A stretch of 64,000 bases of DNA from Anabaena sp. UHCC 0204. Lineage in GTDB: Bacteria; Cyanobacteriota; Cyanobacteriia; Cyanobacteriales; Nostocaceae. The stretch lies in contig NZ_VIKW01000007.1 of NCBI RefSeq assembly GCF_009711975.1, positions 62,001 through 126,000 on the forward strand. The letters are read 5' to 3'. The notes beneath the pieces were generated by a model, which did no database searches, had not been told where the DNA came from, and worked only from the letters and a program-made list of their open reading frames with translations. Positions within the stretch are counted from its first letter, which is position 1, and each line of letters begins with the position of its first letter. Shown in pieces: positions 1 to 64,000 of this stretch. A program made the position numbers and the translations under genes.

Positions 1-1
1 T

Positions 2-3000
2 AAAGCCCAAAAACGCCGCAAATCTTGGAGAAGTTCTTTAGCTGCCAGTTTTATCCCTTTATTATTGGGGCTATTTCCCAACTTTGCCCAAGCACAATCA
101 ATTACACCAGCTAATGATAGTACAGGCACAATTATTAATAATCAGGACAATAATATTAATATTAGTGGAGGAAGTTTAAGCAGTGATAATACTAATTTAT
201 TCCACAGTTTCTCCCAATTTGGATTAGATGCCAATCAAACTGCTAATTTTCTTGCTAACCCACAAATTCAAAATATTTTAGGACGGGTAACAGGTGGCAA
301 TGCTTCTGTAATTAATGGCTTAATTCAGGTAACAGGTGGTAATGCCAATTTATATTTAATGAATCCAGCCGGAATTATTTTTGGTGGAAATTCTAGTTTA
401 AATGTTCCTGCTGCCTTTACCGCAACTACAGCTAATGGCATTGAATTTGCTAACAATCAATGGTTTAATGCTATTGGTACAAATAATTATAGTAATTTAC
501 TTGGTAATCCTACAGGTTTTGGTTTTACAACTAATCAACCAGGTAGTATTTTTAATGCCGGAAATTTAGCAGTTGGGGAAGGGCAAAGTCTCACCTTATT
601 AGGTGGTACTGTTATGAATACAGGGACAATAACTGCTCCTGGTGGTAACATCAAAATTATGGCAGTCCCTGGAGAGAAAATTGTCAGAATTACTCCAGAA
701 AATAGTTTATTGAGTGTAGATTTACCACTAGATACACAATCTCAAATTAATCCTCAAGTATTCTCACCTCTTTCTTTACCACAACTGCTTACGGGTGGAA
801 ATCTTGCTGCTGCAACAGGATTTGCTGTAGAAAATGGGGAAATTAAGCTGACGAGTACAAATACAGTTATTCCTACTAATCCTGGTACAACTATTGTTAG
901 TGGAGAAATATCAGTTGCTAACTCTAATAATACTAATAATACTAATAATACTACACCAGAAATTCAGATTTTAGGCGATCGCATAGCCCTATTCAATGCC
1001 AACATCAATGCTAATGGTGTCAACAGTGGTACGGTTCTGATAGGGGGAGATGATCAAGGACAGGGAACAGTCCCCACAGCAACCAGTACCTTTGTTAGCA
1101 GTGACTCTATTATTACTGCTAACGGCTTACAAAACGGTGGTAAAGTCATAGTTTGGGCGGATGATGCTACCCGCTTTTTTGGTACTATTAGCGCCAAAGG
1201 TGTTAATGGTGGTTTCGTAGAAACTTCTGGTAAAAACTTCTTAGATGTCAATGGTGCAACAGTTGATGCTAGTGGTAGCAATGGACAAGCAGGAACTTGG
1301 TTACTAGATCCGACTAATATCAATATTGTCACTGCTGGTACAGGAACTTTAACTGGTGGTATTTTTGATCCAGCCACTAATAGTACCATTGCTCCCACTA
1401 CCATCGAATCGGCTTTAAATAGTGGTACAAATGTCACTATCACGACTGCTGGTGGTACAGGTGGTAGTGGTGATATTACGTTGACTAATTCCATTGGTCA
1501 AACATTAGGAGGAAGTGCATCTCTAACACTGACGGGACGGCGATTTTTTCGGGGTCCCTATGGCACAATTAATATGAATAGCACGGGTGCATTGACGTTT
1601 AACATAAATCAGGTTAATCCAGAAACAATAGCACCTAATAGTTCAATTCAGAATGCCATTAATGCTATTGGTACTGTAGCAGGAGGTACAACAATTAACC
1701 TGGGTGCAGGTACTTATACAGGGAATACAGTCTTTATTAATCAACCCTTGACTATAAATGGGGCTGGTTTAACTAATACAATACTGGATGCTCAGAACAA
1801 TAACTCTGTGTTTCAGATATCTAGTTCTGATACAGTTACTCTCAATAACTTTTCTATTCTTAATGGCAATGCAAGTTCTTTCTATGGTAGTGCTATTTAT
1901 AACACAACCTCAAATACACTAAATATTAATAACCTTGCCTTCAATAATAATTCTGCTCCTTCTAACGGTGGTGCTATCTACAATTCAGGTGGTACTATAA
2001 ATATTATTAATAGTACCTTTAATAATAATAATTCTGCTTTTTCTGACGGTGGCGCTATTTACAATTCAAGTGGAACTGTAAATATTACTAATAGCATCTT
2101 TAGTAATAACACTGCAATCAACAATGGTGGTGCTATTTATAATTCTTCTGGCACAGTAACTATCAACAATAGTACCTTGAGTGGAAATTCATCCACATCT
2201 GATGGTGGTGCTATTTATAATTCTTTTGGTACAGTAACCATTAACAATAGTACCTTGAGTGGAAATTCATCCACATCTGATGGCGGTGCTATTTATAACC
2301 AAGGTGGTGACGGTGGTATAGTATTTGTTCGTAATAGTACCTTTAGTGGTAATCAAGCAACTGACGGTGGAGCTATCTATAATCTTGCTGGAACTATAAG
2401 TGTTATCAGCGGTACTTTAAGTAGTAATACTGCAACTAATCTTGGTGGAGGTATTTACAACTCAAGTGATGGAAACATCTTACTTAAAAATACTATTGTA
2501 GCAGGTAATACAAGCTCTACAAGTCCTGATATTTTTGGAAGTGTTGATTCTCCGAGTAACTACAATCTCATTGGTAATGGTACTGGGATTGGTATCAACA
2601 ACGGCGACAATGGTAATTTAGTAGGCTCTAATATTGCACCAATTGATCCTAAATTAGCAGTATTAGGAGATTATGGTGGTACAACTCAAACCATGGCTTT
2701 ATTACCAGATAGTCCTGCTATTAATACCGCTATTTTAGATAATGATTTTACTACAGATCAACGTGGTATTAGTCGTTTTCAAGGTGCAGCACCGGATATT
2801 GGGGCATTTGAGGTAGTGGGTTATACCCTTACGCCTATTGCTGGTTCGGGACAAAGTACCACTGTAAATACTACTTTTGGCACGAATTTACAGGCAGAAG
2901 TAACAGAAGATGGTTTTAATAAAGCAATTCCTAATGTAAGTGTGACTTTTAATGCTCCCGGTAGTGGTGCAAGTGCAAGTTTTACTGGTAGTAATACTTT

Positions 3001-4444
3001 AATTACTGATAATAGCGGAATTGTATCTATTCCTGTGACAGCAAATTCTATTGCTGGGAGTTACAGCATTAGTGCTAATAATGGGATTTTAACTCCGGCA
3101 AATTTTAGTTTAACGAATCAAAGTCAAGAGGATAATTCTTTTGAACCCACGACAATTATTGACACAAACTTAGGTAAAACTTCCATATATAAAGAAAATC
3201 AAACCAATTTCCCTGGAGAAATTGATGAAAAATTTACGGCTGAGTTTAAACAATATTTATCAATTGAAGAAAATATTGAAGTTGTATCTGTGAATGAATC
3301 CCGTGGAATCCTGTCGAAAATTAATAATGCAACTGGTGTTCAGCCAGCACTTATATATGTCAATTTTGTACCGACAACTATCTCAGGTGAAGCATCACAA
3401 ATTCTCAAATCTGATAGCGATCGCTTAGAATTATTAATTATCACTAGCAAGGGTGAACCAATTCGCAAAGTCATCAATGTGACTCGTTCTCAAGTTATAG
3501 AAGTCGCCAGAAGCTTTAGAAGCGCCGTTACAGATAACACCTTCCGTCGTAACTATAAGCAGCCAGGAAAACAACTGTACGACTGGCTAATTCAACCCAT
3601 AGAGTCAGAACTGCAACAGCAAAAAATAGATAATTTAGTATTTATCATGGATGGGGGATTGCGATCGCTTCCCATTGCTGCCTTGTATGATGGTGAAAAA
3701 CATCTTGTAGAACGTTACAGTGTTGGTTTAATGCCGAGTCTGAGCCTCACTGATACCAACTATGTTGATATTAAAAAAGCTCAAGTTCTAGGTATGGGTG
3801 CTTCCACATTCATTGATCAAGATCCCTTACCCGCCGTACCTACAGAATTATTAGCTATTACCAACCAACTATGGACAGGAAAATCATTCTTAAATGAAAG
3901 CTTTACCCTCAAAAATCTCCAAAACCAGAGAAAAGAAATCCCTTATGGCATTATTCACCTAGCTACTCATGGTGAATTTCAAAGCGGGTCCGCAAGTAAC
4001 TCCTATATCCAGTTGTGGGATACTCGGTTAAAAATGAATCAATTACGACAATTGGGTTGGAATAATCCCCCCGTGGAATTAGTCGTATTAAGTGCTTGTC
4101 GGACAGCCATAGGAGATGAACAAGCTGAATTAGGTTTTGCCGGTTTTGCAGTCCAGGCTGGTGCTAAGTCTGCATTGGCGAGTTTGTGGTATGTTTCTGA
4201 TGAAGGTACTTTAGGATTAATGAGTGAGTTCTATAAACAGTTAAAAACATCACCAATTAAAGCCGAAGCATTAAGGCAAGCTCAAATTGCTATGTTAACA
4301 GGAGAAGTCCGCATCCAAGATGGTAAATTACGGATTTCTCGCGGTGATGTGAATTTACCACCCCTATTGAAGAGAATTGGCAATAAAGATTTACAACATC
4401 CCTACTTCTGGTCTGCTTTCACTATGATTGGGAATCCTTGGTAA
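2..4444 (+). CDS. Secreted haemagglutinin-type beta-helix protein with C-terminal CHAT peptidase domain (5' end outside window)
   Basis: The frame is open to the left edge. Residues upstream of the TTG at 65 form a signal peptide (basic KRRK, hydrophobic core, cleavage after AQA), so the true start lies before the window. Numbering from codon 65, residues ~12-200 are a filamentous-haemagglutinin/two-partner-secretion domain with an NPAGIIFG motif. Residues ~500-830 hold many GGAIYNSxGT beta-helix repeats, ending in a DQRGxxRxxGxxPDIGAFE-type stretch typical of choice-of-anchor Q proteins. An Ig-like segment follows (~920-1015). A CHAT (caspase-like) domain fills ~1150-1459, with catalytic His1302 in HLATHGEF and Cys1345 in LSACRTA. 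Export would need a TpsB-type pore, not visible here. Substrates are unknown. Confidence 0.88.
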   Translation, partial: KAQKRRKSWRSSLAASFIPLLLGLFPNFAQAQSITPANDSTGTIINNQDNNINISGGSLSSDNTNLFHSFSQFGLDANQTANFLANPQIQNILGRVTGGNASVINGLIQVTGGNANLYLMNPAGIIFGGNSSLNVPAAFTATTANGIEFANNQWFNAIGTNNYSNLLGNPTGFGFTTNQPGSIFNAGNLAVGEGQSLTLLGGTVMNTGTITAPGGNIKIMAVPGEKIVRITPENSLLSVDLPLDTQSQINPQVFSPLSLPQLLTGGNLAAATGFAVENGEIKLTSTNTVIPTNPGTTIVSGEISVANSNNTNNTNNTTPEIQILGDRIALFNANINANGVNSGTVLIGGDDQGQGTVPTATSTFVSSDSIITANGLQNGGKVIVWADDATRFFGTISAKGVNGGFVETSGKNFLDVNGATVDASGSNGQAGTWLLDPTNINIVTAGTGTLTGGIFDPATNSTIAPTTIESALNSGTNVTITTAGGTGGSGDITLTNSIGQTLGGSASLTLTGRRFFRGPYGTINMNSTGALTFNINQVNPETIAPNSSIQNAINAIGTVAGGTTINLGAGTYTGNTVFINQPLTINGAGLTNTILDAQNNNSVFQISSSDTVTLNNFSILNGNASSFYGSAIYNTTSNTLNINNLAFNNNSAPSNGGAIYNSGGTINIINSTFNNNNSAFSDGGAIYNSSGTVNITNSIFSNNTAINNGGAIYNSSGTVTINNSTLSGNSSTSDGGAIYNSFGTVTINNSTLSGNSSTSDGGAIYNQGGDGGIVFVRNSTFSGNQATDGGAIYNLAGTISVISGTLSSNTATNLGGGIYNSSDGNILLKNTIVAGNTSSTSPDIFGSVDSPSNYNLIGNGTGIGINNGDNGNLVGSNIAPIDPKLAVLGDYGGTTQTMALLPDSPAINTAILDNDFTTDQRGISRFQGAAPDIGAFEVVGYTLTPIAGSGQSTTVNTTFGTNLQAEVTEDGFNKAIPNVSVTFNAPGSGASASFTGSNTLITDNSGIVSIPVTANSIAGSYSISANNGILTPANFSLTNQSQEDNSFEPTTIIDTNLGKTSIYKENQTNFPGEIDEKFTAEFKQYLSIEENIEVVSVNESRGILSKINNATGVQPALIYVNFVPTTISGEASQILKSDSDRLELLIITSKGEPIRKVINVTRSQVIEVARSFRSAVTDNTFRRNYKQPGKQLYDWLIQPIESELQQQKIDNLVFIMDGGLRSLPIAALYDGEKHLVERYSVGLMPSLSLTDTNYVDIKKAQVLGMGASTFIDQDPLPAVPTELLAITNQLWTGKSFLNESFTLKNLQNQRKEIPYGIIHLATHGEFQSGSASNSYIQLWDTRLKMNQLRQLGWNNPPVELVVLSACRTAIGDEQAELGFAGFAVQAGAKSALASLWYVSDEGTLGLMSEFYKQLKTSPIKAEALRQAQIAMLTGEVRIQDGKLRISRGDVNLPPLLKRIGNKDLQHPYFWSAFTMIGNPW

Positions 4445-4479
4445 AGTAGGTAATAAGAAAATAGGCTGAAAATAAAAAA

Positions 4480-4836
4480 ATGTCTAACAACCGTTCTGGA
4501 ATTTTTATTGGTGGTTTGATGTTAGGAGCAGCTATCGGCACTCTAGCCGGTTTGCTAGTTGCTCCACGAGCAGGACGCGAAACCCGTAAACTTATTAAAA
4601 AATCCGCCAATGCTATCCCCGAATTAGCCGAAGATATCTCTACTAGCGTGCAAATTCAAGCAGATCGTCTTTCTAGCAGCACCTTGCGAAATTTTGATGA
4701 TACTGTAGATAGATTTCGGGAAGCGATCGCTATAGGTATAGATGCTACCCAGCGCGAGAGCCAAAATTTCAACAAGCAAAATACTGTTGATATCAGCAGT
4801 ACCGCCGACATTGCCGATACTCTGACTCAAAACTAG
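4480..4836 (+). CDS. YtxH domain-containing protein
   Basis: 118 aa. Residues ~7-30 form a glycine/alanine-rich membrane segment (GIFIGGLMLGAAIGTLAGLL) followed by VAPRAGRETRKLIKKSA, the usual start of YtxH proteins. The rest is a predicted amphipathic helical tail. The family is associated with envelope or general stress in other bacteria, but its activity is unknown. It lies 35 bp after the CHAT gene and 23 bp before the DUF948 gene, on the same strand. YtxH and DUF948 proteins often pair, so the two probably form an operon. Confidence 0.8.
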   Translation: MSNNRSGIFIGGLMLGAAIGTLAGLLVAPRAGRETRKLIKKSANAIPELAEDISTSVQIQADRLSSSTLRNFDDTVDRFREAIAIGIDATQRESQNFNKQNTVDISSTADIADTLTQN

Positions 4837-4859
4837 AACGTTTATAAAATGGCATAACC

Positions 4860-5315
4860 GTGATTGATCCTTTATTTTGGCTGGGACTATCCATCCTCTT
4901 CGTTGCTACAAGCCTTACAGCCGTTTTGGTAGCAGCCATACCCGCCTTGCAGGAATTAGCCCGCGCTGCTCGCAGTGCTGAAAAATTCTTTGATACCCTT
5001 TCACGCGAGTTGCCACCTACTCTCAATGCTATCCGCAACACCAGCTTAGAAATAACAGACTTAACAGATGATGTCAGCGAAGGTGTCAAAAGCGCCAGTC
5101 AAGTTGTTAAACAATTTGATCAAAGTTTAGATAGCGCCAAAAAACAAGCAGAAAATATTCAAATTAGCACCCGGAGCGTCCTAGTTGGCTTTAAAGCAGC
5201 TTGGAAAAGCTTTACTCGCAAAAAACCCGTCAGAAGAAATCCTGAACGCTTATCAAGTAATGATAAACCATCTCTAACATTACGAGAACGGGAATCAAAA
5301 AGGCATGAAGGATGA
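4860..5315 (+). CDS. DUF948 domain-containing protein
   Basis: 151 aa with a GTG start. One N-terminal membrane helix (~6-28) is followed by an alpha-helical region rich in heptad-like spacing (~30-115) and a basic C-terminus (TRKKPVRRNPERLSS). This is the DUF948 layout: a membrane anchor plus a coiled coil related to methyl-accepting or LEA-like helices. The function is unknown. It lies 23 bp after the YtxH gene and is probably co-transcribed with it. Confidence 0.72.
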   Translation: MIDPLFWLGLSILFVATSLTAVLVAAIPALQELARAARSAEKFFDTLSRELPPTLNAIRNTSLEITDLTDDVSEGVKSASQVVKQFDQSLDSAKKQAENIQISTRSVLVGFKAAWKSFTRKKPVRRNPERLSSNDKPSLTLRERESKRHEG

Positions 5316-5472
5316 ATCAAAAATATTGACCATTCCCCAATTTCCAAATCAGATTTTGTTGAGATATCAATTATTAGAGTAAAGTAAAGAAGTGTAAAGA
5401 AGTATCACTTTTACCTTACTCTTTGAAAAGCACTTGTTCCATTTTACTCTTGACAATAGTATAAAAACGTTC

Positions 5473-6282
5473 ATGCACCTGTGTTTTTGGCGACGAATTT
5501 TAGTATCAATTGCCGTATTCTGCTTTGCTGGCTCAATTTGGGCAATTAATTCTCCATCAGCCCTAGCTTATGAAAATCCCGATTTACTACCCGGCTTTGT
5601 AACACCAGTAGTAGATTTAGCAAAAACTCTCCCTGACCCCCAAGAAGAAAAGCTAGTTAAAGAATTGGAGCAATTTGAAACTGATACTGGTTGGAAATTG
5701 CGCGTATTAACTCAATATGACCGCACTCCAGGCCGAGCAGTAATTAAATATTGGGGTTTAGATGACAAAAGCATTCTCTTAGTAGCAGATGCTCGTGGTG
5801 GTAACATCCTCAGCTTTAGCGTTGGTGATGCAGTTTATGAATTCTTACCCCGCACCTTCTGGATTGAACTCCAAACCCGCTTTGGTAACTTATACTTTGT
5901 CCGCGAAGAAGGAGAAGACCAAGCCATTCTTCAAGCTTTAGATTCAGTTAAAGGTTGTTTACTCAAAGGGGGTTGTAATGTAGTTCCTGGACTACCTAGA
6001 GAACAATGGATACTTACCCTTGTTACCTCCGCTGTCGGTGGCATTATTTGTGGTTTTGCGGCTCAACCCCGGAACGACAAACAAATAGTAGCTTGGCAAT
6101 GGGCGTTAATTTTCTCACCTTTATGGGGAATGTTGTTTATTGCCTTTGGTATTGCCCCAGTTATTACCCGTACAAGCGACTGGTTGCCTCTCGTTCGTAA
6201 TATTTCCGCTTTTGCTATTGGTGCTTTAGTAGCTTATTTATCACCTGCGTTCAGTCGTCCTTCTTCTAGTGCAGAATCCTGA
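5473..6282 (+). CDS. TPM-domain membrane protein (Psb32/TLP18.3-like)
   Basis: About 269 aa from the ATG at 5473. A longer frame from a TTG at 5434 is possible, but the ATG gives a clean signal peptide (RR, hydrophobic stretch, cleavage near SALA-YE). Residues ~35-170 resemble a TPM domain (PVVDLAKTLPDPQEEKLVKELEQ, then ILLVADARGGN). Two or three hydrophobic segments follow at the C-terminus. TPM proteins of the thylakoid lumen take part in photosystem II repair, and the domain has been reported to have acid phosphatase activity. Whether this paralogue does the same is an inference. Lumenal or periplasmic location with a C-terminal anchor is likely. Confidence 0.72.
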   Translation: MHLCFWRRILVSIAVFCFAGSIWAINSPSALAYENPDLLPGFVTPVVDLAKTLPDPQEEKLVKELEQFETDTGWKLRVLTQYDRTPGRAVIKYWGLDDKSILLVADARGGNILSFSVGDAVYEFLPRTFWIELQTRFGNLYFVREEGEDQAILQALDSVKGCLLKGGCNVVPGLPREQWILTLVTSAVGGIICGFAAQPRNDKQIVAWQWALIFSPLWGMLFIAFGIAPVITRTSDWLPLVRNISAFAIGALVAYLSPAFSRPSSSAES

Positions 6283-6296
6283 AATGTCATAGCGAT

Positions 6297-6345
6297 TATG
6301 GGGATTGGGAATTGGGGACTAGGGATTGGAGATTGGGAATAAATT
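6297..6345. repeat. Short tandem repeat tract (GGGGATTGGGAATT type)
   Basis: Degenerate copies of GGGATTGGGAATTGGG lie between the TPM-domain gene and the precorrin isomerase gene. It is one of several G/T/A-rich tandem tracts that occur only in spacers here. Confidence 0.6.
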
Positions 6346-6423
6346 CTTTTTGATGACCAATTACTCATGACTACGCACGGAAACTGATAAGCTAAAAGCT
6401 AATATATGAGAAGCTAAATAGCA

Positions 6424-7053
6424 ATGGAATGGCACGTAACTGATGCTCAAAGCTTGGCAATTATTGATAGTGAAATTGGTGATCATGTTTTTTCACCAGC
6501 AGAGTATGAAATCGTCCGGCGAGTAGTATACGCCACCTCTGATTTTGAGTATAAATCCTTAATACGTTTTTCAGAACAAGCCTTACAAGCTGGAGCAGCA
6601 GCCCTAGCAGCACGAACTACTATTGTGGTAGACGCGCCCATGGTGCAAGTTGGTATAGCTTATGACATTCAAAATACTTTTTCTAATCCAGTGTATTGCA
6701 GTATGGAAGCACTAACACGACCCCAAAAGGAAAAAACTCGCTCTGCTTGGGGTATTGAAACCCTAGCTAGGCGTTATCCAGAAGGGATTTTTGTAGTTGG
6801 TCAAGCACAAACAGCATTAACTGCACTGGTTGAATTAATTGAAGCTGAGGAAATCAGACCGGCTTTAATAATTGCTACTCCCGCAGGGTTTATTAATTTA
6901 GAAACTGCTAAGGAACGATTGCAAGAATCACTAGTTCCTTATATCACTATTGAAGGCCGCAAGGGCAATGCCGTCGTAGCTGCGGCTATTGTTGATGGCT
7001 TAGTTGATTTAGCCTGGCAAGCCTATGGACAAGATAGAACTGGTGGTGGGTGA
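6424..7053 (+). CDS. cobH: Precorrin-8X methylmutase-like protein (CobH/CbiC family)
   Basis: 209 aa, the usual length for the family. CobH/CbiC moves a methyl group from C-11 to C-12 of precorrin-8X, giving hydrogenobyrinic or cobyrinic acid in cobalamin synthesis. Family segments seen are AALAARTTIVVDAPMV (~58-73), KTRSAWGIETLA (~103-114), the glycine-rich VVGQAQTALTALVELIE (~123-139) and the C-terminal EGRKGNAVVAAAIVDGL. The segment that in CobH/CbiC usually reads IHxxxD, with the catalytic His, reads VVYATSDFEY here, with Tyr36 at that place. No other cob gene is next to it. A tandem-repeat tract starts directly after the stop. Confidence 0.82.
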   Translation: MEWHVTDAQSLAIIDSEIGDHVFSPAEYEIVRRVVYATSDFEYKSLIRFSEQALQAGAAALAARTTIVVDAPMVQVGIAYDIQNTFSNPVYCSMEALTRPQKEKTRSAWGIETLARRYPEGIFVVGQAQTALTALVELIEAEEIRPALIIATPAGFINLETAKERLQESLVPYITIEGRKGNAVVAAAIVDGLVDLAWQAYGQDRTGGG

Positions 7054-7062
7054 GGCTCTGGG

Positions 7063-7237
7063 AGGCAGGGGAGCAGGGGAGCAGGGGAGCAGGGGAGCAG
7101 GGGAGCAGGGGAGCAGGGGAGCAGAGGAGCAGAGGGGCAGAGGGGCAGAGGGGCAGAGGGGCAGAGGGGCAGGGGAGCAGAGGGGCAGGGAGAATATATT
7201 TTCAACGGACAACGGACAACTGACAACTGACAACTGA
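7063..7237. repeat. G-rich tandem repeat tract plus CGGACAACTGACAA repeats
   Basis: About 16 copies of GGGGAGCA / GAGGGGCA octamers (7063-7190) are followed by ACGGACAACGGACAACTGACAACTGACAAC (written here as units ACGGACA and ACTGACA). It fills the spacer between two convergent genes. Spurious reading frames of Leu/Pro/Cys repeats on the other strand are artefacts of it. Confidence 0.85.
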
Positions 7238-7240
7238 CTC

Positions 7241-7930
7241 CTATTCCCTATTTCCCTGTCGTCCTGAACGGCGGCGGGGTTTTCTTTCTTGTCCTTCACG
7301 TAAGCGCATACTGACTTCGTTAAAAAAGTCTTTGCGGACATAGGGATAATCACTAACCCATAGGTCACGACTAGGAATGTATATATCGCTGAATTCTTCT
7401 ATTGTGCTTAAATCAGGGCGATTTGACATGACCACCATTTCGGCTATTTGACCACGTGCGATCGCTTTGTGGGCAGGACGTAGTGGTGCTTCAAAATCAA
7501 CACTAAATCCTGTGTCGTCGCCTATTTCTAAGTTAATCCGCTTTTCGCGGTTTTCGATAATTACTAACTCACCTTTGCTGTTAACGGTTTCCTGTTTGCC
7601 CATTAACCGATCTGTGATCCACCAATCTAGCACTCGTCCCCGGAAAAACCCACTATATTTGTAACTGCGACATTTTTTATTGCGGATACTCGCTTGGAAT
7701 ATGGGATACCAGAGCCAAAAAAAAGCACCAAATACACCAAAACCGAATATTAACCCAAATTCTACTCTGAACAAGAATTGTATTAGCAAAAGCACAGCTA
7801 CGGTAACTACGGAAATTAGTATCCGCTGCAAAGAATTACTGAACTTCCCCCAATAGTATTTATATTGTGGACCAGACGCAATGAGGGGAATGATTTGTTC
7901 AAATTTTTGGCGAGTTAGGGGGACGAGCAT
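7241..7930 (-). CDS. Conserved cyanobacterial membrane protein of unknown function
   Basis: 229 aa. A hydrophilic start (MLVPLTRQKFEQIIPLIASGPQYKYYWGK, quoted in part) precedes two adjacent membrane helices (~36-78). A soluble domain of about 140 residues and a basic tail (RKPRRRSGRQ) follow. I recognise no enzyme motif. Similar proteins are sometimes labelled phosphate ABC transporter permease, which this sequence does not support, since it has only two helices. It lies 32 bp downstream of dapB on the same strand and is probably in its transcript. Confidence 0.72.
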   Translation of the reverse strand: MLVPLTRQKFEQIIPLIASGPQYKYYWGKFSNSLQRILISVVTVAVLLLIQFLFRVEFGLIFGFGVFGAFFWLWYPIFQASIRNKKCRSYKYSGFFRGRVLDWWITDRLMGKQETVNSKGELVIIENREKRINLEIGDDTGFSVDFEAPLRPAHKAIARGQIAEMVVMSNRPDLSTIEEFSDIYIPSRDLWVSDYPYVRKDFFNEVSMRLREGQERKPRRRSGRQGNRE

Positions 7931-7962
7931 ATTTTTGGCTTTTAGATAGGAAAATCGTAGTT

Positions 7963-8799
7963 CTAAAGAATTTTTTCTAATCCATATACTAATGACTTTA
8001 GCTGGTTGACTTTGCGAATGGCTAGTAATACTCCTGGCATATAACAGGCGCGATCGCTTGTATCATGACGTAAGGTATAAATTTGCCCGGCTGCACCAAA
8101 AATTACTTCTTGGTGGGCAATTAATCCTGGTAAGCGCACACTATGAATTCTAATCCCTTCGTCTGCTAAACTGCCTCTAGCCCCGGCTATTTTCTCAGTT
8201 TCTTCCACAATGGCGGTGTTAAAAGTTTTACCCATTTCCGCTAGGAGTTGGGCGGTTTGAATTGCTGTGCCGCTGGGAGCGTCGGCTTTTTGGTTATGAT
8301 GAAGTTCGATGATTTCTACATGATCAAAATACTGGGAAGCTCTAACTGCGGCTTCTTGTAGTAGTACCATGCCAATGGAAAAGTTAGGAATAATTAGACA
8401 ACCGGTACTAGCTTTTTCGGCAAAATCGGCTAATTGTTGGAGTTGTGCTGGACTTAAACCTGTAGTACCGACAACTGGACGAATTCCATAGGCGATCGCA
8501 CTCCGAATATTGTCATATACTGCGTCAGGATGGGTAAAATCAACTAATACCCCCGGTTGCATCTGTCTTTCCCCAGCTACATACCCCAACATCGGTTCTA
8601 ATTGATTGGTAATTGGAACTTCTAAGGGTTCACTTAAACCCGCTAGTTCCCCAGCGTCTTTACCTTGATGTTCAGGAGTCGTGTCAATTGCACCCAGTAA
8701 AATCAAATCAGATGCTTGGGCTACTGCTTTAATTACCTCACGTCCCATTTTACCAGCAGCACCATTGACAATAACGGGAATAGAAGTTTGATTGCTCAT
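7963..8799 (-). CDS. dapB: 4-hydroxy-tetrahydrodipicolinate reductase
   Basis: 278 aa. DapB reduces the dapA product to tetrahydrodipicolinate with NAD(P)H, a step in diaminopimelate (peptidoglycan) and lysine synthesis. The N-terminal nucleotide-binding motif [14 protein letters not shown] lies at ~9-22. The substrate-binding and catalytic motif [15 protein letters not shown] lies at ~173-187, with the catalytic His pair. Length is normal. A ribosome-binding sequence GAGGT sits 3 bases before the ATG. A probable IS-derived element begins directly upstream (about 8815), so the promoter may be within or beside it. Confidence 0.95.
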
Positions 8800-8814
8800 A
8801 AGACCTCGCGGTAA

Positions 8815-9260
8815 GTGGGAAACTCAGTCACTTTAGTGCTGAGAGGGATGGTTCGACGCAGCTCACCAGCCGCGACTCAAGCGGGTTTAACCGCTTTGAA
8901 TATTTCTTCATTACCGCCTTGGAATCGGAAAATTTGGGGTACTTTTGTGATGTACTTTCAACGGGACAATTACCGATTCAAATTTTCCAACTCTGTACGC
9001 ATAATGTATTGCTCCGAAGTGCCTCCCATTTCTGGGGTAATGTTAGCTTTGACCAGTTATCAGAGCTTGTTAGGCTTGCAACACTGTTCCAGTGACCTTA
9101 GAACTGTTTAATCACAAGCGACAGAGCAGGGGACTAGCTACGCATCCACAGGGTGTCGTGACTCAAATAACGGCTACCGTGAGAGTAAACTCAGGGTGGT
9201 CTGGTCAGCACGGCTTACTTGATTACTCTTGCAAGCCCAGTCCCTTTAGGGCTGGGTTAC
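8815..9260. mobile_element. Probable non-autonomous IS200/IS605-type element
   Basis: Two look-alike 21-base hairpins bound this ~440-bp stretch: 8823-8843 (CTCAG, spacer, CTTTAG loop, CTGAG) and 9236-9256 (CCCAG, CCC, TTTA, GGG, CTGGG). They share the pattern CYCAGTCMCTTTAGKGCTGRG apart from a few bases. Imperfect subterminal palindromes are the hallmark of IS200/IS605 ends. The right hairpin is preceded by AAGCCCAG and followed by GGGTTACTGAC, like many IS605-type right ends. The inside (9110-9230) looks highly structured, and no TnpA or TnpB frame is recognisable. Confidence 0.45.
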
Positions 9261-9544
9261 TGACAGATTAAATAATTATTTTTAATTCAACACAGAAATT
9301 GTCTCACAAATGCCACTCATATATGCCTAAACTGGCAGTACGCCGGGAATTATTATTTCTTGTATACGAATAAACTAATCTGTGTCAGATGTAAACATAC
9401 AATAGTTGTTGATCTTGTCAAAAAAGTTAACTAACAATATAATCGAATTATTCTATTATATCAGAATTCTCATATTGCCTGTATATCTAAAGTTAAATTT
9501 ACAGTAATACACAACCGCATAATTTCGACTCAGGAGTTCAAACT

Positions 9545-9949
9545 GTGGATATACTCATTGATTCGACAAAAGACTTTGAAAAAGATTTAGAACAATTTAA
9601 TGATACGGAAAAATTTAAAGTTATTAAAGAGATGAATCGGTATTTTGAAACATTATCATTGGATAAGATGTTATTTTATCAAAGTAGCGAACAACTCAGA
9701 AATATCAAACTCAATCACTCCTATGATTCAACTATATATGCCTTGAAAATCAATGATATTCAAAGAGTAATTTTAACTATTGACGATGATCCAATCTTTG
9801 ATTGTACAGTGATTACTTTATTCAGATTAGTTAAATTAGAAGATGCTCAAAAAGCATATAACGCTGTAGCTGAGTTAATTTATCAAGATTTTACAGTAGA
9901 AGAAAATCAAGAATTAGAAGCTGTTATTCTTGCCAATGGCACAAATTAA
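9545..9949 (+). CDS. RelE/ParE-fold protein, putative toxin-like
   Basis: 134 aa with a GTG start. AGGAG lies 8 bases before it, which decides the start. The order is N-terminal strand DILIDSTKDFEKDL, two helices (~18-60), then a beta region TIYALKINDIQRVILTI-DDDPIF (~76-99), matching the RelE/ParE fold. There is a long helical C-terminal tail (~110-134). It overlaps the next gene by 14 bp. I see no typical antitoxin (RHH, AbrB, Xre or Phd type) on either side. Toxin activity is an inference. Confidence 0.55.
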   Translation: MDILIDSTKDFEKDLEQFNDTEKFKVIKEMNRYFETLSLDKMLFYQSSEQLRNIKLNHSYDSTIYALKINDIQRVILTIDDDPIFDCTVITLFRLVKLEDAQKAYNAVAELIYQDFTVEENQELEAVILANGTN

Positions 9950-10268
9950 ACCGCTGTTAGATGAATATGGCGTTATTTATGAAGCAATGAAGGTTTTACC
10001 AACAGAGTTGAAAGTTCATTTTCTTCAAGCTTTGGCAGAATTAGAAGACAATGAATGTCACAGAACTAGAAATTTTCCTAAAACTAGATTGCATAAAGTC
10101 ACAGGTATTAAACAAGCTATCTATCGGGCTGATATTGATAAAATATCTGGTTGGCGAATTCATTTACAGTATATTGAAGGCAAAATTCATTTAAAAGATA
10201 TTATTGGTGGTCAAGATCATGATAATGTCATTGAAGTGATTAAATCTAAAAAAGATAGATATGATTAA
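9936..10268 (+). CDS. Second RelE/ParE-fold protein, putative
   Basis: 110 aa from the ATG at 9936. A TTG two codons earlier is possible. Residues ~45-105 read RTRNFPKTRLHKVTG, IYRADIDKISGWRIHLQY and DIIGGQDHDNVIEVIKSKKDRY (last quoted in two parts elsewhere), the pattern of RelE-like nuclease folds. The N-terminal ~40 residues form a helical extension that might act as a partner or antitoxin part. The 14-bp overlap with the preceding RelE-like gene implies coupled translation. Possible roles are a toxin, a degenerate antitoxin-toxin, or a regulator. Confidence 0.55.
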   Translation: MAQIKPLLDEYGVIYEAMKVLPTELKVHFLQALAELEDNECHRTRNFPKTRLHKVTGIKQAIYRADIDKISGWRIHLQYIEGKIHLKDIIGGQDHDNVIEVIKSKKDRYD

Positions 10269-10880
10269 ATCCCCTCGCAACTGAGAATCAAAATATGCTA
10301 CATTCTGCTATCAAATATCAGGCTAGTTTTCCATCTGACTCAGTGAATTCTGCTATATCAGGGAAGAAGATTTGATAATTTGTATGGATTTATGTATTTG
10401 AGCGAACATTTAATTAAGTATAATCAACACTTGTGTTAATCTCAGTCTATGTAATATGATTTGAGGTTTATTTGAAATGGAGAAAAATATAAGCAACGAA
10501 AATAGACGTTAGAGTTAATAAATCATCTCAAGTCGGCTGTACATCATCTGTGATGGTACAATATACAGCTTTAGCGAACTTGACTATCAGTGGATTTAAG
10601 TTAGGCTGAAAACGAAACGTCTTAATTTTATTAAGTACGATTTTGTATAGATAGCAGTGGCAAAAATGTAAATTTTAGTAACTCTGTCTACTCTAAGTGC
10701 TTGTAAAATTGCATGGTTTGATACCGCTTAAAAAATCGTTATCTACTAACCTGAACAAGGTCATTAACGAACTCACAAGCAAATAAAAATTGTGTTTTAC
10801 ATTATACAATACAAGTTTGTGAGAGAATCTAAAGAAAATATAAAATAAACTCAAATGACTGTGGTGTCTGGAGGACAAAA
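10269..10880. other. Spacer without recognised gene
   Basis: 612 bp of AT-rich sequence. It ends in the GGAGGA ribosome-binding site at 10870-10875 of the DUF1815 gene. No convincing reading frame or structured RNA was found. Confidence 0.5.
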
Positions 10881-11270
10881 GTGTTTTTGAGATTGGCAAA
10901 TGAACACAGACAATTCGTACAAGATTTGGTAATGAACCTACAAGCCTTGGCGATTGTACTAGAACGGCATGGTTATCTTGCTTCCTGCTATACTTGCGGC
11001 AATCAGATGAATAGCGCATCTTTTATGGTGAGTTTAGGAGACAATCATCTAATTCGCTTTCTGGTATCGGATTATGGAATTACGTGGACAGAAATGCGTG
11101 ATGATCGGGAATTAATGAAATTAGAGGGTGCAGAAGCAATTAATCAGTTAGAAGAACTAGCTACTCTTGTCAAGCAGTCTATGCAAACTTCTAAAGATAC
11201 TGAGTATTCATCTACAAAAGGTAAACGCGTTTTACAGAATCATCCAGGAAATCTGAAAGCCCATAGGTAA
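10881..11270 (+). CDS. DUF1815 family protein
   Basis: 129 aa with a GTG start, supported by GGAGGA five bases upstream. The segments FVQDLVMNLQALAIVLERHG, SFMVSLGDNHLIRFLVSDYG and ITWTEMRDDRELMKLEGAEA (residues ~12-90) match a small protein family I know only from cyanobacteria. The function is unknown. The C-terminal ~25 residues (SSTKGKRVLQNHPGNLKAHR) are basic and look like a strain-specific extension. It is convergent with the alpha/beta hydrolase gene. Confidence 0.8.
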   Translation: MFLRLANEHRQFVQDLVMNLQALAIVLERHGYLASCYTCGNQMNSASFMVSLGDNHLIRFLVSDYGITWTEMRDDRELMKLEGAEAINQLEELATLVKQSMQTSKDTEYSSTKGKRVLQNHPGNLKAHR

Positions 11271-11347
11271 CAACCTGAAACTATGACGGAACTTCAGATT
11301 GGTGTTTTTGATCTAAGAATGTTCAAAATTGTTGACATTTCTTATTA

Positions 11348-12256
11348 TCATCCTCTAGGAACACCTTTGGTAAACATTCTGGAAACAGCGATACTATTCA
11401 CTTCAGAGGCTGACAAATCAATTTGTTGGCCTTCTATAATTTTTGTAGCAAATTGGGAAGTTGTTGGTAGATTACACCCTAAAAAATCGTTCTCTTTCAG
11501 GATTTGATACAAGTTTACATCTGTCTCTAACAAACAAGCATGACCGCTATTTGGTAAGATAAACGTTTTCGTATTTGGTAGAATCTCCGCTAATCTGGCG
11601 ATTTCACTAACAGAAGGTAATAAGCGATCGCTACCACTACCAATCAATAGAACCGGTTGTGTGAGGCTTTGTAATTGCTTTTTATCAATTTGGAAATCTC
11701 GTAATAATGATAACCGCCAGTTGATAGTTTCTGGTGGTATAGAACGCATTGTTGTGAGCAGGATCAGGCGATCGCTCTTAGAAATTCGTTCTAGTGATGC
11801 TAGGAATGGTAATAAACCTAATGCACCAACATTAAATAATAATGATGGGACAAAGTGAGTAACTTGAGATATCCAATTAAACCAAGGGTGATGCTGAAAA
11901 GCCGAAGCAGGATTAATGAGGATAATGCGTTTAAATAAATGCGGTGATTGGGTTGCTACTTTCATCGCTAAACAACCACCAAAAGATTCACCACATAGGT
12001 AGATTTGGCGTTGACAGCTTTGTTCCAATTCGGCATGAATCAAGTCTAAAACATTCTTGGCTAAAACATCCCAAGTAGCAAGATAGTTCTTAGGTATAGC
12101 CAAACAACGAATATCTAAATCCATTGCTAATTCAGGCATTTGAGATTGCAATAATTTACCAGTCCCATCCATTCCTGGTAAATATATAAATAAGGGAGAA
12201 TCTGATTGTACAGGGTTTGGAATTAAAAAACAAGGCTTAGAGTCAACTACTGGCAT
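11348..12256 (-). CDS. Alpha/beta-fold hydrolase
   Basis: 302 aa. The triad is visible as Ser91 in GESFGG, Asp210 in GSGSDRLLPS and His239 in NSGHACLLE. LPGMDGTG (~26-33) supplies the oxyanion loop. The pattern LPGMDGTGKLL with GESFGGCLA resembles the N-terminal hydrolase part of phytyl ester synthase/DGAT-like proteins of plastids and cyanobacteria, but no acyltransferase domain follows. The substrate is unknown. There is no operon partner within 800 bp upstream. Confidence 0.82.
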   Translation of the reverse strand: MPVVDSKPCFLIPNPVQSDSPLFIYLPGMDGTGKLLQSQMPELAMDLDIRCLAIPKNYLATWDVLAKNVLDLIHAELEQSCQRQIYLCGESFGGCLAMKVATQSPHLFKRIILINPASAFQHHPWFNWISQVTHFVPSLLFNVGALGLLPFLASLERISKSDRLILLTTMRSIPPETINWRLSLLRDFQIDKKQLQSLTQPVLLIGSGSDRLLPSVSEIARLAEILPNTKTFILPNSGHACLLETDVNLYQILKENDFLGCNLPTTSQFATKIIEGQQIDLSASEVNSIAVSRMFTKGVPRG

Positions 12257-13094
12257 TTTGCTTATTTTTATTGATCTATTCTATCTTTAACTTTACCGTT
12301 TCCGTTATCCAGATGGGAATTAGGGGATAATTTTGGACTTTTTCCTCTTTCCTAAAATCAACCTTTCCAGATAAAAAATAACCGACTCTGAAACCATGAT
12401 TACAGAATTTATGGCGATTTGTATTCATCATATATAAGTATGTGAAAGCGTCAAATCCTCCTAGCTGGCAATAGTGTCACATTGGCATTGCAAATAATAT
12501 AGCATTCCGCAACGATTTATGAACTTAAATTAAAGAGGATTGCCATATATAAAGCATTGATAAATTTCCTGTTCATACAGAACTTAATTCTGAATTCTTT
12601 CTTGATAAGTTCGGAAAATACTCAAGATTGAAACGAACACCATCCGGCTCGTTTAAGAATTGGTAATTATGAAGTCGGTTTAGGAAGAAGTTAAAGAGTC
12701 AAGGTTTTCCCTCCTCTTTTTCCCTTCATCTTTCCCCCTTAACCGACAAGTATTGGGAACGAAAAGTCTTGTTAATTATGAATTGGAGAATTTTAGATGT
12801 TGAATCATATCCATATAAATAGGGATATTTATAGAGTTTGGGTTAGTGTATTCTCTGAGACTATCAATGAAAGAAACAGGTTTTACCATGATTATTAGCA
12901 ACAAATTTCTCTGATTTGACAATAAATCAGGTGGATTTATAGAAGTCATCAAAAAAATCTTGCCTCTATAAATTTGTTACCATCAAGGTGTAATTTGAAA
13001 AAAACAGTAGCAATGTTATATAATTGCGTAGTTTTGTCTAGATAATCTAGATTATTAACAGAGAAAACTAATTAATAATTTGCTTTTATTGTCC
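12257..13094. other. Spacer without recognised gene
   Basis: 838 bp between divergently transcribed genes, presumably carrying both promoters. AT-rich with no long frame. I see no convincing structured RNA or terminal repeats. Confidence 0.5.
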
Positions 13095-14693
13095 ATGAAT
13101 CTAGTGAATAAAACAGAAAAGACTTTTGCACTGACGACACCATTATACTATGTCAATGATGTCCCCCATATTGGCAGTGCTTATACAACTATAGCGGCAG
13201 ATGTAGTAGCTCGGTTCAAACGCTTACAGGGAGATCAAGTGCTACTAATTACAGGTACAGATGAACACGGTCAAAAAATCGAGCGTTCAGCAGCCAGTTT
13301 AGGTAAAGCACCACAAGATTTTTGTGATGGAATTGTCCCTAGTTTTATCCACTTGTGGGATGTACTAGATATTCAATACGATCGCTTTAGTCGGACTACT
13401 GCAACCCGTCACCAAGCGATCGTCAAAGAATTTTTTCAGCGCGTTTGGGAAACTGGTGACATCTACCAAGGACAACAACAGGGTTGGTACTGCGTTTCCT
13501 GTGAAGAATTTAAGGAAGAACGGGATTTACTCGCAGATAAACATTGTCCCATTCATACTACCAAACAAGTAGAGTGGCGAGATGAGCAGAACTATTTCTT
13601 CCGCTTATCTAAGTATCAAACCCAGCTAGAGGAATTTTACCAAACCCACCCAGATTTTATCCAACCGATTAGCCGCCGGAATGAAGTTTTCAATTTTGTT
13701 GCTCAAGGTTTACAGGATTTCTCAATTTCGCGGGTAAATCTGGATTGGGGTTTTCCCGTACCCGTTGATCCTAAACATACATTATATGTATGGTTTGATG
13801 CTTTGCTGGGTTATGTGACAGCACTGCTAGAACCAGATGTAGAACCAACTTTAGCCAATGCTTTACAGACATGGTGGCCGATTAACCTGCACTTGATTGG
13901 TAAAGATATTTTACGATTTCATGCGGTTTACTGGCCAGCAATGTTGATGTCAGCGGGTTTACCTTTACCAGACAGAGTATTTGGACATGGTTTTTTAACT
14001 AAAGACGGTCAAAAAATGGGGAAAACTTCAGGTAATACTCTAGATCCTATCGCTTTAGTGGAAAATTATGGTAGTGATGCCGTTCGTTATTACTTCCTTA
14101 AGGAAATCGAATTTGGCAAAGATGGCGATTTTAATGAAATTAGGTTCATTAATGTTTTGAATGCAGATTTAGCGAATGATTTAGGTAATTTGTTAAACCG
14201 CACTTTAAACATGGTGAAGAAATACTGCGCTAGTCAAGTACCGTCAATTACCCAGTCAGCTATTCCGGCTGAAAATCCTTTAAAGGTGATGGGGTTACAG
14301 TTGGGGGAAAAGGTGAAACAAGCATATACAGTATTAGCTTTCAATGAAGCCTGCCACTATGTTTTATCGCTGGTACAAGCTAGTAATAAATTTATTGATG
14401 ATCAAGCTCCTTGGTCATTATATAAACAAGGAAAGCAGGAAGAAGTGGAAGAAGTGTTATATGCAGTTCTTGAATCCGTCAGATTAGCAGCTTATCTTCT
14501 ATCACCTATTATTCCTAATATCAGCAGTGATATTTATCAGCAATTAGGCTGGGGAATAAACTTTAATGAACAAAAAGAAAGTGCAATTTCCGCACCTTTT
14601 TGTACTCATGCAACATGGGGGATATTATCCGATAAACAACAGTTGGGGACACCTAAACCGGTTTTCAAGCGGATAGAAATAACCCAATCATGA
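13095..14693 (+). CDS. metG: Methionine--tRNA ligase
   Basis: 532 aa from the ATG at 13095. The frame extends 5 codons to a TTG, but the ATG starts a normal N-terminus (FALTTPLYYVNDVPHIGSAY). Class I signatures are PHIG (HIGH motif) and KMGKTSGN (KMSKS variant). A Cys-rich knob, CVSCEEFKEERDLLADKHCPIH, lies at ~137-158. The anticodon-binding helical region is C-terminal (~350-510). There is no C-terminal tRNA-binding (EMAP-like) extension. It charges tRNA-Met and is essential. Confidence 0.96.
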   Translation: MNLVNKTEKTFALTTPLYYVNDVPHIGSAYTTIAADVVARFKRLQGDQVLLITGTDEHGQKIERSAASLGKAPQDFCDGIVPSFIHLWDVLDIQYDRFSRTTATRHQAIVKEFFQRVWETGDIYQGQQQGWYCVSCEEFKEERDLLADKHCPIHTTKQVEWRDEQNYFFRLSKYQTQLEEFYQTHPDFIQPISRRNEVFNFVAQGLQDFSISRVNLDWGFPVPVDPKHTLYVWFDALLGYVTALLEPDVEPTLANALQTWWPINLHLIGKDILRFHAVYWPAMLMSAGLPLPDRVFGHGFLTKDGQKMGKTSGNTLDPIALVENYGSDAVRYYFLKEIEFGKDGDFNEIRFINVLNADLANDLGNLLNRTLNMVKKYCASQVPSITQSAIPAENPLKVMGLQLGEKVKQAYTVLAFNEACHYVLSLVQASNKFIDDQAPWSLYKQGKQEEVEEVLYAVLESVRLAAYLLSPIIPNISSDIYQQLGWGINFNEQKESAISAPFCTHATWGILSDKQQLGTPKPVFKRIEITQS

Positions 14694-14901
14694 TTAATTC
14701 TGGGAACTGCTAATTCCTGCAAGGAAAACGATTCGGGGCTTTATTTACGACTTATTGCCAGTAAAGGGAGTAGAAAAATCAATGCTGTTGGGCTGCTGAT
14801 GTATAACTCAGGAGTCTATTAGCCCCGGAGACTTATCATAAGCAATTCTAACAAGTTTGTAGTTAGAGATTTCTATCATAACAGGGATAACAACACAAGG
14901 T

Positions 14902-15540
14902 ATGACAACAATGTTGAATAATTTGGAAAACGACTCAATATTTACGCCAGAACAGGTTTTGGAAAATCGGGGTCGAGTGGCTATCTTTATTGATGGCTCA
15001 AACTTATTTTATGCGGCACTACAACTAGGAATCGAAATTGATTATACTAAGTTATTGTGCCGATTGACTGGAGGATCAAGACTATTACGATCTTTTTTCT
15101 ACACAGGAGTAGATCGAACAAACGAGAAGCAACAGGGCTTTTTGTTATGGATGCGTCGGAATGGTTATCGAGTGATTGCTAAGGATTTGGTGCAACTACC
15201 AGATGGTTCTAAAAAAGCTAACTTAGATGTAGAAATCGCTGTTGATATGATGGCTTTAGTTGATTCCTATGATACCGCAGTTTTAGTCAGCGGTGATGGT
15301 GATTTAGCTTATGCGGTCAATTCTGTGAGCTATCGTGGTGTGAGAGTAGAAGTAGTAAGTTTACGTTCTATGACTAGTGATAGTTTAATTAACGTGAGCG
15401 ATCGCTATATTGATTTAGAAGCTATTAAAGAGGATATCCAAAAAACTCCTCGTCAAAGTTATCCATATCGGCCATTTTCTAGTATGGGTTTTTTAGAAGA
15501 TCCCAGAGATAGCAATAGACATCTAGAAATTCCTGAATAA
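14902..15540 (+). CDS. NYN-domain protein (LabA/DUF88-like)
   Basis: 212 aa. The NYN (PIN-like) fold shows conserved acidic residues: Asp in FIDGSNLFYA (~29-38), Asp pair in LDVEIAVDMM (~109-118) and Asp in LVSGDGDLAYAV (~130-141). LabA and relatives affect KaiC-dependent circadian output in Synechococcus, and other NYN proteins are RNases. The role here is not known. Its stop overlaps the start of the LptC-like gene by one base (TAATG), so the two are translationally coupled. Confidence 0.82.
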   Translation: MTTMLNNLENDSIFTPEQVLENRGRVAIFIDGSNLFYAALQLGIEIDYTKLLCRLTGGSRLLRSFFYTGVDRTNEKQQGFLLWMRRNGYRVIAKDLVQLPDGSKKANLDVEIAVDMMALVDSYDTAVLVSGDGDLAYAVNSVSYRGVRVEVVSLRSMTSDSLINVSDRYIDLEAIKEDIQKTPRQSYPYRPFSSMGFLEDPRDSNRHLEIPE

Positions 15541-16784
15541 TGCAATATTCACAAGACAGGGAGAATGGAAGACAAAGTTCAAAATGTCAGAGGGGAAGTA
15601 AAAATTATTCTCCCTATTTCTATTCATCGTTACAATTTAAATTACCAAAAAGTTGGGTTTACCTACCATTGATATTGTGCTTAAGTTTAAGTTTGTTCTC
15701 TTGCGGTAATCCATCCCCTACCGAATCAAAAACTGATGTTTCATCTCCAGAAGATGATGAAACTAAGTTAACTTTTTTTGGTGTGGCTTTAGAACAATTT
15801 GATGAAGTAGGTAGGCCAATTTGGAAAGTTAAAGCCAAACAAGCAAAATACACTACAGATAAACAAATAGGTGAAGCAGAAAGTCCTGAAGGAGAACTCT
15901 ATCAAGATGGCAAGGTTGTTTACCAAATTAAAGCAGAAAAAGCTGACATTAGACAAGATGGTAAGCAACTGTTTCTTCAAGGTAAGATTATTGCTACTGA
16001 TCCCAGTAATGGTATTGTCTTGAAGGGTAATGAGTTAGAATGGCGACCTCAAGAAGATTTATTGATTGTTCGCAATCAGTTAAATGGTAGCCACAAACAA
16101 TTACAAGCAGTAGCCCAAGAAGCTAAGGTAAAAACTCGTGAACAAAGAGTAGAATTTTCAGGAGGAGTAGTAGCAAAATCCACAGAACCACAGTTGCAAA
16201 TGCGGACTGAGCGTTTAATGTGGCAAATTAAAGAGGAGAAATTATTTAGCGATCGCCCGATTCAAATAGATAAATACGAAAATAATAAAATCACTGGACG
16301 CAGTAAAGGCAATGCCGCCGAAATTAACTTAAAAACTCAAATTGCAACTCTTCAACCACAGGCACAATTAGAGTTAATAGCTCAAAAAATGCAAATTACT
16401 AGTAACTCAATAACCTGGAATCTTAACAAAGAAATTATCACCACAAATTCTCCCATTCGTATATTTCAAAGTGCTGAAAATGTCACTGTTACTGCTAATC
16501 AAGGAAGGATGCAAATACCAACAAACACTGTATATCTAACTGGTAATGTTAATGCAATTGGGCAACGTCGTCAGTCTTTAAAATCAAATCAAATCACTTG
16601 GTATTTAGATAAAAAATTGTTAGAAGCCCAGGGAAATGTAGTCTATCGTCAAATTGAACCAAAATTAACTTTTAAAGGGGAAACAGCCGTTGGTAATTTA
16701 GAAACAGAAAATATAGTCGTTAAAGGTGGTAATTCTACTGGACGCAGAGTAGTAACGGAAATTATCCCCCAGGAAGGTAGATAA
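15540..16784 (+). CDS. lptC: LptC-like LPS-export lipoprotein, extended
   Basis: 414 aa, about twice a proteobacterial LptC. A hydrophobic stretch ending in the lipobox-like LFSC (~55) suggests a lipoprotein. After it, ELTFFGVALEQFDEVGRPIWKV-type sequence (LptC start) leads into a long run of beta-strand repeats of the OstA/LptA type (LEWRPQEDLL, AEINLKTQIATLQP, LKSNQITWYLD). The likely role is the periplasmic bridge moving lipopolysaccharide from LptBFG to the outer membrane. The repeats may also serve the LptA part. No other lpt gene is adjacent. A tandem-repeat tract follows the stop. Confidence 0.8.
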   Translation: MQYSQDRENGRQSSKCQRGSKNYSPYFYSSLQFKLPKSWVYLPLILCLSLSLFSCGNPSPTESKTDVSSPEDDETKLTFFGVALEQFDEVGRPIWKVKAKQAKYTTDKQIGEAESPEGELYQDGKVVYQIKAEKADIRQDGKQLFLQGKIIATDPSNGIVLKGNELEWRPQEDLLIVRNQLNGSHKQLQAVAQEAKVKTREQRVEFSGGVVAKSTEPQLQMRTERLMWQIKEEKLFSDRPIQIDKYENNKITGRSKGNAAEINLKTQIATLQPQAQLELIAQKMQITSNSITWNLNKEIITTNSPIRIFQSAENVTVTANQGRMQIPTNTVYLTGNVNAIGQRRQSLKSNQITWYLDKKLLEAQGNVVYRQIEPKLTFKGETAVGNLETENIVVKGGNSTGRRVVTEIIPQEGR

Positions 16785-16898
16785 GAGGCAGGGGGCAGGG
16801 GGGCAGGGGAGCAGGGGAGCAGGGGAGCAGGGGAAATAATTCTTACCAATCACCAATCACCAATCACCAATGACTGGGCGCAGGCCCTGCGCCCCTAC
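16785..16898. repeat. Composite short-repeat tract with GC-rich palindrome
   Basis: Three repeat types sit side by side: GGGGAGCA octamers (16790-16834), four ATCACCA units (16847-16874) and a 23-base palindrome at 16876-16898 whose arms are GGGCGCAGG / CCTGCGCCC flanked by CTAC. The same palindrome occurs at 33808-33830 and, in frame, twice within the polyketide synthase gene. Confidence 0.85.
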
Positions 16899-16906
16899 TT
16901 TTTACC

Positions 16907-18226
16907 TTAACTTTTATACAAAATCTTATTGCGATTACCTGTACCAAATTTTGGTGAGGAGTTATCTAAATGAGGTGTGAGGGTGGCAGGAATTTCCGTA
17001 GAAACTGCTAATTCTTTTTCTAAAAGTCGTAAAAGTTTATCTTGTTCAGCCCGGAAAGCCGAGATATTTCCGCCACGATTGATGATAGTAAACCAGACCA
17101 AACCGCGATCGCGTGTAGGTACAACTCCAGCCAAAGCACTTACATCACTGAGGGTCCCAGTTTTCATCACAGTTGCTTTTGGCATTTGTCGAGAATGTAT
17201 TGTGCCTCGGTGATCAAACCCAGAGGTAGGAAAAAAATCAGCTAAAGTCAACTCATAGGCATTTGCTTCTCGTTGCAATGCCATAAACATGGCACTAACT
17301 GCTCTGGGAGAAATGCGGTTTTCCCTACCCAAACCAGAACCATTAATCAGGAGAATTTCTGACTTCGAGACTCTAGCTAGTTGAGCGGCTGTGCTACTAA
17401 CGACATTTGCTCCTCCTACAGAATCAGCTAACATTTCCGCAATATCATTATTGCTGAAAATATTCATTTCCTTAATCAGTTTTTGCACAGGTAAAGAAAG
17501 ATGACGTACCAGTAAAGTCTTTCCTACTTGCGGTTGAGCTTCTACTTTAATATTACCAGCAATCTTCACCTGGGGTTTAGCCGTTCCTTTGGGCATCAGC
17601 GAGTATTGGAAAACCACAGAACGAGACCAAGTTTGATGATTTAGTGCTTGTTTAAATAATTGACCAGCAAGCAGGGGATGACGTTGGAAATTCATCGCAA
17701 AAGCCCCAGTAATCACCAAATTGCCCTTTACCTGTTTAATACCCATTTGATTGAGAGTATTTCCCAGGGCGATCGCCTCTTCCCAAACAAACATCGGATC
17801 ACCACTTCCCGTGATCACCAAATCACCCTGCACAACACCATTTACTAAAGGTCCTGTGCTACTAACTAAAGTCTCAAATTGGTGATTTGGACCCCAAGCT
17901 TTCAAAGCTACTAACGAAGTAGCAACCTTAGTTAAAGAAGCAGCCGGTAAAGGTATAGTACCTTGATGATTAGCTATCAGCATTGGACCAGACTGCAACC
18001 AAATACCTTGATGGGAAATCAGACTTTGGTCAATTAATTTTGATGTAATTAAACCTTTAAGATATTCTTGAACTGTTAGAGCGCCTGCTGGACTAGGATC
18101 AGGGACAAGAATCAAGCTGGTGCTACCTTCCCAAGCCAATACACCCAAGGCATCTAAAGGCTTGACCTGCACCTTAGCTATTTCCAGCCATAGAGACAAA
18201 AAACCTGATCCTAACAATTCCAACAT
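16907..18226 (-). CDS. dacB: D-alanyl-D-alanine carboxypeptidase/endopeptidase, S13 family (PBP4-type)
   Basis: 439 aa. The three penicillin-binding motifs are present: SxxK at Ser97-Lys100 (ASLTK), SxN at Ser257-Asn259 (SNND) and KTG at 354-356 (MKTGTLSDV). The ~150-residue insertion between SxxK and SxN is typical of S13 enzymes. PBP4 trims or cleaves peptidoglycan peptides in the periplasm. The N-terminus has a weak hydrophobic start rather than a clear signal peptide. GAGG lies upstream of the ATG. It is a single gene, convergent with the LptC-like gene. Confidence 0.9.
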   Translation of the reverse strand: MLELLGSGFLSLWLEIAKVQVKPLDALGVLAWEGSTSLILVPDPSPAGALTVQEYLKGLITSKLIDQSLISHQGIWLQSGPMLIANHQGTIPLPAASLTKVATSLVALKAWGPNHQFETLVSSTGPLVNGVVQGDLVITGSGDPMFVWEEAIALGNTLNQMGIKQVKGNLVITGAFAMNFQRHPLLAGQLFKQALNHQTWSRSVVFQYSLMPKGTAKPQVKIAGNIKVEAQPQVGKTLLVRHLSLPVQKLIKEMNIFSNNDIAEMLADSVGGANVVSSTAAQLARVSKSEILLINGSGLGRENRISPRAVSAMFMALQREANAYELTLADFFPTSGFDHRGTIHSRQMPKATVMKTGTLSDVSALAGVVPTRDRGLVWFTIINRGGNISAFRAEQDKLLRLLEKELAVSTEIPATLTPHLDNSSPKFGTGNRNKILYKS

Positions 18227-18631
18227 ATTTAAATTCCTCTATCTTGTTTCTTGTATTCATCACCCAAGTTGCTCATTAGTAGTTTGTAATTTGTAATTAC
18301 TTGATCTTCTATCTCCTGTAATTTATGCGCGATCGCTCAATTAGCAACTTCTACTAATATACGAGCCTGATTATATTTATCAGTATTGAGTCATAATAAC
18401 TAGTATTTTACTAATTTATGAGTAGAGTAGATCACATTATTCACATCTAGAATCTTGTTCATATAATTGTAAAAAAACGTGATATTCACACTGATGATCA
18501 TCAGAAATTCTAGGTACAAGTACCGCAGTAAAATTAATTCAACATTTTTGGAAAAACAACAATCTCTGTATTCCCTGTTCCCTATTCCCTGTTCCCTACT
18601 ATATTTTGGATACTAAACAGATTGCTATCAT
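18227..18631. other. Spacer with TTCCCTGTTCCCTA repeats
   Basis: 405 bp without a gene. 18569-18600 holds CCCTGTT/CCCTATT heptamers, the reverse complement of the GGGAACA repeats at 23891-23960 and 31068-31100. The rest is AT-rich. Confidence 0.6.
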
Positions 18632-19702
18632 CTATTTTCTTTCTGGATGTGCGGCTTCCTCCGGTGTGGGAATTCCTACTTGATTAATTATCCCAATCAT
18701 TTGATATAAACGTCCCAAATCGCGTTGATTGAAATATAAAACTAAGCGAGGTAAATCAGATGTTTCATCTTGCCCTTCTTCAGGTAATACTTGACTCTTA
18801 GTAATTTTGCCAGTCACTAGAATATCACTGAAGTTATGATTAAGTTCTTCAACTTGAGCATCAGATAAATCTTCTCTCAATCTAATAACTAACCGATCAC
18901 CGACATAACGGCTAGAATGATAAACTTGGTAAAAACCAGTAATGGCATTACAGGCAACTTGGAGATTATCTGTAATAGTGTATAAACTAGGATCATCTGG
19001 ACTAACCAGCCCAGTTTTTACCAATTGCTCATCAATATATTTACTCCAAGAACGCCAATAATCACCACCAGGGTGATCAATTAACACTAAAGGAACTGGA
19101 CCAAATTTACCTGTTTGGCTTAATGTCATACATTCAAAAGCCTCATCTTGAGTCCCAAAACCACCAGGAAATAAAGCCACAGCATCACTTTCTTTAAGGA
19201 GAAATAACTTACGGGTGAAGAAATATTTGAAGTTAATTAGTTTAGAATCACCTTCAATAATCGGATTAGCTTGTTGCTCAAAAGGTAACTGAATATTTAA
19301 ACCAAAAGAATTTTCTCTACCTGCACCTTCTTGACCAGCTTGCATAATACCACCACCACCACCGGTCATAATCATAAATCCTAGTTCAGAAACAGCGCGA
19401 CTAAATTCAACCGCCATTTGGTATGCTGGTGTATCTGGTGCTAAACGCGCAGAACCAAAAATAGTAATTTTACGAACATGACGGTAGTCATAAAATAACT
19501 GGAAACCACGCTCCATATCTGCTAAAGCAGCAGATAATATTTTCCAATCAAGACGTTCGATTTCACTATCAGCAAGACGCAAAATTGTGGACAGAGACTG
19601 CTGAATAAATTGCCGATGTTTTAGTGTCGGTAAACGATCTATTAATTCAGCAATATCCGCTTGGAGAGAATCTAATGAAGGAGAATACGCTTCAGAGTTC
19701 AT
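18632..19702 (-). CDS. LOG family protein (nucleotide-phosphoribohydrolase-like)
   Basis: 356 aa. The Rossmann-like core carries IFGSARLAPDT (~84-94), GGGGGIMQA (~113-121) and PGGFGTQDEAFE (~179-190), the last being the PGGxGTxxE motif that defines LOG/lysine-decarboxylase-like proteins. Relatives cleave nucleoside monophosphates (PpnN) or release free cytokinins. An N-terminal helical region (~1-75) and a C-terminal ~90-residue extension make it longer than plant LOG (~220 aa). The true substrate cannot be read from sequence. Confidence 0.85.
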   Translation of the reverse strand: MNSEAYSPSLDSLQADIAELIDRLPTLKHRQFIQQSLSTILRLADSEIERLDWKILSAALADMERGFQLFYDYRHVRKITIFGSARLAPDTPAYQMAVEFSRAVSELGFMIMTGGGGGIMQAGQEGAGRENSFGLNIQLPFEQQANPIIEGDSKLINFKYFFTRKLFLLKESDAVALFPGGFGTQDEAFECMTLSQTGKFGPVPLVLIDHPGGDYWRSWSKYIDEQLVKTGLVSPDDPSLYTITDNLQVACNAITGFYQVYHSSRYVGDRLVIRLREDLSDAQVEELNHNFSDILVTGKITKSQVLPEEGQDETSDLPRLVLYFNQRDLGRLYQMIGIINQVGIPTPEEAAHPERK

Positions 19703-19963
19703 AAGTGCTGCCCTAATAATGGCACTATATTTTAACCTATAGAACTCCTATTTGATTTTTGAACTATACGTAGGGTGCGATCGCTAACTTACCCTACAAA
19801 TACTGAGATTTTTTCAAAATTCAAACTCAATGAAGTCGAAATCTCGATCATATTCGCCTCATAGTTATTTTACGTGATATAATTTTTACTGTTAGCTTGT
19901 GGGTAATTGTAGCTGTATTTTGCTCATTGAGTATAAACTCCAGTCATAAAATATATTTAATAA

Positions 19964-21592
19964 ATGGATACGCCACAATTAGTAGCAAAAGTTAATCCCC
20001 CAACGTGGTTAAAAATCTTAGTAATAGTCCTCATAGGATTCGGTATTTTCTTCCGTTTTGCTCATCTAGACCAGAAAATATACTGCTGTGATGAATCTTG
20101 GACATCCGTAGCCATTTCTGGTTATACAGTAGCTGAACTAAAACAGGAAGTTTCTCATCACCAAGGCATAATTCCTATTACCAATTTCAACAAATATCAG
20201 CACATTAACCCAAATCATAGTGTAGCTGACACGATTAATTACTTAATCACTTCAGATCCGCAGCACCCCCCCTTGTATTATGTGATGGTGAGATTGTGGG
20301 CGCAAGTATTTGGAGATTCACCTACTGGAGTTAGAAGTTTATCAGCACTAATTAGTCTGTTAATATTTCCTAGCGTGTATTGGCTGTGTTTAGAGTTATT
20401 TGATTCTGCTCTAGTGGGGTGGATTGCAATGGCATTAGTTGCGGTTTCTCCTTTGCAATTATTCTTTGCTCAAGAAGCACGTCAATACAGTTTATGGATG
20501 GTAGAAATTTTAGGATCGAGTGCTGTTTTGTTGCGTGCAATCAGCAAAGAAAATAAAGTAAATTGGGGGGTGTATACTCTCACCTTAGTTATGGGATTAT
20601 ACACTCATTTATTCACAGTTTTGGTAATAATATCTCATGGTATTTATGTAATTATTCAACAAAAGTTTCGACTTACTAAAACCTTGTTTAATTATCTATT
20701 AGTTACTATTGCGGCTTTCTTAATGTTTTCACCTTGGTTGATGGTGATCATCAATCATATTAGTATAGCTATCGAGCTAACTTCAAGTTCGGCAGAAAAA
20801 TTCATAAATAATCCTTTTGAACTAATTGCTATTTTTTTGATTCGAGTTACTCGCATATTTTTCGATCTTAATTTAACTTCAGACATACTCATTTTTAATA
20901 GTTTTACTCTGGAAGGATCTTTATTTTATAGTATTTCTGCATTAATATTTAGTTTAAGTTTAATTATTTACTTAGGGTTTTTTCTCGTGAAATTTCCCAG
21001 TAATCAAACAAGTTTATTGATTTTTTTATTAGGAGGATTTACTAGTTCATTTTTATTGATATATGATTTACTTTCAGGAGGAATTCGCTCTATTCAATTT
21101 CGCTACCAATTGCCTTTATATCTTAGTGTTGAAATTATAGTAGCCTATATTTTAGCTGTTCATATTTGCCAAGACAAGACCTACCAGACAAAAGTCTTTC
21201 AATTTATCATAGTCGGATTACTCGTCGCTGGGTTGATTTCAGATGTGAGATTTTTCCAAGCCCAGAATTGGTGGATACAATCGGACGGTAAATTTATCAT
21301 AGAGACAGGTCAAGTTCTCAAACAATTAGAGAAACCTTTGTTAGTAATTAATGACTCTTCTATTAATTTGGGGGGAATTCTCACCTTAAGTGGCTATTTA
21401 CCAGAAGTTAATTTACTCCCGGTGGCAAATGATAGTTTAATAGATATTTCTTCAGAATATAATCATATTTTATTTATGCAAAACAATAGTAGTTTATTTC
21501 ATAAATTAGAGCAGGATCAAACCTATTTTTTGAAGGTAATAAAAATACTTAATGTACCTCCTGGAGGTTTATGGAAATTTGAGAAAATTTAA
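19964..21592 (+). CDS. GT39/ArnT-like membrane glycosyltransferase
   Basis: 542 aa with about 11-12 predicted membrane helices starting at ~18-38. The first loop carries the acidic pair CCDESWTSVA (~41-50). Next come HPPLYYVMVRLW (~104-115) and FFAQEARQYSLWM (~165-177), all typical of polyprenyl-phosphate-sugar transferases of the dolichyl-phosphate mannosyltransferase/ArnT superfamily. It would transfer a sugar from a lipid carrier on the outer face of the inner membrane. The acceptor is unknown. It is monocistronic with an upstream spacer of 260 bp. Confidence 0.82.
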   Translation: MDTPQLVAKVNPPTWLKILVIVLIGFGIFFRFAHLDQKIYCCDESWTSVAISGYTVAELKQEVSHHQGIIPITNFNKYQHINPNHSVADTINYLITSDPQHPPLYYVMVRLWAQVFGDSPTGVRSLSALISLLIFPSVYWLCLELFDSALVGWIAMALVAVSPLQLFFAQEARQYSLWMVEILGSSAVLLRAISKENKVNWGVYTLTLVMGLYTHLFTVLVIISHGIYVIIQQKFRLTKTLFNYLLVTIAAFLMFSPWLMVIINHISIAIELTSSSAEKFINNPFELIAIFLIRVTRIFFDLNLTSDILIFNSFTLEGSLFYSISALIFSLSLIIYLGFFLVKFPSNQTSLLIFLLGGFTSSFLLIYDLLSGGIRSIQFRYQLPLYLSVEIIVAYILAVHICQDKTYQTKVFQFIIVGLLVAGLISDVRFFQAQNWWIQSDGKFIIETGQVLKQLEKPLLVINDSSINLGGILTLSGYLPEVNLLPVANDSLIDISSEYNHILFMQNNSSLFHKLEQDQTYFLKVIKILNVPPGGLWKFEKI

Positions 21593-21882
21593 GCGATTTT
21601 AAGTTTAAATTAGATTTTGAATTACCTTCCAAAAAGGGCTTCATTTTGAGTTAACGTTTTAATGAAAACTTCTACTTTAAAGGAGAAAAAAGCCAAAAAA
21701 TTCTTCTTTCTCAATCCTCCCACTTCCAGAGCAAGGTAATTGTCAATTGTTGGACTTATTAGTTGCTCTACAAAAATGGTACTATCCCTAGACTTTTTAG
21801 ATTTTGTAAAAAAGGTAGGGGAAGTACCATTTTCGCCCAATAATTTATCTTGTAATTGAATAACTCAAGAGGGGTTTGTTGC

Positions 21883-22218
21883 CTATTGAGGAGGGGAAAG
21901 ATACTTTTCCAAAGTGTTAGATAAAGTGGTTTTAGGTACAGCACCGACAACCATATCTACTTTTTGTCCATCTTTGAAAATCATTAATGTGGGAATACTA
22001 CGAATACCATACTGACTAGCAATCTGAGGATTTTCATCAGTATTGACTTTCACAACCTTGATTTGTCCTTCGTACTGAGCTGCAATTTCTTCGACAATAG
22101 GGGCTACCATTCGGCATGGACCACACCAGGGAGCCCAAAAGTCTACTAATACGGGAACTTCGCTGTCGAGTACATCTTCCTTAAAGCTTGAATCTGTAAC
22201 GTTTGTCGCTGCTGACAT
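21883..22218 (-). CDS. trxA: Thioredoxin
   Basis: 111 aa, standard thioredoxin length. WCGPC is at 31-35 in [14 protein letters not shown], the cis-Pro loop is SIPTLMIF (~75-82), and the buried Asp lies in VDFWAP. It is a cytosolic disulfide reductase serving reductases and redox-regulated enzymes. It sits just downstream of the small RNA Yfr1 on the same strand, the order known from other cyanobacteria (guaB-Yfr1-trxA). An AGGT sequence lies next to the ATG. Confidence 0.96.
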
Positions 22219-22337
22219 ACCTAAAAACCTTTGCCTATGATATTTCTGATCTTGGTGAAAATTCTACCATAGCAAAAACATCCTCTTAGGAGTAAAGGAT
22301 ATACATTTACAAATACTAGAGAATTTAGACTACATAA

Positions 22338-22404
22338 GGAACCGCCCGAACAATAGTCCGGGCGGAGTGTGGTGTGAGGAGTGAACGGAAACATTTGTCT
22401 CCGC
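22338..22404 (-). ncRNA. yfr1: Yfr1 small RNA
   Basis: The three parts of Yfr1 are visible on the minus strand. First is a 5' hairpin (CGGA...TCCG, 22388-22403). Next is the single-stranded core ACTCCTCACACC (22371-22382 region). Last is a strong 3' hairpin CCGCCCG/CGGGCGG (22342-22365) that acts as terminator. TACAAT lies seven bases upstream of the inferred 5' end, a fitting -10 box. Location between guaB3 and trxA is the known conserved position. Yfr1 is an Hfq-independent antisense regulator whose core pairs with mRNAs such as porin messages in marine strains. The exact ends are inferred. Confidence 0.93.
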
Positions 22405-22411
22405 TATCTCT

Positions 22412-22417
22412 ATTGTA
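22412..22417 (-). promoter_or_regulatory. -10 box of Yfr1
   Basis: TACAAT on the minus strand, seven bases before the inferred transcription start at about 22404. No clear -35 was identified. Confidence 0.6.
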
Positions 22418-22474
22418 GGCTAGATATATGATTTTTCCAGTGATTCTTTCAGACCACTAGAAAAGTTTTTGAAG

Positions 22475-22621
22475 TTGTCAGTTGTCCGTTGTCAGTTGTC
22501 CGTTGTCAGCCGAAAACCCTTAACGATGACTACTAACCATTGACCATTGACCATTGACCACTGACCACTGACCACTGACTATTGACCACTGACCACTGAC
22601 CACTGACCATTGACCCGTTGA
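22475..22621. repeat. Tandem heptamer tract (GTTGTCC / CCATTGA / CCACTGA)
   Basis: About 5 units of AGTTGTCCGTTGTC are followed by about 15 heptamers CCATTGA or CCACTGA. It fills the spacer up to the guaB3 stop. The family is the same as at 7204-7237 and 29703-29750. Confidence 0.85.
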
Positions 22622-22622
22622 G

Positions 22623-23786
22623 TTATTTGCCCATACCTAACTGTTGGGCTTTTTGGTAAACCTTACCTTCAGTTAGCAGGGAAGGGGCAATGACAACTTC
22701 AACTTGCTGCATTTCCTTGATATTTTTAGCACCTAAAGTCCCCATACTGGTCTTTAAAGCGCCTAAAAGATTATGAGTACCGTCATCTAAACCTGCAGGA
22801 CCTGTGAGTATTTGTTCTAGAGTTCCAGTAGTACCAACACGAATGCGAGTACCACGGGGTAATACTGGGCTGGGAGTTGCCATACCCCAGTGATAACCAC
22901 GCCCTGGAGCTTCAGCGGCTCTGGCAAATGGAGAACCAATCATCACGCCATCAGCGCCACAGGCGATACATTTACAGATGTCTCCACCGGTGATAAGACC
23001 GCCGTCAGCGATGATAGGGACATATTGACCAGTTTCCCGGTAATAATCGTCTCTAGCGGCTGTACAATCGGCGATCGCTGTAGCTTGAGGTACGCCTACA
23101 CCCAGCACTCCACGGGAAGTACAAGCAGCACCGGGTCCAATACCCACTAATACTGCTGCTGCACCAGCTTTCATTAAATCCAAGGTGACTTCATAAGTTA
23201 CACAATTTCCTAATGCCACAGGGATGGGCATAGAACGGCAAAATTCTGCTAAATCAAGTGGAGTAATAGACTCTGGAGATAGGTGAGCAGTAGAAACTAC
23301 TGTAGCTTGGATAAAAAATAAATCTGCTCCTGCTTTAGCTACAAATTCACCATATTTGCTTGCACCTGCTGGAGTTGCGCTAACTGCCGCAATACCGCCT
23401 TGTTGTTTAATTTCCTGAATACGTTTTTCAATTAATTCCGGCTTTATTGGTTCGGCATAAAGTTCTTGCATGAGGCTAACAAATTCATCTTTACCGACAG
23501 AGGCAATCCGATCTAAAATCGGTTCGGGGTCAGCATAGCGAGTTTGAATACCCTCTAAGTTAATCACGCCTAATGCTCCCAATTGGGACAGGCGAACAGC
23601 CATATTTACATCAACAACACCATCCATTGCACTGGCAATAATGGGGATGTTTCGCTCGATATTGCCAATTTTCCACTGAGTATCAGCTAAACTCGGATCG
23701 AGCGTTCTTTTACCAGGGACTAAAGCAATTTCATCAATTCCATAGGCTCGACGAGCCATTTTTCCCCGCCCAAGTTGAATTTCCAC
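22623..23786 (-). CDS. guaB3: GuaB3-type IMP dehydrogenase/GMP reductase family protein
   Basis: 387 aa with a GTG start, shorter than classical IMP dehydrogenase (~490 aa) because the CBS pair is absent. The barrel shows the phosphate-binding IIADGGLITGGDICK (~263-277) and the active loop GPGAACTSRGVLGVGVPQ (~219-236), with the catalytic Cys in GAACTSR. The start is ARRAYGIDEIALVPGKRTLDP. Cyanobacterial GuaB3 has been reported to act as a GMP reductase rather than IMP dehydrogenase (recalled, not checked). Its neighbours Yfr1 and trxA form the conserved cyanobacterial order. Confidence 0.93.
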   Translation of the reverse strand: MEIQLGRGKMARRAYGIDEIALVPGKRTLDPSLADTQWKIGNIERNIPIIASAMDGVVDVNMAVRLSQLGALGVINLEGIQTRYADPEPILDRIASVGKDEFVSLMQELYAEPIKPELIEKRIQEIKQQGGIAAVSATPAGASKYGEFVAKAGADLFFIQATVVSTAHLSPESITPLDLAEFCRSMPIPVALGNCVTYEVTLDLMKAGAAAVLVGIGPGAACTSRGVLGVGVPQATAIADCTAARDDYYRETGQYVPIIADGGLITGGDICKCIACGADGVMIGSPFARAAEAPGRGYHWGMATPSPVLPRGTRIRVGTTGTLEQILTGPAGLDDGTHNLLGALKTSMGTLGAKNIKEMQQVEVVIAPSLLTEGKVYQKAQQLGMGK

Positions 23787-23888
23787 GCTTTAACTTTTCT
23801 CAAAACTGTTTAAGCTAGGGTATCAAATTGTGGAGATATTGGGAAATGGGGATATCCAAAATTAAAAATTTAAATTGTTGCTTGAGAT

Positions 23889-23960
23889 AAGGGAATAGGG
23901 AATAGGGAACAGGGAACAGGGAACAGAGAATAGGGAATAGGGAATAGGGAACAGGGAACA
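23889..23960. repeat. GGGAACA/GGGAATA tandem heptamers
   Basis: About ten heptamers GGGAATA or GGGAACA. Same family as 31068-31100 and, inverted, 18569-18600. Confidence 0.85.
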
Positions 23961-23977
23961 GATAAGAGTTTGATGGC

Positions 23978-24595
23978 TTATTTTCTCACTGCACTATCAG
24001 CACCTGTATAGCCTGTAGCTAACCAAATCACTGCCCTGACTCCATCCCGGATAGATTTTTCAATCGGTTCTGGTGAACTTTGGGAAGGAACTGGTACGGG
24101 TTTGAAGTTCATTCCCCGACTACCTAAAACAATTTCACCAACTACACAAGCACGGCGCATATGAAAGTCAGATGTAATTAAATAGACACTTTTAATTCCA
24201 CGCGATCGCAATTCATCCACTAAGGTCGTAAAGTTAGTAACTGTGTCTACAGCTTCATAATCTAAGTTTAAACGTCGGGGATCAATGCCGGCATTAGCAA
24301 ATATTTTTTTAGTATACTGAGGTGGACTGCCTCCAGAAATCCAAATGGGTATATTTGGATGTTGGTGAGCTAATTTTGCTGTAAACTTTTCCCTTTCTAA
24401 TAGGCGAGTAGAACCACCTAAAACTAATATTGCTTGTGGTTGTACAAAGTGGCTTTGTACTGCTTTGCATCCCCACCAGATGAATAAGGGCAGCATACAG
24501 GCCATAACCCTCACAGATTTACCTCTCAAAAGTAGCTTATTCAAGGCTCTATAGGTATGTCTATTTGGACTGGAATTTTCTTTAAAAATCAGCAC
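23978..24595 (-). CDS. YdcF family (DUF218) protein
   Basis: 205 aa with a GTG start. One N-terminal hydrophobic segment (~30-45) is followed by AILVLGGSTRLLEREKFTAKL (opening of DUF218, ~56-76, quoted in part), WISGGSPPQYT, then VTNFTTLVDELRSRG and VYLITSDFHMRRA (~140-152). The family includes SanA and ElyC, which act at the envelope. YdcF binds S-adenosylmethionine, but no activity is established for this branch. Membrane-anchored with a periplasmic domain is likely. Confidence 0.82.
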   Translation of the reverse strand: MLIFKENSSPNRHTYRALNKLLLRGKSVRVMACMLPLFIWWGCKAVQSHFVQPQAILVLGGSTRLLEREKFTAKLAHQHPNIPIWISGGSPPQYTKKIFANAGIDPRRLNLDYEAVDTVTNFTTLVDELRSRGIKSVYLITSDFHMRRACVVGEIVLGSRGMNFKPVPVPSQSSPEPIEKSIRDGVRAVIWLATGYTGADSAVRK

Positions 24596-25019
24596 AATGA
24601 AGGTTGAGAATGGTAGTTAGTATAAATTTTTGCGAAGTATGCCTAAAGGATTGGGTAACTTTGCAATTATCGTCACTGAATCTACATTATTGTAATTTCT
24701 GCCATATCCTAAACCATATTAGGAAATTAATCAAAGGTGTCTCACCACTCATTTACAAAATTATTTTTTAGATGTACATAAAAGAGGTAACATAACCAAA
24801 AAATTGAGTTAGTGTAATTTTTTGCTAAATAAACCCCTTCCAAGTTGAAATCCATAGTTTTTTCTATGGCGAAAACTCAAGTTTTCAAGATGGATGAGGT
24901 TTAAGTTGATGATTTATTGATTTTCATAAATAAAGTTTTCATTTCTTAATTAATACAATCAGGGAATAATACACATATCGTTATATTTACTTCATTATTG
25001 AGTTTTAATAATAACCAGT
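24596..25019. other. Spacer without recognised gene
   Basis: About 420 bp, AT-rich. A short inverted repeat lies around 24853-24868 (CCATAG...CTATGG). No frame encodes a recognisable product. It could include decayed left parts of the adjacent IS-type remnant, but I see no TnpA/TnpB sequence. Confidence 0.4.
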
Positions 25020-25162
25020 AAAAATTCAGTTGACTATTCGCCGTAAGTCCCCCACTGAATTTGGTACTTGTGAATCAGTGGCGGGATATAAGGCGGAAAA
25101 AACTTCCCAATGAATTGGGAAGCCCACGCTGTACCGAAAGTCAGTGTGTGGTAGTTCACACT
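25020..25162 (+). mobile_element. Solo right end of an IS200/IS605-type (TnpB-associated) element
   Basis: Two strong hairpins lie in tandem: CCCCACTGA...TCAGTGGCGGG (about 25053-25086) and CCCACGCTGTACC...AGTCAGTGTGTGG (about 25122-25152). The latter is preceded by CCAATGAATTGGGAAG and ends in TAGTTCACAC. This arrangement is what I associate with the 3' non-coding scaffold (omega-RNA) and right end of cyanobacterial TnpB elements. No tnpB is present. The end overlaps the ftsH stop codon. Confidence 0.5.
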
Positions 25163-27093
25163 AACAAAGTTTGCATCAAAGGTTTGTCATTTTCCAACTG
25201 ACCAGTTCTCAGCCATTCTGTGAGTTCTGCTGGTGCTTGAGCTTGAGTAATACGTTCCCGGAGATAGCCACCTTCAAGAATTTCTTTTTGTAACAATTCC
25301 TGGGCAATTTCTTCTAGTAAATCGCGGTTAAAGTGGAGAATAGTTAAGGCAATGTGATGAGCATTATCCACTATCTGCTTAACTTCGTGGTCAATGTCTT
25401 CTGCTACTTGGGGACTAATCGCTCGACGAGGATTTCCATAGCCTTCAATAAACTGCTGTTGAATTTTCTCGAAAGCTACTGGACCGAGTTTGTTACTCAT
25501 ACCATAAATGGTAACAGTCCGTTCTGCTAAGTCAGTGGCTTTTTGGATATCGTCAGCAGCGCCGGTAGATACTTTTCCAAAAACAATTTCTTCAGCCGAA
25601 CGTCCACCTAATAACGTAGCAATCCGTCCGCGAATTTCATCTTCTATCATTAAAAAGCGGTCTTCTTCTGGCATTTGGATTGTATAACCCAATGCACCGA
25701 CACCACGAGGAACAACGGAAATTTTCTCAACTTTACCAGCACCGGGCATTAATGAGCCAATAATAGCGTGTCCAACTTCGTGATAAGCGACGGTTTTTTT
25801 CTCGATTTCATTTAAGACACGAGAACGTTTTTCTAACCCTGCAACTAACCGTTCAATGGCTTCATTAAAATCTACCATAATTACGGCTTGGCGGTTGTTT
25901 CTAGCTGCTAATAAAGCGGCTTCATTGACCAGGTTAGCTAAATCTGCACCAGCAAAGCCGGGAGTCCGGGTAGCAATAATTCCTAAATCCACATCTTCGG
26001 CTAATTTTACATTTCTAGCGTGGACTTTGAGAATGGCTTCCCGACCGATTTTATCAGGTCTATCCACGACTACTTGACGGTCAAAACGACCAGGACGACG
26101 TAAGGCGGGATCAAGGATTTCGGGACGGTTGGTAGCAGCGATAATAATGACACCAGTGTTAGCATCAAAACCATCCATTTCCGTGAGTAATTGGTTGAGG
26201 GTTTGTTCCCGTTCATCGTTCCCACCAACAAAACCACCGGGACCACCGCGCGATTTACCCAGTGCGTCTAATTCGTCAATAAAGACAATACAGGGTGCTT
26301 GTTGTTTGGCTTGTTCAAATAAATCGCGGACTCGTGCTGCACCAACACCAACGAATAATTCGATAAATTCCGAACCGGAGATACTGAAAAAAGGAACACT
26401 GGCTTCCCCAGCGATCGCTTTTGCTAGTAATGTTTTTCCAGTACCAGGAGGTCCAACTAATAATACACCTTTGGGAATCTTTGCCCCTAAAGTTGTGTAT
26501 TTGGTGGCATTTTTGAGAAAATCAATGATTTCTTCTAATTCGGCTTTGGCTTCATCTACACCTGCTACATCCGGGAATTTTACACCGGTACTGCCTTCAG
26601 AATAAATCCGGGCTTTGCTTTTTCCCACTGTGAGTGCAGCCGGTCCTCCACCTTGACGACTCATTAAAAATGCCCAAATCCCAAAGAAAATTAAGGGAGG
26701 AGCTAACCAACTTAATAAAGTTCCAATCCAAGCGTTTTCGGCTGGTGGTGGCGCGGTAAATTCGACATTATGCTGTCTGAGAATTTTGGGTAAATCTAAG
26801 TCAATGGCGACTGGTGTAGTCCGAAAGACTTGTTCAACTGTTTTTCCTTCTGGAGTTTGGGTTTTGATTGCATATTCAATGCGATCGCTGCCGACAATGG
26901 CTTTATCTACTTTACCTGCTTGCACCTGAGCGATAAAATCACTATAGGGAACTTGTTGTAACCGAGTTCCAAATATACTGGGAACTATCAAATTCAGCAA
27001 TAACAAAAAAGTCAATAAAATTAGCAAACTACCGCCAAATTGCCTAATTATCGGCGTTTTCATCTGGTTCTTATTATTAGTTTCTACAGGCAT
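25156..27093 (-). CDS. ftsH: ATP-dependent zinc metalloprotease FtsH
   Basis: 645 aa from the ATG at 27093. A TTG six codons earlier is less likely, and AGGT precedes the ATG. Membrane helices lie at ~17-40 and ~123-145 around a lumenal/periplasmic domain. AAA+ motifs are Walker A GPPGTGKT (~214-221), Walker [12 protein letters not shown] and the second region of homology [20 protein letters not shown]. The zinc site is HEVGH (~438-442). FtsH degrades damaged membrane proteins, in cyanobacteria notably photosystem II D1. The last codons and TGA stop (25156-25158) fall at the boundary of an IS-like right end, so the natural C-terminus may have been altered. Confidence 0.95.
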
Positions 27094-27250
27094 TTCATTT
27101 ACCTCAATCAAATTTTTTCATGAATCCAGTGATCAGTGCTTAATAAATTAAAAACCTGGATAAATCAATAACAATTGATAATTGACGGGTGAAGAAAGTG
27201 ACAGGTGACAGGGAGGAGAAGAGAAAATTAATTATCCATTTTTTTCCCAA

Positions 27251-27322
27251 GTAGGGGCGAAGCATTCGGGCGACAAATTATCGGTTTTTCCCAAGTTTAT
27301 TTTCCGAATGCTTCGCCCTTAC
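27251..27322. repeat. Inverted repeat (GTAGGGGCGAAGCATTCGG arms)
   Basis: Arms at 27251-27270 and 27304-27322 are near-perfect reverse complements (CGAAGCATTCGG / CCGAATGCTTCG with CCCTTAC end), separated by ~33 bp. A third partial copy, CCGAATGC, follows. It resembles a small palindromic mobile repeat in the ftsH-DUF1614 spacer. Confidence 0.7.
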
Positions 27323-27377
27323 ACCGAATGCTGATGCTTCTTTTCGCCTCGCTTTAATTATTAGCAACTGACAAATA

Positions 27378-28046
27378 TCAACTTAATAACAATGCAAATA
27401 GTCCACATAAAGCAATCCCATCAAATACACCAGCACCGCCAATGCTCAACACACCTGAACTCATGGCTTGAATGTCCTTGAGATGTAGCAAATCAGCGCC
27501 AATCAAAGTACCCAGTACACCACCCGCAAAAGCTACAGGTGCAGCATGAGATGAGGCTATAAGCATTGCAGAAACAGCCGCACTCAACGGTGCAAGCAAG
27601 GGATTCATTTGAATACCAATTCCTGGTACTACCCTGGCTGCAAAGTAGCTGACAACAGTCACAATTGCTGTAACTAAAAGAATTGCCAGTGTATTTCCCT
27701 GGGAAAACTGATATAATGCCAAAACCACTGGTATCAATCCACCACCTACATTCAGAGCTATCACGGTAGAACGTTGCATTTTCCTTAAGGGAATCCCCCA
27801 AAATTCTCTTACCCACAGTGCTGCAAATTCATCCGTTAATTGAACTGGAGCTTCTAAGCGGTAGATGGGAATGTTGATTGTGCTGGTAACTATGACTAGT
27901 ACCAATAATAAAAAAGCAATGTTAGGAGAAAACCCCAACTTAGCTACCGCAATTTCCACCACGTCTACTGCTACCGCAAACCAAATAAATGGCAGCAACA
28001 GCAATAACCCAATAAATAGCAGGAATGAAATCGGTAGATATATCAT
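27378..28046 (-). CDS. DUF1614 family membrane protein
   Basis: 222 aa with about six hydrophobic helices. Segments include TSTINIPIYRL (~54-64), VNVGGGLIPVVLALYQF-like sequence (ALNVGGGLIPV, ~97-107) and the C-terminal SIGGAGVFDGIALCGLFALL. This matches DUF1614 proteins, found widely in archaea and bacteria with no known function. It lies 285 bp upstream of ftsH on the same strand. Confidence 0.8.
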   Translation of the reverse strand: MIYLPISFLLFIGLLLLLPFIWFAVAVDVVEIAVAKLGFSPNIAFLLLVLVIVTSTINIPIYRLEAPVQLTDEFAALWVREFWGIPLRKMQRSTVIALNVGGGLIPVVLALYQFSQGNTLAILLVTAIVTVVSYFAARVVPGIGIQMNPLLAPLSAAVSAMLIASSHAAPVAFAGGVLGTLIGADLLHLKDIQAMSSGVLSIGGAGVFDGIALCGLFALLLS

Positions 28047-28097
28047 GGCAATGGGAGAATAGAATAACTTTGGAAATCAAAGCATCAAATCTAGCCG

Positions 28098-28240
28098 ATA
28101 AGTAAGTAGACGAAAATAAATCAAAGTAGATTAAGTAATGTAAAAATATTGAGATGATTTGGTAGTAAGGGCTTCAGCCCTTAAATGAGGACTAAAGTCC
28201 TCACTACAAACTTTGAATTATTCAGTCTATTCTGCTTACA
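28098..28240 (+). mobile_element. MITE-like element, copy A
   Basis: A ~142-bp sequence with short imperfect terminal inverted repeats (ATAAGTAAGTAGA at the left, TCTGCTTAC at the right). Two internal palindromes are AGGACTAAAGTCCT and AAGGGCTTCAGCCCTT. A reverse-oriented copy lies at 57073-57236. There is no coding capacity, so any mobilising transposase would have to be elsewhere. Confidence 0.75.
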
Positions 28241-28327
28241 AAAATTCTAACAATTACTAAACTATCTGTTGCTGTAAAGTCTAAATTAGTATATGCCCCA
28301 TAAAATTATGTGTATTACCGTACTATC

Positions 28328-28519
28328 ATGGAAAATCAACTAGGATTTTTGCTGAAGCTATTATTGTTTTCGGCTTTGCTATCAGTATTAATTAAATATG
28401 CTGCGCCGTTTTTATGGATTCCAGCCACAGTGACGAATGTGCTAATTATAGTTTTATTACCAACTGTGATTATGGCAACAACTTTACTGTTGAGAATACC
28501 AAAACAAAAAGAAAATTAA
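28328..28519 (+). CDS. Small two-helix membrane protein, unknown
   Basis: 63 aa from the ATG at 28328. A GTG at 28310 would add six residues. Two hydrophobic helices (~6-27 and ~33-55) are joined by a Pro/Trp loop (APFLWIP), with a charged tail RIPKQKEN. I do not recognise a named family. It precedes the AI-2E family transporter by 87 bp on the same strand and may share its transcript. Confidence 0.6.
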   Translation: MENQLGFLLKLLLFSALLSVLIKYAAPFLWIPATVTNVLIIVLLPTVIMATTLLLRIPKQKEN

Positions 28520-28606
28520 CACAAAAAATGTCAGTAGTGTAGCTAAAATCAGCTAATCTAACTGCATTGTCATAAAAAGTATCTTATCAAGCTGGGAGTC
28601 TCGCTT

Positions 28607-29701
28607 GTGAATCTTGGTCAATGGATAGGTTTAATGGCCTTAATTATATCTTTATATATATTATGGCAACTTCGTGAAGTTTTGCTGCTGATATTTGCTG
28701 CTGTTGTTTTAGCGACGACTTTAAATCGTTTAGCTCAACGTTTGCAAAGTTTAGGAATAAAACGAGGATTAGCAGTTTTATTATCTGTAGGAATTTTCTT
28801 TGCTGGTGTGATCTGTTTTTTCTGGTTAATTGTACCACCTTTTATCCAGCAATTTAATGAACTCACCTATAGAGTTCCCCAAGGATTTGAGCGGTTTAAT
28901 AGTTGGATTGATGAACAAAGAACTCATATTCCTCAACAATTATTACCCTACATACCGGATTTGAATAGTTTGATTGAACAAGCACAACCGCTATTTAATC
29001 GCCTATTAGGTAACTCTTTTGCTTTTGTTTCTGGATCTTTAGAAGTAGTCCTGAAAATTCTCTTAGTTCTGGTTTTAACCGGAATGTTTCTAGTTGATCC
29101 TGATGCTTATCAGAAAGTATTTATCCGCATATTTCCCTCCTTTTATCGGCGACGGGTAGGAGGAATTGTAGAACAGTGCGAAGTTTCTTTAGGAGGATGG
29201 GTTACAGGTGCAGCAATTGGTGTTTTTGTAGTCGGGTTGATGAGTTTGGTGGGTTTATCAATTTTACACATTAAAGCCGCATTAGCTTTGTCGGTGTTAG
29301 CAGGATTTATGAATTTAATTCCTAATTTGGGTCCAACTATGAGTGTAGTTCCTGCTATGGCGATCGCTCTTTTGGATAGTCCCTGGAAAGCTGTTGCTGT
29401 TTTTATTCTCTTCTTTTTTATTCAACAAGCAGAGAGCAATTTCATTACACCTGTAGTTATGGCACATCAAGTATCTTTACTACCTGCTGTCACTCTAATT
29501 TCTCAGTTATTTTTTGTGACTTTCTTTGGATTTTTAGGATTATTTTTAGCACTTCCTCTCACCGTTGTTGCAAAAATTTGGGTGCAAGAAGTGTTGATTA
29601 AAGATGTGTTAGATCAATGGGGTAAGTATGAGGAAGATAATACAGAGTTAGTGATCGTTAAGGAATATCCTGCTCTCCATGACGCTGATATTGAGGAGTA
29701 G
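28607..29701 (+). CDS. AI-2E family transporter (PerM-type permease)
   Basis: 364 aa with a GTG start and GGGAG upstream. About eight membrane helices: two or three at ~5-85, then a large loop (~90-150), then a helical bundle. Family sequence AALALSVLAGFMNLIPNLGP (~222-241) and ESNFITPVVMAHQVSLLP (~274-291) is plain. Members were named for a proposed autoinducer-2 export role in E. coli, and others act as Na+/H+ antiporters. The substrate here is unknown. Confidence 0.85.
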   Translation: MNLGQWIGLMALIISLYILWQLREVLLLIFAAVVLATTLNRLAQRLQSLGIKRGLAVLLSVGIFFAGVICFFWLIVPPFIQQFNELTYRVPQGFERFNSWIDEQRTHIPQQLLPYIPDLNSLIEQAQPLFNRLLGNSFAFVSGSLEVVLKILLVLVLTGMFLVDPDAYQKVFIRIFPSFYRRRVGGIVEQCEVSLGGWVTGAAIGVFVVGLMSLVGLSILHIKAALALSVLAGFMNLIPNLGPTMSVVPAMAIALLDSPWKAVAVFILFFFIQQAESNFITPVVMAHQVSLLPAVTLISQLFFVTFFGFLGLFLALPLTVVAKIWVQEVLIKDVLDQWGKYEEDNTELVIVKEYPALHDADIEE

Positions 29702-29702
29702 G

Positions 29703-29860
29703 AGTCAGTTGTCCGTTGTCCGTTGTCAGTTGTCCGTTGTCCGTTGCAAAAGAATATTTTTCTCCGACCCCCTGCTCCCTGCTCCCCTGCTCCCTTCTCC
29801 CTTCTGCCTTCTCCCTGCTCCTCTGCTCCCTGCTCCCCTGCTCCCCTACTCCCTGCTATA
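29703..29860. repeat. Composite tandem repeats (GTTGTCC and CTCCCTGCTCC types)
   Basis: Five units of AGTTGTCCGTTGTCC-type sequence (29703-29750) are followed by a C/T-rich tract CTCCCTGCTCCCCTG (29765-29856), the reverse complement of the GGGGAGCA family at 7063. It sits between two convergent genes. Confidence 0.85.
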
Positions 29861-30979
29861 TCAACCAAAACCAGGAATTAATCGCTTTAAAGCACGACCG
29901 GCGACATCACCATAGCGCAGTTCGCCACAGAGGATTTTACCCATGATTTGAGCGCCAGAGGGGCGTTTAACACCGACTTTGTAGCCAATACCAGGGAAGC
30001 GGTAAAATGCTCCTGCTAGTTTTTGCGCCCAAGCCATATCGCTTCCCCATTGTTCGTTAATGGCATCGGTATAATTAGCTAGGGCATTAATATCACCACT
30101 TAAAGCATCGTTAATAAATCCTGCGGCTAGAACACCGCTAAAAATAGAAGGACGAATGCCTTCGGCTGTAAAGGGATCAACTACACAAGCTGCTTCTCCA
30201 GCTAAAACTGCGTTTTGGGTGTGCAGTTTTTGGTTTCCATCCCAAATACACAGGGGATGACCATATTGTTTACTATTTTTGACATCTACATTAAAAGATT
30301 TGGCATATTCATCTAAAATTTTCTTAAAGTCTTGGGGTTCACCACCAATAAATGTTCCCACGCCGATGGAATAAGAGTCAGCTTTGGGGAAGTTCCAAAT
30401 ATAGCCATTTTTGACTAAGCCAAATTCAAAGTGAATTGTGGTTTTTTTCTCGACAGTTGCGGGAATTTCGGCTTCTAATGCTCCTGCTAATCGGCGTTTG
30501 CGTTCTTTAAAACCTAGCCATTTAGCCATTGAACCTTTTGCACCATCGGCAGCAATCAGATAGCGGCCTGTAACTGGTCCATTAGCTGTATTAACTTGCC
30601 AATGATCGGTTTTAAATTCGATCCCTGTGACTTCTGTATTGTCCCGTAGTTCAGCCCCTTGGTTTTGGGCTTGTTGAACTAGAAAATGATCGAAAATATC
30701 TCGCCGTACCATCCAAACTGGATCTTTGGTATCAATTTTTGCTTCTACAGGGTCGCCTAATTTCCAAGTGAAGCTCAAAGAGTCGGCTTTTACGGAAATG
30801 GCGGGGCTAAAGTCAAAATCGAACCATTGAGCGATCGCTGGTGACACACCACCGCCACAAGGCTTATATCTGGGCAAGGATTCTTTTTCTAAAACTAAAA
30901 CTGAGCGACCTTTTTTGGCTAGATGATATGCTGCTGTTCCACCTGCTGGTCCAGCACCGACGATGATACAGTCGTACAT
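29861..30979 (-). CDS. Geranylgeranyl reductase family FAD-dependent oxidoreductase
   Basis: 372 aa. The FAD-binding motif VGAGPAGGTAAYHLAKKG lies at ~7-24, then KESLPRYKPCGGGVS (~37-51), the signature of geranylgeranyl reductases. GEAACVVDPFTAEGIRPS (~265-282) is the second FAD contact. ChlP saturates the geranylgeranyl chain of chlorophyll and tocopherol. This protein is somewhat shorter and may be a paralogue acting on other polyprenyl chains. It lies ~200 bp downstream of frr on the same strand, with a GGGAACA repeat between. Confidence 0.85.
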   Translation of the reverse strand: MYDCIIVGAGPAGGTAAYHLAKKGRSVLVLEKESLPRYKPCGGGVSPAIAQWFDFDFSPAISVKADSLSFTWKLGDPVEAKIDTKDPVWMVRRDIFDHFLVQQAQNQGAELRDNTEVTGIEFKTDHWQVNTANGPVTGRYLIAADGAKGSMAKWLGFKERKRRLAGALEAEIPATVEKKTTIHFEFGLVKNGYIWNFPKADSYSIGVGTFIGGEPQDFKKILDEYAKSFNVDVKNSKQYGHPLCIWDGNQKLHTQNAVLAGEAACVVDPFTAEGIRPSIFSGVLAAGFINDALSGDINALANYTDAINEQWGSDMAWAQKLAGAFYRFPGIGYKVGVKRPSGAQIMGKILCGELRYGDVAGRALKRLIPGFG

Positions 30980-31067
30980 AATGGCTAATTTTTGCTTTTT
31001 ATTTTAGTTAGTTGATTTTCTAGTATATATAAGGGTTTATGATTTTTTATAAATTTTTAGTGAATAT

Positions 31068-31100
31068 GGGAACAGGGAACAGGGAACAGGGAACAGGCAA
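31068..31100. repeat. GGGAACA heptamers
   Basis: Four tandem GGGAACA units upstream of the geranylgeranyl reductase family gene. Confidence 0.8.
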
Positions 31101-31180
31101 GAGGCAGAAATTCTTGAATTTTGACTTTTAACTTGTTTTGTCTCCCCATCACCCTGTCACCCCATGAAAGAGTCCCCAGA

Positions 31181-31729
31181 TTAGACAGTGGTGATGTCTT
31201 TTTCCTTTTCTGCCAACAAGTGGTCAATTTTTTCTGTGTGCTTGTTAGTCAGCTTTTGGAGTTTGTCTTGTTGATCCCGTGATTCATCTTCTGAGATTTC
31301 GGCATTTTTTTCCTGTTTGCGGATAGAGTCTATAGCATCTCGGCGGATATTGCGAATTGCTACACGACCTTCCTCTGCATACTTAGCCGCAAGTTTAACA
31401 AATTCTTTCCGGCGATCGCTGGTTAATGGCGGAATATTCAACCGAATCACAGTCCCGTCGTTATTGGTTGTTAAACCCACGTCGGATAAAGAGATGGCTT
31501 TTTCAATAATATTCAAGCTGCTCTTATCGTAAGGCTGAATCAGGATGGTTGAAGAATCTGGTGTGCTAATGTTTGCTAGTGATTTTAAGGATGTGGGTGT
31601 ACCGTAATACTCCACTTGTACCTTATCTAATAAACTCGCATTAGCGCGACCAGTGCGAATGGTATTAAAAGCTCGTTGAGTGGACTCAACGGTTTTCTGC
31701 ATTGTCTCTTGAGCTTCAGCTAATTTCAC
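31181..31729 (-). CDS. frr: Ribosome recycling factor
   Basis: 182 aa from the GTG at 31729. GGGAGG lies five bases upstream and decides this start over a TTG eight codons earlier. The family start [39 protein letters not shown] and the C-terminal [14 protein letters not shown] are present. With EF-G it splits post-termination ribosomes. The start codon lies inside the end of pyrH (14-bp overlap), so the two genes are translationally coupled. pyrH-frr is a common bacterial gene order. Confidence 0.96.
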
Positions 31730-32444
31730 AAGAACCTCCCACAAGGGTGCCAATGGATTCTCCCATGACTGCCCGGTGGATGTTACCTCGCACCGTTAGG
31801 TCAAATACTAGAATGGGGAGATTATTTTCTTTACATAAGGCAATTGCGGTACTATCCATGACTCGCAAATCTTTAGCCAAAACGTGGGCGTAGGTAAGAG
31901 TCGTAAACCGTTTGGCATCAGGATGAAGTTTGGGATCAGCATCGTAGATACCGTCTACTTTGGTAGCTTTAAAAATCACTTCTGCTTCAATTTCTGCGGC
32001 TCTTAAGGCCGCAGTCGTATCTGTGGTAAAGAAGGGATTGCCTGAACCAGCCCCAAAAATTACCACCCGCCCTTTTTCTAGATGACGGATGGCTCGACGG
32101 CGAATATATGGTTCTGCTAGTTCTTGCATAGCGATCGCCGTTTGTACCCTTGTCTGTATTCCCATCCGTTCTAGAGAATCTTGCAAGGTCATGGCGTTCA
32201 TTACCGTAGCAATCATCCCGATATAATCAGCAGTTGCCCGATCCATACCCGCCGATGCTGCTTTCACGCCTCGAAAAATATTCCCACCGCCAACAACGAT
32301 GGCTATCTGCACACCAGTGGCTATCACCTCTCCTATTTCCTTGGCTATTCCCTCGACCACTTCTGGATCAATGCCATAGCCCAGGTTGCCCATTAAGGCT
32401 TCACCGCTCAGTTTAAGTAAAACCCGTCGGTAATTCGTTCCCAT
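31716..32444 (-). CDS. pyrH: UMP kinase
   Basis: 242 aa from the ATG at 32444 ([19 protein letters not shown]). Thirteen further codons upstream reach another possible start but do not match the family N-terminus. Amino-acid-kinase fold motifs are [21 protein letters not shown] (~48-59), [19 protein letters not shown] (~131-149) and [13 protein letters not shown]. It phosphorylates UMP to UDP for pyrimidine nucleotide supply and forms a hexamer regulated by GTP and UTP in other bacteria. Confidence 0.96.
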
Positions 32445-32518
32445 GAAGTTCCGCTTTATCAAAAAAGTTGCAATTGCCTCCAATTTAAGATAGCAGTACA
32501 GTGACTATCTGTGTCTAG

Positions 32519-33076
32519 TTAGGTTGTACGCCATCTGAATACAGTACCTATTTGTTCGGTTTGGGCTGGCTGTATTTCTTGTTCTTGAAATAAACACGCG
32601 ATCGCATTTCTTAAATAATCCACTCCCGCTGCTGATGCTTGATCGGGGTGATCATCTATCTGCCCTTTATAGCGGACAATCCCATGATGATCTATTAAAA
32701 AAGCTGTAGGTGTCGTCATTACACCAAAGCTGCGAGTTACATCTTGAGTTGAGTCCCATATATAGGGAAAATTTAGTTGATGACGCTCGGCAAAAGCTTT
32801 CATCTGTTCAAAATGGTCTCCCATCTCATTTTCGCCACTACAACCATTTAAACCAATCAGTGTAAACCCACTATCTGCAAATTCCGCTTGAATATTTTTG
32901 AGTCTATCTATGTACATCTCTACATAGGGACAATCATTGTTTAATGAAATCACACAGATTAAATGGAATTTTTCCAGATAGCGACTTAAATGGTGTACTT
33001 GTTTGTCAATTCCGGGCAGTTCAAAATCTGGGGCATAACTCCCAATTGGAGTATCACTTGTTTCTAGTATATTCAT
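32519..33076 (-). CDS. Thioredoxin-family peroxiredoxin-like protein
   Basis: 185 aa from the ATG at 33076. A TTG-initiated frame runs 43 codons further but lacks a family N-terminus. The fold opens with APDFELPGIDKQVHHLSRYL (~15-34). The active-site loop reads NNDCPYVEMYI (~46-56), a single-Cys xxxCPY form rather than CxxC. The cis-Pro segment FGVMTTPTAFLID follows (~114-126). Relatives are annotated as thioredoxin-like or AhpC/TSA proteins of unknown substrate. It is separated from pyrH by 74 bp on the same strand. Confidence 0.78.
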   Translation of the reverse strand: MNILETSDTPIGSYAPDFELPGIDKQVHHLSRYLEKFHLICVISLNNDCPYVEMYIDRLKNIQAEFADSGFTLIGLNGCSGENEMGDHFEQMKAFAERHQLNFPYIWDSTQDVTRSFGVMTTPTAFLIDHHGIVRYKGQIDDHPDQASAAGVDYLRNAIACLFQEQEIQPAQTEQIGTVFRWRTT

Positions 33077-34005
33077 CTGCTCTGACTCGAAAGAACTAGT
33101 ACAACTTGGCGGAATCCAAAATTTAACATTCAAACTAAATACAATTTGAGCTTTTTGTAAAGTTGGGAATAGTAGTTTATTTCCGCTGTGGTTAACTAGG
33201 CACAAAAAATTTGTGTTAACTTCGGCATTCGGTTTTAAGTCTAAATTGAAAAGGTGCAGAATGTAAAATAATTGACTCTAGTAATGGTAATTATTTTATC
33301 ATCATTAACTATATCATTGTTGGGAATTCTCCAGCTAACTTTCATAGATTTTTGTAAATAAATTCACCAACTCAGAATATTTTACAATTAAACACAACAC
33401 ATCATGGAAATGCTGTACAAAATATCTCTAAAGCGGTTTTAAATTTCCTTATAAGTTTTAATTACAGGGAAATGACTGTAGTCACTTTAGTATAATCATA
33501 ATACTGACTGTATTCAATTTATCTCCTAGTAAAATTTACCGAACTTTTTTAAAACATAGTAATTTTTTATTGAAAACTTTAGGATTAAATTTACCAAAAA
33601 TTGATATGTAAACCTCAGCCAATTTTACAGAAGTAGTACAAGTCACTAAGTAAGAGGCTCGGAAAAAGTTCTTTCATCAGAGCGAGGAATCCACATCAAT
33701 AAATGGGTGCGTACTACCTATTAGGGAGCGATTTTACGCCATTTGAGGCTTGTTCTTGAACGATTTACCCCAGATTATTGAGCAGTTACAAAGCAAGGAA
33801 TCACAAGGTAGGGGCGCAAGGCCTGCGCCCAGTCAATTATCAATTGTCATTGATTGATCTAGGTTTTCACTTTATTAAGCATTGTCAATTGTCAATTATC
33901 AATTGTTAATTGTTAATATAGTCTCGAATTTGGGAAAATGAGCGATTTTTGATGATTGATTGACAACTGCCATACTGAACAAAGTAATCTTCGATCATAT
34001 TTCCT
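33077..34005. other. Spacer with palindrome and CAATTGTCAATTAT repeats
   Basis: 929 bp without a supported gene. 33808-33830 holds the GC-rich palindrome of the family GTAGGGGCGCA...TGCGCCC. 33834-33917 holds many (T)CAATTGT/CAATTAT heptamers, seen again at 63196-63245. The remainder is AT-rich. Confidence 0.6.
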
Positions 34006-34896
34006 ATGACCACCTCTACAAAAATCTGGCTTTGGCAAGGTTTCCCAATTTGTTACCAAACCCAAGGGACTACAGGCCCTGCTGTAATCCTCATCCATGG
34101 ATTTGGGGCATCATGGCAGCACTGGCGCAAAAATATCCCAGTTTTAGCAGAAAGTTGTCGAGTTTATGCCATTGATTTAATAGGCTTTGGCGGTTCAGCC
34201 AAACCGACACCAGGAGAAAAAATTACCTACACACTAGAAACCTGGGGACAGCAAATAGTTGATTTTTGTCGGGAAGTAGTGGGTGAACCAGCGTTTTTAG
34301 TGGGAAATTCCATTGGTTGTATTGTCGCCATGCAAGCTGCGGTAATTAACCCGGATATGACTTTGGGAACTGCTTTACTTAATTGTTCTTTGCGATTATT
34401 GCACGATCGCAAACGCATTACTTTACCTTGGATAAAGCGGGTTGGTGCGCCAATTTTGCAAAACTTTTTATCTATTAAACAAGTAGGTGATTTCTTTTTC
34501 AATCGCCTCGCTCAACCGAAAACAGTCAAAAATATTCTTTTACAAGCCTATGCTAACGGGGAAACAGTCACAGATGAATTAGTAGAGATTTTGATGACAC
34601 CAGCGAAAGATTCAGGTGCTGCTGCTGTATTCTTGGCTTTTACTGCTTATTCCAGCGGACCTTTACCAGAAGACTTATTACCTATATTATCTTGTCCAGC
34701 GATTATTTTATGGGGAACGGCTGACCCTTGGGAACCCATTAATTTAGGTAGAGAGTTAGCCAATTTTCCCCAAGTCCAAAAATTTATTTCTTTGGAAGGA
34801 GTAGGTCATTGTCCTCAAGATGAAGCACCTGAGTTAGTAAATCCGATTTTACTAAATTGGATTGGTGAGTTGGTTTTAGATATTGCCGAAAAATAA
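34006..34896 (+). CDS. Alpha/beta-fold hydrolase
   Basis: 296 aa. The canonical order is visible: oxyanion loop ILIHGFGASWQHW (~28-40), nucleophile GNSIGCIVAMQAA (~99-111), acid in ILWGTADPWEP (~234-244) and His in LEGVGHCPQDE (~264-274). It resembles the cyanobacterial and plastid family that includes pheophytinase-like and C-C hydrolase-like enzymes, but the substrate cannot be inferred. It is a single gene, convergent with the peptide island, with a hairpin terminator between. Confidence 0.85.
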   Translation: MTTSTKIWLWQGFPICYQTQGTTGPAVILIHGFGASWQHWRKNIPVLAESCRVYAIDLIGFGGSAKPTPGEKITYTLETWGQQIVDFCREVVGEPAFLVGNSIGCIVAMQAAVINPDMTLGTALLNCSLRLLHDRKRITLPWIKRVGAPILQNFLSIKQVGDFFFNRLAQPKTVKNILLQAYANGETVTDELVEILMTPAKDSGAAAVFLAFTAYSSGPLPEDLLPILSCPAIILWGTADPWEPINLGRELANFPQVQKFISLEGVGHCPQDEAPELVNPILLNWIGELVLDIAEK

Positions 34897-34899
34897 GAT

Positions 34900-34923
34900 A
34901 GAGACGTTCCACAGAACGTCTCT
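34900..34923. terminator. Bidirectional hairpin terminator
   Basis: Ten-base stem AGAGACGTTC/GAACGTCTCT with a four-base loop. On the minus strand it is followed by ATCTTATTTTTC, a U-rich tail. It would end transcripts of the peptide-precursor genes and possibly of the hydrolase. Confidence 0.7.
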
Positions 34924-34978
34924 ATATAAAATTAGATTGAATCAAGATCGTACAGTATTCAAAGTTGAGTCCATTAGA

Positions 34979-35167
34979 TTACCAACGACGATAGCCACCA
35001 CCCCAGCGTGGACGACCCCAGCCACCACCCCAGCGTGGACGACCCCAGCCACCACCCCAGCGTGGACGACCCCAGCCACCACCCCAGTAGTGACCACCGG
35101 AGAGTAGTTCCTGATCTTCTGCGGATAATTCAGTCAATAACTCAGATGAAATGTTTTGATCTGACAT
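34979..35167 (-). CDS. Double-glycine leader peptide precursor with Gly/Trp/Arg/Pro repeat core (CTB-type bacteriocin-like)
   Basis: 62 aa. The leader (~1-25) contains ELLTELSAEDQELLSGG, the double-Gly cleavage motif shared with the other four precursors nearby. The predicted core of 37 residues is HYWGG followed by three perfect GWGRPRWGG units (a 27-bp DNA repeat) and GYRRW. It has no Cys, Ser or Thr, so lanthionine or disulfide crosslinks are impossible; Trp, Arg and Pro dominate. GAGGTG lies nine bases before the ATG. Processing is likely by the C39 peptidase exporter at 37298-39466. Antimicrobial, signalling or structural roles are all possible. Confidence 0.72.
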   Translation of the reverse strand: MSDQNISSELLTELSAEDQELLSGGHYWGGGWGRPRWGGGWGRPRWGGGWGRPRWGGGYRRW

Positions 35168-35674
35168 AATTGTTCACCTCAATTAATAGTTTAGAGTTTA
35201 CTCACTTAAATTAAGTAAGTGTTAAGTTTGTAATCCTCTCTTCTATTTGTAAATATGTTTGTTGAAAATTCACTTCTCCTAGAGTTAGAATTAAAAAAGA
35301 TAAAAATATAGCTTTTGATTAGGCTAAATACATTTTCGATTATAGTGATTTATCTCCCAAGTAATACAGCTATTAAATCAGCATAGAATCTTAGAATTAG
35401 GATTAGTAAAAACCAGAAGATATTCTGATATTTGCTGATTTAATAACATTTGATATAATTCAAAGATTACAGATTGCATATTCTAAATTACAATATATCC
35501 GTTACATAAGTCAAACGTAAAAGTTATATCCCGCAAGAAACTGAATTTCCTGACGGGATATAACAAAGATCATCTTTAGACAACTAAATCACCTAAAAAT
35601 CTATGGCTTCAGCCTGGTTATGTTATCAGTTGTTGAAGGACAGAGGTTAGGCATTCTTAGTTACCTTATTCATC
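35168..35674. other. Spacer between peptide-precursor genes
   Basis: About 500 bp, AT-rich. 35529-35564 contains a loose inverted pair (ATATCCCG...CGGGATAT) that may end the upstream transcript. No further leader-type frame was found. Confidence 0.4.
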
Positions 35675-35905
35675 CTAATAGCGACCTCTGTCATCATCAT
35701 AGCCACCTCTGTCATCATCATAGCCACCTCTGTCATCATAGCCATTTCTGTCATCATAGCCACCTTTTTGTCCACCGTAGGATTTTTTGGGATAGCAATC
35801 CCAGTAACATTTGCGGACACATCTTCTTCTTCCCCCAGATAAAAGTTCCTGGTCTTCGGTGGATAATTCTACAAGCAAATTTGATGTAGTGATTTGAGAA
35901 GTCAT
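35675..35905 (-). CDS. Double-glycine leader peptide precursor with Cys motif and Gly-Tyr-Asp repeats
   Basis: 76 aa from the ATG at 35905. Thirteen codons further upstream is an alternative, but GAGG and the leader start MTSQ match the sister genes. The leader NLLVELSTEDQELLSGG ends at ~25. The core starts RRRCVRKCYWDCYPKK, with three Cys in nine residues, then runs into GGYDDRNGYDDRGGYDDDRGGYDDDRGRY (four to five repeats, cited as the unit GGYDDDR). The basic, Cys-containing head and acidic repetitive tail are of opposite charge. Export by the adjacent C39 ABC transporter is inferred. Confidence 0.72.
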   Translation of the reverse strand: MTSQITTSNLLVELSTEDQELLSGGRRRCVRKCYWDCYPKKSYGGQKGGYDDRNGYDDRGGYDDDRGGYDDDRGRY

Positions 35906-36250
35906 GATTGTTAGCCTCACTAATTTACTATAGATGTGTGGCATCTATTAATTTATTTATAACTATTTTTTTTATGATAGTAATTCGCCCATAGTTATAA
36001 ATACGAAAGATTTCTTTTATTTCTTATGGACTATTATAGTAGTTATTAATTTATAACTGTATTTATTGAATAAGATAAATTACATGTAAATAATTTCAAC
36101 TAACTATTTTGATCAATAAAATACACCCATAATATTTACATATCTTGATGGGTGCAAAATTATAACTACGACCTTGATATATTCTTCAAATTGGTGGGTT
36201 TCCAGTAGTCAAACTTATTTCCAAATCATGGAAATAAAAGAGATGACTAA
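35906..36250. other. Spacer between peptide-precursor genes
   Basis: 345 bp, AT-rich. The GTGAGGCTAACAAT leader of the 35905 gene begins here. I saw nothing else. Confidence 0.4.
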
Positions 36251-36505
36251 TTAGGCTTTGATATAAAATTTGGGGTTATAGATAGTGGGACGGTAAACTA
36301 AAAAGTTATATTTAGATTTACCATCTTTCTTTTGACATTCATCATCATCATCATCATCAGAGGAAGAAGAACCGTTAAATCTACCCCCATTAAATTTACC
36401 GTTTTCTTCTTCATGAGAAGGACTATAGCGCCCTCCAGTTAATATCTCTTGTTCATCTGTTGATAAGTCAACAATTAAATCCGATTGCATGACTTGATGT
36501 GACAT
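36251..36505 (-). CDS. Double-glycine leader peptide precursor with Asp-rich core
   Basis: 84 aa from the ATG at 36505 (MSHQVMQSDLIVDLSTDEQE). The leader ends in EQEILTGG. The core carries NGGRFNGSSSS, a run of six Asp, one Cys, and a Tyr/Pro-rich C-terminus (VYRPTIYNPKFYIKA). GAGGTTAATGATC precedes the ATG, the same upstream pattern as in the sister genes. The acidic run could bind cations. The function is unknown and assignment rests on the leader and context. Confidence 0.7.
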   Translation of the reverse strand: MSHQVMQSDLIVDLSTDEQEILTGGRYSPSHEEENGKFNGGRFNGSSSSDDDDDDECQKKDGKSKYNFLVYRPTIYNPKFYIKA

Positions 36506-36913
36506 GATCATTAACCTCATTATTGATTTATAAAGGTGAAAAACACCTTTAACTTTATTTATAAATATAAAGTCTAAATATTTAATTCACCTAAAGACAT
36601 AATATCTTATGCCAAAAAATCAACCTGATTTACTACTCCATGAATATCCTCATATTTTCTACCATGCTCAATAATTCTCAATTGGGCATTAACTACAACC
36701 TAAAACAACGGTTCTAGCGACCAAAATACATAGAAATGGTGAAAATATGATAAGTAGGTAGATGCTAATCAACCCAACTATGTAACGAACTGTAAATTAC
36801 CCAAAACTCTTGGGATTGCTGCGTTCCACTCCGTTCCACTCGCAATGACATAGTTATAAGTTTTCCCACCTACCTACTTACTTTACATCGAGAGGGAGTT
36901 AAAAAACAACTAA
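36506..36913. other. Spacer containing a MITE-like element
   Basis: About 400 bp without a gene. 36751-36880 is the MITE-like element described separately. The rest is AT-rich. Confidence 0.5.
36751..36880. mobile_element. MITE-like element with 11-bp terminal inverted repeats
   Basis: Ends TAAGTAGGTAG (36751-36761) and CTACCTACTTA (36870-36880) are exact reverse complements enclosing 108 bp. The inside holds GGGATTGCTGCGTTCC and CTCGCAATGACA, a pattern common in Nostocales spacers. There is no coding capacity. It sits between two peptide-precursor genes. Confidence 0.7.
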
Positions 36914-37246
36914 CTAAGAGAATAAATATTTAAATAAAAGCATTAAATTATTATTCTGTTTGTTAGTATCAATATTATTTAATTGTCCCATTCCCAAGTT
37001 CATAGGAATAATCATGGTGATTTGGGAAAGTTTATATTTAGTATTTTCTGAACTAGAATCACCTGCTGCAAGATTTAAATTATTGTTACCTTCGGTTTCG
37101 ATATCAGTTTTCTGGAAAAATAAATTTCCCTCATCTAATCCTTCCCCGAACATAGAGGATATTTGTCCACCAACGAGAGATTCTTGTTCTGCTTCAGACA
37201 GAGATATGAATAATTGAGGTTGATTGAGTTGAGTATTGTAAAACAT
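36914..37246 (-). CDS. Double-glycine leader peptide precursor, long acidic/hydrophobic core
   Basis: 110 aa. The leader LFISLSEAEQESLVGG ends at ~27 and fits the shared LSxxxQExLxGG pattern. The ~83-residue core is Asn/Gly-rich with acidic stretches (FGEGLDEGN, DSSSENT) and ends in a hydrophobic NLMLLFKYLFS. No Cys. It lies 51 bp downstream of the exporter gene on the same strand, so it is the precursor most likely co-transcribed with it. It lacks the GTGAGG upstream motif of the other members. Confidence 0.68.
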   Translation of the reverse strand: MFYNTQLNQPQLFISLSEAEQESLVGGQISSMFGEGLDEGNLFFQKTDIETEGNNNLNLAAGDSSSENTKYKLSQITMIIPMNLGMGQLNNIDTNKQNNNLMLLFKYLFS

Positions 37247-37297
37247 ATTGTTATGGGTTGAAATAATCAGTAAATAAAGAACTTAATAACTATTGAT

Positions 37298-39466
37298 TTA
37301 TACAGTTAAAAACTGTAGATGTTCTCCCGGTTTTGATAAAAATGTATCAGGAGTTCCTTGAATTTGTACTTGACCTTTTTCTATCAATACAATCCAATTA
37401 GCGCGATGGATAACACTCGGACGATGGGTAATTAAAATTGTGGTTTTTCCTGCACGATATTCCAAAAGACGATCTAGAACATGAGCCTCACTCATAGGAT
37501 CTAGTCCGGCTGTAGCTTCATCTAAAATGAGTATAGGTGGATTTGTGAGAATTCCGCGAGCGATCGCTAATCTTTGTCTTTGTCCACCAGAAAGATTTGC
37601 GCCAAATTCTCCTAATACAGTTTGATATTTATTAGGTAATTGACTAATAAAGCCATCTGCGTCAGCAATATCACAAGCTCGCACAACTTCTTCAAAAGAA
37701 ATAGAAGGTGTTCCTAATTGGAAGTTTTCTAAAATTGAACGACTCCAAAAATGAGGTTCTTGGGGAACATAAACTACTTGTTGTCGTAAACAATCTAAAG
37801 CGATATCTTGCATATTAAAAAAACCGATGCGGATATTACCAGAATCTGGTTGATATAACCCAGCCAATAATTTAGCTAAAGTGCTTTTACCACAGCCTGA
37901 TTTACCAATTAAAGCAATTACTTTTCCCCCAGGAAGCTGAAGAGAAAAATCATCTAGTAAATCCACTCTTCCGGGGTGATGAAACTTGATATGGGAACAA
38001 CTAATATCTGCATGACTAGAAATTTGGGCGATGGGTTTTTGACTACCTCCTACTACTTCTGGTGTCGCATCAATCACTTCTAATAATCGAGAAACTGCGG
38101 TTTGAGAGCGAAAATATTCATCAACAAAGCCAACTAATGAGCTAATTAAAACTAAAACATTAACTTGTAAAGCATTAAAAGCTAACATTTGTCCAATACT
38201 TAAATTACCTCGAATAACTAAAATACTGCCAAATCCTAGTAAGACTACACCACCAACTGTAGATAAAAGTTTAGCCACAGTCCCGTTAATAATTGCTAAT
38301 TGAATTGTACTAAAAGTCAGATTCGCTAGACGACCAAAACGACTTTGAAATTCATCCCAAAATTGAGGAGCGGCATTTGTAGTTTTGATTACCTGTGCGC
38401 CTTTAAATGTTTCTACTAAAACCCCTTGATTTTCTGCTCCTAACACTAAAAGACTGCGAGTTTTTTGTTGGAGAATGGGTAAAAAAGGTAAAGTAGATAA
38501 AGTCATTAAAGCAGCAATTAATAGAACTGCTATTGTTAATTGCCAGCTATAAAATAACATTAAACCTAAAGAGATAACAGCAATAAAAAACTGGCTGGGT
38601 AACACAATCACAATTTGTGATACTAATTGATTAATTTCACTAATATCTCTCAATCGGCTAGTGATTTCCCCACTTCGTCGAGATTCATAATAATTTAGTG
38701 GTAATTGGAGAAGTTTCCGCCCAAATTCTAGAACTAAACCTAATTGTAATCTTTGTCCAAAGTGAGAAATCATTAAAGATTGAAATACTTGTAAACCTCC
38801 ACTAAATAAACTCATGATGATAACGGCAGAAACCACAACTGTCAGTAATTGTACATCTCCCCGAACGAGAACATCATCTGTTAATAATTGAATCAAAACA
38901 GGAGTTCCTAAAGCTAGTATGCCAAGAACAATATTGATCATTAAAACCTGAGTTAGTAAGCCACGATAGGGTAGAATGCGGCGAAAAAATCGCATTATTC
39001 CACCTTTCGATTCTTCTTGAGGTTGATCAAAAAATCGCTCTGGATCTGGCTCTACTAAGAGCATGACTCCATTCCAAGCCGTAGTTAATTCTTCTTTGGT
39101 GAGATAACGAATGCCGACAGCAGGATCGGCAATTACGTATTTTCTGCCTTTTTTACCATATAAAACTACCCAATGATAGCCTTGCCAATGGATAATTGCA
39201 GGTAATGTAATTTCTGTGATTCTGTCTATAATTTCTGGGGAAGCTTTGACGGCTCTAGCATTAAAACCAAGATTTTCTGAGCCTCGTTTTAATCCTAATA
39301 AAGTTGTTCCTAGTTGTCCAGTTCCCACGGCATCACGGCTTTTATTCATACTTAAAAAGCGCCCATAATGCTTGGTAATGGAAACTAGACAAGCTGCTCC
39401 ACAGTCTTCTTCACTTAACTGTAAAGTACACTTGTATTTTTGAGGACTTTTGAAGATATTGAACAT
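37298..39466 (-). CDS. Peptidase domain-containing ABC transporter (C39 leader-cleaving exporter)
   Basis: 722 aa, full length for a bacteriocin/peptide exporter. The C39 peptidase domain (~8-140) has Cys22 in SEEDCGAACL, His98 in QGYHWVVLYG and Asp114 in IADPAVG. Six membrane helices follow (~165-470). The ATPase has Walker A GKSGCGKST (near 520-530), signature LSGGQRQRLA (near 625-635), and ILDEAT. It should cut peptides after GG leaders and export the cores with an HlyD-type adaptor and TolC. It lies 64 bp after the HlyD gene on the same strand. Five GG-leader genes flank it. Confidence 0.92.
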   Translation of the reverse strand: MFNIFKSPQKYKCTLQLSEEDCGAACLVSITKHYGRFLSMNKSRDAVGTGQLGTTLLGLKRGSENLGFNARAVKASPEIIDRITEITLPAIIHWQGYHWVVLYGKKGRKYVIADPAVGIRYLTKEELTTAWNGVMLLVEPDPERFFDQPQEESKGGIMRFFRRILPYRGLLTQVLMINIVLGILALGTPVLIQLLTDDVLVRGDVQLLTVVVSAVIIMSLFSGGLQVFQSLMISHFGQRLQLGLVLEFGRKLLQLPLNYYESRRSGEITSRLRDISEINQLVSQIVIVLPSQFFIAVISLGLMLFYSWQLTIAVLLIAALMTLSTLPFLPILQQKTRSLLVLGAENQGVLVETFKGAQVIKTTNAAPQFWDEFQSRFGRLANLTFSTIQLAIINGTVAKLLSTVGGVVLLGFGSILVIRGNLSIGQMLAFNALQVNVLVLISSLVGFVDEYFRSQTAVSRLLEVIDATPEVVGGSQKPIAQISSHADISCSHIKFHHPGRVDLLDDFSLQLPGGKVIALIGKSGCGKSTLAKLLAGLYQPDSGNIRIGFFNMQDIALDCLRQQVVYVPQEPHFWSRSILENFQLGTPSISFEEVVRACDIADADGFISQLPNKYQTVLGEFGANLSGGQRQRLAIARGILTNPPILILDEATAGLDPMSEAHVLDRLLEYRAGKTTILITHRPSVIHRANWIVLIEKGQVQIQGTPDTFLSKPGEHLQFLTV

Positions 39467-39530
39467 AAACGTTAAAGATTTAACATTAATAAAACTGGTG
39501 AGAATATGGAATTGTGCTGTTGCTTAATTT

Positions 39531-41039
39531 CTATAAGTCCGTGATTAGTCTGCCTTTTCTGAGAATAAATTTCATGACAGTTTCCCTCCGGGAAATAATA
39601 TCAGCGCGTCCTTCCATACCAGATTTAAGATGACACAAGCGATCGCCTTTCCCTAGATATATATTTTCTGGTTCAATATTGACTTCGTAAGTAGATGCTT
39701 GGGGTGTACTTGGAACTAAATTGTTTTGTACTATGGCTACAGCATCTGGTGCAACTGCTTTCACAGTTCCATTGAGAGTTCCATACTCTGGATAGGGACA
39801 AGCGGAAACTTGCATTTTTACGGCTTGATTGACTTCCACTTTGTCAATATCTTTTGCAGAAACACGAGCTTTGATTACTAAAGGAGCATCAAGAGGAGCA
39901 ATTTGAGCGATCGCTTCACTGATTTGCACTACCTGTTCAGAGTTGCGGAGTTTCAGTTGCATTAGTGTCCCAGTTGTGGGAGAACGAATTACACTTTTAT
40001 TCAAGTCATTTTCTAGTTGTTGTAATTCTTGACGAGCGCGAATTTGTTGTTTTTGTAGTTCTAATCTTTGCTGAAATAATGTCTCTCCTTCTTTTTGTAA
40101 AGCAGCTAAAGTAGCTCTACCCCTAGACTGTTCTTGTTTAATTCTTTCCGATGCTACTGTGACATTGGCATTACTAGGATTAATCGCAATTTTGGCTTTT
40201 TGTAGGTTTATTTTAGCTAATTTTACAGCTTGTTCTTTTTCTTCTTGGAGATTTTTAGAACTAGATTTAGCTTGTTCTAATTTGGCTTCAGCCGTTTTTA
40301 CAGCTTGTTCTTTTTCTTCCAGTAAATTCTGAGATATTGCTCCTGATTTCACTATCTCCTGCAAGCGATCGCGCTGTAATTTAGCCAAATTTAAGCTTGA
40401 TTCTGCCTCTTTTATAGTTGTTTCTAAAACCTTCTCTGTTTGTAATCTTTTGAGTTGTTCCTGCGCTAATTTCAAAGCTACTTCCGCTTGTCTCATTTCC
40501 GCATTCGCTTGAATTCCCTGATCTTTATAGTTGCGTTCACTACCAGTTAACTCAGCTTGTGCAGCTATAATACTGCGTTCATTTAAATTAGTTTGAGCAA
40601 GTATTTGAGCATTGACTTGATTGATTTGAGCATTAACTTGATTGATTTGTAATTGATTTTTCTCAATAGTATTTTGCAGTTGTTTTTTCTGAGATTGTAA
40701 TTGGGAATCATCAAGATAAGCAATTATTTCTCCCTTATTGACAAACTGATTTTCCTTGACTGCAATCTTTCTCACCGTTCCCGTCATTGCAGATTCAACT
40801 AACCGTAACTCTCCCAATGGTCGAATAGTTGCAGGAACTTTAACTGTGACATTGTAATTGAGGACAGATGTGAGACTGACAGCAATTACAAAGATACTAA
40901 TCATCACCCCCCCACCAATATTGAGCCATTTACCAATATGGGGAAGAAACTCATTAGCTTGTAGTATGGGCAGATCCTCTGGAATCGTCTCATTTAAACG
41001 ATTCCAAGAATTGTTGTCTTCACGCTGTAACGAGTTCAC
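39531..41039 (-). CDS. HlyD family secretion adaptor
   Basis: 502 aa with a GTG start and AAGGTG upstream. Single membrane helix at ~42-62, then a lipoyl-like half (VRKIAVKENQFVNKGEIIAYLDD, cited in part), a long coiled coil (~110-370, with repeats INQVNAQINQVNAQI and EEKEQAVK), and the second lipoyl/beta-barrel part (SGTLMQLKLRNSEQVV-like PTTGTLMQLKL onward). It links the C39 ABC transporter at the inner membrane to an outer-membrane TolC-type channel. It forms a two-gene operon with the transporter. No TolC is in the window. Confidence 0.9.
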   Translation of the reverse strand: MNSLQREDNNSWNRLNETIPEDLPILQANEFLPHIGKWLNIGGGVMISIFVIAVSLTSVLNYNVTVKVPATIRPLGELRLVESAMTGTVRKIAVKENQFVNKGEIIAYLDDSQLQSQKKQLQNTIEKNQLQINQVNAQINQVNAQILAQTNLNERSIIAAQAELTGSERNYKDQGIQANAEMRQAEVALKLAQEQLKRLQTEKVLETTIKEAESSLNLAKLQRDRLQEIVKSGAISQNLLEEKEQAVKTAEAKLEQAKSSSKNLQEEKEQAVKLAKINLQKAKIAINPSNANVTVASERIKQEQSRGRATLAALQKEGETLFQQRLELQKQQIRARQELQQLENDLNKSVIRSPTTGTLMQLKLRNSEQVVQISEAIAQIAPLDAPLVIKARVSAKDIDKVEVNQAVKMQVSACPYPEYGTLNGTVKAVAPDAVAIVQNNLVPSTPQASTYEVNIEPENIYLGKGDRLCHLKSGMEGRADIISRRETVMKFILRKGRLITDL

Positions 41040-41868
41040 GACATCGCACCTTATATTAGGACTAGAATATGCTGTTCTGAGATTTAAGTGGCAAATATTA
41101 TGGAATAAAAAAGTAACTATCCCAGGTAGTAAATTATCAGAAATAAAAATCAGGAAATACCTGTATTCAGATTATTCACATTGTGGAAACTACTTTGATA
41201 ATGGTTTATAATTAAGGAAGGGGTAGAGAAAGTTTTGCCAGGAAAATGCAAATTAACTTTCTCAAATCTTTAACGCCTAAAAAGCGTAAAGAAAATAGAG
41301 GAGAACGCTCAAACTCTCTCAAAGTCCTCACTTACGTTGAGCGAGTTATTATCATCTCCTCTAACCCCTTTTTTATATTTCCAAAAAGTTAGCCCAAAAT
41401 TTACAGCTATTTTCAGGAATATGAACCACATCTTGATTAAAATTTCATAGCAAGGAGGAAAGAAGGCAAGAGATTAATTTTGAGTGTGGTCTAAATACAT
41501 AAAAATTGCTGTCATCAAAACTTTGAGCCGAGAGGTTATCTTGTCTAGGAAATGATGATTTGAGTAGACATGATCTTGAAATTGGTTTTCATTTGCATAA
41601 ATAAAGATTCCAGAGACTGATTCAATCATGCAGTCATCCCATACGCATCCAGTTAGATGAATCGGGTTTTGCATTTATTGAACATGGCAGGAAAACTCTG
41701 GAATCTATCTTTTGCCTAATTACACTAGTCAGCGCGGCAAAAATAACTAACCATTAAAAATTAATAAACAGCTTGGGAAATCTGCTTTTTTAATTTCTAA
41801 TTTCGCCCTACGGTACTAGTTTAATCCTGCATTGAAATAGGGCAACTTCTAGCCTGAGAAGTCTATAT
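41040..41868. other. Spacer within the peptide island
   Basis: 829 bp. It contains an open frame of 66 codons on the minus strand (41474-41674) without a ribosome-binding site or recognisable leader, so it is not annotated as a gene. A small hairpin ACTTCT/AGAAGT at 41846-41862 may end the transcript of the upstream precursor gene. Confidence 0.4.
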
Positions 41869-42225
41869 CTAGATCACCAGTCCAGACTGAGTTGCATCTC
41901 CTTGATCTATACCTACAGCAGGTGGTGTAACGACTCCTCCAGATCCTTCGGTTGGTAACACTGCTGATCCTAAAGGTCCTACACCAAGAGGAATGTCTCC
42001 ACCCAAACCTAAGAAATCTTGTGCCGCAGTCAATATGGTATTAGCACGACCGGCGGAGGTTGCAGTGCTACCTTGTGGACCAGAGGTGCTTGTTCCTAAT
42101 AAAGCTGATCCTCTATTCCCGTAATTACTAGCAGCTAGTTCAAAATCAGCCCCACCAGTGACTATCTCTTGTTGTTCATCAGATAATGCAATCAACAAAC
42201 TGGAAGTATTCATTTGATTTGACAT
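41869..42225 (-). CDS. Double-glycine leader peptide precursor, Gly/Ala/Ser-rich core
   Basis: 118 aa from the ATG at 42225 (MSNQMNTSSLLIALSDEQQE). The leader ends in EQQEIVTGG at ~25. The ~93-residue core is rich in Gly, Ala, Ser and Thr (GTSTSGPQGSTATSAG, LGLGGDIPLGVGPLGSAVLP) and ends DATQSGLVI. No Cys. GTGAGGCTAATAATT directly precedes the ATG, as in the 35905 gene. It lies upstream of the exporter operon by 830 bp. The core resembles glycine-rich pore-forming or class II-like peptides only in composition. Confidence 0.7.
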   Translation of the reverse strand: MSNQMNTSSLLIALSDEQQEIVTGGADFELAASNYGNRGSALLGTSTSGPQGSTATSAGRANTILTAAQDFLGLGGDIPLGVGPLGSAVLPTEGSGGVVTPPAVGIDQGDATQSGLVI

Positions 42226-42515
42226 AATTATTAGCCTCACTTACGTAAATAGGTGTTTGACCACCTAATAATTCAACTATAAGCATTGTTGCTTAGGAAT
42301 TCATAAACCTACAGGTAGAAAGTAGAGTTTACAAATTTACCTCTATAAGTAGAGACAAAATAGTTTATGCTTACTAAAATAGGAGTATTATAAAAATAAT
42401 TTTATTCTAGAAAATCTGCCTAATATTTATTTTTATAGAGAAGTCGGATTATATTGATTGATAAAAATTCTCCACTCCCTAAAAAATATAGACATCTCTA
42501 ATTTTCCAAGCATAT

Positions 42516-43223
42516 TCAGTAACTAGAAAGTAGCTGCGTTAACATATAAGCACAGACAGCACTACCGATAGGAACTGTTAAATTATCTACACCTAAAAAA
42601 GAAAATGCTTCTAAAATCGTAGCTATTAAGGCGATAATTAACGAGATTATCCAAGTTTGCCAAATATTTCCTTGGGTAAGGAGTAAAATAGTTACACAAA
42701 TCAAATAACTAACTAAAGTGACGGTGAAAGAACCTTCCCAGCTTTTTTGAGAACCAAAAATTATATATTTATGTTTGCCAAAGCGTTTACCAATTAAAGC
42801 CGCTAATCCATCACCCCAAGCCATAATCATAATTCCTAAAACAGCATATTGTGGTTGGTGTAAATGCCAAAAACCAGCAACTAAAACACCAATACTCACA
42901 GCATAGAAAAATGTTCCCAAACTGTGACGACCAACGCTATTAATCCCAGGAAGAATGGGGAATTTATAAGATAATAAAGTGACAATACTGGCGAAAATCG
43001 AAGCTGTAATTCCCACAAATGGGGGAATATCTAACCACCAAGCGATAACAATAACGTTACCTGTGCCAATATGCACGATTTTACGAATAATTTCTGGTTC
43101 GCTATGAGGAAAACGACTAACCACCCACGCAACGCAAATAATAAATCCTACCCAAGCCGCCGCGGGGGCAATTTGCAGCGACAATGGGTAAAGTGTTTCT
43201 AAATTGAGGAATATATTAGACAA
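42516..43223 (-). CDS. Diacylglycerol/polyprenol kinase family protein (phytol-kinase-like)
   Basis: 235 aa with a TTG start; GGA lies five bases upstream and no ATG is available nearby. About six or seven membrane helices. [10 protein letters not shown] (~46-55), [22 protein letters not shown] (~129-150, quoted in part) and [18 protein letters not shown] (~155-172) match the CTP-dependent dolichol/phytol kinase superfamily. Phytol kinase salvages chlorophyll phytol for tocopherol. Which prenol this one uses is not decided by sequence. It is divergent from yidD with a 52-bp spacer. Confidence 0.82.
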
Positions 43224-43275
43224 TGATCCAACAGAGGTATTTTCAAGGTTTGATACTACTTTATTAGATTTGAGT

Positions 43276-43521
43276 ATGAAAATATTATTGATTTGGCTAA
43301 TTAAAGGTTATCGCTTATTCATTTCTCCCCTATTTTCCCCCACTTGTCGCTTTCAACCAACCTGTTCTATGTATGCTATTCAAGCTATTGAACGGTTTGG
43401 GGTGTTTCGTGGTAGCTGGATGGGTATAATGAGGATTTTACGCTGTCATCCTTTTCATCCAGGTGGTTATGATCCTGTTCCAGATGTAGAAAAAAAGTCT
43501 TGTTGTGAACATGAACACTGA
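43276..43521 (+). CDS. yidD: Membrane protein insertion efficiency factor YidD
   Basis: 81 aa from the ATG at 43276 ([20 protein letters not shown]). The earlier frame start at 43204 would overlap the divergent gene and does not fit the family. Signature sequence is [22 protein letters not shown], cited as CRFQPTCS, then [15 protein letters not shown]. YidD helps YidC insert inner-membrane proteins and is normally next to rpmH-rnpA-yidC; here it stands alone. The tail [11 protein letters not shown] is Cys/His-rich. Confidence 0.93.
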
Positions 43522-43801
43522 ACACAGATTAAAGAGATTAAAGGATTGCACAGATATTTTGTAGCGGTGCAGTTTTCTTGACTAGAAGAAGTTTGATTTT
43601 GATACAAATTTATCTGCGGTTAATTCCCTCTTCGGTGTACCTCACTTTAACTTATATCTTGCAGCAGTCCCAAACAGCGGAGATGAAGCATTAGCCGCAA
43701 CGAGAGAATCTATTTATTAATGAAAAGTGAGTAATGTTAACTATAAAAATCGTATCTTAGTTGTATAATAATTTATAGCCATTGAGAATAAATTCAAGAT
43801 A

Positions 43802-44332
43802 ATGCAACCTTTTAAAAATAGCTGGATTGCAGTTACGTTGGGGTTAATTGTTGTCACCATACCATCGGTAGCAAAAGCTAATGATCCTGGACTTTGTTTC
43901 ATGGTGACATCTTCCGGTAAAAAGATCAATTTAGGTCAACTGTGCCAAGTCACACAACCAACTGAAACTGTTTTGCGAATACCAATTAAACGCCGTCAGG
44001 CTAAAACCCCAATTATAGATGTTAACTTTAACGGTAATCAATTTTTTGAGATGGTTTTTGATACTGGTGCAAGTGGTATCTTAATTACTCAAGAAATGGC
44101 AAAAGCTTTAAAAATTAAATCAGCAGGAACAATCAAAGTCAGCATTGCTGATGGTAGTATAATAGAATTGCAAACTGGGACAATCCCATCTGTTGGTGTC
44201 GGTAGTTTGGTTGTGAATAATCCCAAAGTTGCAGTTGCTCCTAAAGCTCAAATTGGTCTACTAGGTCAGGCTTTTTTTGAGAATTATGATATTAAAATCT
44301 TAGATAAATACATAGAATTTCATCAGCGTTGA
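43802..44332 (+). CDS. Retropepsin-like aspartic protease
   Basis: 176 aa. Signal peptide (~1-27, cleavage near AKA-ND), then a short linker and a retropepsin-like domain (~60-176). The catalytic motif is MVFDTGASGILIT with Asp87. The flap region IADGSIIELQTG and the family end GLLGQAFFENYDIKILD are present. Such single-domain proteases work as dimers. Periplasmic location and peptide substrates are inferred. It is 23 bp before the VanX-type dipeptidase, so co-transcription is likely. Confidence 0.85.
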   Translation: MQPFKNSWIAVTLGLIVVTIPSVAKANDPGLCFMVTSSGKKINLGQLCQVTQPTETVLRIPIKRRQAKTPIIDVNFNGNQFFEMVFDTGASGILITQEMAKALKIKSAGTIKVSIADGSIIELQTGTIPSVGVGSLVVNNPKVAVAPKAQIGLLGQAFFENYDIKILDKYIEFHQR

Positions 44333-44355
44333 GAAGTTAAACATTATCAATTAAA

Positions 44356-45072
44356 ATGCGACCATATCACCAAATCCCGATTATTGAATGTGGTGAACCT
44401 TTAGTTAAGATTCCTCTGGAATTGTTTGCGGTGGAATCTCCTCACCCGTATGAAAAATTAGGTGCTGATTATGAGGGACATTCACCTTATTATCTGCGCC
44501 AAAGTGTGATTGAAAACTTGATTCAGGCGCAAAATTATTTACAATTACTACATCCTGATTGGTATATTCAGATATTCGATGCTTATCGTCCTGTAGCTGT
44601 CCAGCAGTTTATGGTAGATTACAGCTTTGGGGAAGCATTGCGAGAAAGGGGTTGGAAAGAAGAGGAATTGTTACCCCAACAACGGGAAGAAGTATGGAAA
44701 GCGGTTTATGAAATTTGGGCTGTACCCAGTTTGGATCTGAATACCCCTCCCCCTCATAGTACAGGGGCTGCGGTGGATATTACACTGGTAAATGATCTTG
44801 GGGAAGTTGTGGATATGGGTTCACCAATTGATGAAATGTGCGATCGCTCACTTCCCGAATACTATATTAATAGTCATCAACTGTACAATAGCAATCGGCA
44901 ATTATTACTAGATGTCATGCTAAAAGCCGGATTTCAACGCAATCCTAAAGAATGGTGGCATTTTTCCTTTGGTGATCAAATGTGGGCTTGGTTATATAAT
45001 CAATCTCATCCTGAAACTATAATGACAGCACGTTATGGCAGGTTAACAGGTTCAAAACTGATATCTTCATAG
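44356..45072 (+). CDS. D-alanyl-D-alanine dipeptidase (M15, VanX/DdpX-type)
   Basis: 238 aa. Zinc ligands and catalytic residues fit M15D: His134 and Asp141 in PHSTGAAVDIT (SxxxxxD), Glu198 and His201 in KEWWHFSFG, and Arg in FDAYRPVAVQQ. VanX-type enzymes split free D-Ala-D-Ala. Without vanH/vanA nearby the probable job is recycling cell-wall dipeptide. Its last 40 bp overlap the end of the convergent Uma2 gene. Confidence 0.88.
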   Translation: MRPYHQIPIIECGEPLVKIPLELFAVESPHPYEKLGADYEGHSPYYLRQSVIENLIQAQNYLQLLHPDWYIQIFDAYRPVAVQQFMVDYSFGEALRERGWKEEELLPQQREEVWKAVYEIWAVPSLDLNTPPPHSTGAAVDITLVNDLGEVVDMGSPIDEMCDRSLPEYYINSHQLYNSNRQLLLDVMLKAGFQRNPKEWWHFSFGDQMWAWLYNQSHPETIMTARYGRLTGSKLISS

Positions 45073-45614
45073 ACATCTGCAACCGCAAGTTGAAAATCTA
45101 CACTGGTTAGATGTATATTTTCTCCTTGTCCATAACTATAAAACACCCATTGACCTTCTGCATTACGGCGGAAAACTTCTACATTTGTCCTATTTTGACT
45201 GACTAACACATATTCTTGTAGTGATTCTAATTGTCTATAATCTGCAAATTTATCACCTCTATCAAACGCTTCTGTCGTAGGAGATAAAACTTCGATAATT
45301 AAACAGGGATAACGCAAAAAGTTATTAAAGGCCTTATCTCTCTGATCACAACTAACTATCACATCAGGATAGTAATAGGTATCAATTAATTCAATATGTG
45401 CCTTAGTATCAGCAACGTAAGCTTGACATCCACTACCACGCAGATGATTTCGCAATAGTGAAGCAATATTAAGAGTAATAACTACATGAGTATTACTTGC
45501 TCCTGCCATTGCATAAACCTGTCCCTGTCTGTATTCATGTTTGATAGGGCTGGTTTCTTCCCCTTCGAGATATTCTGTAGGGGAAATATAGTCGTAACTG
45601 GGAGTTGCAATCAT
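45033..45614 (-). CDS. Uma2 family (DUF820) endonuclease-fold protein
   Basis: 193 aa, the usual size. Family sequence: SPTEYLEGEETSPIKHEYRQGQVYAMAGAS (opening, cited in part as HEYRQGQVYAMAG), YYPDVIVSC with the acidic active-site residue (~81-89) and PCLIIEVLSPTTEAFDRGDK (~102-121). The E-x-L-S motif supplies PD-(D/E)xK-like metal ligands. Cyanobacteria carry dozens of these. Their biological role is unclear, and mobile or host-defence functions have been suggested. It overlaps the VanX-type gene tail to tail by 40 bp. Confidence 0.9.
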   Translation of the reverse strand: MIATPSYDYISPTEYLEGEETSPIKHEYRQGQVYAMAGASNTHVVITLNIASLLRNHLRGSGCQAYVADTKAHIELIDTYYYPDVIVSCDQRDKAFNNFLRYPCLIIEVLSPTTEAFDRGDKFADYRQLESLQEYVLVSQNRTNVEVFRRNAEGQWVFYSYGQGENIHLTSVDFQLAVADVYEDISFEPVNLP

Positions 45615-45711
45615 GAGTATGACCTAATGTAATTTATATGTGGGTAAATATCTACAGTTGTGCTATAATTATAAATGCTACTTGTGAATTAAAAAATTCA
45701 TAATCTGTTTT

Positions 45712-45796
45712 GGAGAGGTGTCCGAGTGGTTGATGGTGACGCACTCGAAATGCGTTTTGGGGAAACCCAACGGGGGTTCAAATCCCCCCCTCTCCG
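45712..45796 (+). tRNA. trnS: tRNA-Ser (anticodon CGA)
   Basis: 85 nt with a complete cloverleaf: acceptor GGAGAGG/CCTCTCC, D-arm GTCCGAGTGG, anticodon loop CTCGAAA (anticodon CGA at 45746-45748), long class II variable arm TTGGGGAAACCCAA and T-arm GGGGGTTCAAATCCCCC. Discriminator is G. The CCA end is not encoded. It reads UCG codons. Confidence 0.97.
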
Positions 45797-45818
45797 TTAA
45801 ATTCAATCAAAACCTCAA

Positions 45819-47438
45819 TTATTCTGGCGGCTTTTCTTCCTTTTGCTGCTTAATTTCTGGTGCTGGATTTTGATTTGTTTCTATGGTGGGAACTACCACA
45901 GAAGAAGAATTCACTGGCTGAGATTCCTTGGCTGGAATAACTACAGGATTAGATTCTTGGGAAGGTGGAGGTAACACCTGATTTTGATTAGAATCTGGTA
46001 CAGTTTTTTCTGGGGGAGGGGAAGCCTTCTGAGATTCTTTAGCATCACGCAAGGTATCCATTAAAGATGGTGAAGGAGTAACAATCGGTGTTGATTTCTT
46101 GACTGTGGGATTACGAGGTAGAATAGGTTGAGAATTATTTTTAGGTGCTTGTTCTTCAGAACTACCATTACTAGTAGGAGTTGGTTCGGGAGAAACAGGA
46201 GTATTTTTCCGGATTCTTCTCAAACTAGGGACTGGTGCAGATTCGTTCAAAGAGGATTTTTGAATCTTTGGAGTTGCAGATGATGGTGATATTTCCACAA
46301 CAGGTTTAGGCGGATTAGATTCGTAAATAGGTTGTTCAACAACTGGTGTCGGTAATGATTGTAAATTAGATTTTGATAATATCCGCGTCATACTAAATCC
46401 GCCCGTAGCTGCAACCAAGGCGATACTAATACTAATAGCTGCCTTCGATACACCTGCTTTTTTTCCTATGTCGGCGGCTTTCTCTCTTCGTGAAGGTGTA
46501 GAAATGGGGTGAAGAAAAGCTTTTTTATGTAAATCTTCTGCTTTTAAATCTGATAAATTAATAGTAGGTACAGCTTGAGTCGGTACAACTGGTGATGTAA
46601 ACTTGAGCGCATTTCCCGGTAGTAGTTGCAACCATTCGGCTACTGTCGTGGGACGAAACTGCTGTTCTACAGCCATTCCTTTCATAACTGCTTGATTAAC
46701 AGCTTCACTCAGATGGGGTTGTAGTTCACGGGGAGAAGGCATTTGTTCCCGATTCCTCCGCAACGCTTCGCTATCGCGCAATAATGCTGGCATAGGAACT
46801 TGTCCTGTTAGGAGTGCATATAACGTTGCTGCTAAACCATAAACATCTGTAGCTGTTGTTCGTGCAGCTTGAGTTAAATACTGTTCAATAGGTGCATAAC
46901 CCTCGCTGACTAAACCTGTGTGTGTCTGTTTTGCCCCGTTATTAAATTCTCTAGCAATGCCAAAATCAATTAGCACAACTTCCTGAGTTCCTTGGCGCAA
47001 AATAATATTATCTGGTTTTATATCTCGGTGCAGCAAACCATTATGATGTACCACCTGCAATGCCGCGCCTATTTGACGAATATAATGGATAGCCGTAGCT
47101 TCAGGTAGGGGTATTCCTGGTAAGACAAATGCAGCGCCTAAAGTGTCTCCAGGAACGTATTCCATCACCATATAAGGTAGATTATCCTCCTCGAAAAAGT
47201 CGCTTACTCGGACAATATGAGGATGAACGCAAGCAGCTAATCTTTTGGCTTCATCTTGAAATTGGCGCTGGAACTTAGGAAAATCGGGATGTTGCCGCAA
47301 CCTCTCATTAATAGTTTTCATCACTACTTCTTGTCCTAAATAGTGATGTATGGCTTTAAAGGTAACACCAAATCCGCCCCGCCCTATTTCCTGGAGGATG
47401 GTATATTTTCCATTCTGCAAAATTGTGCCTGCTAACAT
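45819..47438 (-). CDS. Serine/threonine protein kinase, single-pass membrane
   Basis: 539 aa. Hanks-type kinase domain ~11-275: glycine loop GRGGFGVTF (19-27), Lys41, catalytic HRDIKPDN (Asp139, Asn144) and Asp158 in DFG. A predicted membrane helix lies at ~330-350 ([15 protein letters not shown]). The outer ~190 residues are Pro/Ser/Gln-rich low complexity ([20 protein letters not shown]) with no sensor domain such as PASTA. All catalytic residues are intact. The target is unknown. Its stop lies 23 bp from the tRNA-Ser gene. Confidence 0.92.
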
Positions 47439-48005
47439 AGGGTTTTTTGAGTCTTAGAATGAGCAGATAATTGACTTGGTTGTAACACTCTTACCTATTA
47501 TGACAACGGTTTTTGATTCTGAATAAATATTAATTGTGAAATATCACCTATAAAGTTACAGCAGATTGCAGATACATGATGTACATGATTTAAGAACAAA
47601 GCCATATACCAAGAGACATTCAAACCAGTTGAGAGTTCCCTATTCCCTGTTCTCTGCTGTAATTAGTCATCATCATAATTGATCAGGGAAAAATTCTCGC
47701 ATCAGTCTGAAAACAAATATTGATGTCAAGATCAATAGTATCTTCTAATACTAATGACATGGAAATAAAGAGGAATATTACTGAATATTCTGTTCACAAA
47801 TCACAAATACAAGGTGATACAAATCACGCAATTTCAGTATTTTCATCACTGTACAATTTCTAGAAATCACTGAATATAAATCTTGTAAGTTTATTTTTAT
47901 AAAACTTATATAAATCCTGTATAAAGTTGCACCACATAAATACTATAGAGCCAAAAATCCCTACATAAGAGACTTTTTGAGTAAGCCTTATTTATACAAC
48001 TTGAT
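47439..48005. other. Spacer without recognised gene
   Basis: 567 bp between divergent genes. It includes a short TTCCCTATTCCCTGTTC repeat (47639-47655) and AT-rich sequence likely to hold both promoters. Confidence 0.5.
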
Positions 48006-48254
48006 ATGAACATCCAAACCATCACCCACAACGAAAATTCTCACCAGGAGCTTTCAACTCCTACACTTTATTTTGTTACGTACCGTCAAAAATTTGGCAG
48101 TTGTTTTATTTATAGAAATGAAATAATGATAGGTATTTCTTTAAATGCAGTCCGTAAACTAGCTGAATTATTACTACAACCCAATGAAATAATTAGCCAT
48201 ATTAAAGATATTTATCCATTACTACCAGCAGGTTTCAATTTAATAGACTTCTGA
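48006..48254 (+). CDS. Small hypothetical protein
   Basis: 82 aa. I do not recognise a family. The sequence alternates plausible strands and a helix (TLYFVTYRQKFGSCFIYRN, then LNAVRKLAELLLQPNEII), with one Cys and no signal peptide or membrane segment. Composition looks protein-like, but there is no clear ribosome-binding site. It stands alone between the kinase and the glycolipid operon, convergent with the latter. Confidence 0.5.
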   Translation: MNIQTITHNENSHQELSTPTLYFVTYRQKFGSCFIYRNEIMIGISLNAVRKLAELLLQPNEIISHIKDIYPLLPAGFNLIDF

Positions 48255-48276
48255 TCAATAATTGAAAATATAAAAA

Positions 48277-48300
48277 CCTCAGAAGTGATAACTTCTGAGG
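48277..48300 (-). terminator. Terminator of the HglT-containing operon
   Basis: Perfect ten-base stem CCTCAGAAGT/ACTTCTGAGG with a GATA loop. On the minus strand it is followed by TTTTTATATTTTC, a proper U-tract, about 200 bases past the glycosyltransferase stop. Confidence 0.85.
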
Positions 48301-48502
48301 CATAAAGAGTTTTAGGAACGATTGAGGACAATAGCCATCTTGCGATTAATTGGAGTAGGCAATTTTAAAATTAATAACAAGATAGCCAAATTTGTCAGTG
48401 TCTCAAATTAAGAACCTAAAAGCCCACAGGTCAACTACTAAAATAGTGTAGCAGGAACATTTCTATCTCAGTAGCCAAATTGGCGTTTTTTTTGGATCTG
48501 AT

Positions 48503-49849
48503 TTAGACATCTACCTTTTGAGAGATATTCACTAATTCGTAAAGCTTATCTTCAAACTTTTGCGTACAAGCTGACCAATCAAATTCCAGAATAGAAGGAC
48601 GAGCTTGCTCAGTCATTTTGGCTTTGAGTTCAGGATTTTTAAGAATTGTAATCACATTTTCAGCAAAATCTTGAGGGTTATTCGGTTTAGATAAAAAGCC
48701 ATTCACACCAGAAGATACTTGTTCAGTTGTGGAAGGTGCAAAAGCCGCTACTACAGGAGTTCCAGAAGCAAGAGCTTCGTTAGTTGTGGTACAGAAGTTT
48801 TCTGTAACTGAAGGGTTAACAAATATATCTGCTCTCGCAAACCAACCTAATAGTTCTTTACCATGAGATTCACCCCAAATAGTCACACCATGAGGGAACT
48901 TCTCAGCACGACGGCGAATTTCTGCATCTAAAGGACCACTACCAACAATTACTAAGTGAACATCAGGAATTTGAGCAGCAATTAGGGGATAGATATCTAA
49001 AAGTTGGGTAACATTTTTTTCGGCGGTAATGCGTCCTACAAAGAGAATAGTTGGCCGTTTATCATCAGGAATTGGATCATAACAAATATTGCGGGGATGG
49101 AATTTCTCGCAATCAATTCCTTGATAGGGTACATATTCGCAGCGTTGACATTGTAACTTTTTGTATTTCGCTAATTGTTCACGTGATGGAAATAAATTTA
49201 CATCATAGGTTTCGCTAAATTGTTTAATAACAAATGGCAATATAGGACTGATTAAATTGAAGAAAATATCTCCCAGATAATATCGGATATAGGCGATAAT
49301 ATCAGTATGGAAAACTGATATAATTGGTGTTTTTGTTTGCTTTGCATATTCAGATCCAACAGAACGCCCATAACCTTGTAAGAAAAAAGCATACAAACCT
49401 TTCATTTGTGCTGCTTCTTCGACAATAATTACATCAGGTTGGAATTCCTTCAGTAATTTAGTATCATTCCAATGACGATGGTTTAATGGTTGGGGTAAAG
49501 ATTTATATAAAATGAGTGGTTCTGTAGGAAATGCAAAAGCAGAAAAATTAGGAAAAGGTTGTAGTTCACTAAGTCCCGACATGGGACGATTACCAACTTG
49601 TGGAGGATATTGATTATTAATTTCTGGGTGAACTAAAAAAACTTCGTGTCCTTGTTTTAATAACCAGTGAACTCGCTGATGAACTGCAACAGAAACTCCT
49701 GTCAAAAATGGAGCATACAATCCAGTAAATAAGGCAATACGGAGAGGTTTATTTTTCATGGTAATCTGGCTGAAGCTATGGTTTTTAATAATTGTTTGCA
49801 TGGGAACTGGGAGGTTTTTGCGGCTGAATCTAAAATTTTCCCATTCCAT
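48503..49849 (-). CDS. hglT: GT4 family glycosyltransferase, HglT-like (heterocyst glycolipid glycosyltransferase)
   Basis: 448 aa. GT-B fold: N-terminal FTGLYAPFLTGVSVAVHQRV (~40-59), C-terminal donor site ILFVGRITAEKN (~268-279) and E-x7-E type NPSVTENFCTTTNEALASGTPV (~345-366, cited as SVTENFCTTTNEALASG). Its place at the end of the HgdBC-HgdA cluster near hglE mirrors the Anabaena 7120 order, in which all5341 (HglT) adds glucose to the long-chain alcohol. Start ATG overlaps the preceding stop (TAATG), so it is coupled. An inner Met 31 codons on is an alternative start. Confidence 0.8.
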   Translation of the reverse strand: MEWENFRFSRKNLPVPMQTIIKNHSFSQITMKNKPLRIALFTGLYAPFLTGVSVAVHQRVHWLLKQGHEVFLVHPEINNQYPPQVGNRPMSGLSELQPFPNFSAFAFPTEPLILYKSLPQPLNHRHWNDTKLLKEFQPDVIIVEEAAQMKGLYAFFLQGYGRSVGSEYAKQTKTPIISVFHTDIIAYIRYYLGDIFFNLISPILPFVIKQFSETYDVNLFPSREQLAKYKKLQCQRCEYVPYQGIDCEKFHPRNICYDPIPDDKRPTILFVGRITAEKNVTQLLDIYPLIAAQIPDVHLVIVGSGPLDAEIRRRAEKFPHGVTIWGESHGKELLGWFARADIFVNPSVTENFCTTTNEALASGTPVVAAFAPSTTEQVSSGVNGFLSKPNNPQDFAENVITILKNPELKAKMTEQARPSILEFDWSACTQKFEDKLYELVNISQKVDV

Positions 49850-51108
49850 TAAAGAGAAGCTTTTGGATCAATTGGTTGATCTAACCATTGATAAGGACGA
49901 TATTCTACTAGACGGATATTTTCACGCCCTTGAACTCGATAAGTAAGTCCACGCCATGTAATGGTTGATGTCCACAAAGAAGATAGCATTACTAACCCAT
50001 AAACCCACTGTGTTAAAGGGATAGCAATTAACATTTTGATAATTGTAAAAGGTGATAGTTTTGGGAGTTGTTCACCTTGATGAGAAAGGACTTTATGTAC
50101 TCCTAATTCCATCAATAACATCAACAATAGTAAGCCCATTGTGTAGGAAACATAGGAAGCCAATAATAAAGCAGCAGCATACCATTGAGCCTGAAATAAT
50201 AGCTGAAAAATGACGATGATCACTACATTGGGAATGAGGATGCTAGAAAATGCTTCACTAACTATAGCTAACCATTGGGGATGATAAAGTCTAGAACCAA
50301 GAATTAAGCGTTTGAGAGATTCTAGTAAATTTTGTAAATTACTTTCTTCCCGATTTAGCATTAATAAAGAAGGAACAAACTTAATCTGTAACTTATGTTG
50401 TTTGAGGAGTTTATGGAGGAGCATATCATCTGTTAAAACTTCTCCCCATTTATCCAAAAGTTCTATGCGGTTTAATACTTCTGTTTTGATAGCTAAAGTT
50501 CCACCCCAGGGAATTTGGAATAGAAACATTTGCACTACAGTAGAAACATTACCGGAGTAGCGAACTAATGAACCCCAATAATTACCTGTGGGAAGATACC
50601 AACGATTTCCTGTTGTGAGTCCAACTTTAGCATCCATGAGAGGAGTAACTAATTCTCGCAACCAATGAGGATGAACTATGGTATCAGCATCAATAAAAGC
50701 TATGACTTGATAAGCATTATCCAAATCGGAGACAGCTTGTAATAAAGCACTGCATTTGAGACTACAATTATGACGAACTGCTCTTAATGTGCTAATTTGG
50801 ACGTTAGTTGCACCCAGTTCATTAATTGTTTCTGTGACAATTTTAAAAGCTGGATCTTCTTTACTATCAATAATCAGCTTTAAATCATATTGGGGGTAGT
50901 TTTGTTTTAAAAGCGATCGCACACAATTAGGTAAAAATGGATCAGCACCCCGTAAACAAAGAATCACCGCAGTTTTAGGTAACTGTTCATCTGGTAATAA
51001 CTTTGGTTTATGTGAATGCAAATACCATAGAAATACTAGCGTTAAACACGCCTGAATAATCAACCAACTCAGCAAAGACTGAGATAGAAATATCATTAAA
51101 TCTGGCAT
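49849..51108 (-). CDS. Membrane glycosyltransferase, family 2
   Basis: About 419 aa from the ATG at 51108. A TTG start 15 codons earlier is possible. One N-terminal helix (~5-27) precedes a GT-A domain with CLRGADPFLPNCVRSLL, the metal-binding DADT in IAFIDADTIVHP (~145-155) and LTDDMLLHKLL as the catalytic Asp region. Four or so C-terminal membrane helices follow (~295-395). The layout resembles ceramide glucosyltransferase or cellulose-synthase-like enzymes. It overlaps the HglT-like gene by one base. It may add or modify sugars of heterocyst glycolipids, which is inference from location. Confidence 0.8.
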   Translation of the reverse strand: MPDLMIFLSQSLLSWLIIQACLTLVFLWYLHSHKPKLLPDEQLPKTAVILCLRGADPFLPNCVRSLLKQNYPQYDLKLIIDSKEDPAFKIVTETINELGATNVQISTLRAVRHNCSLKCSALLQAVSDLDNAYQVIAFIDADTIVHPHWLRELVTPLMDAKVGLTTGNRWYLPTGNYWGSLVRYSGNVSTVVQMFLFQIPWGGTLAIKTEVLNRIELLDKWGEVLTDDMLLHKLLKQHKLQIKFVPSLLMLNREESNLQNLLESLKRLILGSRLYHPQWLAIVSEAFSSILIPNVVIIVIFQLLFQAQWYAAALLLASYVSYTMGLLLLMLLMELGVHKVLSHQGEQLPKLSPFTIIKMLIAIPLTQWVYGLVMLSSLWTSTITWRGLTYRVQGRENIRLVEYRPYQWLDQPIDPKASL

Positions 51109-51174
51109 TATCTCTGAATTGCTATAAGTCGGTAATTTGTAATTACTACCCAATTCCTAATCCCCTAACTAAAA

Positions 51175-51633
51175 TTAGGGATCAAGAGAATACTTCATGA
51201 AGATATTAATGCTAGTATTCTTGTTCACCTTAAAACTAACATTTTTGAAAGGAGGTGTACCAGTGCTAATGGAAACAGTAGGATTTTTAGAAAGTCCAAA
51301 ACCCTCTTTAGGAATGCCAAAAAAATCTTTATTGAGTTTGCGATCGCCATTTTGATCATCAACTACAGCTACAGCATAAGTACCAGGTTTTAATCCAGTA
51401 AATACTTTCTTCACAGAACTACCTGTAATCTTAGTACAGCCACTTTTAACTTCACTTTTATCACTGTTAGGAAATCCTTTTTCAGAGTTAAAAACTCTCA
51501 TACAAATTTCTCCAGTTTTGTTACGAATGCCGTTAACAACAACACTTAAAGATGTTGTCTGTTCAGCATTTGCTACATTAGTAAAGCTGAGACTTAATAA
51601 AGTAGCCATGAACAAATTTACAACTTTCACCAT
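51175..51633 (-). CDS. DUF2141 family secreted protein
   Basis: 152 aa. Signal peptide (~1-23, cleavage near ANA-EQ). The rest matches DUF2141: LSVVVNGIRNKTGEICMRVF (cited in part), FTGLKPGTYAVAVVDDQNGDRKLNKDFFGIPKEGFGLS (core motif DDQNGDRKLNKDFFG). Periplasmic or envelope beta-sandwich is likely. It lies between the epimerase and glycosyltransferase genes on the same strand, so a part in envelope glycolipid deposition is plausible but unproven. Confidence 0.85.
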   Translation of the reverse strand: MVKVVNLFMATLLSLSFTNVANAEQTTSLSVVVNGIRNKTGEICMRVFNSEKGFPNSDKSEVKSGCTKITGSSVKKVFTGLKPGTYAVAVVDDQNGDRKLNKDFFGIPKEGFGLSKNPTVSISTGTPPFKNVSFKVNKNTSINIFMKYSLDP

Positions 51634-51668
51634 TAGTAAATACTTCCTTATTGTGAATGGAATTTGAT

Positions 51669-52673
51669 TTATTTCATCAATTTCTGAATGTCAGTTTTTT
51701 GCAACCATTCATGAGTTCGACGCATTCCTTCTTGCAAATCAACCTTGGCTTGATAATTTAAAACACTTTCCGCTTTGGCGATAGAATAAGCATAAGGACG
51801 ACTCATAAAATCAACTGATTCTGGGAGAATATCAGCTTTTTTCCGAAATAGTTTTTGTCCTTGTAATCGTACCCGCAGAAACAATTTCATTTCCTCTTTA
51901 GGTAAAGACATTGGTGCTGGTAAACCTTCCAACGAGGCTAAATGAATAAAATACTCCTTCCAGGAAGTTTCTTTACCATCGGTAATATTGAAAATCTCCC
52001 CATAAGCTGATTTTCCTATAGCTAAAAAGATGGCATCAATTAAATTATCTACATATAAATGATTCATCACACCTTTACCATCATTAGCATAGGCAAATAA
52101 TTTCTGTCGCATCATGTGAACTGGGCGCACTATCCAAGGAATACTTCCCGGACCATAAACATCTCCAGCCCGAAGCACTATTACTCCAAAATCTGGGGCA
52201 TTATTAAGTTTTAAAACCTCGATTTCTGCCTCAATTTTTGTTTGACAATAGGCATTATTTTCGCCAGAAAGTACACCTGATTCTGTAACCTTTTCCGGGT
52301 AATCAAACCCATATACTAAAGCAGTAGAAAGATGTACAAATGTTTTTACACCAGCTTGTTTAGCAGCCTTAGCAATATTAACAGTACCACCAACATTTAT
52401 TTCCCGGAAATGTTTAATATCCCCAGCTTCTTCGGCAATTTGAGCATTGTGTAAAACTATATCTACTCCCTGACAAGCTTTCGAGCAAATTACAGGATCA
52501 GTAATATTACCAACGATAATTTCAATACCTAAATTCTGCGCTGTTTTATCCTTAACTTGGGAACTTTGTAGTCCTCTAACCTTCATTCCTTGAGCGATCG
52601 CTAACTCGGCTGCACGCAAACCAACAAATTCATCAATTCCAGTAATTAGCAGAGTTTTGTTTTGGAAGTTCAT
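51669..52673 (-). CDS. hgdA: NAD-dependent epimerase, HgdA-like
   Basis: 334 aa from the ATG at 52673 (MNFQNKTLLITGIDEFVGLR). SDR-extended fold: the dinucleotide motif reads TGIDEFVG, then the active-site YCQTKIEAE (YxxxK) and VLRAGDVYGPGSIPW. In Anabaena 7120 the matching gene next to hgdBC encodes HgdA, reported as a UDP-galactose 4-epimerase needed for normal heterocyst glycolipids. Assignment rests on fold plus location, and substrate specificity cannot be seen. It is 35 bp before the DUF2141 gene on the same strand. Confidence 0.75.
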   Translation of the reverse strand: MNFQNKTLLITGIDEFVGLRAAELAIAQGMKVRGLQSSQVKDKTAQNLGIEIIVGNITDPVICSKACQGVDIVLHNAQIAEEAGDIKHFREINVGGTVNIAKAAKQAGVKTFVHLSTALVYGFDYPEKVTESGVLSGENNAYCQTKIEAEIEVLKLNNAPDFGVIVLRAGDVYGPGSIPWIVRPVHMMRQKLFAYANDGKGVMNHLYVDNLIDAIFLAIGKSAYGEIFNITDGKETSWKEYFIHLASLEGLPAPMSLPKEEMKLFLRVRLQGQKLFRKKADILPESVDFMSRPYAYSIAKAESVLNYQAKVDLQEGMRRTHEWLQKTDIQKLMK

Positions 52674-52913
52674 GTTGCGAAATAAATAAGTATTTTCTGG
52701 AAAATGCCAACAATCACACAAGTTGGTAAGATAATTGTAGTGTTGTTGATTACACTAAACTTCTATCTTTAGTTAGTGTTAATTTTCAAGGATATCTTGA
52801 AAATTCAGCAGTCTTAATCATAATAGAAATCACGAAATTGTCATTCTAGATGTTGCTTATCTGGTGCATCAAATATCGAAAATCTATTAATTGCATTGGT
52901 TTTACCTAAATTG

Positions 52914-54092
52914 CTAGAAAATATCAGCCGGATCAGCAGAACGCAATTTATTAATAGCTAGAGATCCCGAAGTGATGCAAATTAAAACAGTAGATGTCAA
53001 GACAATTAAAGCATTGTTGCTAGTCATAATTATTGGTAATTTAGTTACTTTCATAGCAAAATCATATAAAATTAAGGAAATTATAAAGCCTGGTATATAA
53101 GCGAATATTGCTAATACTATGGCTTGCTGAAAAACTACATTTAATAAATATCCATTGGCATAACCAATAGCTTTTAAAGTTGCATAGGCAATAAATTGAG
53201 TAGCAATATTGCTATACAAAATCTGGTAAACAATGACCACACCAACAACAGAAGCCATAATTAACATCAAATTGAGGATAAAACCAATTGGTGTTCTTGC
53301 TGACCAATATTGTTTTTCAAAATCAATAAAACCCTGACGAGTAAATATCTCTACATCTTCTGGTAAATTTGCTTTTAAGTTGGCTAGAATCTGTTTTGTA
53401 TCAACGCCTGGTTTGAGTTTAATGACACCAATATCTATCTTGTCAACTGGGCGACTATTAGGATTAATTCTGAGAAAAGTTGAGTCACTCACAATTAAAT
53501 TACCATCAACACCAAAGGAAGGTCCTAAACTAAATAAACCACCAATTCTTACCCGATAACCCTTAACAGCATCAAAGGGAAAAATTTCAATAGTCTGTGC
53601 AGTATTTCCTTGATTAAATAATTCTGCTATTGGACCAAATTCTGGACGGGAATCCCGATCAAATATCATGACATCAGGGATTTTGAGTTTATCTAAATTT
53701 TGCTTAACTTCGGGAATATCCAACACTGATTTTGCTGGATCAAAACCAATGACATATATAGAATATTTCTCACCACTGATGGGATTTTTCAATTTTGCAA
53801 ATTGCATATAAATTGCACTGACTGAATCCACACCATCAAAACCTAGAGTCTGGTATAAACGAGTGCGAGAAAAACTTTGAATTGCTGTCAAAGATTTATA
53901 TTGAGAACTAACTAAAAATAAATCACCGTGTAATCTTTGATGTACTGCTGTTGCACTAGAATAAAGTGCATCTTGAAAACCAAGTTGAATAAACATGAGC
54001 AGGACAATAAAACCAATTCCGGCTACAGCAATAACAAACCTCAGCTTTTGTTGGACAAGCTGTAGCCATGCTAAAGGAATTTTGATATTCAT
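52914..54092 (-). CDS. hgdC: ABC exporter permease, HgdC/DevC-like
   Basis: 392 aa. DevC/MacB-type layout: one N-terminal helix (~17-40), a large periplasmic domain (~45-270) and three C-terminal helices (~273-300, ~320-345, ~362-380). The start IPLAWLQLVQQKLRFVIAVAGI is characteristic of DevC proteins. It would export heterocyst glycolipids with the adaptor encoded 58 bp upstream and a TolC channel (HgdD). No DevA-type ATPase gene adjoins, as in the Anabaena hgdB-hgdC locus, so an ATPase must come from elsewhere. Confidence 0.85.
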   Translation of the reverse strand: MNIKIPLAWLQLVQQKLRFVIAVAGIGFIVLLMFIQLGFQDALYSSATAVHQRLHGDLFLVSSQYKSLTAIQSFSRTRLYQTLGFDGVDSVSAIYMQFAKLKNPISGEKYSIYVIGFDPAKSVLDIPEVKQNLDKLKIPDVMIFDRDSRPEFGPIAELFNQGNTAQTIEIFPFDAVKGYRVRIGGLFSLGPSFGVDGNLIVSDSTFLRINPNSRPVDKIDIGVIKLKPGVDTKQILANLKANLPEDVEIFTRQGFIDFEKQYWSARTPIGFILNLMLIMASVVGVVIVYQILYSNIATQFIAYATLKAIGYANGYLLNVVFQQAIVLAIFAYIPGFIISLILYDFAMKVTKLPIIMTSNNALIVLTSTVLICITSGSLAINKLRSADPADIF

Positions 54093-54150
54093 ATATTTTT
54101 AGGTGTTAGTTGTCAGTGGTCAGTTGTTTAAAATAACTAATAACTAATCA

Positions 54151-55362
54151 CTAAATTTGAATGGCAACATCTACTTGTAAATTAGTTAATCGAGATACTT
54201 TTTGACTATCGCTAGGACTATCAATAGATATTTTCACCGCAATTACTTTCCGGTCGGTATCAGAATTGGGATTAACACTAAAGATATTTTGTTTGTCAAC
54301 TTGCCAACCAATTTCACGCACAGTTCCTTGCAATTTACCAGGAAATGTTGTGCTAGTAATGATAGCTTTTTGACCAATTTTGACTTTTTGAATATCAGTT
54401 TGATAGACTTCTGCCAGCACTTGCATTTGTGATGTATTACCAATTTCGGCAAAGCCAGAAGTAGCAATTACTTCTCCATTTCTGGCATGAATTCGCAAAA
54501 TTGTCCCATCTATAGTAGATGTAATGTAAGTTAAATCATGGTCGGCTTTGGCTTGTTGAATTGCGGTTTCTGCACTTTTAACTTCACTTTTTGCTAACTC
54601 CACATCAACAACTCGTACTTCTTTAATGCTGTTAAGTTTGGATTTGCCTTCTTTAAGTTGATCCTGGAGAGTATCTTGAGTCCTTTTGAGAGTAGCCTCA
54701 GCCTCTTGGAGTTGCTGTTGTGTCGTTTTTAATGCTAAAGCTTTAGTATCAACAACAGAGGCAGAAACAGCACCATCTTTAAATAATTGCTGATACCGAT
54801 TGCTCTCTTTCTGGGCATTTTCCACTTCAGCCCGAATGCGATTAATTGATGCTAATTGAACCGCAATTTCGCCTTTTAATTGGGAATTCAACCGAGTAAT
54901 TGCGGCTTTTTGAGCATTGATATCGCCAATTTTAGCTCCAGCTTGTACCTGTGCAAGTTTAGATTTAGCAACTAACAATTTATCAAATGCTTGCTGAATA
55001 GCTGCTTTAGAACGATCATGGTCTTCTAGATAAGCTAATACTTGTCCTTTTTTGACATTATCTCCTTCTTTCACTAACAGGTTTTCTACTCGGACACCAT
55101 TGATAGAATTAGGAGCAGATAAATAAGTAATTTTGTCTTTTGGTTGTAACCTTCCTAAAGCAGTGATAGCGACTTTAACAGGAGTGGGTTGAGAGGTACT
55201 CACTGGAGAAATAGAACGAGATTGAGTATGAGAATTTATCCTCAATTGATAAAAACTGTATAAAGATACTAATCCTGCCGCTAAAGTTAGAGAAGTTGCT
55301 AAAATTATCTTCCACTTTAGTCCAGAGAGTTTGAATAATTGGCGTTCTTTGTTTACTGCCAT
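54151..55362 (-). CDS. hgdB: ABC exporter membrane-fusion protein, HgdB/DevB-like
   Basis: 403 aa. Membrane anchor at ~14-34, lipoyl half LVKEGDNVKKGQVLAYLEDHDRSK (~95-118, cited in part), a coiled coil (~120-250) and the second half ITSTIDGTILRIHARNGEVI (~276-295). This is the HlyD-like DevB type that bridges the inner-membrane permease and TolC. It is the first gene of the minus-strand glycolipid set and is 58 bp from the permease, with a short CAGTGGTCAGTTG repeat between. Confidence 0.85.
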   Translation of the reverse strand: MAVNKERQLFKLSGLKWKIILATSLTLAAGLVSLYSFYQLRINSHTQSRSISPVSTSQPTPVKVAITALGRLQPKDKITYLSAPNSINGVRVENLLVKEGDNVKKGQVLAYLEDHDRSKAAIQQAFDKLLVAKSKLAQVQAGAKIGDINAQKAAITRLNSQLKGEIAVQLASINRIRAEVENAQKESNRYQQLFKDGAVSASVVDTKALALKTTQQQLQEAEATLKRTQDTLQDQLKEGKSKLNSIKEVRVVDVELAKSEVKSAETAIQQAKADHDLTYITSTIDGTILRIHARNGEVIATSGFAEIGNTSQMQVLAEVYQTDIQKVKIGQKAIITSTTFPGKLQGTVREIGWQVDKQNIFSVNPNSDTDRKVIAVKISIDSPSDSQKVSRLTNLQVDVAIQI

Positions 55363-57072
55363 ATTTTTATTCCAATGGTGTTATGCCAGAAAATACTCGT
55401 AATGGTTATATTAGTTGCAAGAATTCAGCCCTTAGCTGATGTCTAACCGCAGACTATACCAACAGCTATTAGCTCAGAATTTCTTTGTTGTTTTTTTACT
55501 CAATACCAGAAATTTTTACTGTGAATGGGTATTGGTTTACCGCTGAATACTTCCAAAAAAAGGGAACAGATAAGAAAAAGAAACTCAGTCAAAAAAAAGA
55601 TGTTTTTTGAGATGTGTAGCACGAAAAAAACAGTGTCATTATTTCAATCTCATGTTTGAGTTAAACATGAGTCTTTTCTGTTCCCTCTGAATATCCGTAA
55701 ACTTATCCTTTGTTGCTTTCATAGAAGGATAGGTTTCATTATTTATGTATGAATTGTTGCCAGCCTTTGAGCCGTTATAAATACCCACATTAGTGCTAGA
55801 ATTAATAGGGCTTTTACTTTTGAGCATCTATGATTAACGCCACGCCATGCTATCAGTTCTATCTTGAATTGGCATTTAATTAAGTAGCCTAAAATACGAT
55901 ACCCCTATAGAGAAATAGAAATCTCAAATCCCCAATCAATGATGATAATAAATTAGGTAGAATTGCTAAACTCACTCTCAATTATCTCAAATAAATCCTA
56001 TCTTGTCAACTCATTTTGAGTTATTAAACTAAGGTGAGACTTGATTTACTAATCTAGTAGCGCCAAGCGAAATTAAAAATTAATAATTAAAAACTTAAAA
56101 AGCAGATAATACAAGCTGCTTGCAAATTTTTAATGGTTGATTGACTGACGCTATTGTGTACTAGTTAATCACTCCTTTATTTTCAATACTTATACTCATA
56201 AATCAATTTTAAAATCTGTAATTGCTTTAGCAAAACCACGGACAATCAAGGACAAGTGTCCATATTTCATCACAATTGATATAGATACAGGTTAGTGATC
56301 AACATTGAAAAAATTAATGTTTGGTTTATAAATAACTAATTGCCTATAAAAGGTGAGTTATCTTATAAATTCATCAAAAATATAGGCTTGATTATGATAG
56401 TTTGCTGAAAAAAGACATGATTATGTTCAAATACTTCCTGTGTGTATTTATTGATTAGTAACTTAGGAGACAATTTATAGAGAAAGCTGATATCCTCAAG
56501 CTATTATTGATATCTCAACCGTAAATATCAGGTAGGTTTGATAGAGAAATCTAGTTTTAGATGATACTTGTCTACTTGGTTTATATTAAAAAAGGAGATA
56601 ATTGCAGCTAGATTTTTCCTCAAAAATTACTAGAAATGAACTATTCCATTTTCATAAGTTGTGCTAGTCTTTTTATTAATTCAATATTTCTAAATCAAAA
56701 GGAAACTATTGATTTGATTGCAGGTAAAAAGAAGAAATACTAAAATCAACCAATTTATAACAGCAGAATTGCTGAAAAAAACAAAATCCATAGCTTGAGA
56801 AACTTAGGTTTTTGATCTTTATCAGTTACAAGCTGCTATACAATTCCCAAAAAGGTTAAGTATTTTTTCATTGTTCATAAATTCTGAAATGGATTGATGA
56901 TATTTCTGTAACGGGTTTTGCAGCTTTTCTGGGTTAAATCAGCTAGAATAGATAAGCCTAGTACATAGCCACATCACTAAAATACCCATTACACAAATCG
57001 TCAAAAACTTGACTCAACCAAATTATTTCAGAATTCAAACTTCAGCCTGTATGGACTAGGATTTTAAACTAG

Positions 57073-57236
57073 CTAAGTAGAAAAGACAGAACAATTCAAA
57101 GTTTGTAGTGAGGACTTTAGTCCTAATTTAAGGGCTGTTCGCGTAGCGTTCCCGCAGGGTAGCCCTTACTACCAAATTATCTCAAGATTTTTACATTAGT
57201 TAATCTACTTTGATTTATTCTCGTCTACTTACTTAT
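57073..57236 (-). mobile_element. MITE-like element, copy B, with nested insertion
   Basis: Reverse complement of the element at 28098-28240. The palindrome that reads AAGGGCTTCAGCCCTT in copy A is split here by about 22 bp containing TTCGCGTAGCGTTCCCGCAG, between AAGGGCTG and TAGCCCTT. Outer ends CTAAGTAGA and TCTACTTACTTA form the imperfect terminal repeats. Confidence 0.75.
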
Positions 57237-57345
57237 GGCATTTATCAACATACAAAATGTTGTCATTAATACTAATTACATTGCCATAAAGCAAATAGAG
57301 TATTTAACTGGTAAAGGGAAAGTAAAGATTGTATCTTCAGTTCAA

Positions 57346-57359
57346 GTAGATAATTTTAC
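57346..57359. promoter_or_regulatory. Candidate NtcA-binding site
   Basis: GTAGATAATTTTAC fits GTAN8TAC, about 440 bp before hglE. A -10-like TGTAAT lies at 57375-57380, closer than the usual 22-23 base spacing. About one such match is expected by chance in a spacer this long, so the call is weak. Confidence 0.2.
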
Positions 57360-57647
57360 CAGTTAGGACAACAATGTAATCAACAAATTTGCAATATCAA
57401 GAGTCTAGTATTTATTCACAAACACAAGGTTCTAAAATTGCTTCAAAACAGTCAAAACACCAACAATTTAGAGACAAAAATCAGGCAGTATATATCCTGT
57501 GGTGTTGATTTAGAGTCAAGCATTGAGTTTTACCTGCTTGCGAGTAAACAGTCAGACAACAAAAGTCAGAATTTTTAGTTATAGCAACAGAAAAGGTGGT
57601 TAGGACATCAACTAATCCTCAAATTTAGACAATAAAAGGCTTCTAGC

Positions 57648-57680
57648 ACTGTCACCTGTCACCTGTTCCCTGTCACCTGC
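57648..57680. repeat. CACCTGT heptamer tract
   Basis: TGTCACCTGTCACCTGTTCC-type repeats. The reverse complement ACAGGTGACAGG is the building block of the in-frame repeat inside hglE (61907-62043). Confidence 0.75.
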
Positions 57681-57796
57681 TATAGATTCTGGACTCAATT
57701 TATCTGCAATATGTTGTAGCTTTGATTATTCAGAAGTGAGAAAAATTACTGTAGCTGCACCCACCATTCACGGTACTCACAATTAATCTATGTCCT

Positions 57797-60700
57797 ATGT
57801 CTGCTAATTCAATTAATCCTGCCTTGGCGGAATTAGAAGCCCAAATTAATAGTTGTGAACAGGCTTTGCTTAGGTTTATAGAGGAAAAAAAAATGAACAT
57901 AACTAACGCCACACCATCAGAAAATTCCATGTCAACTAACACAATTAACAGAAAACTGCACACTACCCCTATAGCAATTATTGGTATGGCATCCTTAATG
58001 CCTCAATCCAGAACTTTACGGGATTACTGGCGCAATATCGTTAATAAAATTGACTGTATTACTGATGTTCCTTCTACTCATTGGAGTGTAGAAGACTATT
58101 ACGATCCTAATCCCCGCACACCAGAAGATAAAACATATTGTAAACGTGGTGGTTTTATTCCCGAAGTTGATTTTAACCCCATGGAATTTGGGATTCCTCC
58201 CAGCATTTTAGAAGTTACAGATGTTTCTCAACTATTAAGTTTAGTAGTTGCTAAAGAAGCAATGGAAGATGCTGGTTATGGTGATTCTCGTGAATTTAGC
58301 CGTGAGAATATCGGGGTAATTTTGGGTGTAGCAATGGGCAAACAATTGGGAATGCCATTAGCTGCCAGATTAGAATATCCAATTTGGGAAAAAGTTCTGA
58401 AAAGTAGTGGTTTATCTGACGAAGACACCAAAAAAATCGTTGATAAAATCAAATCTGCTTATGTGAAATGGGATGAAAATGCCTTCCCTGGGATGTTAGC
58501 AAATGTGGTTGCTGGCAGAATTGCTAACCGCTTCAATTTTGGGGGAACAAACTGTGTAGTTGACGCAGCTTGTGCTAGTTCATTCGGGGCATTAAAAATG
58601 GCCATTAGTGAATTAGTTGAACATCGTAGTGATATGATGCTAACTGGTGGAGTTGATACCGACAACACCATCATGGCTTATATTTCCTTCAGTAAAACTC
58701 CAGCGGTTACTCCCAGCGAGAACGTGAAACCATTTGATGCTAAATCTGATGGAATGATGTTAGGTGAAGGCATTGGCATGATTCTCCTGAAACGCTTAGA
58801 AGATGCCCAAAAAGATGGGGATAAAATCTATGCAGTAATTAAGGGAATTGGTACTTCTAGCGATGGGCGTTACAAGAGTATTTATGCACCCAGAAAAGAA
58901 GGACAAGTTAAAGCTTTAGCAAGGGCTTATGATGATGCTGGATTTTCTCCTGCAACTGTGGGTTTAATGGAAGCACATGGTACAGGAACAATGGCAGGAG
59001 ATCCGATAGAATTTAGTTCTTTAAGGGATTTCTTTGGTCAATATGATACCCAAAAACAACATATTGCTTTGGGTAGTGTAAAATCTCAAATTGGACATAC
59101 AAAAGCCGCAGCAGGTACAGCTAGTTTAATTAAAACTGCCCTGGCATTGCATCACAAAATATTACCAGCAACCATCAATATTAACGAACCAAATCCCAAA
59201 TTAGATATTGAAAATTCATCCTTTTATCTCAACACACAAACCAGACCTTGGATAAAGGCAGAAGGTGAAACTCCTAGACGTGCGGGTGTAAGTGCTTTTG
59301 GTTTTGGTGGCACAAATTACCACGTTGTTTTAGAAGAATACGAACCAGAACAACAAAGTTCTTATCGGTTACATGGTGCTGCGGGTGAATTGTTGTTATT
59401 TGGTGCTACTCACGCTGAATTAATTAGTAAGTTAGAAGCAACTTTTCATAATTTGCAAGCTAACGACGGGGAAAGATATTATTCTCAATTACTGTTAGAG
59501 TGTCAATCTTTAGCTATTCCTAAAACTGCTGCCAGAATTGGGTTTGTAGCGGAAAGTTTACAAGAAGCTTGTAAATTACTGCAAGTTAGTATTGATTTAC
59601 TAAAAAGTAAGCCTTCAGTCACAGCTTGGGAACATCCTCAAGGGATTTATTACCGTTCTTGCGGGATAGATTTAGGTGGAAAAGTTGTGGCTTTATTCTC
59701 TGGACAAGGTTCTCAATACTTGGAAATGGGCAGAGAAGCGGTGATGAATTTCCCTAGCTTGCGATCGCTCTATGGGAAAATGGACAAGTTGTTCAAGCAA
59801 GATAATTTGCAACCAGTTTCGGAAATTGTTTTCCCTCATTCCAGCTTTGATGACGCTGAGAAAAAGGCACAAATTGCTGCTTTGCAAAGAACCGAATATG
59901 CACAACCAGGAATTGGAGTATTTAGTGCTGGGTTGTATGCTATTTTGCAGCAAGCTGGGTTTAAAGCAGATTTTACTGCGGGACATAGTTTTGGTGAATT
60001 AACCGCGTTGTGGGCGGCTGGAGTATTGAGTGAAGATGATTATTTGTTCCTAGTGAAAGCTAGAGGACAGGCCATGGCTGCACCAAAAGATCCAGATCAT
60101 GATGCTGGAACGATGTTAGCGGTGAAGGAAGATATCAGCAAAATTGAGCCGGTGCTGAAGCTATTTCCCAAGGTGAGTATTGCTAACTTTAATTCTCCCA
60201 CGCAGATTGTTTTAGCAGGTCCGACGGCAGAAATTCACAAAATCCGCGATCGCTTTCAACAACTAGGATATGGTGCGGTTTTATTACCCGTGTCTGCGGC
60301 GTTCCATACACCATTAATAGCATTTGCACAGAAATCCTTTGCGATCGCTACCAAATCTGTAACTTTCCAAAATCCCCAAATTCCCGTTTTCAGCAACGTC
60401 ACCGGCAAGCATTATCCCCAAGATACAGCAGCGATTCAAAAGAACTTAGAAAGCCATTTAGCTAGTTCCGTGCTGTTTAAGCAAGAAATTGAAAACATCT
60501 ATGCCGCTGGTGGTTACTGCTTTGTAGAATTTGGACCCAAACGGGTGTTGAGTAACTTAGTCAAAGATATCTTAGGCGATCGCCCCCATCTTACCGTATC
60601 TTTAAATCCCAGTAGCTCAAAAAATAGCGATCGCTCACTCCGAGAAGCCGTAGTTCAGTTGCGTGTCATCGGCATGAATCTTAGCAACCTTGACCCCTAC

Positions 60701-63184
60701 CAACTCCAGCCCGTAATACCACCCATTGCCACCAAAAAGACCCTCAGCGTCAAATTAACCGGCATCAACTACATTTCCGAAAAAACCAAAAACGCCTTTA
60801 CTCAAAGCTTGCAAAACGGACATCAAGTAGCCAGTAGGGGCGCGGGGTCCGCGCCCAATATTCCAGAACTCGCGCAGGAGTCCCCAAATCTAGAAATAGA
60901 AACTCCTGTAATTGCCAAAATTCCCACAACTAACGGACATAACGGTAACGGCAACGGACATAAAAAAACCACCTCATTACAGCCCCAGATGACTCCTGTA
61001 ACCATTACAAAACAAGCCCCAGAATTTTTAGGGCAGCAACCCGGAGGGAAGATGCAAACACCAGATAAACTTGTAGATTGCCAACAAATTCTCACCAGCT
61101 TAGAACAACTCCTCAACCAGTTCCAGCAAAACCAAAGCGAGAATTTACAAATTCACGGCACATATCTCAACCATCAGATGGAATATGCAAAAACCTTCTT
61201 CCAACTGATGCAACAGCAAAACGCCTTATTTGCTAATGCTAAATCTTCCGTAGATGCTGCTCAAATTAAGCAAATAGTAATGGAAACATTAGAGCGGAGC
61301 ATGATGCAGTTTCATTCCCAACAAGGTGATACTCTCCGCATTCATGAACAATATCTGCGGGAACAGGTGGAATATAGCAAAAACTTTTTCCAACTCATCC
61401 AACAAGAATATTCTCAACTGATCTCTGATACCCAAGAAGCAACAACTTCTATCCCTGTACCTGCTCCTGAAGAAGCACCAGTAGCTCCTACAGTTAACAT
61501 TATCGCCCCCCAGCCATTACCAGTAATTGAGCCAACCGTTCAATTCCTAGAAGCACCTGTTCCCACTGTAGTTAAAGTTGCAGAACCTGTAATTACTGCA
61601 CCAGTACCAGTTCCCACTCCCCAGCCCTTAGTTGCATTCACACCAGAACCCGCACCCGTAAGCAGCAGCGTTAATCTGGATGACTTAGCTAACAACCTAT
61701 TAAGCATCACCAGCGAAAAAACTGGTTATCCTATCGAAATGCTAGAACTCGATATGGATATGGAAGCCGACTTAGGCATTGATTCCATCAAACGAGTCGA
61801 AATTCTAGGAGGATTGCAAGAGTTATACCCTAACTTACCCAAACCCAACCTCGAAGAACTGGCAGAAAAACGCACCATTGGTCAAGTTGTCGAATATCTG
61901 CAAAAGCAGGTAACAGGTGACAGTGTAGAAGGTGACAGGTTACAGGTGACAGGTGACAGTGTAGAAGGTTACAGGTTACAGGTTACAGGTGACAGTGTAG
62001 AAGGTGACAGGTTACAGGTTACAGGTGACAGTGTAAAGGTTACAGAGGAAGTAATACCAGAACCGGTTACAGAAGCAGTCCCCAGTAACGAATATGCTGA
62101 TTTAGCCCAAACCCTGTTAAACATCACCAGTGAAAAAACAGGTTATCCAGTCGAAATGCTGGAACTGGACATGGACATGGAAGCCGACTTAGGCATAGAT
62201 TCCATCAAACGGGTAGAAATACTGGGAGGAATGCAGGAAGCATATCCCGACTTACCCAAACCAAATATAGAAGAATTAGGCGACCTCCGCACAATTGGAC
62301 AAATCGTTAACTACCTCCAAACACTGGTGGGAGGTGAAAAAAAAAAGCCGTACTTTGATGTTGACTCGGTAACAACCACCGTAGGGGCGCAGGGCCTGCG
62401 CCCTCTTACTCCCCTCCCAGAACTGGTTGATTTAACCCCACCACCAATAGTAGACTCCAATTTTCCCCGTCGTCCAGTTAAGCTAAAAACCTTACCCAGA
62501 CCGGATTTCTGGGAAGCACAACTACCAGAAGGACACATTGGTTTAATTACTGATGATGGTTCTTTAACTACCACCAAACTAGCCCACACGCTGATTGAAC
62601 AAGGTTGGAAAGTTGTAGTTTTGAGTTTTCCCCAATCATTAGTTCCCGAAAAATTGCCATTACCAGTAGGTGTTACCCGCATTACCTTGGCAAACATGAG
62701 TGAACAACATCTGCAATTATTATTGCAAAGTATCATTACTCAACATGGACCAATTGGGGCATTCATTCACCTACATCCTCAATTTACTTCTGAAAAACCT
62801 GGAGATATTTCCTATCCAGAAGCAGAAAAGGCGATCATTAAACAAGTGTTTTTAATGGCTAAACATCTGAAAACAACTTTGAATAATGCCGCATCTTTAG
62901 CAGGAAGAACCAGCTTTTGTACAGTCGCACATCTTGATGGTGCATTTGGGTTAGAAGGTAAACAAAACTTTAGTGCGATCGCTGCTGGTTTATTTGGTTT
63001 AACAAAGAGTTTACGCTGGGAATGGCCACAGGTATTTTTCCGAGCAATTGACCTCAATCCCACATTAGATCCTCATCAATCCGCACAATATATTCTGGCT
63101 GAATTGCACGATTCTAATAGATATATTGGTGAAGTTGGTTATGGTGATCAAGGACGAGTAACACTGGTTGCTAAAGCTGAGTAA
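57797..63184 (+). CDS. hglE: Heterocyst glycolipid polyketide synthase, HglE-type (KS-AT-ACP-ACP-partial KR)
   Basis: 1795 aa. KS ~50-510 with Cys259 in VDAACASSFG, His in EAHGTGTMAGD and GSVKSQIGHTKAAAG. AT ~615-920 with GQGSQYLEMG and Ser731 in GHSFGEL. A Gln/Pro-rich linker follows, then ACP1 (Ser1330 in LGIDSIKRVE) and ACP2 (Ser1469). Residues ~1565-1795 resemble the structural half of a KR. This is the PUFA-synthase-like type used for the long-chain alcohols of heterocyst glycolipids. Start: ATG at 57797, or ATG at 57893 (residue 33), which has a better GAGG site eight bases upstream. Odd features are a 36-bp repeat between the ACPs and two GC-rich palindromes within coding sequence. Confidence 0.9.
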   Translation: MSANSINPALAELEAQINSCEQALLRFIEEKKMNITNATPSENSMSTNTINRKLHTTPIAIIGMASLMPQSRTLRDYWRNIVNKIDCITDVPSTHWSVEDYYDPNPRTPEDKTYCKRGGFIPEVDFNPMEFGIPPSILEVTDVSQLLSLVVAKEAMEDAGYGDSREFSRENIGVILGVAMGKQLGMPLAARLEYPIWEKVLKSSGLSDEDTKKIVDKIKSAYVKWDENAFPGMLANVVAGRIANRFNFGGTNCVVDAACASSFGALKMAISELVEHRSDMMLTGGVDTDNTIMAYISFSKTPAVTPSENVKPFDAKSDGMMLGEGIGMILLKRLEDAQKDGDKIYAVIKGIGTSSDGRYKSIYAPRKEGQVKALARAYDDAGFSPATVGLMEAHGTGTMAGDPIEFSSLRDFFGQYDTQKQHIALGSVKSQIGHTKAAAGTASLIKTALALHHKILPATININEPNPKLDIENSSFYLNTQTRPWIKAEGETPRRAGVSAFGFGGTNYHVVLEEYEPEQQSSYRLHGAAGELLLFGATHAELISKLEATFHNLQANDGERYYSQLLLECQSLAIPKTAARIGFVAESLQEACKLLQVSIDLLKSKPSVTAWEHPQGIYYRSCGIDLGGKVVALFSGQGSQYLEMGREAVMNFPSLRSLYGKMDKLFKQDNLQPVSEIVFPHSSFDDAEKKAQIAALQRTEYAQPGIGVFSAGLYAILQQAGFKADFTAGHSFGELTALWAAGVLSEDDYLFLVKARGQAMAAPKDPDHDAGTMLAVKEDISKIEPVLKLFPKVSIANFNSPTQIVLAGPTAEIHKIRDRFQQLGYGAVLLPVSAAFHTPLIAFAQKSFAIATKSVTFQNPQIPVFSNVTGKHYPQDTAAIQKNLESHLASSVLFKQEIENIYAAGGYCFVEFGPKRVLSNLVKDILGDRPHLTVSLNPSSSKNSDRSLREAVVQLRVIGMNLSNLDPYQLQPVIPPIATKKTLSVKLTGINYISEKTKNAFTQSLQNGHQVASRGAGSAPNIPELAQESPNLEIETPVIAKIPTTNGHNGNGNGHKKTTSLQPQMTPVTITKQAPEFLGQQPGGKMQTPDKLVDCQQILTSLEQLLNQFQQNQSENLQIHGTYLNHQMEYAKTFFQLMQQQNALFANAKSSVDAAQIKQIVMETLERSMMQFHSQQGDTLRIHEQYLREQVEYSKNFFQLIQQEYSQLISDTQEATTSIPVPAPEEAPVAPTVNIIAPQPLPVIEPTVQFLEAPVPTVVKVAEPVITAPVPVPTPQPLVAFTPEPAPVSSSVNLDDLANNLLSITSEKTGYPIEMLELDMDMEADLGIDSIKRVEILGGLQELYPNLPKPNLEELAEKRTIGQVVEYLQKQVTGDSVEGDRLQVTGDSVEGYRLQVTGDSVEGDRLQVTGDSVKVTEEVIPEPVTEAVPSNEYADLAQTLLNITSEKTGYPVEMLELDMDMEADLGIDSIKRVEILGGMQEAYPDLPKPNIEELGDLRTIGQIVNYLQTLVGGEKKKPYFDVDSVTTTVGAQGLRPLTPLPELVDLTPPPIVDSNFPRRPVKLKTLPRPDFWEAQLPEGHIGLITDDGSLTTTKLAHTLIEQGWKVVVLSFPQSLVPEKLPLPVGVTRITLANMSEQHLQLLLQSIITQHGPIGAFIHLHPQFTSEKPGDISYPEAEKAIIKQVFLMAKHLKTTLNNAASLAGRTSFCTVAHLDGAFGLEGKQNFSAIAAGLFGLTKSLRWEWPQVFFRAIDLNPTLDPHQSAQYILAELHDSNRYIGEVGYGDQGRVTLVAKAE
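60834..60856. repeat. GC-rich palindrome inside hglE, copy 1
   Basis: 23 bp beginning GTAGGGGCGCG and ending CGCGCCC, read in frame as ...SRGAGSAPN. It belongs to the same family as 16876-16898 and 33808-33830. It lies in the linker after the AT domain. Confidence 0.8.
61907..62043 (+). repeat. In-frame 36-bp tandem repeat between the two ACPs of hglE
   Basis: Three full units at 61907, 61943 and 61979 plus a partial fourth at 62015, each encoding QVTGDSVEGDRL or a one-residue variant. Units are built from ACAGGTGACAG heptamers like those in spacers. Confidence 0.9.
62381..62403. repeat. GC-rich palindrome inside hglE, copy 2
   Basis: 23 bp beginning GTAGGGGCGCAGG and ending CCTGCGCCC, read in frame as VGAQGLRPL. 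It sits in the linker between ACP2 and the KR-like region. Confidence 0.85.
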
Positions 63185-63195
63185 TTTATATAGTG

Positions 63196-63245
63196 ATAAT
63201 TGGCAATTATTAATTGTCAATTGTCAATTATCAATTGTCAATTTT
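63196..63245. repeat. CAATTGT/CAATTAT tandem heptamers
   Basis: Six or so units TCAATTG/TCAATTA between hglE and the KR gene, the same family as 33834-33917. Confidence 0.8.
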
Positions 63246-63258
63246 TAGGTGAGGTTTT

Positions 63259-64000
63259 ATGACTGCAACAGTTCAAGTTAGTCCATCATCTGTTTTTGTA
63301 GTCAGTGGTGGCGGCAAGGGAATCACTGCTCAATGTACTATTAAATTAGCTCAACATCAACCTTGTAAATTTATTCTTTTAGGTCGTTCTGAAATTACTC
63401 CAGAACCAGAATATACTCGTGATTGTTTAGAAGATGCAGCCTTGAAAAAACGCATCATGGAAAAATTGATTTCTCAAGGAGAGAAACCAACACCCATGAT
63501 GGTACAAAAGATATTTAATCAAATTAATTCTAGTCGAGAAATTCAGAAGACATTAGCCGCTATTGAAGCCGCCGGAGGAACAGCAGAATATATCAGTGTT
63601 GATGTTACTGATCCTGTGAAATTGAAAACAAAACTCCAGGAAATTTCTCAAAAACTTGGTCACATTACCGGGATTATTCATGGTGCTGGTAACTTAGCAG
63701 ATAAGTTAATTGAAAAGAAAACATCCGAAGATTTTGAAAAAGTTTACACAGCAAAAGTTCAGGGTTTAGAAAATATTTTAAGTTGTGTAAATCCCCAGCA
63801 ATTGCAACATTTAGTATTGTTTTCCTCAGTGACTGGTTTTTATGGAAATATTGGTCAAAGTGATTATGCGATCGCTAATGAAATTCTTACCAAATCAGCC
63901 CACTTAATCAAACAACATCACCCCCATTGTCACGTAGTGGCAATTAACTGGGGAGGTTGGGATAGTGGCATGGTGACACCACAATTAAAAAAAGCATTTG
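63259..64000 (+). CDS. Ketoreductase-domain protein of the heterocyst glycolipid PKS (3' end outside window)
   Basis: Open from the ATG at 63259 (GGTGAGG five bases upstream) to the window end, 247 codons. SDR motifs are VFVVSGGGKGITAQC (~13-27, NADPH loop), SVDVTDPVKL, IIHGAGNLADK, and the catalytic Ser/Tyr pair in LFSSVTGFYGN and QSDYAIANE (~190-210), with NWGGWDSGM after it. This is the catalytic half of a polyketide KR. It begins 75 bp after hglE, whose C-terminus supplies the structural half. In the Anabaena cluster the gene after hglE is named hglF, as I recall. The missing 3' part may hold further domains. Confidence 0.85.
   Translation, partial: MTATVQVSPSSVFVVSGGGKGITAQCTIKLAQHQPCKFILLGRSEITPEPEYTRDCLEDAALKKRIMEKLISQGEKPTPMMVQKIFNQINSSREIQKTLAAIEAAGGTAEYISVDVTDPVKLKTKLQEISQKLGHITGIIHGAGNLADKLIEKKTSEDFEKVYTAKVQGLENILSCVNPQQLQHLVLFSSVTGFYGNIGQSDYAIANEILTKSAHLIKQHHPHCHVVAINWGGWDSGMVTPQLKKAF

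Follow-up and report, generated by a model that had tools for sequence, protein, structure and literature searches.

A candidate double-glycine peptide export locus with a common 5′ element and exchangeable cores in Anabaena sp. UHCC 0204

The stretch of 64,000 nucleotides analysed here (the window; Anabaena sp. UHCC 0204, contig NZ_VIKW01000007.1, positions 62,001 to 126,000) carries, at 34979-42225, five double-glycine precursor genes on the minus strand, which flank one HlyD adaptor and one C39-peptidase ABC exporter. With a probability of roughly one half, the locus is dedicated to double-glycine export, and its precursors would combine a common head with interchangeable, unmodified cores that may serve at the cell surface or in the matrix. 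Three of the precursor genes (P2, P3, and P5) are preceded by a common inverted repeat, which is new here.

Results

All genes of the locus lie on the minus strand. P5 (41869..42225; 118 aa) encodes a CTB family peptide. The adaptor gene (39531..41039) starts with GTG and encodes a periplasmic protein of the HlyD type (502 aa; HlyD_3, 56.6 bits); that of the exporter (37298..39466) encodes a protein of the short type (722 aa) with the Pfam domains C39 (120 bits; residues 10-142), ABC_membrane, and ABC_tran, which aligns with the solved peptidase-containing exporter 4ry2 over residues 6-710. P4 (36914..37246; 110 aa), with a conserved core, follows 51 nt after the exporter. P3 (36251..36505; 84 aa) is Asp-rich, with a C-terminal FLVYRP motif that also occurs in relatives, and P2 (35675..35905; 76 aa from an ATG just past its 5′ element) joins a Cys/Arg/Tyr motif to GGYDDDR repeats. 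P1 (34979..35167; 62 aa), the last gene of the array, combines a leader with a Gly/Trp/Arg core of three GWGRPRWGG units, in which a perfect 27-bp tandem repeat occurs in 3.5 copies. Judged by Shine-Dalgarno spacing, the probable starts of P2, P3, and P5 are 35905, 36505, and 42225. Promoter-like and terminator-like sites were not commoner in the region than in shuffles.

The leaders of the five precursors end in LSAEDQELLSGG, LSTEDQELLSGG, LSTDEQEILTGG, LSEAEQESLVGG, and LSDEQQEIVTGG; their last 18 residues are 44-83% identical in pairwise comparison, and in P5 the L of the motif LSxxxQExLxGG is replaced by V. A motif composed after viewing these leaders retrieved exactly the five ORFs (ATG start) from the window and none from 100 first-order Markov resamples; a stricter one retrieved three of the five, again with none in the resamples. 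The five minus-strand ORFs with a common leader, the HlyD adaptor, and the C39 exporter are all present as the original prediction had it. Its link to CTB-type families applies to P5, which matched the CTB profile NF038167 over its whole length (75.7 bits; curated cut-off 32), but not to P1 (21.7), P2 (21.3), P3 (24.8), and P4 (15.1), which stayed below the cut-off and matched mainly over the leader part. No other precursor family of NCBIfam was matched by P1-P5.

All 15 congeners searched have the exporter, with 90-93% identity (in G006 the match covers residues 1-516 only), and in each of them one or more leader ORFs adjoin it, so the leaders, on whose conservation in relatives the original prediction had partly hinged, are indeed conserved. 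Leader ORFs were found in 16 genomes of the genus, that of the window included, and in named relatives. These results support the original interpretation that a diversified set of peptides depends on a single secretion machine; the CTB assignment holds only for P5.

Tailoring genes had been noted as missing, and none was seen at the locus: neither LanM nor a second, peptidase-free ABC transporter was found in the cluster, and a YcaO profile search of the genome gave no match. The single LanM match of the genome (C33:102958-104097) adjoins a different C39 exporter, and LanM is absent from six of the nine congeners searched for it, all of which have the locus. The only other ABC match on contig C77 is at 163262, ∼62 kb from the cluster.

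The five cores had been described as having nothing in common. Within the window this is correct, an all-versus-all BLAST search giving self matches only, but relatives have cores of the same types, and the cores of 57 related loci form recurring families rather than a random assortment. The layout is also ordered: P4 is next to the exporter, genes of the P5 type are found upstream, and of 25 eligible loci with a Gly/aromatic/Arg-His core, 23 have it as the last of the array (8.3 expected), a statistic that is descriptive because the thresholds of this core class were set after viewing the cores and because the loci are related. The common 5′ element, the ordered layout, and the conserved core families are absent from the original prediction.

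The cores of P4 and P5 have median dN/dS values of 0.34 and 0.42, and both were modelled, at moderate quality (mean pLDDT 64 and 66), as long β-hairpins. A fold search with the P4 model against solved structures returned 561 matches at E ≤ 10 and none at E ≤ 0.001; weak matches to pore-former stems were set aside. A pairing of basic with acidic cores (complex coacervate) was also dismissed: of the loci that have a P1-type core, 15 of 25 show acidic runs, as do 12 of the 17 that lack one, so the two are not linked.

One way to read the cores is as an antimicrobial arsenal, that is, several bacteriocins or cationic antimicrobial peptides deployed together to fight rival cyanobacteria and other bacteria. 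The CTB family name and the full CTB match of P5 point that way, as do the 26 P1-type cores, with a mean net charge of +5.5 and many rich in Trp, Arg, and Gly; in Nodularia, moreover, an increase of CTB gene expression under phosphate starvation is described, which those authors read as allelopathic. Set against this, a membrane-span-like stretch is present in only 4 of 184 cores, and strongly acidic and Cys-rich cores are unlike membrane-active peptides. No immunity or tailoring gene was recognised among the ORF clusters common to at least 6 of 48 loci, in a scan of ORFs of at least 35 aa with clusters judged by eye, which tiny or fast-evolving immunity genes could escape. Defence-system profiles gave no match for six proteins of the locus other than the exporter. 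We consider an antimicrobial arsenal unlikely, and the bacteriocin label is not established for this locus.

Secreted peptides that bind metal or handle copper are far less probable still. P1 matched the profile of the copper-binding octapeptide repeat weakly and below its cut-off (E 0.013), and many cores contain Cys, but P1-type cores, His-rich in some relatives, have anywhere between 0 and 15 His residues although their array position is the same, and P1 itself has a single His.

The inverted repeat shared by P2, P3, and P5 (AUAGGUG...CACCUAU type) lies ahead of the Shine-Dalgarno sequence on the minus strand; P1 and P4 are without it. The copy of P5 (42233..42270; TAGGTG-GTCAAA-CACCTA) has the exact pattern and scored 48.2 bits with model R1, that of P3 (36513..36552; AAAGGTG-TTTTT-CACCTTT; a predicted hairpin) 32.9 bits, both being in the R1 training set, and that of P2 (35913..35950; ATAGATG-CCACA-CATCTAT) 24.1 bits; each of these spans includes the Shine-Dalgarno sequence. 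With 150 of 4766 first-look candidates scored, R1 had three matches at E ≤ 0.5 in the genome of the window, upstream of P5, P3, and P2. Elsewhere in the genome, the exact pattern TAGGTGN4-7CACCTA occurs once more, at C33:302474, a site that is not among the R1 matches and that, judged by eye, probably lies inside a fatty-acid-synthase-type gene. No Rfam match to the element was found (34900-42600, E ≤ 1), one sub-gathering match over the P1 repeat (E 0.19) being taken as chance; in the open literature searched, the titles and abstract openings of the papers listed yielded no description of the element, and no paper joined a stem-loop with cyanobacterial double-glycine bacteriocins.

Within the family, the element was found in 62 of 145 genomes, with no match in the other 83 (47 first-look candidates scored per genome), and 19 of 20 further sites examined led to a leader-bearing ORF. 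A scan of the loci with R1, which leaves out L074 and whose 28 training segments were picked from these same loci by exact inner arms, gave 105 full-length matches in 53 sources; 91 are followed by a leader ORF (loose motif), and 14 are without a motif-passing ORF, many of these starting leader-like but diverged or cut short. A set of 33 further loci added two matches, and the exporters at these two are 79-83% identical. All element-bearing loci fall into one exporter clade (47 of 80 tips; support 0.937), in which 44 of the 47 have the element. The exact form AGGTG..CACCT precedes only 40 of 191 precursors scanned. In a general scan for upstream hairpins, only some genes of each class did better than shuffles (p ≤ 0.1), among them 54% of the 24 first upstream genes and 36% of the 86 later downstream ones.

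While the element itself emerges directly from computation, its action as RNA is suggested by covariation and position. Both-sided changes were found at five of seven pairs (55 cells) in alignment A2 and in 13 cells of alignment A5, each above all 500 shuffles; both alignments were fitted to the R1 structure, and A2 includes reverse-strand palindrome matches. In addition, locus L165 retains both arms across a loop of ∼40 nt, and the element is fixed directly before the Shine-Dalgarno sequence, with the ATG beginning 8 nt past it in 16 of 19 further cases. These observations argue against the inverted repeat being the DNA operator of an unknown regulator, which is nevertheless a serious possibility, at somewhat worse than even odds: the inner AGGT/ACCT bases are nearly invariant, as in a protein site, and are 7 or 8 nt apart in 67 of 70 distinct sequences holding both; the folding z-scores of the three window elements are modest (-0.8 to -2.0); and the number of A5 pairs changed on both sides, two, was as high in 463 of 500 shuffles. 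The innermost pair is broken in 19 of 98 cells of A2 and 6 of 19 of A5.

Discussion

By gene anatomy, the locus is assigned to the group III type of cyanobacterial "bacteriocin" clusters (Wang, Fewer and Sivonen, 2011; PMC3140520), a study in which 290 putative precursors were named bacteriocin, most with products unknown. Like the window locus, group III clusters are described with HlyD beside a short-type C39 ABC exporter, several precursors (3.89 on average) with variable cores, and neither LanM nor a second, peptidase-free ABC transporter; recurring core families, array order, and a 5′ element, as seen here, are not mentioned in the portions of that paper considered. The locus has no LanM, by which lanthipeptide clusters are defined, nor, with no YcaO in the genome, the hallmark of YcaO-modified azole peptide clusters.

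A functional parallel may be Synechococcus elongatus PCC 7942, in which four double-glycine precursors, EbfG1-4, are reported to be exported by the C39 peptidase transporter PteB; for the mature proteins, no homology to known proteins is reported but a matrix or surface role is, with amyloid for EbfG1-3 (PMC4997328, PMC9981879). The likeness, several such precursors with a C39 exporter, is one of gene anatomy; unlike EbfG, the cores of the window locus comprise the conserved P4 and CTB families and low-complexity polymers.

HetC of Nostoc PCC 7120, also a C39 peptidase ABC exporter, is required for heterocyst differentiation, and no precursor gene nearby is reported in the sections considered (PMC10986499). 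By this precedent, the exporter could free signalling or differentiation cues that pass from cell to cell or filament to filament, a role that has been proposed for the substrates of HetC. We regard this as improbable: HetC has an N-terminal cyclic nucleotide-binding domain, none being present in the window exporter among the Pfam matches listed (25 of 26 families), and low-complexity cores that vary between species would make poor receptor ligands.

In the export locus that we favour, each precursor gene would consist of a shared head, namely the double-glycine leader in a common Shine-Dalgarno context, to which P2, P3, and P5 would add a short hairpin at the 5′ side, and of a free tail drawn from one among several core families. 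The C39 domain would cut past GG and the ABC/HlyD machine export the cores, untailored by any gene seen at the locus. By analogy with EbfG1-4/PteB, the cores are probably extracellular proteins of the surface or matrix rather than classical bacteriocins; P4 and P5 would be β-hairpin proteins that could assemble, and P1-type cores cationic Gly/aromatic/Arg-His polymers.

Tentatively, the 5′ hairpin may mark a secreted-peptide regulon across Nostocaceae, in which any core behind the hairpin-Shine-Dalgarno-leader head would be a co-regulated export substrate, the cassette with fixed head and free tail would let lineages exchange one type of extracellular polymer for another, and the element alone would find distant orphan precursors. 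As it is linked to the leader, the element offers a core-independent handle for annotation, through which distant precursors come to light and co-regulation can be tested. The array, with its set order, its conserved P4 and CTB genes, and its closing Gly/aromatic/basic polymer, offers a concrete alternative to the bacteriocin label, in that these genes may provide cell-surface material in bloom-forming genera.

Organization of the locus

The window is part of contig C77 of a 5.74-Mb genome of the Dolichospermum/Anabaena-type lineage. The original prediction of five minus-strand precursors sharing a double-glycine (GG) leader around one C39 exporter held: the leader motif, composed after the leaders had been seen, matched exactly those five in 64 kb and nothing in 100 Markov resamples. 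In transcription order, all on the minus strand, the locus comprises P5 (42225-41869), the HlyD adaptor (41039-39531), the C39 ABC exporter (39466-37298), P4 (37246-36914), P3 (36505-36251), P2 (35905-35675) and P1 (35167-34979). P5 ends 829 nt before HlyD, HlyD and exporter are 64 nt apart, and exporter and P4 51 nt; P4 and the exporter are probably co-transcribed. Measured from the likely start codons, the gaps are 408 nt for P4-P3, 345 nt for P3-P2 and 507 nt for P2-P1, and we infer that the precursors other than P4 are separate transcription units. A terminator-like hairpin lies 3′ of P1, a kind of site no more frequent than in shuffles. At the DNA level the P1 core (34993-35087) consists of 3.5 tandem copies of a 27-bp unit that match perfectly (100%), which makes a recent change in copy number likely. 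Elsewhere in the window, a HEARO RNA (9037-9264) and the small RNA Yfr1 (22340-22404, -) scored above gathering thresholds.

Purifying selection acts on P4 and P5, with median core dN/dS of 0.34 (117/120 pairs, 16 loci) and 0.42 (15/15 pairs, 6 loci), respectively.

Precursor arrays in related genomes

In each of the 15 genomes of the genus that were searched, exporter identity was 90-93% (for G006, across residues 1-516 alone), and the closest named exporters (91-93%) were mostly Anabaena, Dolichospermum, Cuspidothrix and Trichormus records. Among 57 loci with exporter identity of at least 73% (50 database records and seven from genomes, the window's included), 45 precursors lay upstream, 139 downstream and seven on the opposite strand. 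The leaders are kept in these relatives, as expected from the original prediction, at least two leader-bearing precursors being present in 49 of the 57 loci. Because only ATG starts were counted, at least 10 genes of the CTB bacteriocin family were missed (L049, L054, L056, L059, L066, L068, L071, L109, L115 and L131). No ATG-start leader ORF was found at L070, L080 and L112. The sequences of L080 and L112 end soon after the exporter, and the 5′ element described below is present upstream; L070 (Cuspidothrix issatschenkoi, exporter 91% identical) had neither such an ORF nor the element within 10 kb, which may reflect loss or a missed precursor type.

Core families recur by position. The CTB type occurs upstream of HlyD, the P4-like type adjoins the exporter (directly before or after it also in Gloeocapsopsis, Leptolyngbyaceae, Fischerella, Scytonema and Brasilonema records), and Asp-rich, Cys-rich (CYQSPPPCC, RCYKKCYW) and mixed types occupy the middle. 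A Gly/aromatic/Arg-His polymer closes the array: present in 25 of the 42 loci having at least two downstream precursors, it was the last gene in 23 of these 25 versus 8.3 expected (exact P 6e-10, with post hoc thresholds and related loci). Its repeat unit varies by species (GWGRPRWGG, RGGFRRGGF, GYGRGYGHH, HGGHWGHGGRWG) while its composition is constant, which suggests selection on bulk properties. Seven arrays (L054, L056, L066, L067, L072, L131 and L077) contain an opposite-strand GG precursor, its core of the KGVLEGTGDFVYGGRTFPATF type in six; upstream of these genes is another hairpin-like repeat, of the TTAGCTAG...CCAGCTAA type.

The locus is of the same kind as the group III clusters of Wang et al, 2011 (PMC3140520), where core diversity was already stated. 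The available text of that paper and the open literature searched yielded no earlier description of the ordered layout or of the shared 5′ element; within that scope, both appear new.

A shared element precedes precursors with unrelated cores

Many precursors with unrelated cores are preceded by an inverted repeat of the form (C)ATAGGTG-N4..7-CACCTAT-..-GTAAGTGAGG, followed ∼8 nt on by ATG; a scan of 191 precursors showed the exact inner form ahead of 40. Within the window, the element stands in front of P5, P3 (AAAGGTG/CACCTTT) and P2 (ATAGATG/CATCTAT). P4 had no match to the element model, the hairpin predicted for P1 is another one, of 9 pairs, and Rfam holds no counterpart. When both strands of 53 sources (1.09 Mb) were searched with the covariance model, built from 28 segments, 133 matches reached E≤0.5. 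Of these, 105 were full-length, and in 91 of the full-length matches a leader ORF came next (loose motif).

Among the first-look candidates scored, the three matches at E≤0.5 in the window's genome were the elements of P5, P3 and P2. Across 11 genomes of the genus, 19 of 23 matches fell in this locus and four elsewhere (E 0.0096-0.30); 33 further loci gave two, at L080 and L112 (exporters 83% and 79% identical), and none at L070. An exporter tree was examined whose 80 tips were the window, two paralogues from its genome and 77 of 80 named loci; every element-bearing locus fell in one clade of 47, both paralogues lying outside. The element was found in 44 of the 47, the others being L070, L074 (sequence cut short, not searched) and L077 (partial match). 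Within Nostocaceae it occurred in 62 of 145 genomes and 25 of 56 genera (E≤0.001, among first-look candidates scored). Of 20 places chosen from this survey, two on contigs taken as those of L100 and L076, a leader-like ORF followed at 19, its leader ending in GG in 18 cases and in AG in the other; at L157 none followed. At L156, L164 and L165 the element lies at least 70 kb, on the same contig, from the match cluster taken as the main locus. Core types added by these places include (RD)n-YKCRYCYDC and GQFPGGQPPT repeats. Element-led precursors with (RD)n runs ending in YKCRYCYDC or close variants were seen at L156 (∼73 kb away from what is taken as the main locus), L158-L162 and L175.

The element could act in the transcript, as a 5′-terminal RNA hairpin, or as a DNA operator. 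In alignment A2, which includes reverse-strand palindrome matches, both-sided changes affected five of seven pairs in 55 cells (shuffles average 19.7, 0/500 as high); in A5 they occurred in 13 cells (0/500 as high). These changes fit a hairpin, but A5 had two such pairs, not above shuffles, and hardly any variation is seen in the inner AGGT/ACCT; both readings therefore stand. The RNA hairpin is somewhat favoured by the fixed place before the Shine-Dalgarno sequence and by the element at L165, where both arms are kept despite a loop grown to ∼40 nt by palindromic insertion.

Tailoring and possible role of the cores

Open reading frame clusters common to at least six of 48 loci comprised precursors, an alpha/beta hydrolase, amino-acid-kinase and redoxin genes beyond, and an upstream protein (42516-43223) with no Pfam match at 1e-10; the remaining clusters were taken collectively, by eye, as probable antisense or overlapping frames. 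No tailoring gene was recognised among these clusters, in line with the original prediction, and the genome's sole LanM match is on contig C33, ∼1.5 kb from an exporter that is a 60% paralogue. LanM was absent from six of nine congeners searched, and since such LanM-free congeners also have Cys-rich cores (G005, locus L057; G008, locus L048), lanthionine formation is not general. The cores may be modified by enzymes encoded elsewhere, radical SAM included.

The C33 exporter with its adjoining LanM match (G000:C33:99347-104097, L146) constitutes a separate, lanthipeptide-type cluster. A third exporter (G000:C3:71715-76214, L065; 63% identical) has four GG precursors, three with differing leaders (SNLFTxVTVEQQEIVTGG type), and no match to the element model.

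In this protein class, the leader is cut by the C39 peptidase and the core is exported via ABC-HlyD and a TolC-like channel. Here, the C39 domain would bind the leader and then cut, and the core would leave via ABC-HlyD, presumably together with a TolC-like channel whose gene lies outside the locus. AlphaFold predicted long two-stranded hairpins for the cores of P4 (strands 42-58/64-79; overall pLDDT 64) and P5 (28-49/52-73; overall 66), with block pLDDT mostly 74-88 over the hairpins.

PteB of Synechococcus elongatus PCC 7942 is reported to export GG proteins with a role in the biofilm matrix, of which EbfG1-3 form amyloid (PMC4997328, PMC9981879). No immunity gene was recognised among the clusters in at least six of 48 loci. 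Given this and the EbfG precedent, antimicrobial action of the cores is the less likely reading, and a surface or matrix role of the cores would be the better bet, with a probability of roughly 0.5.
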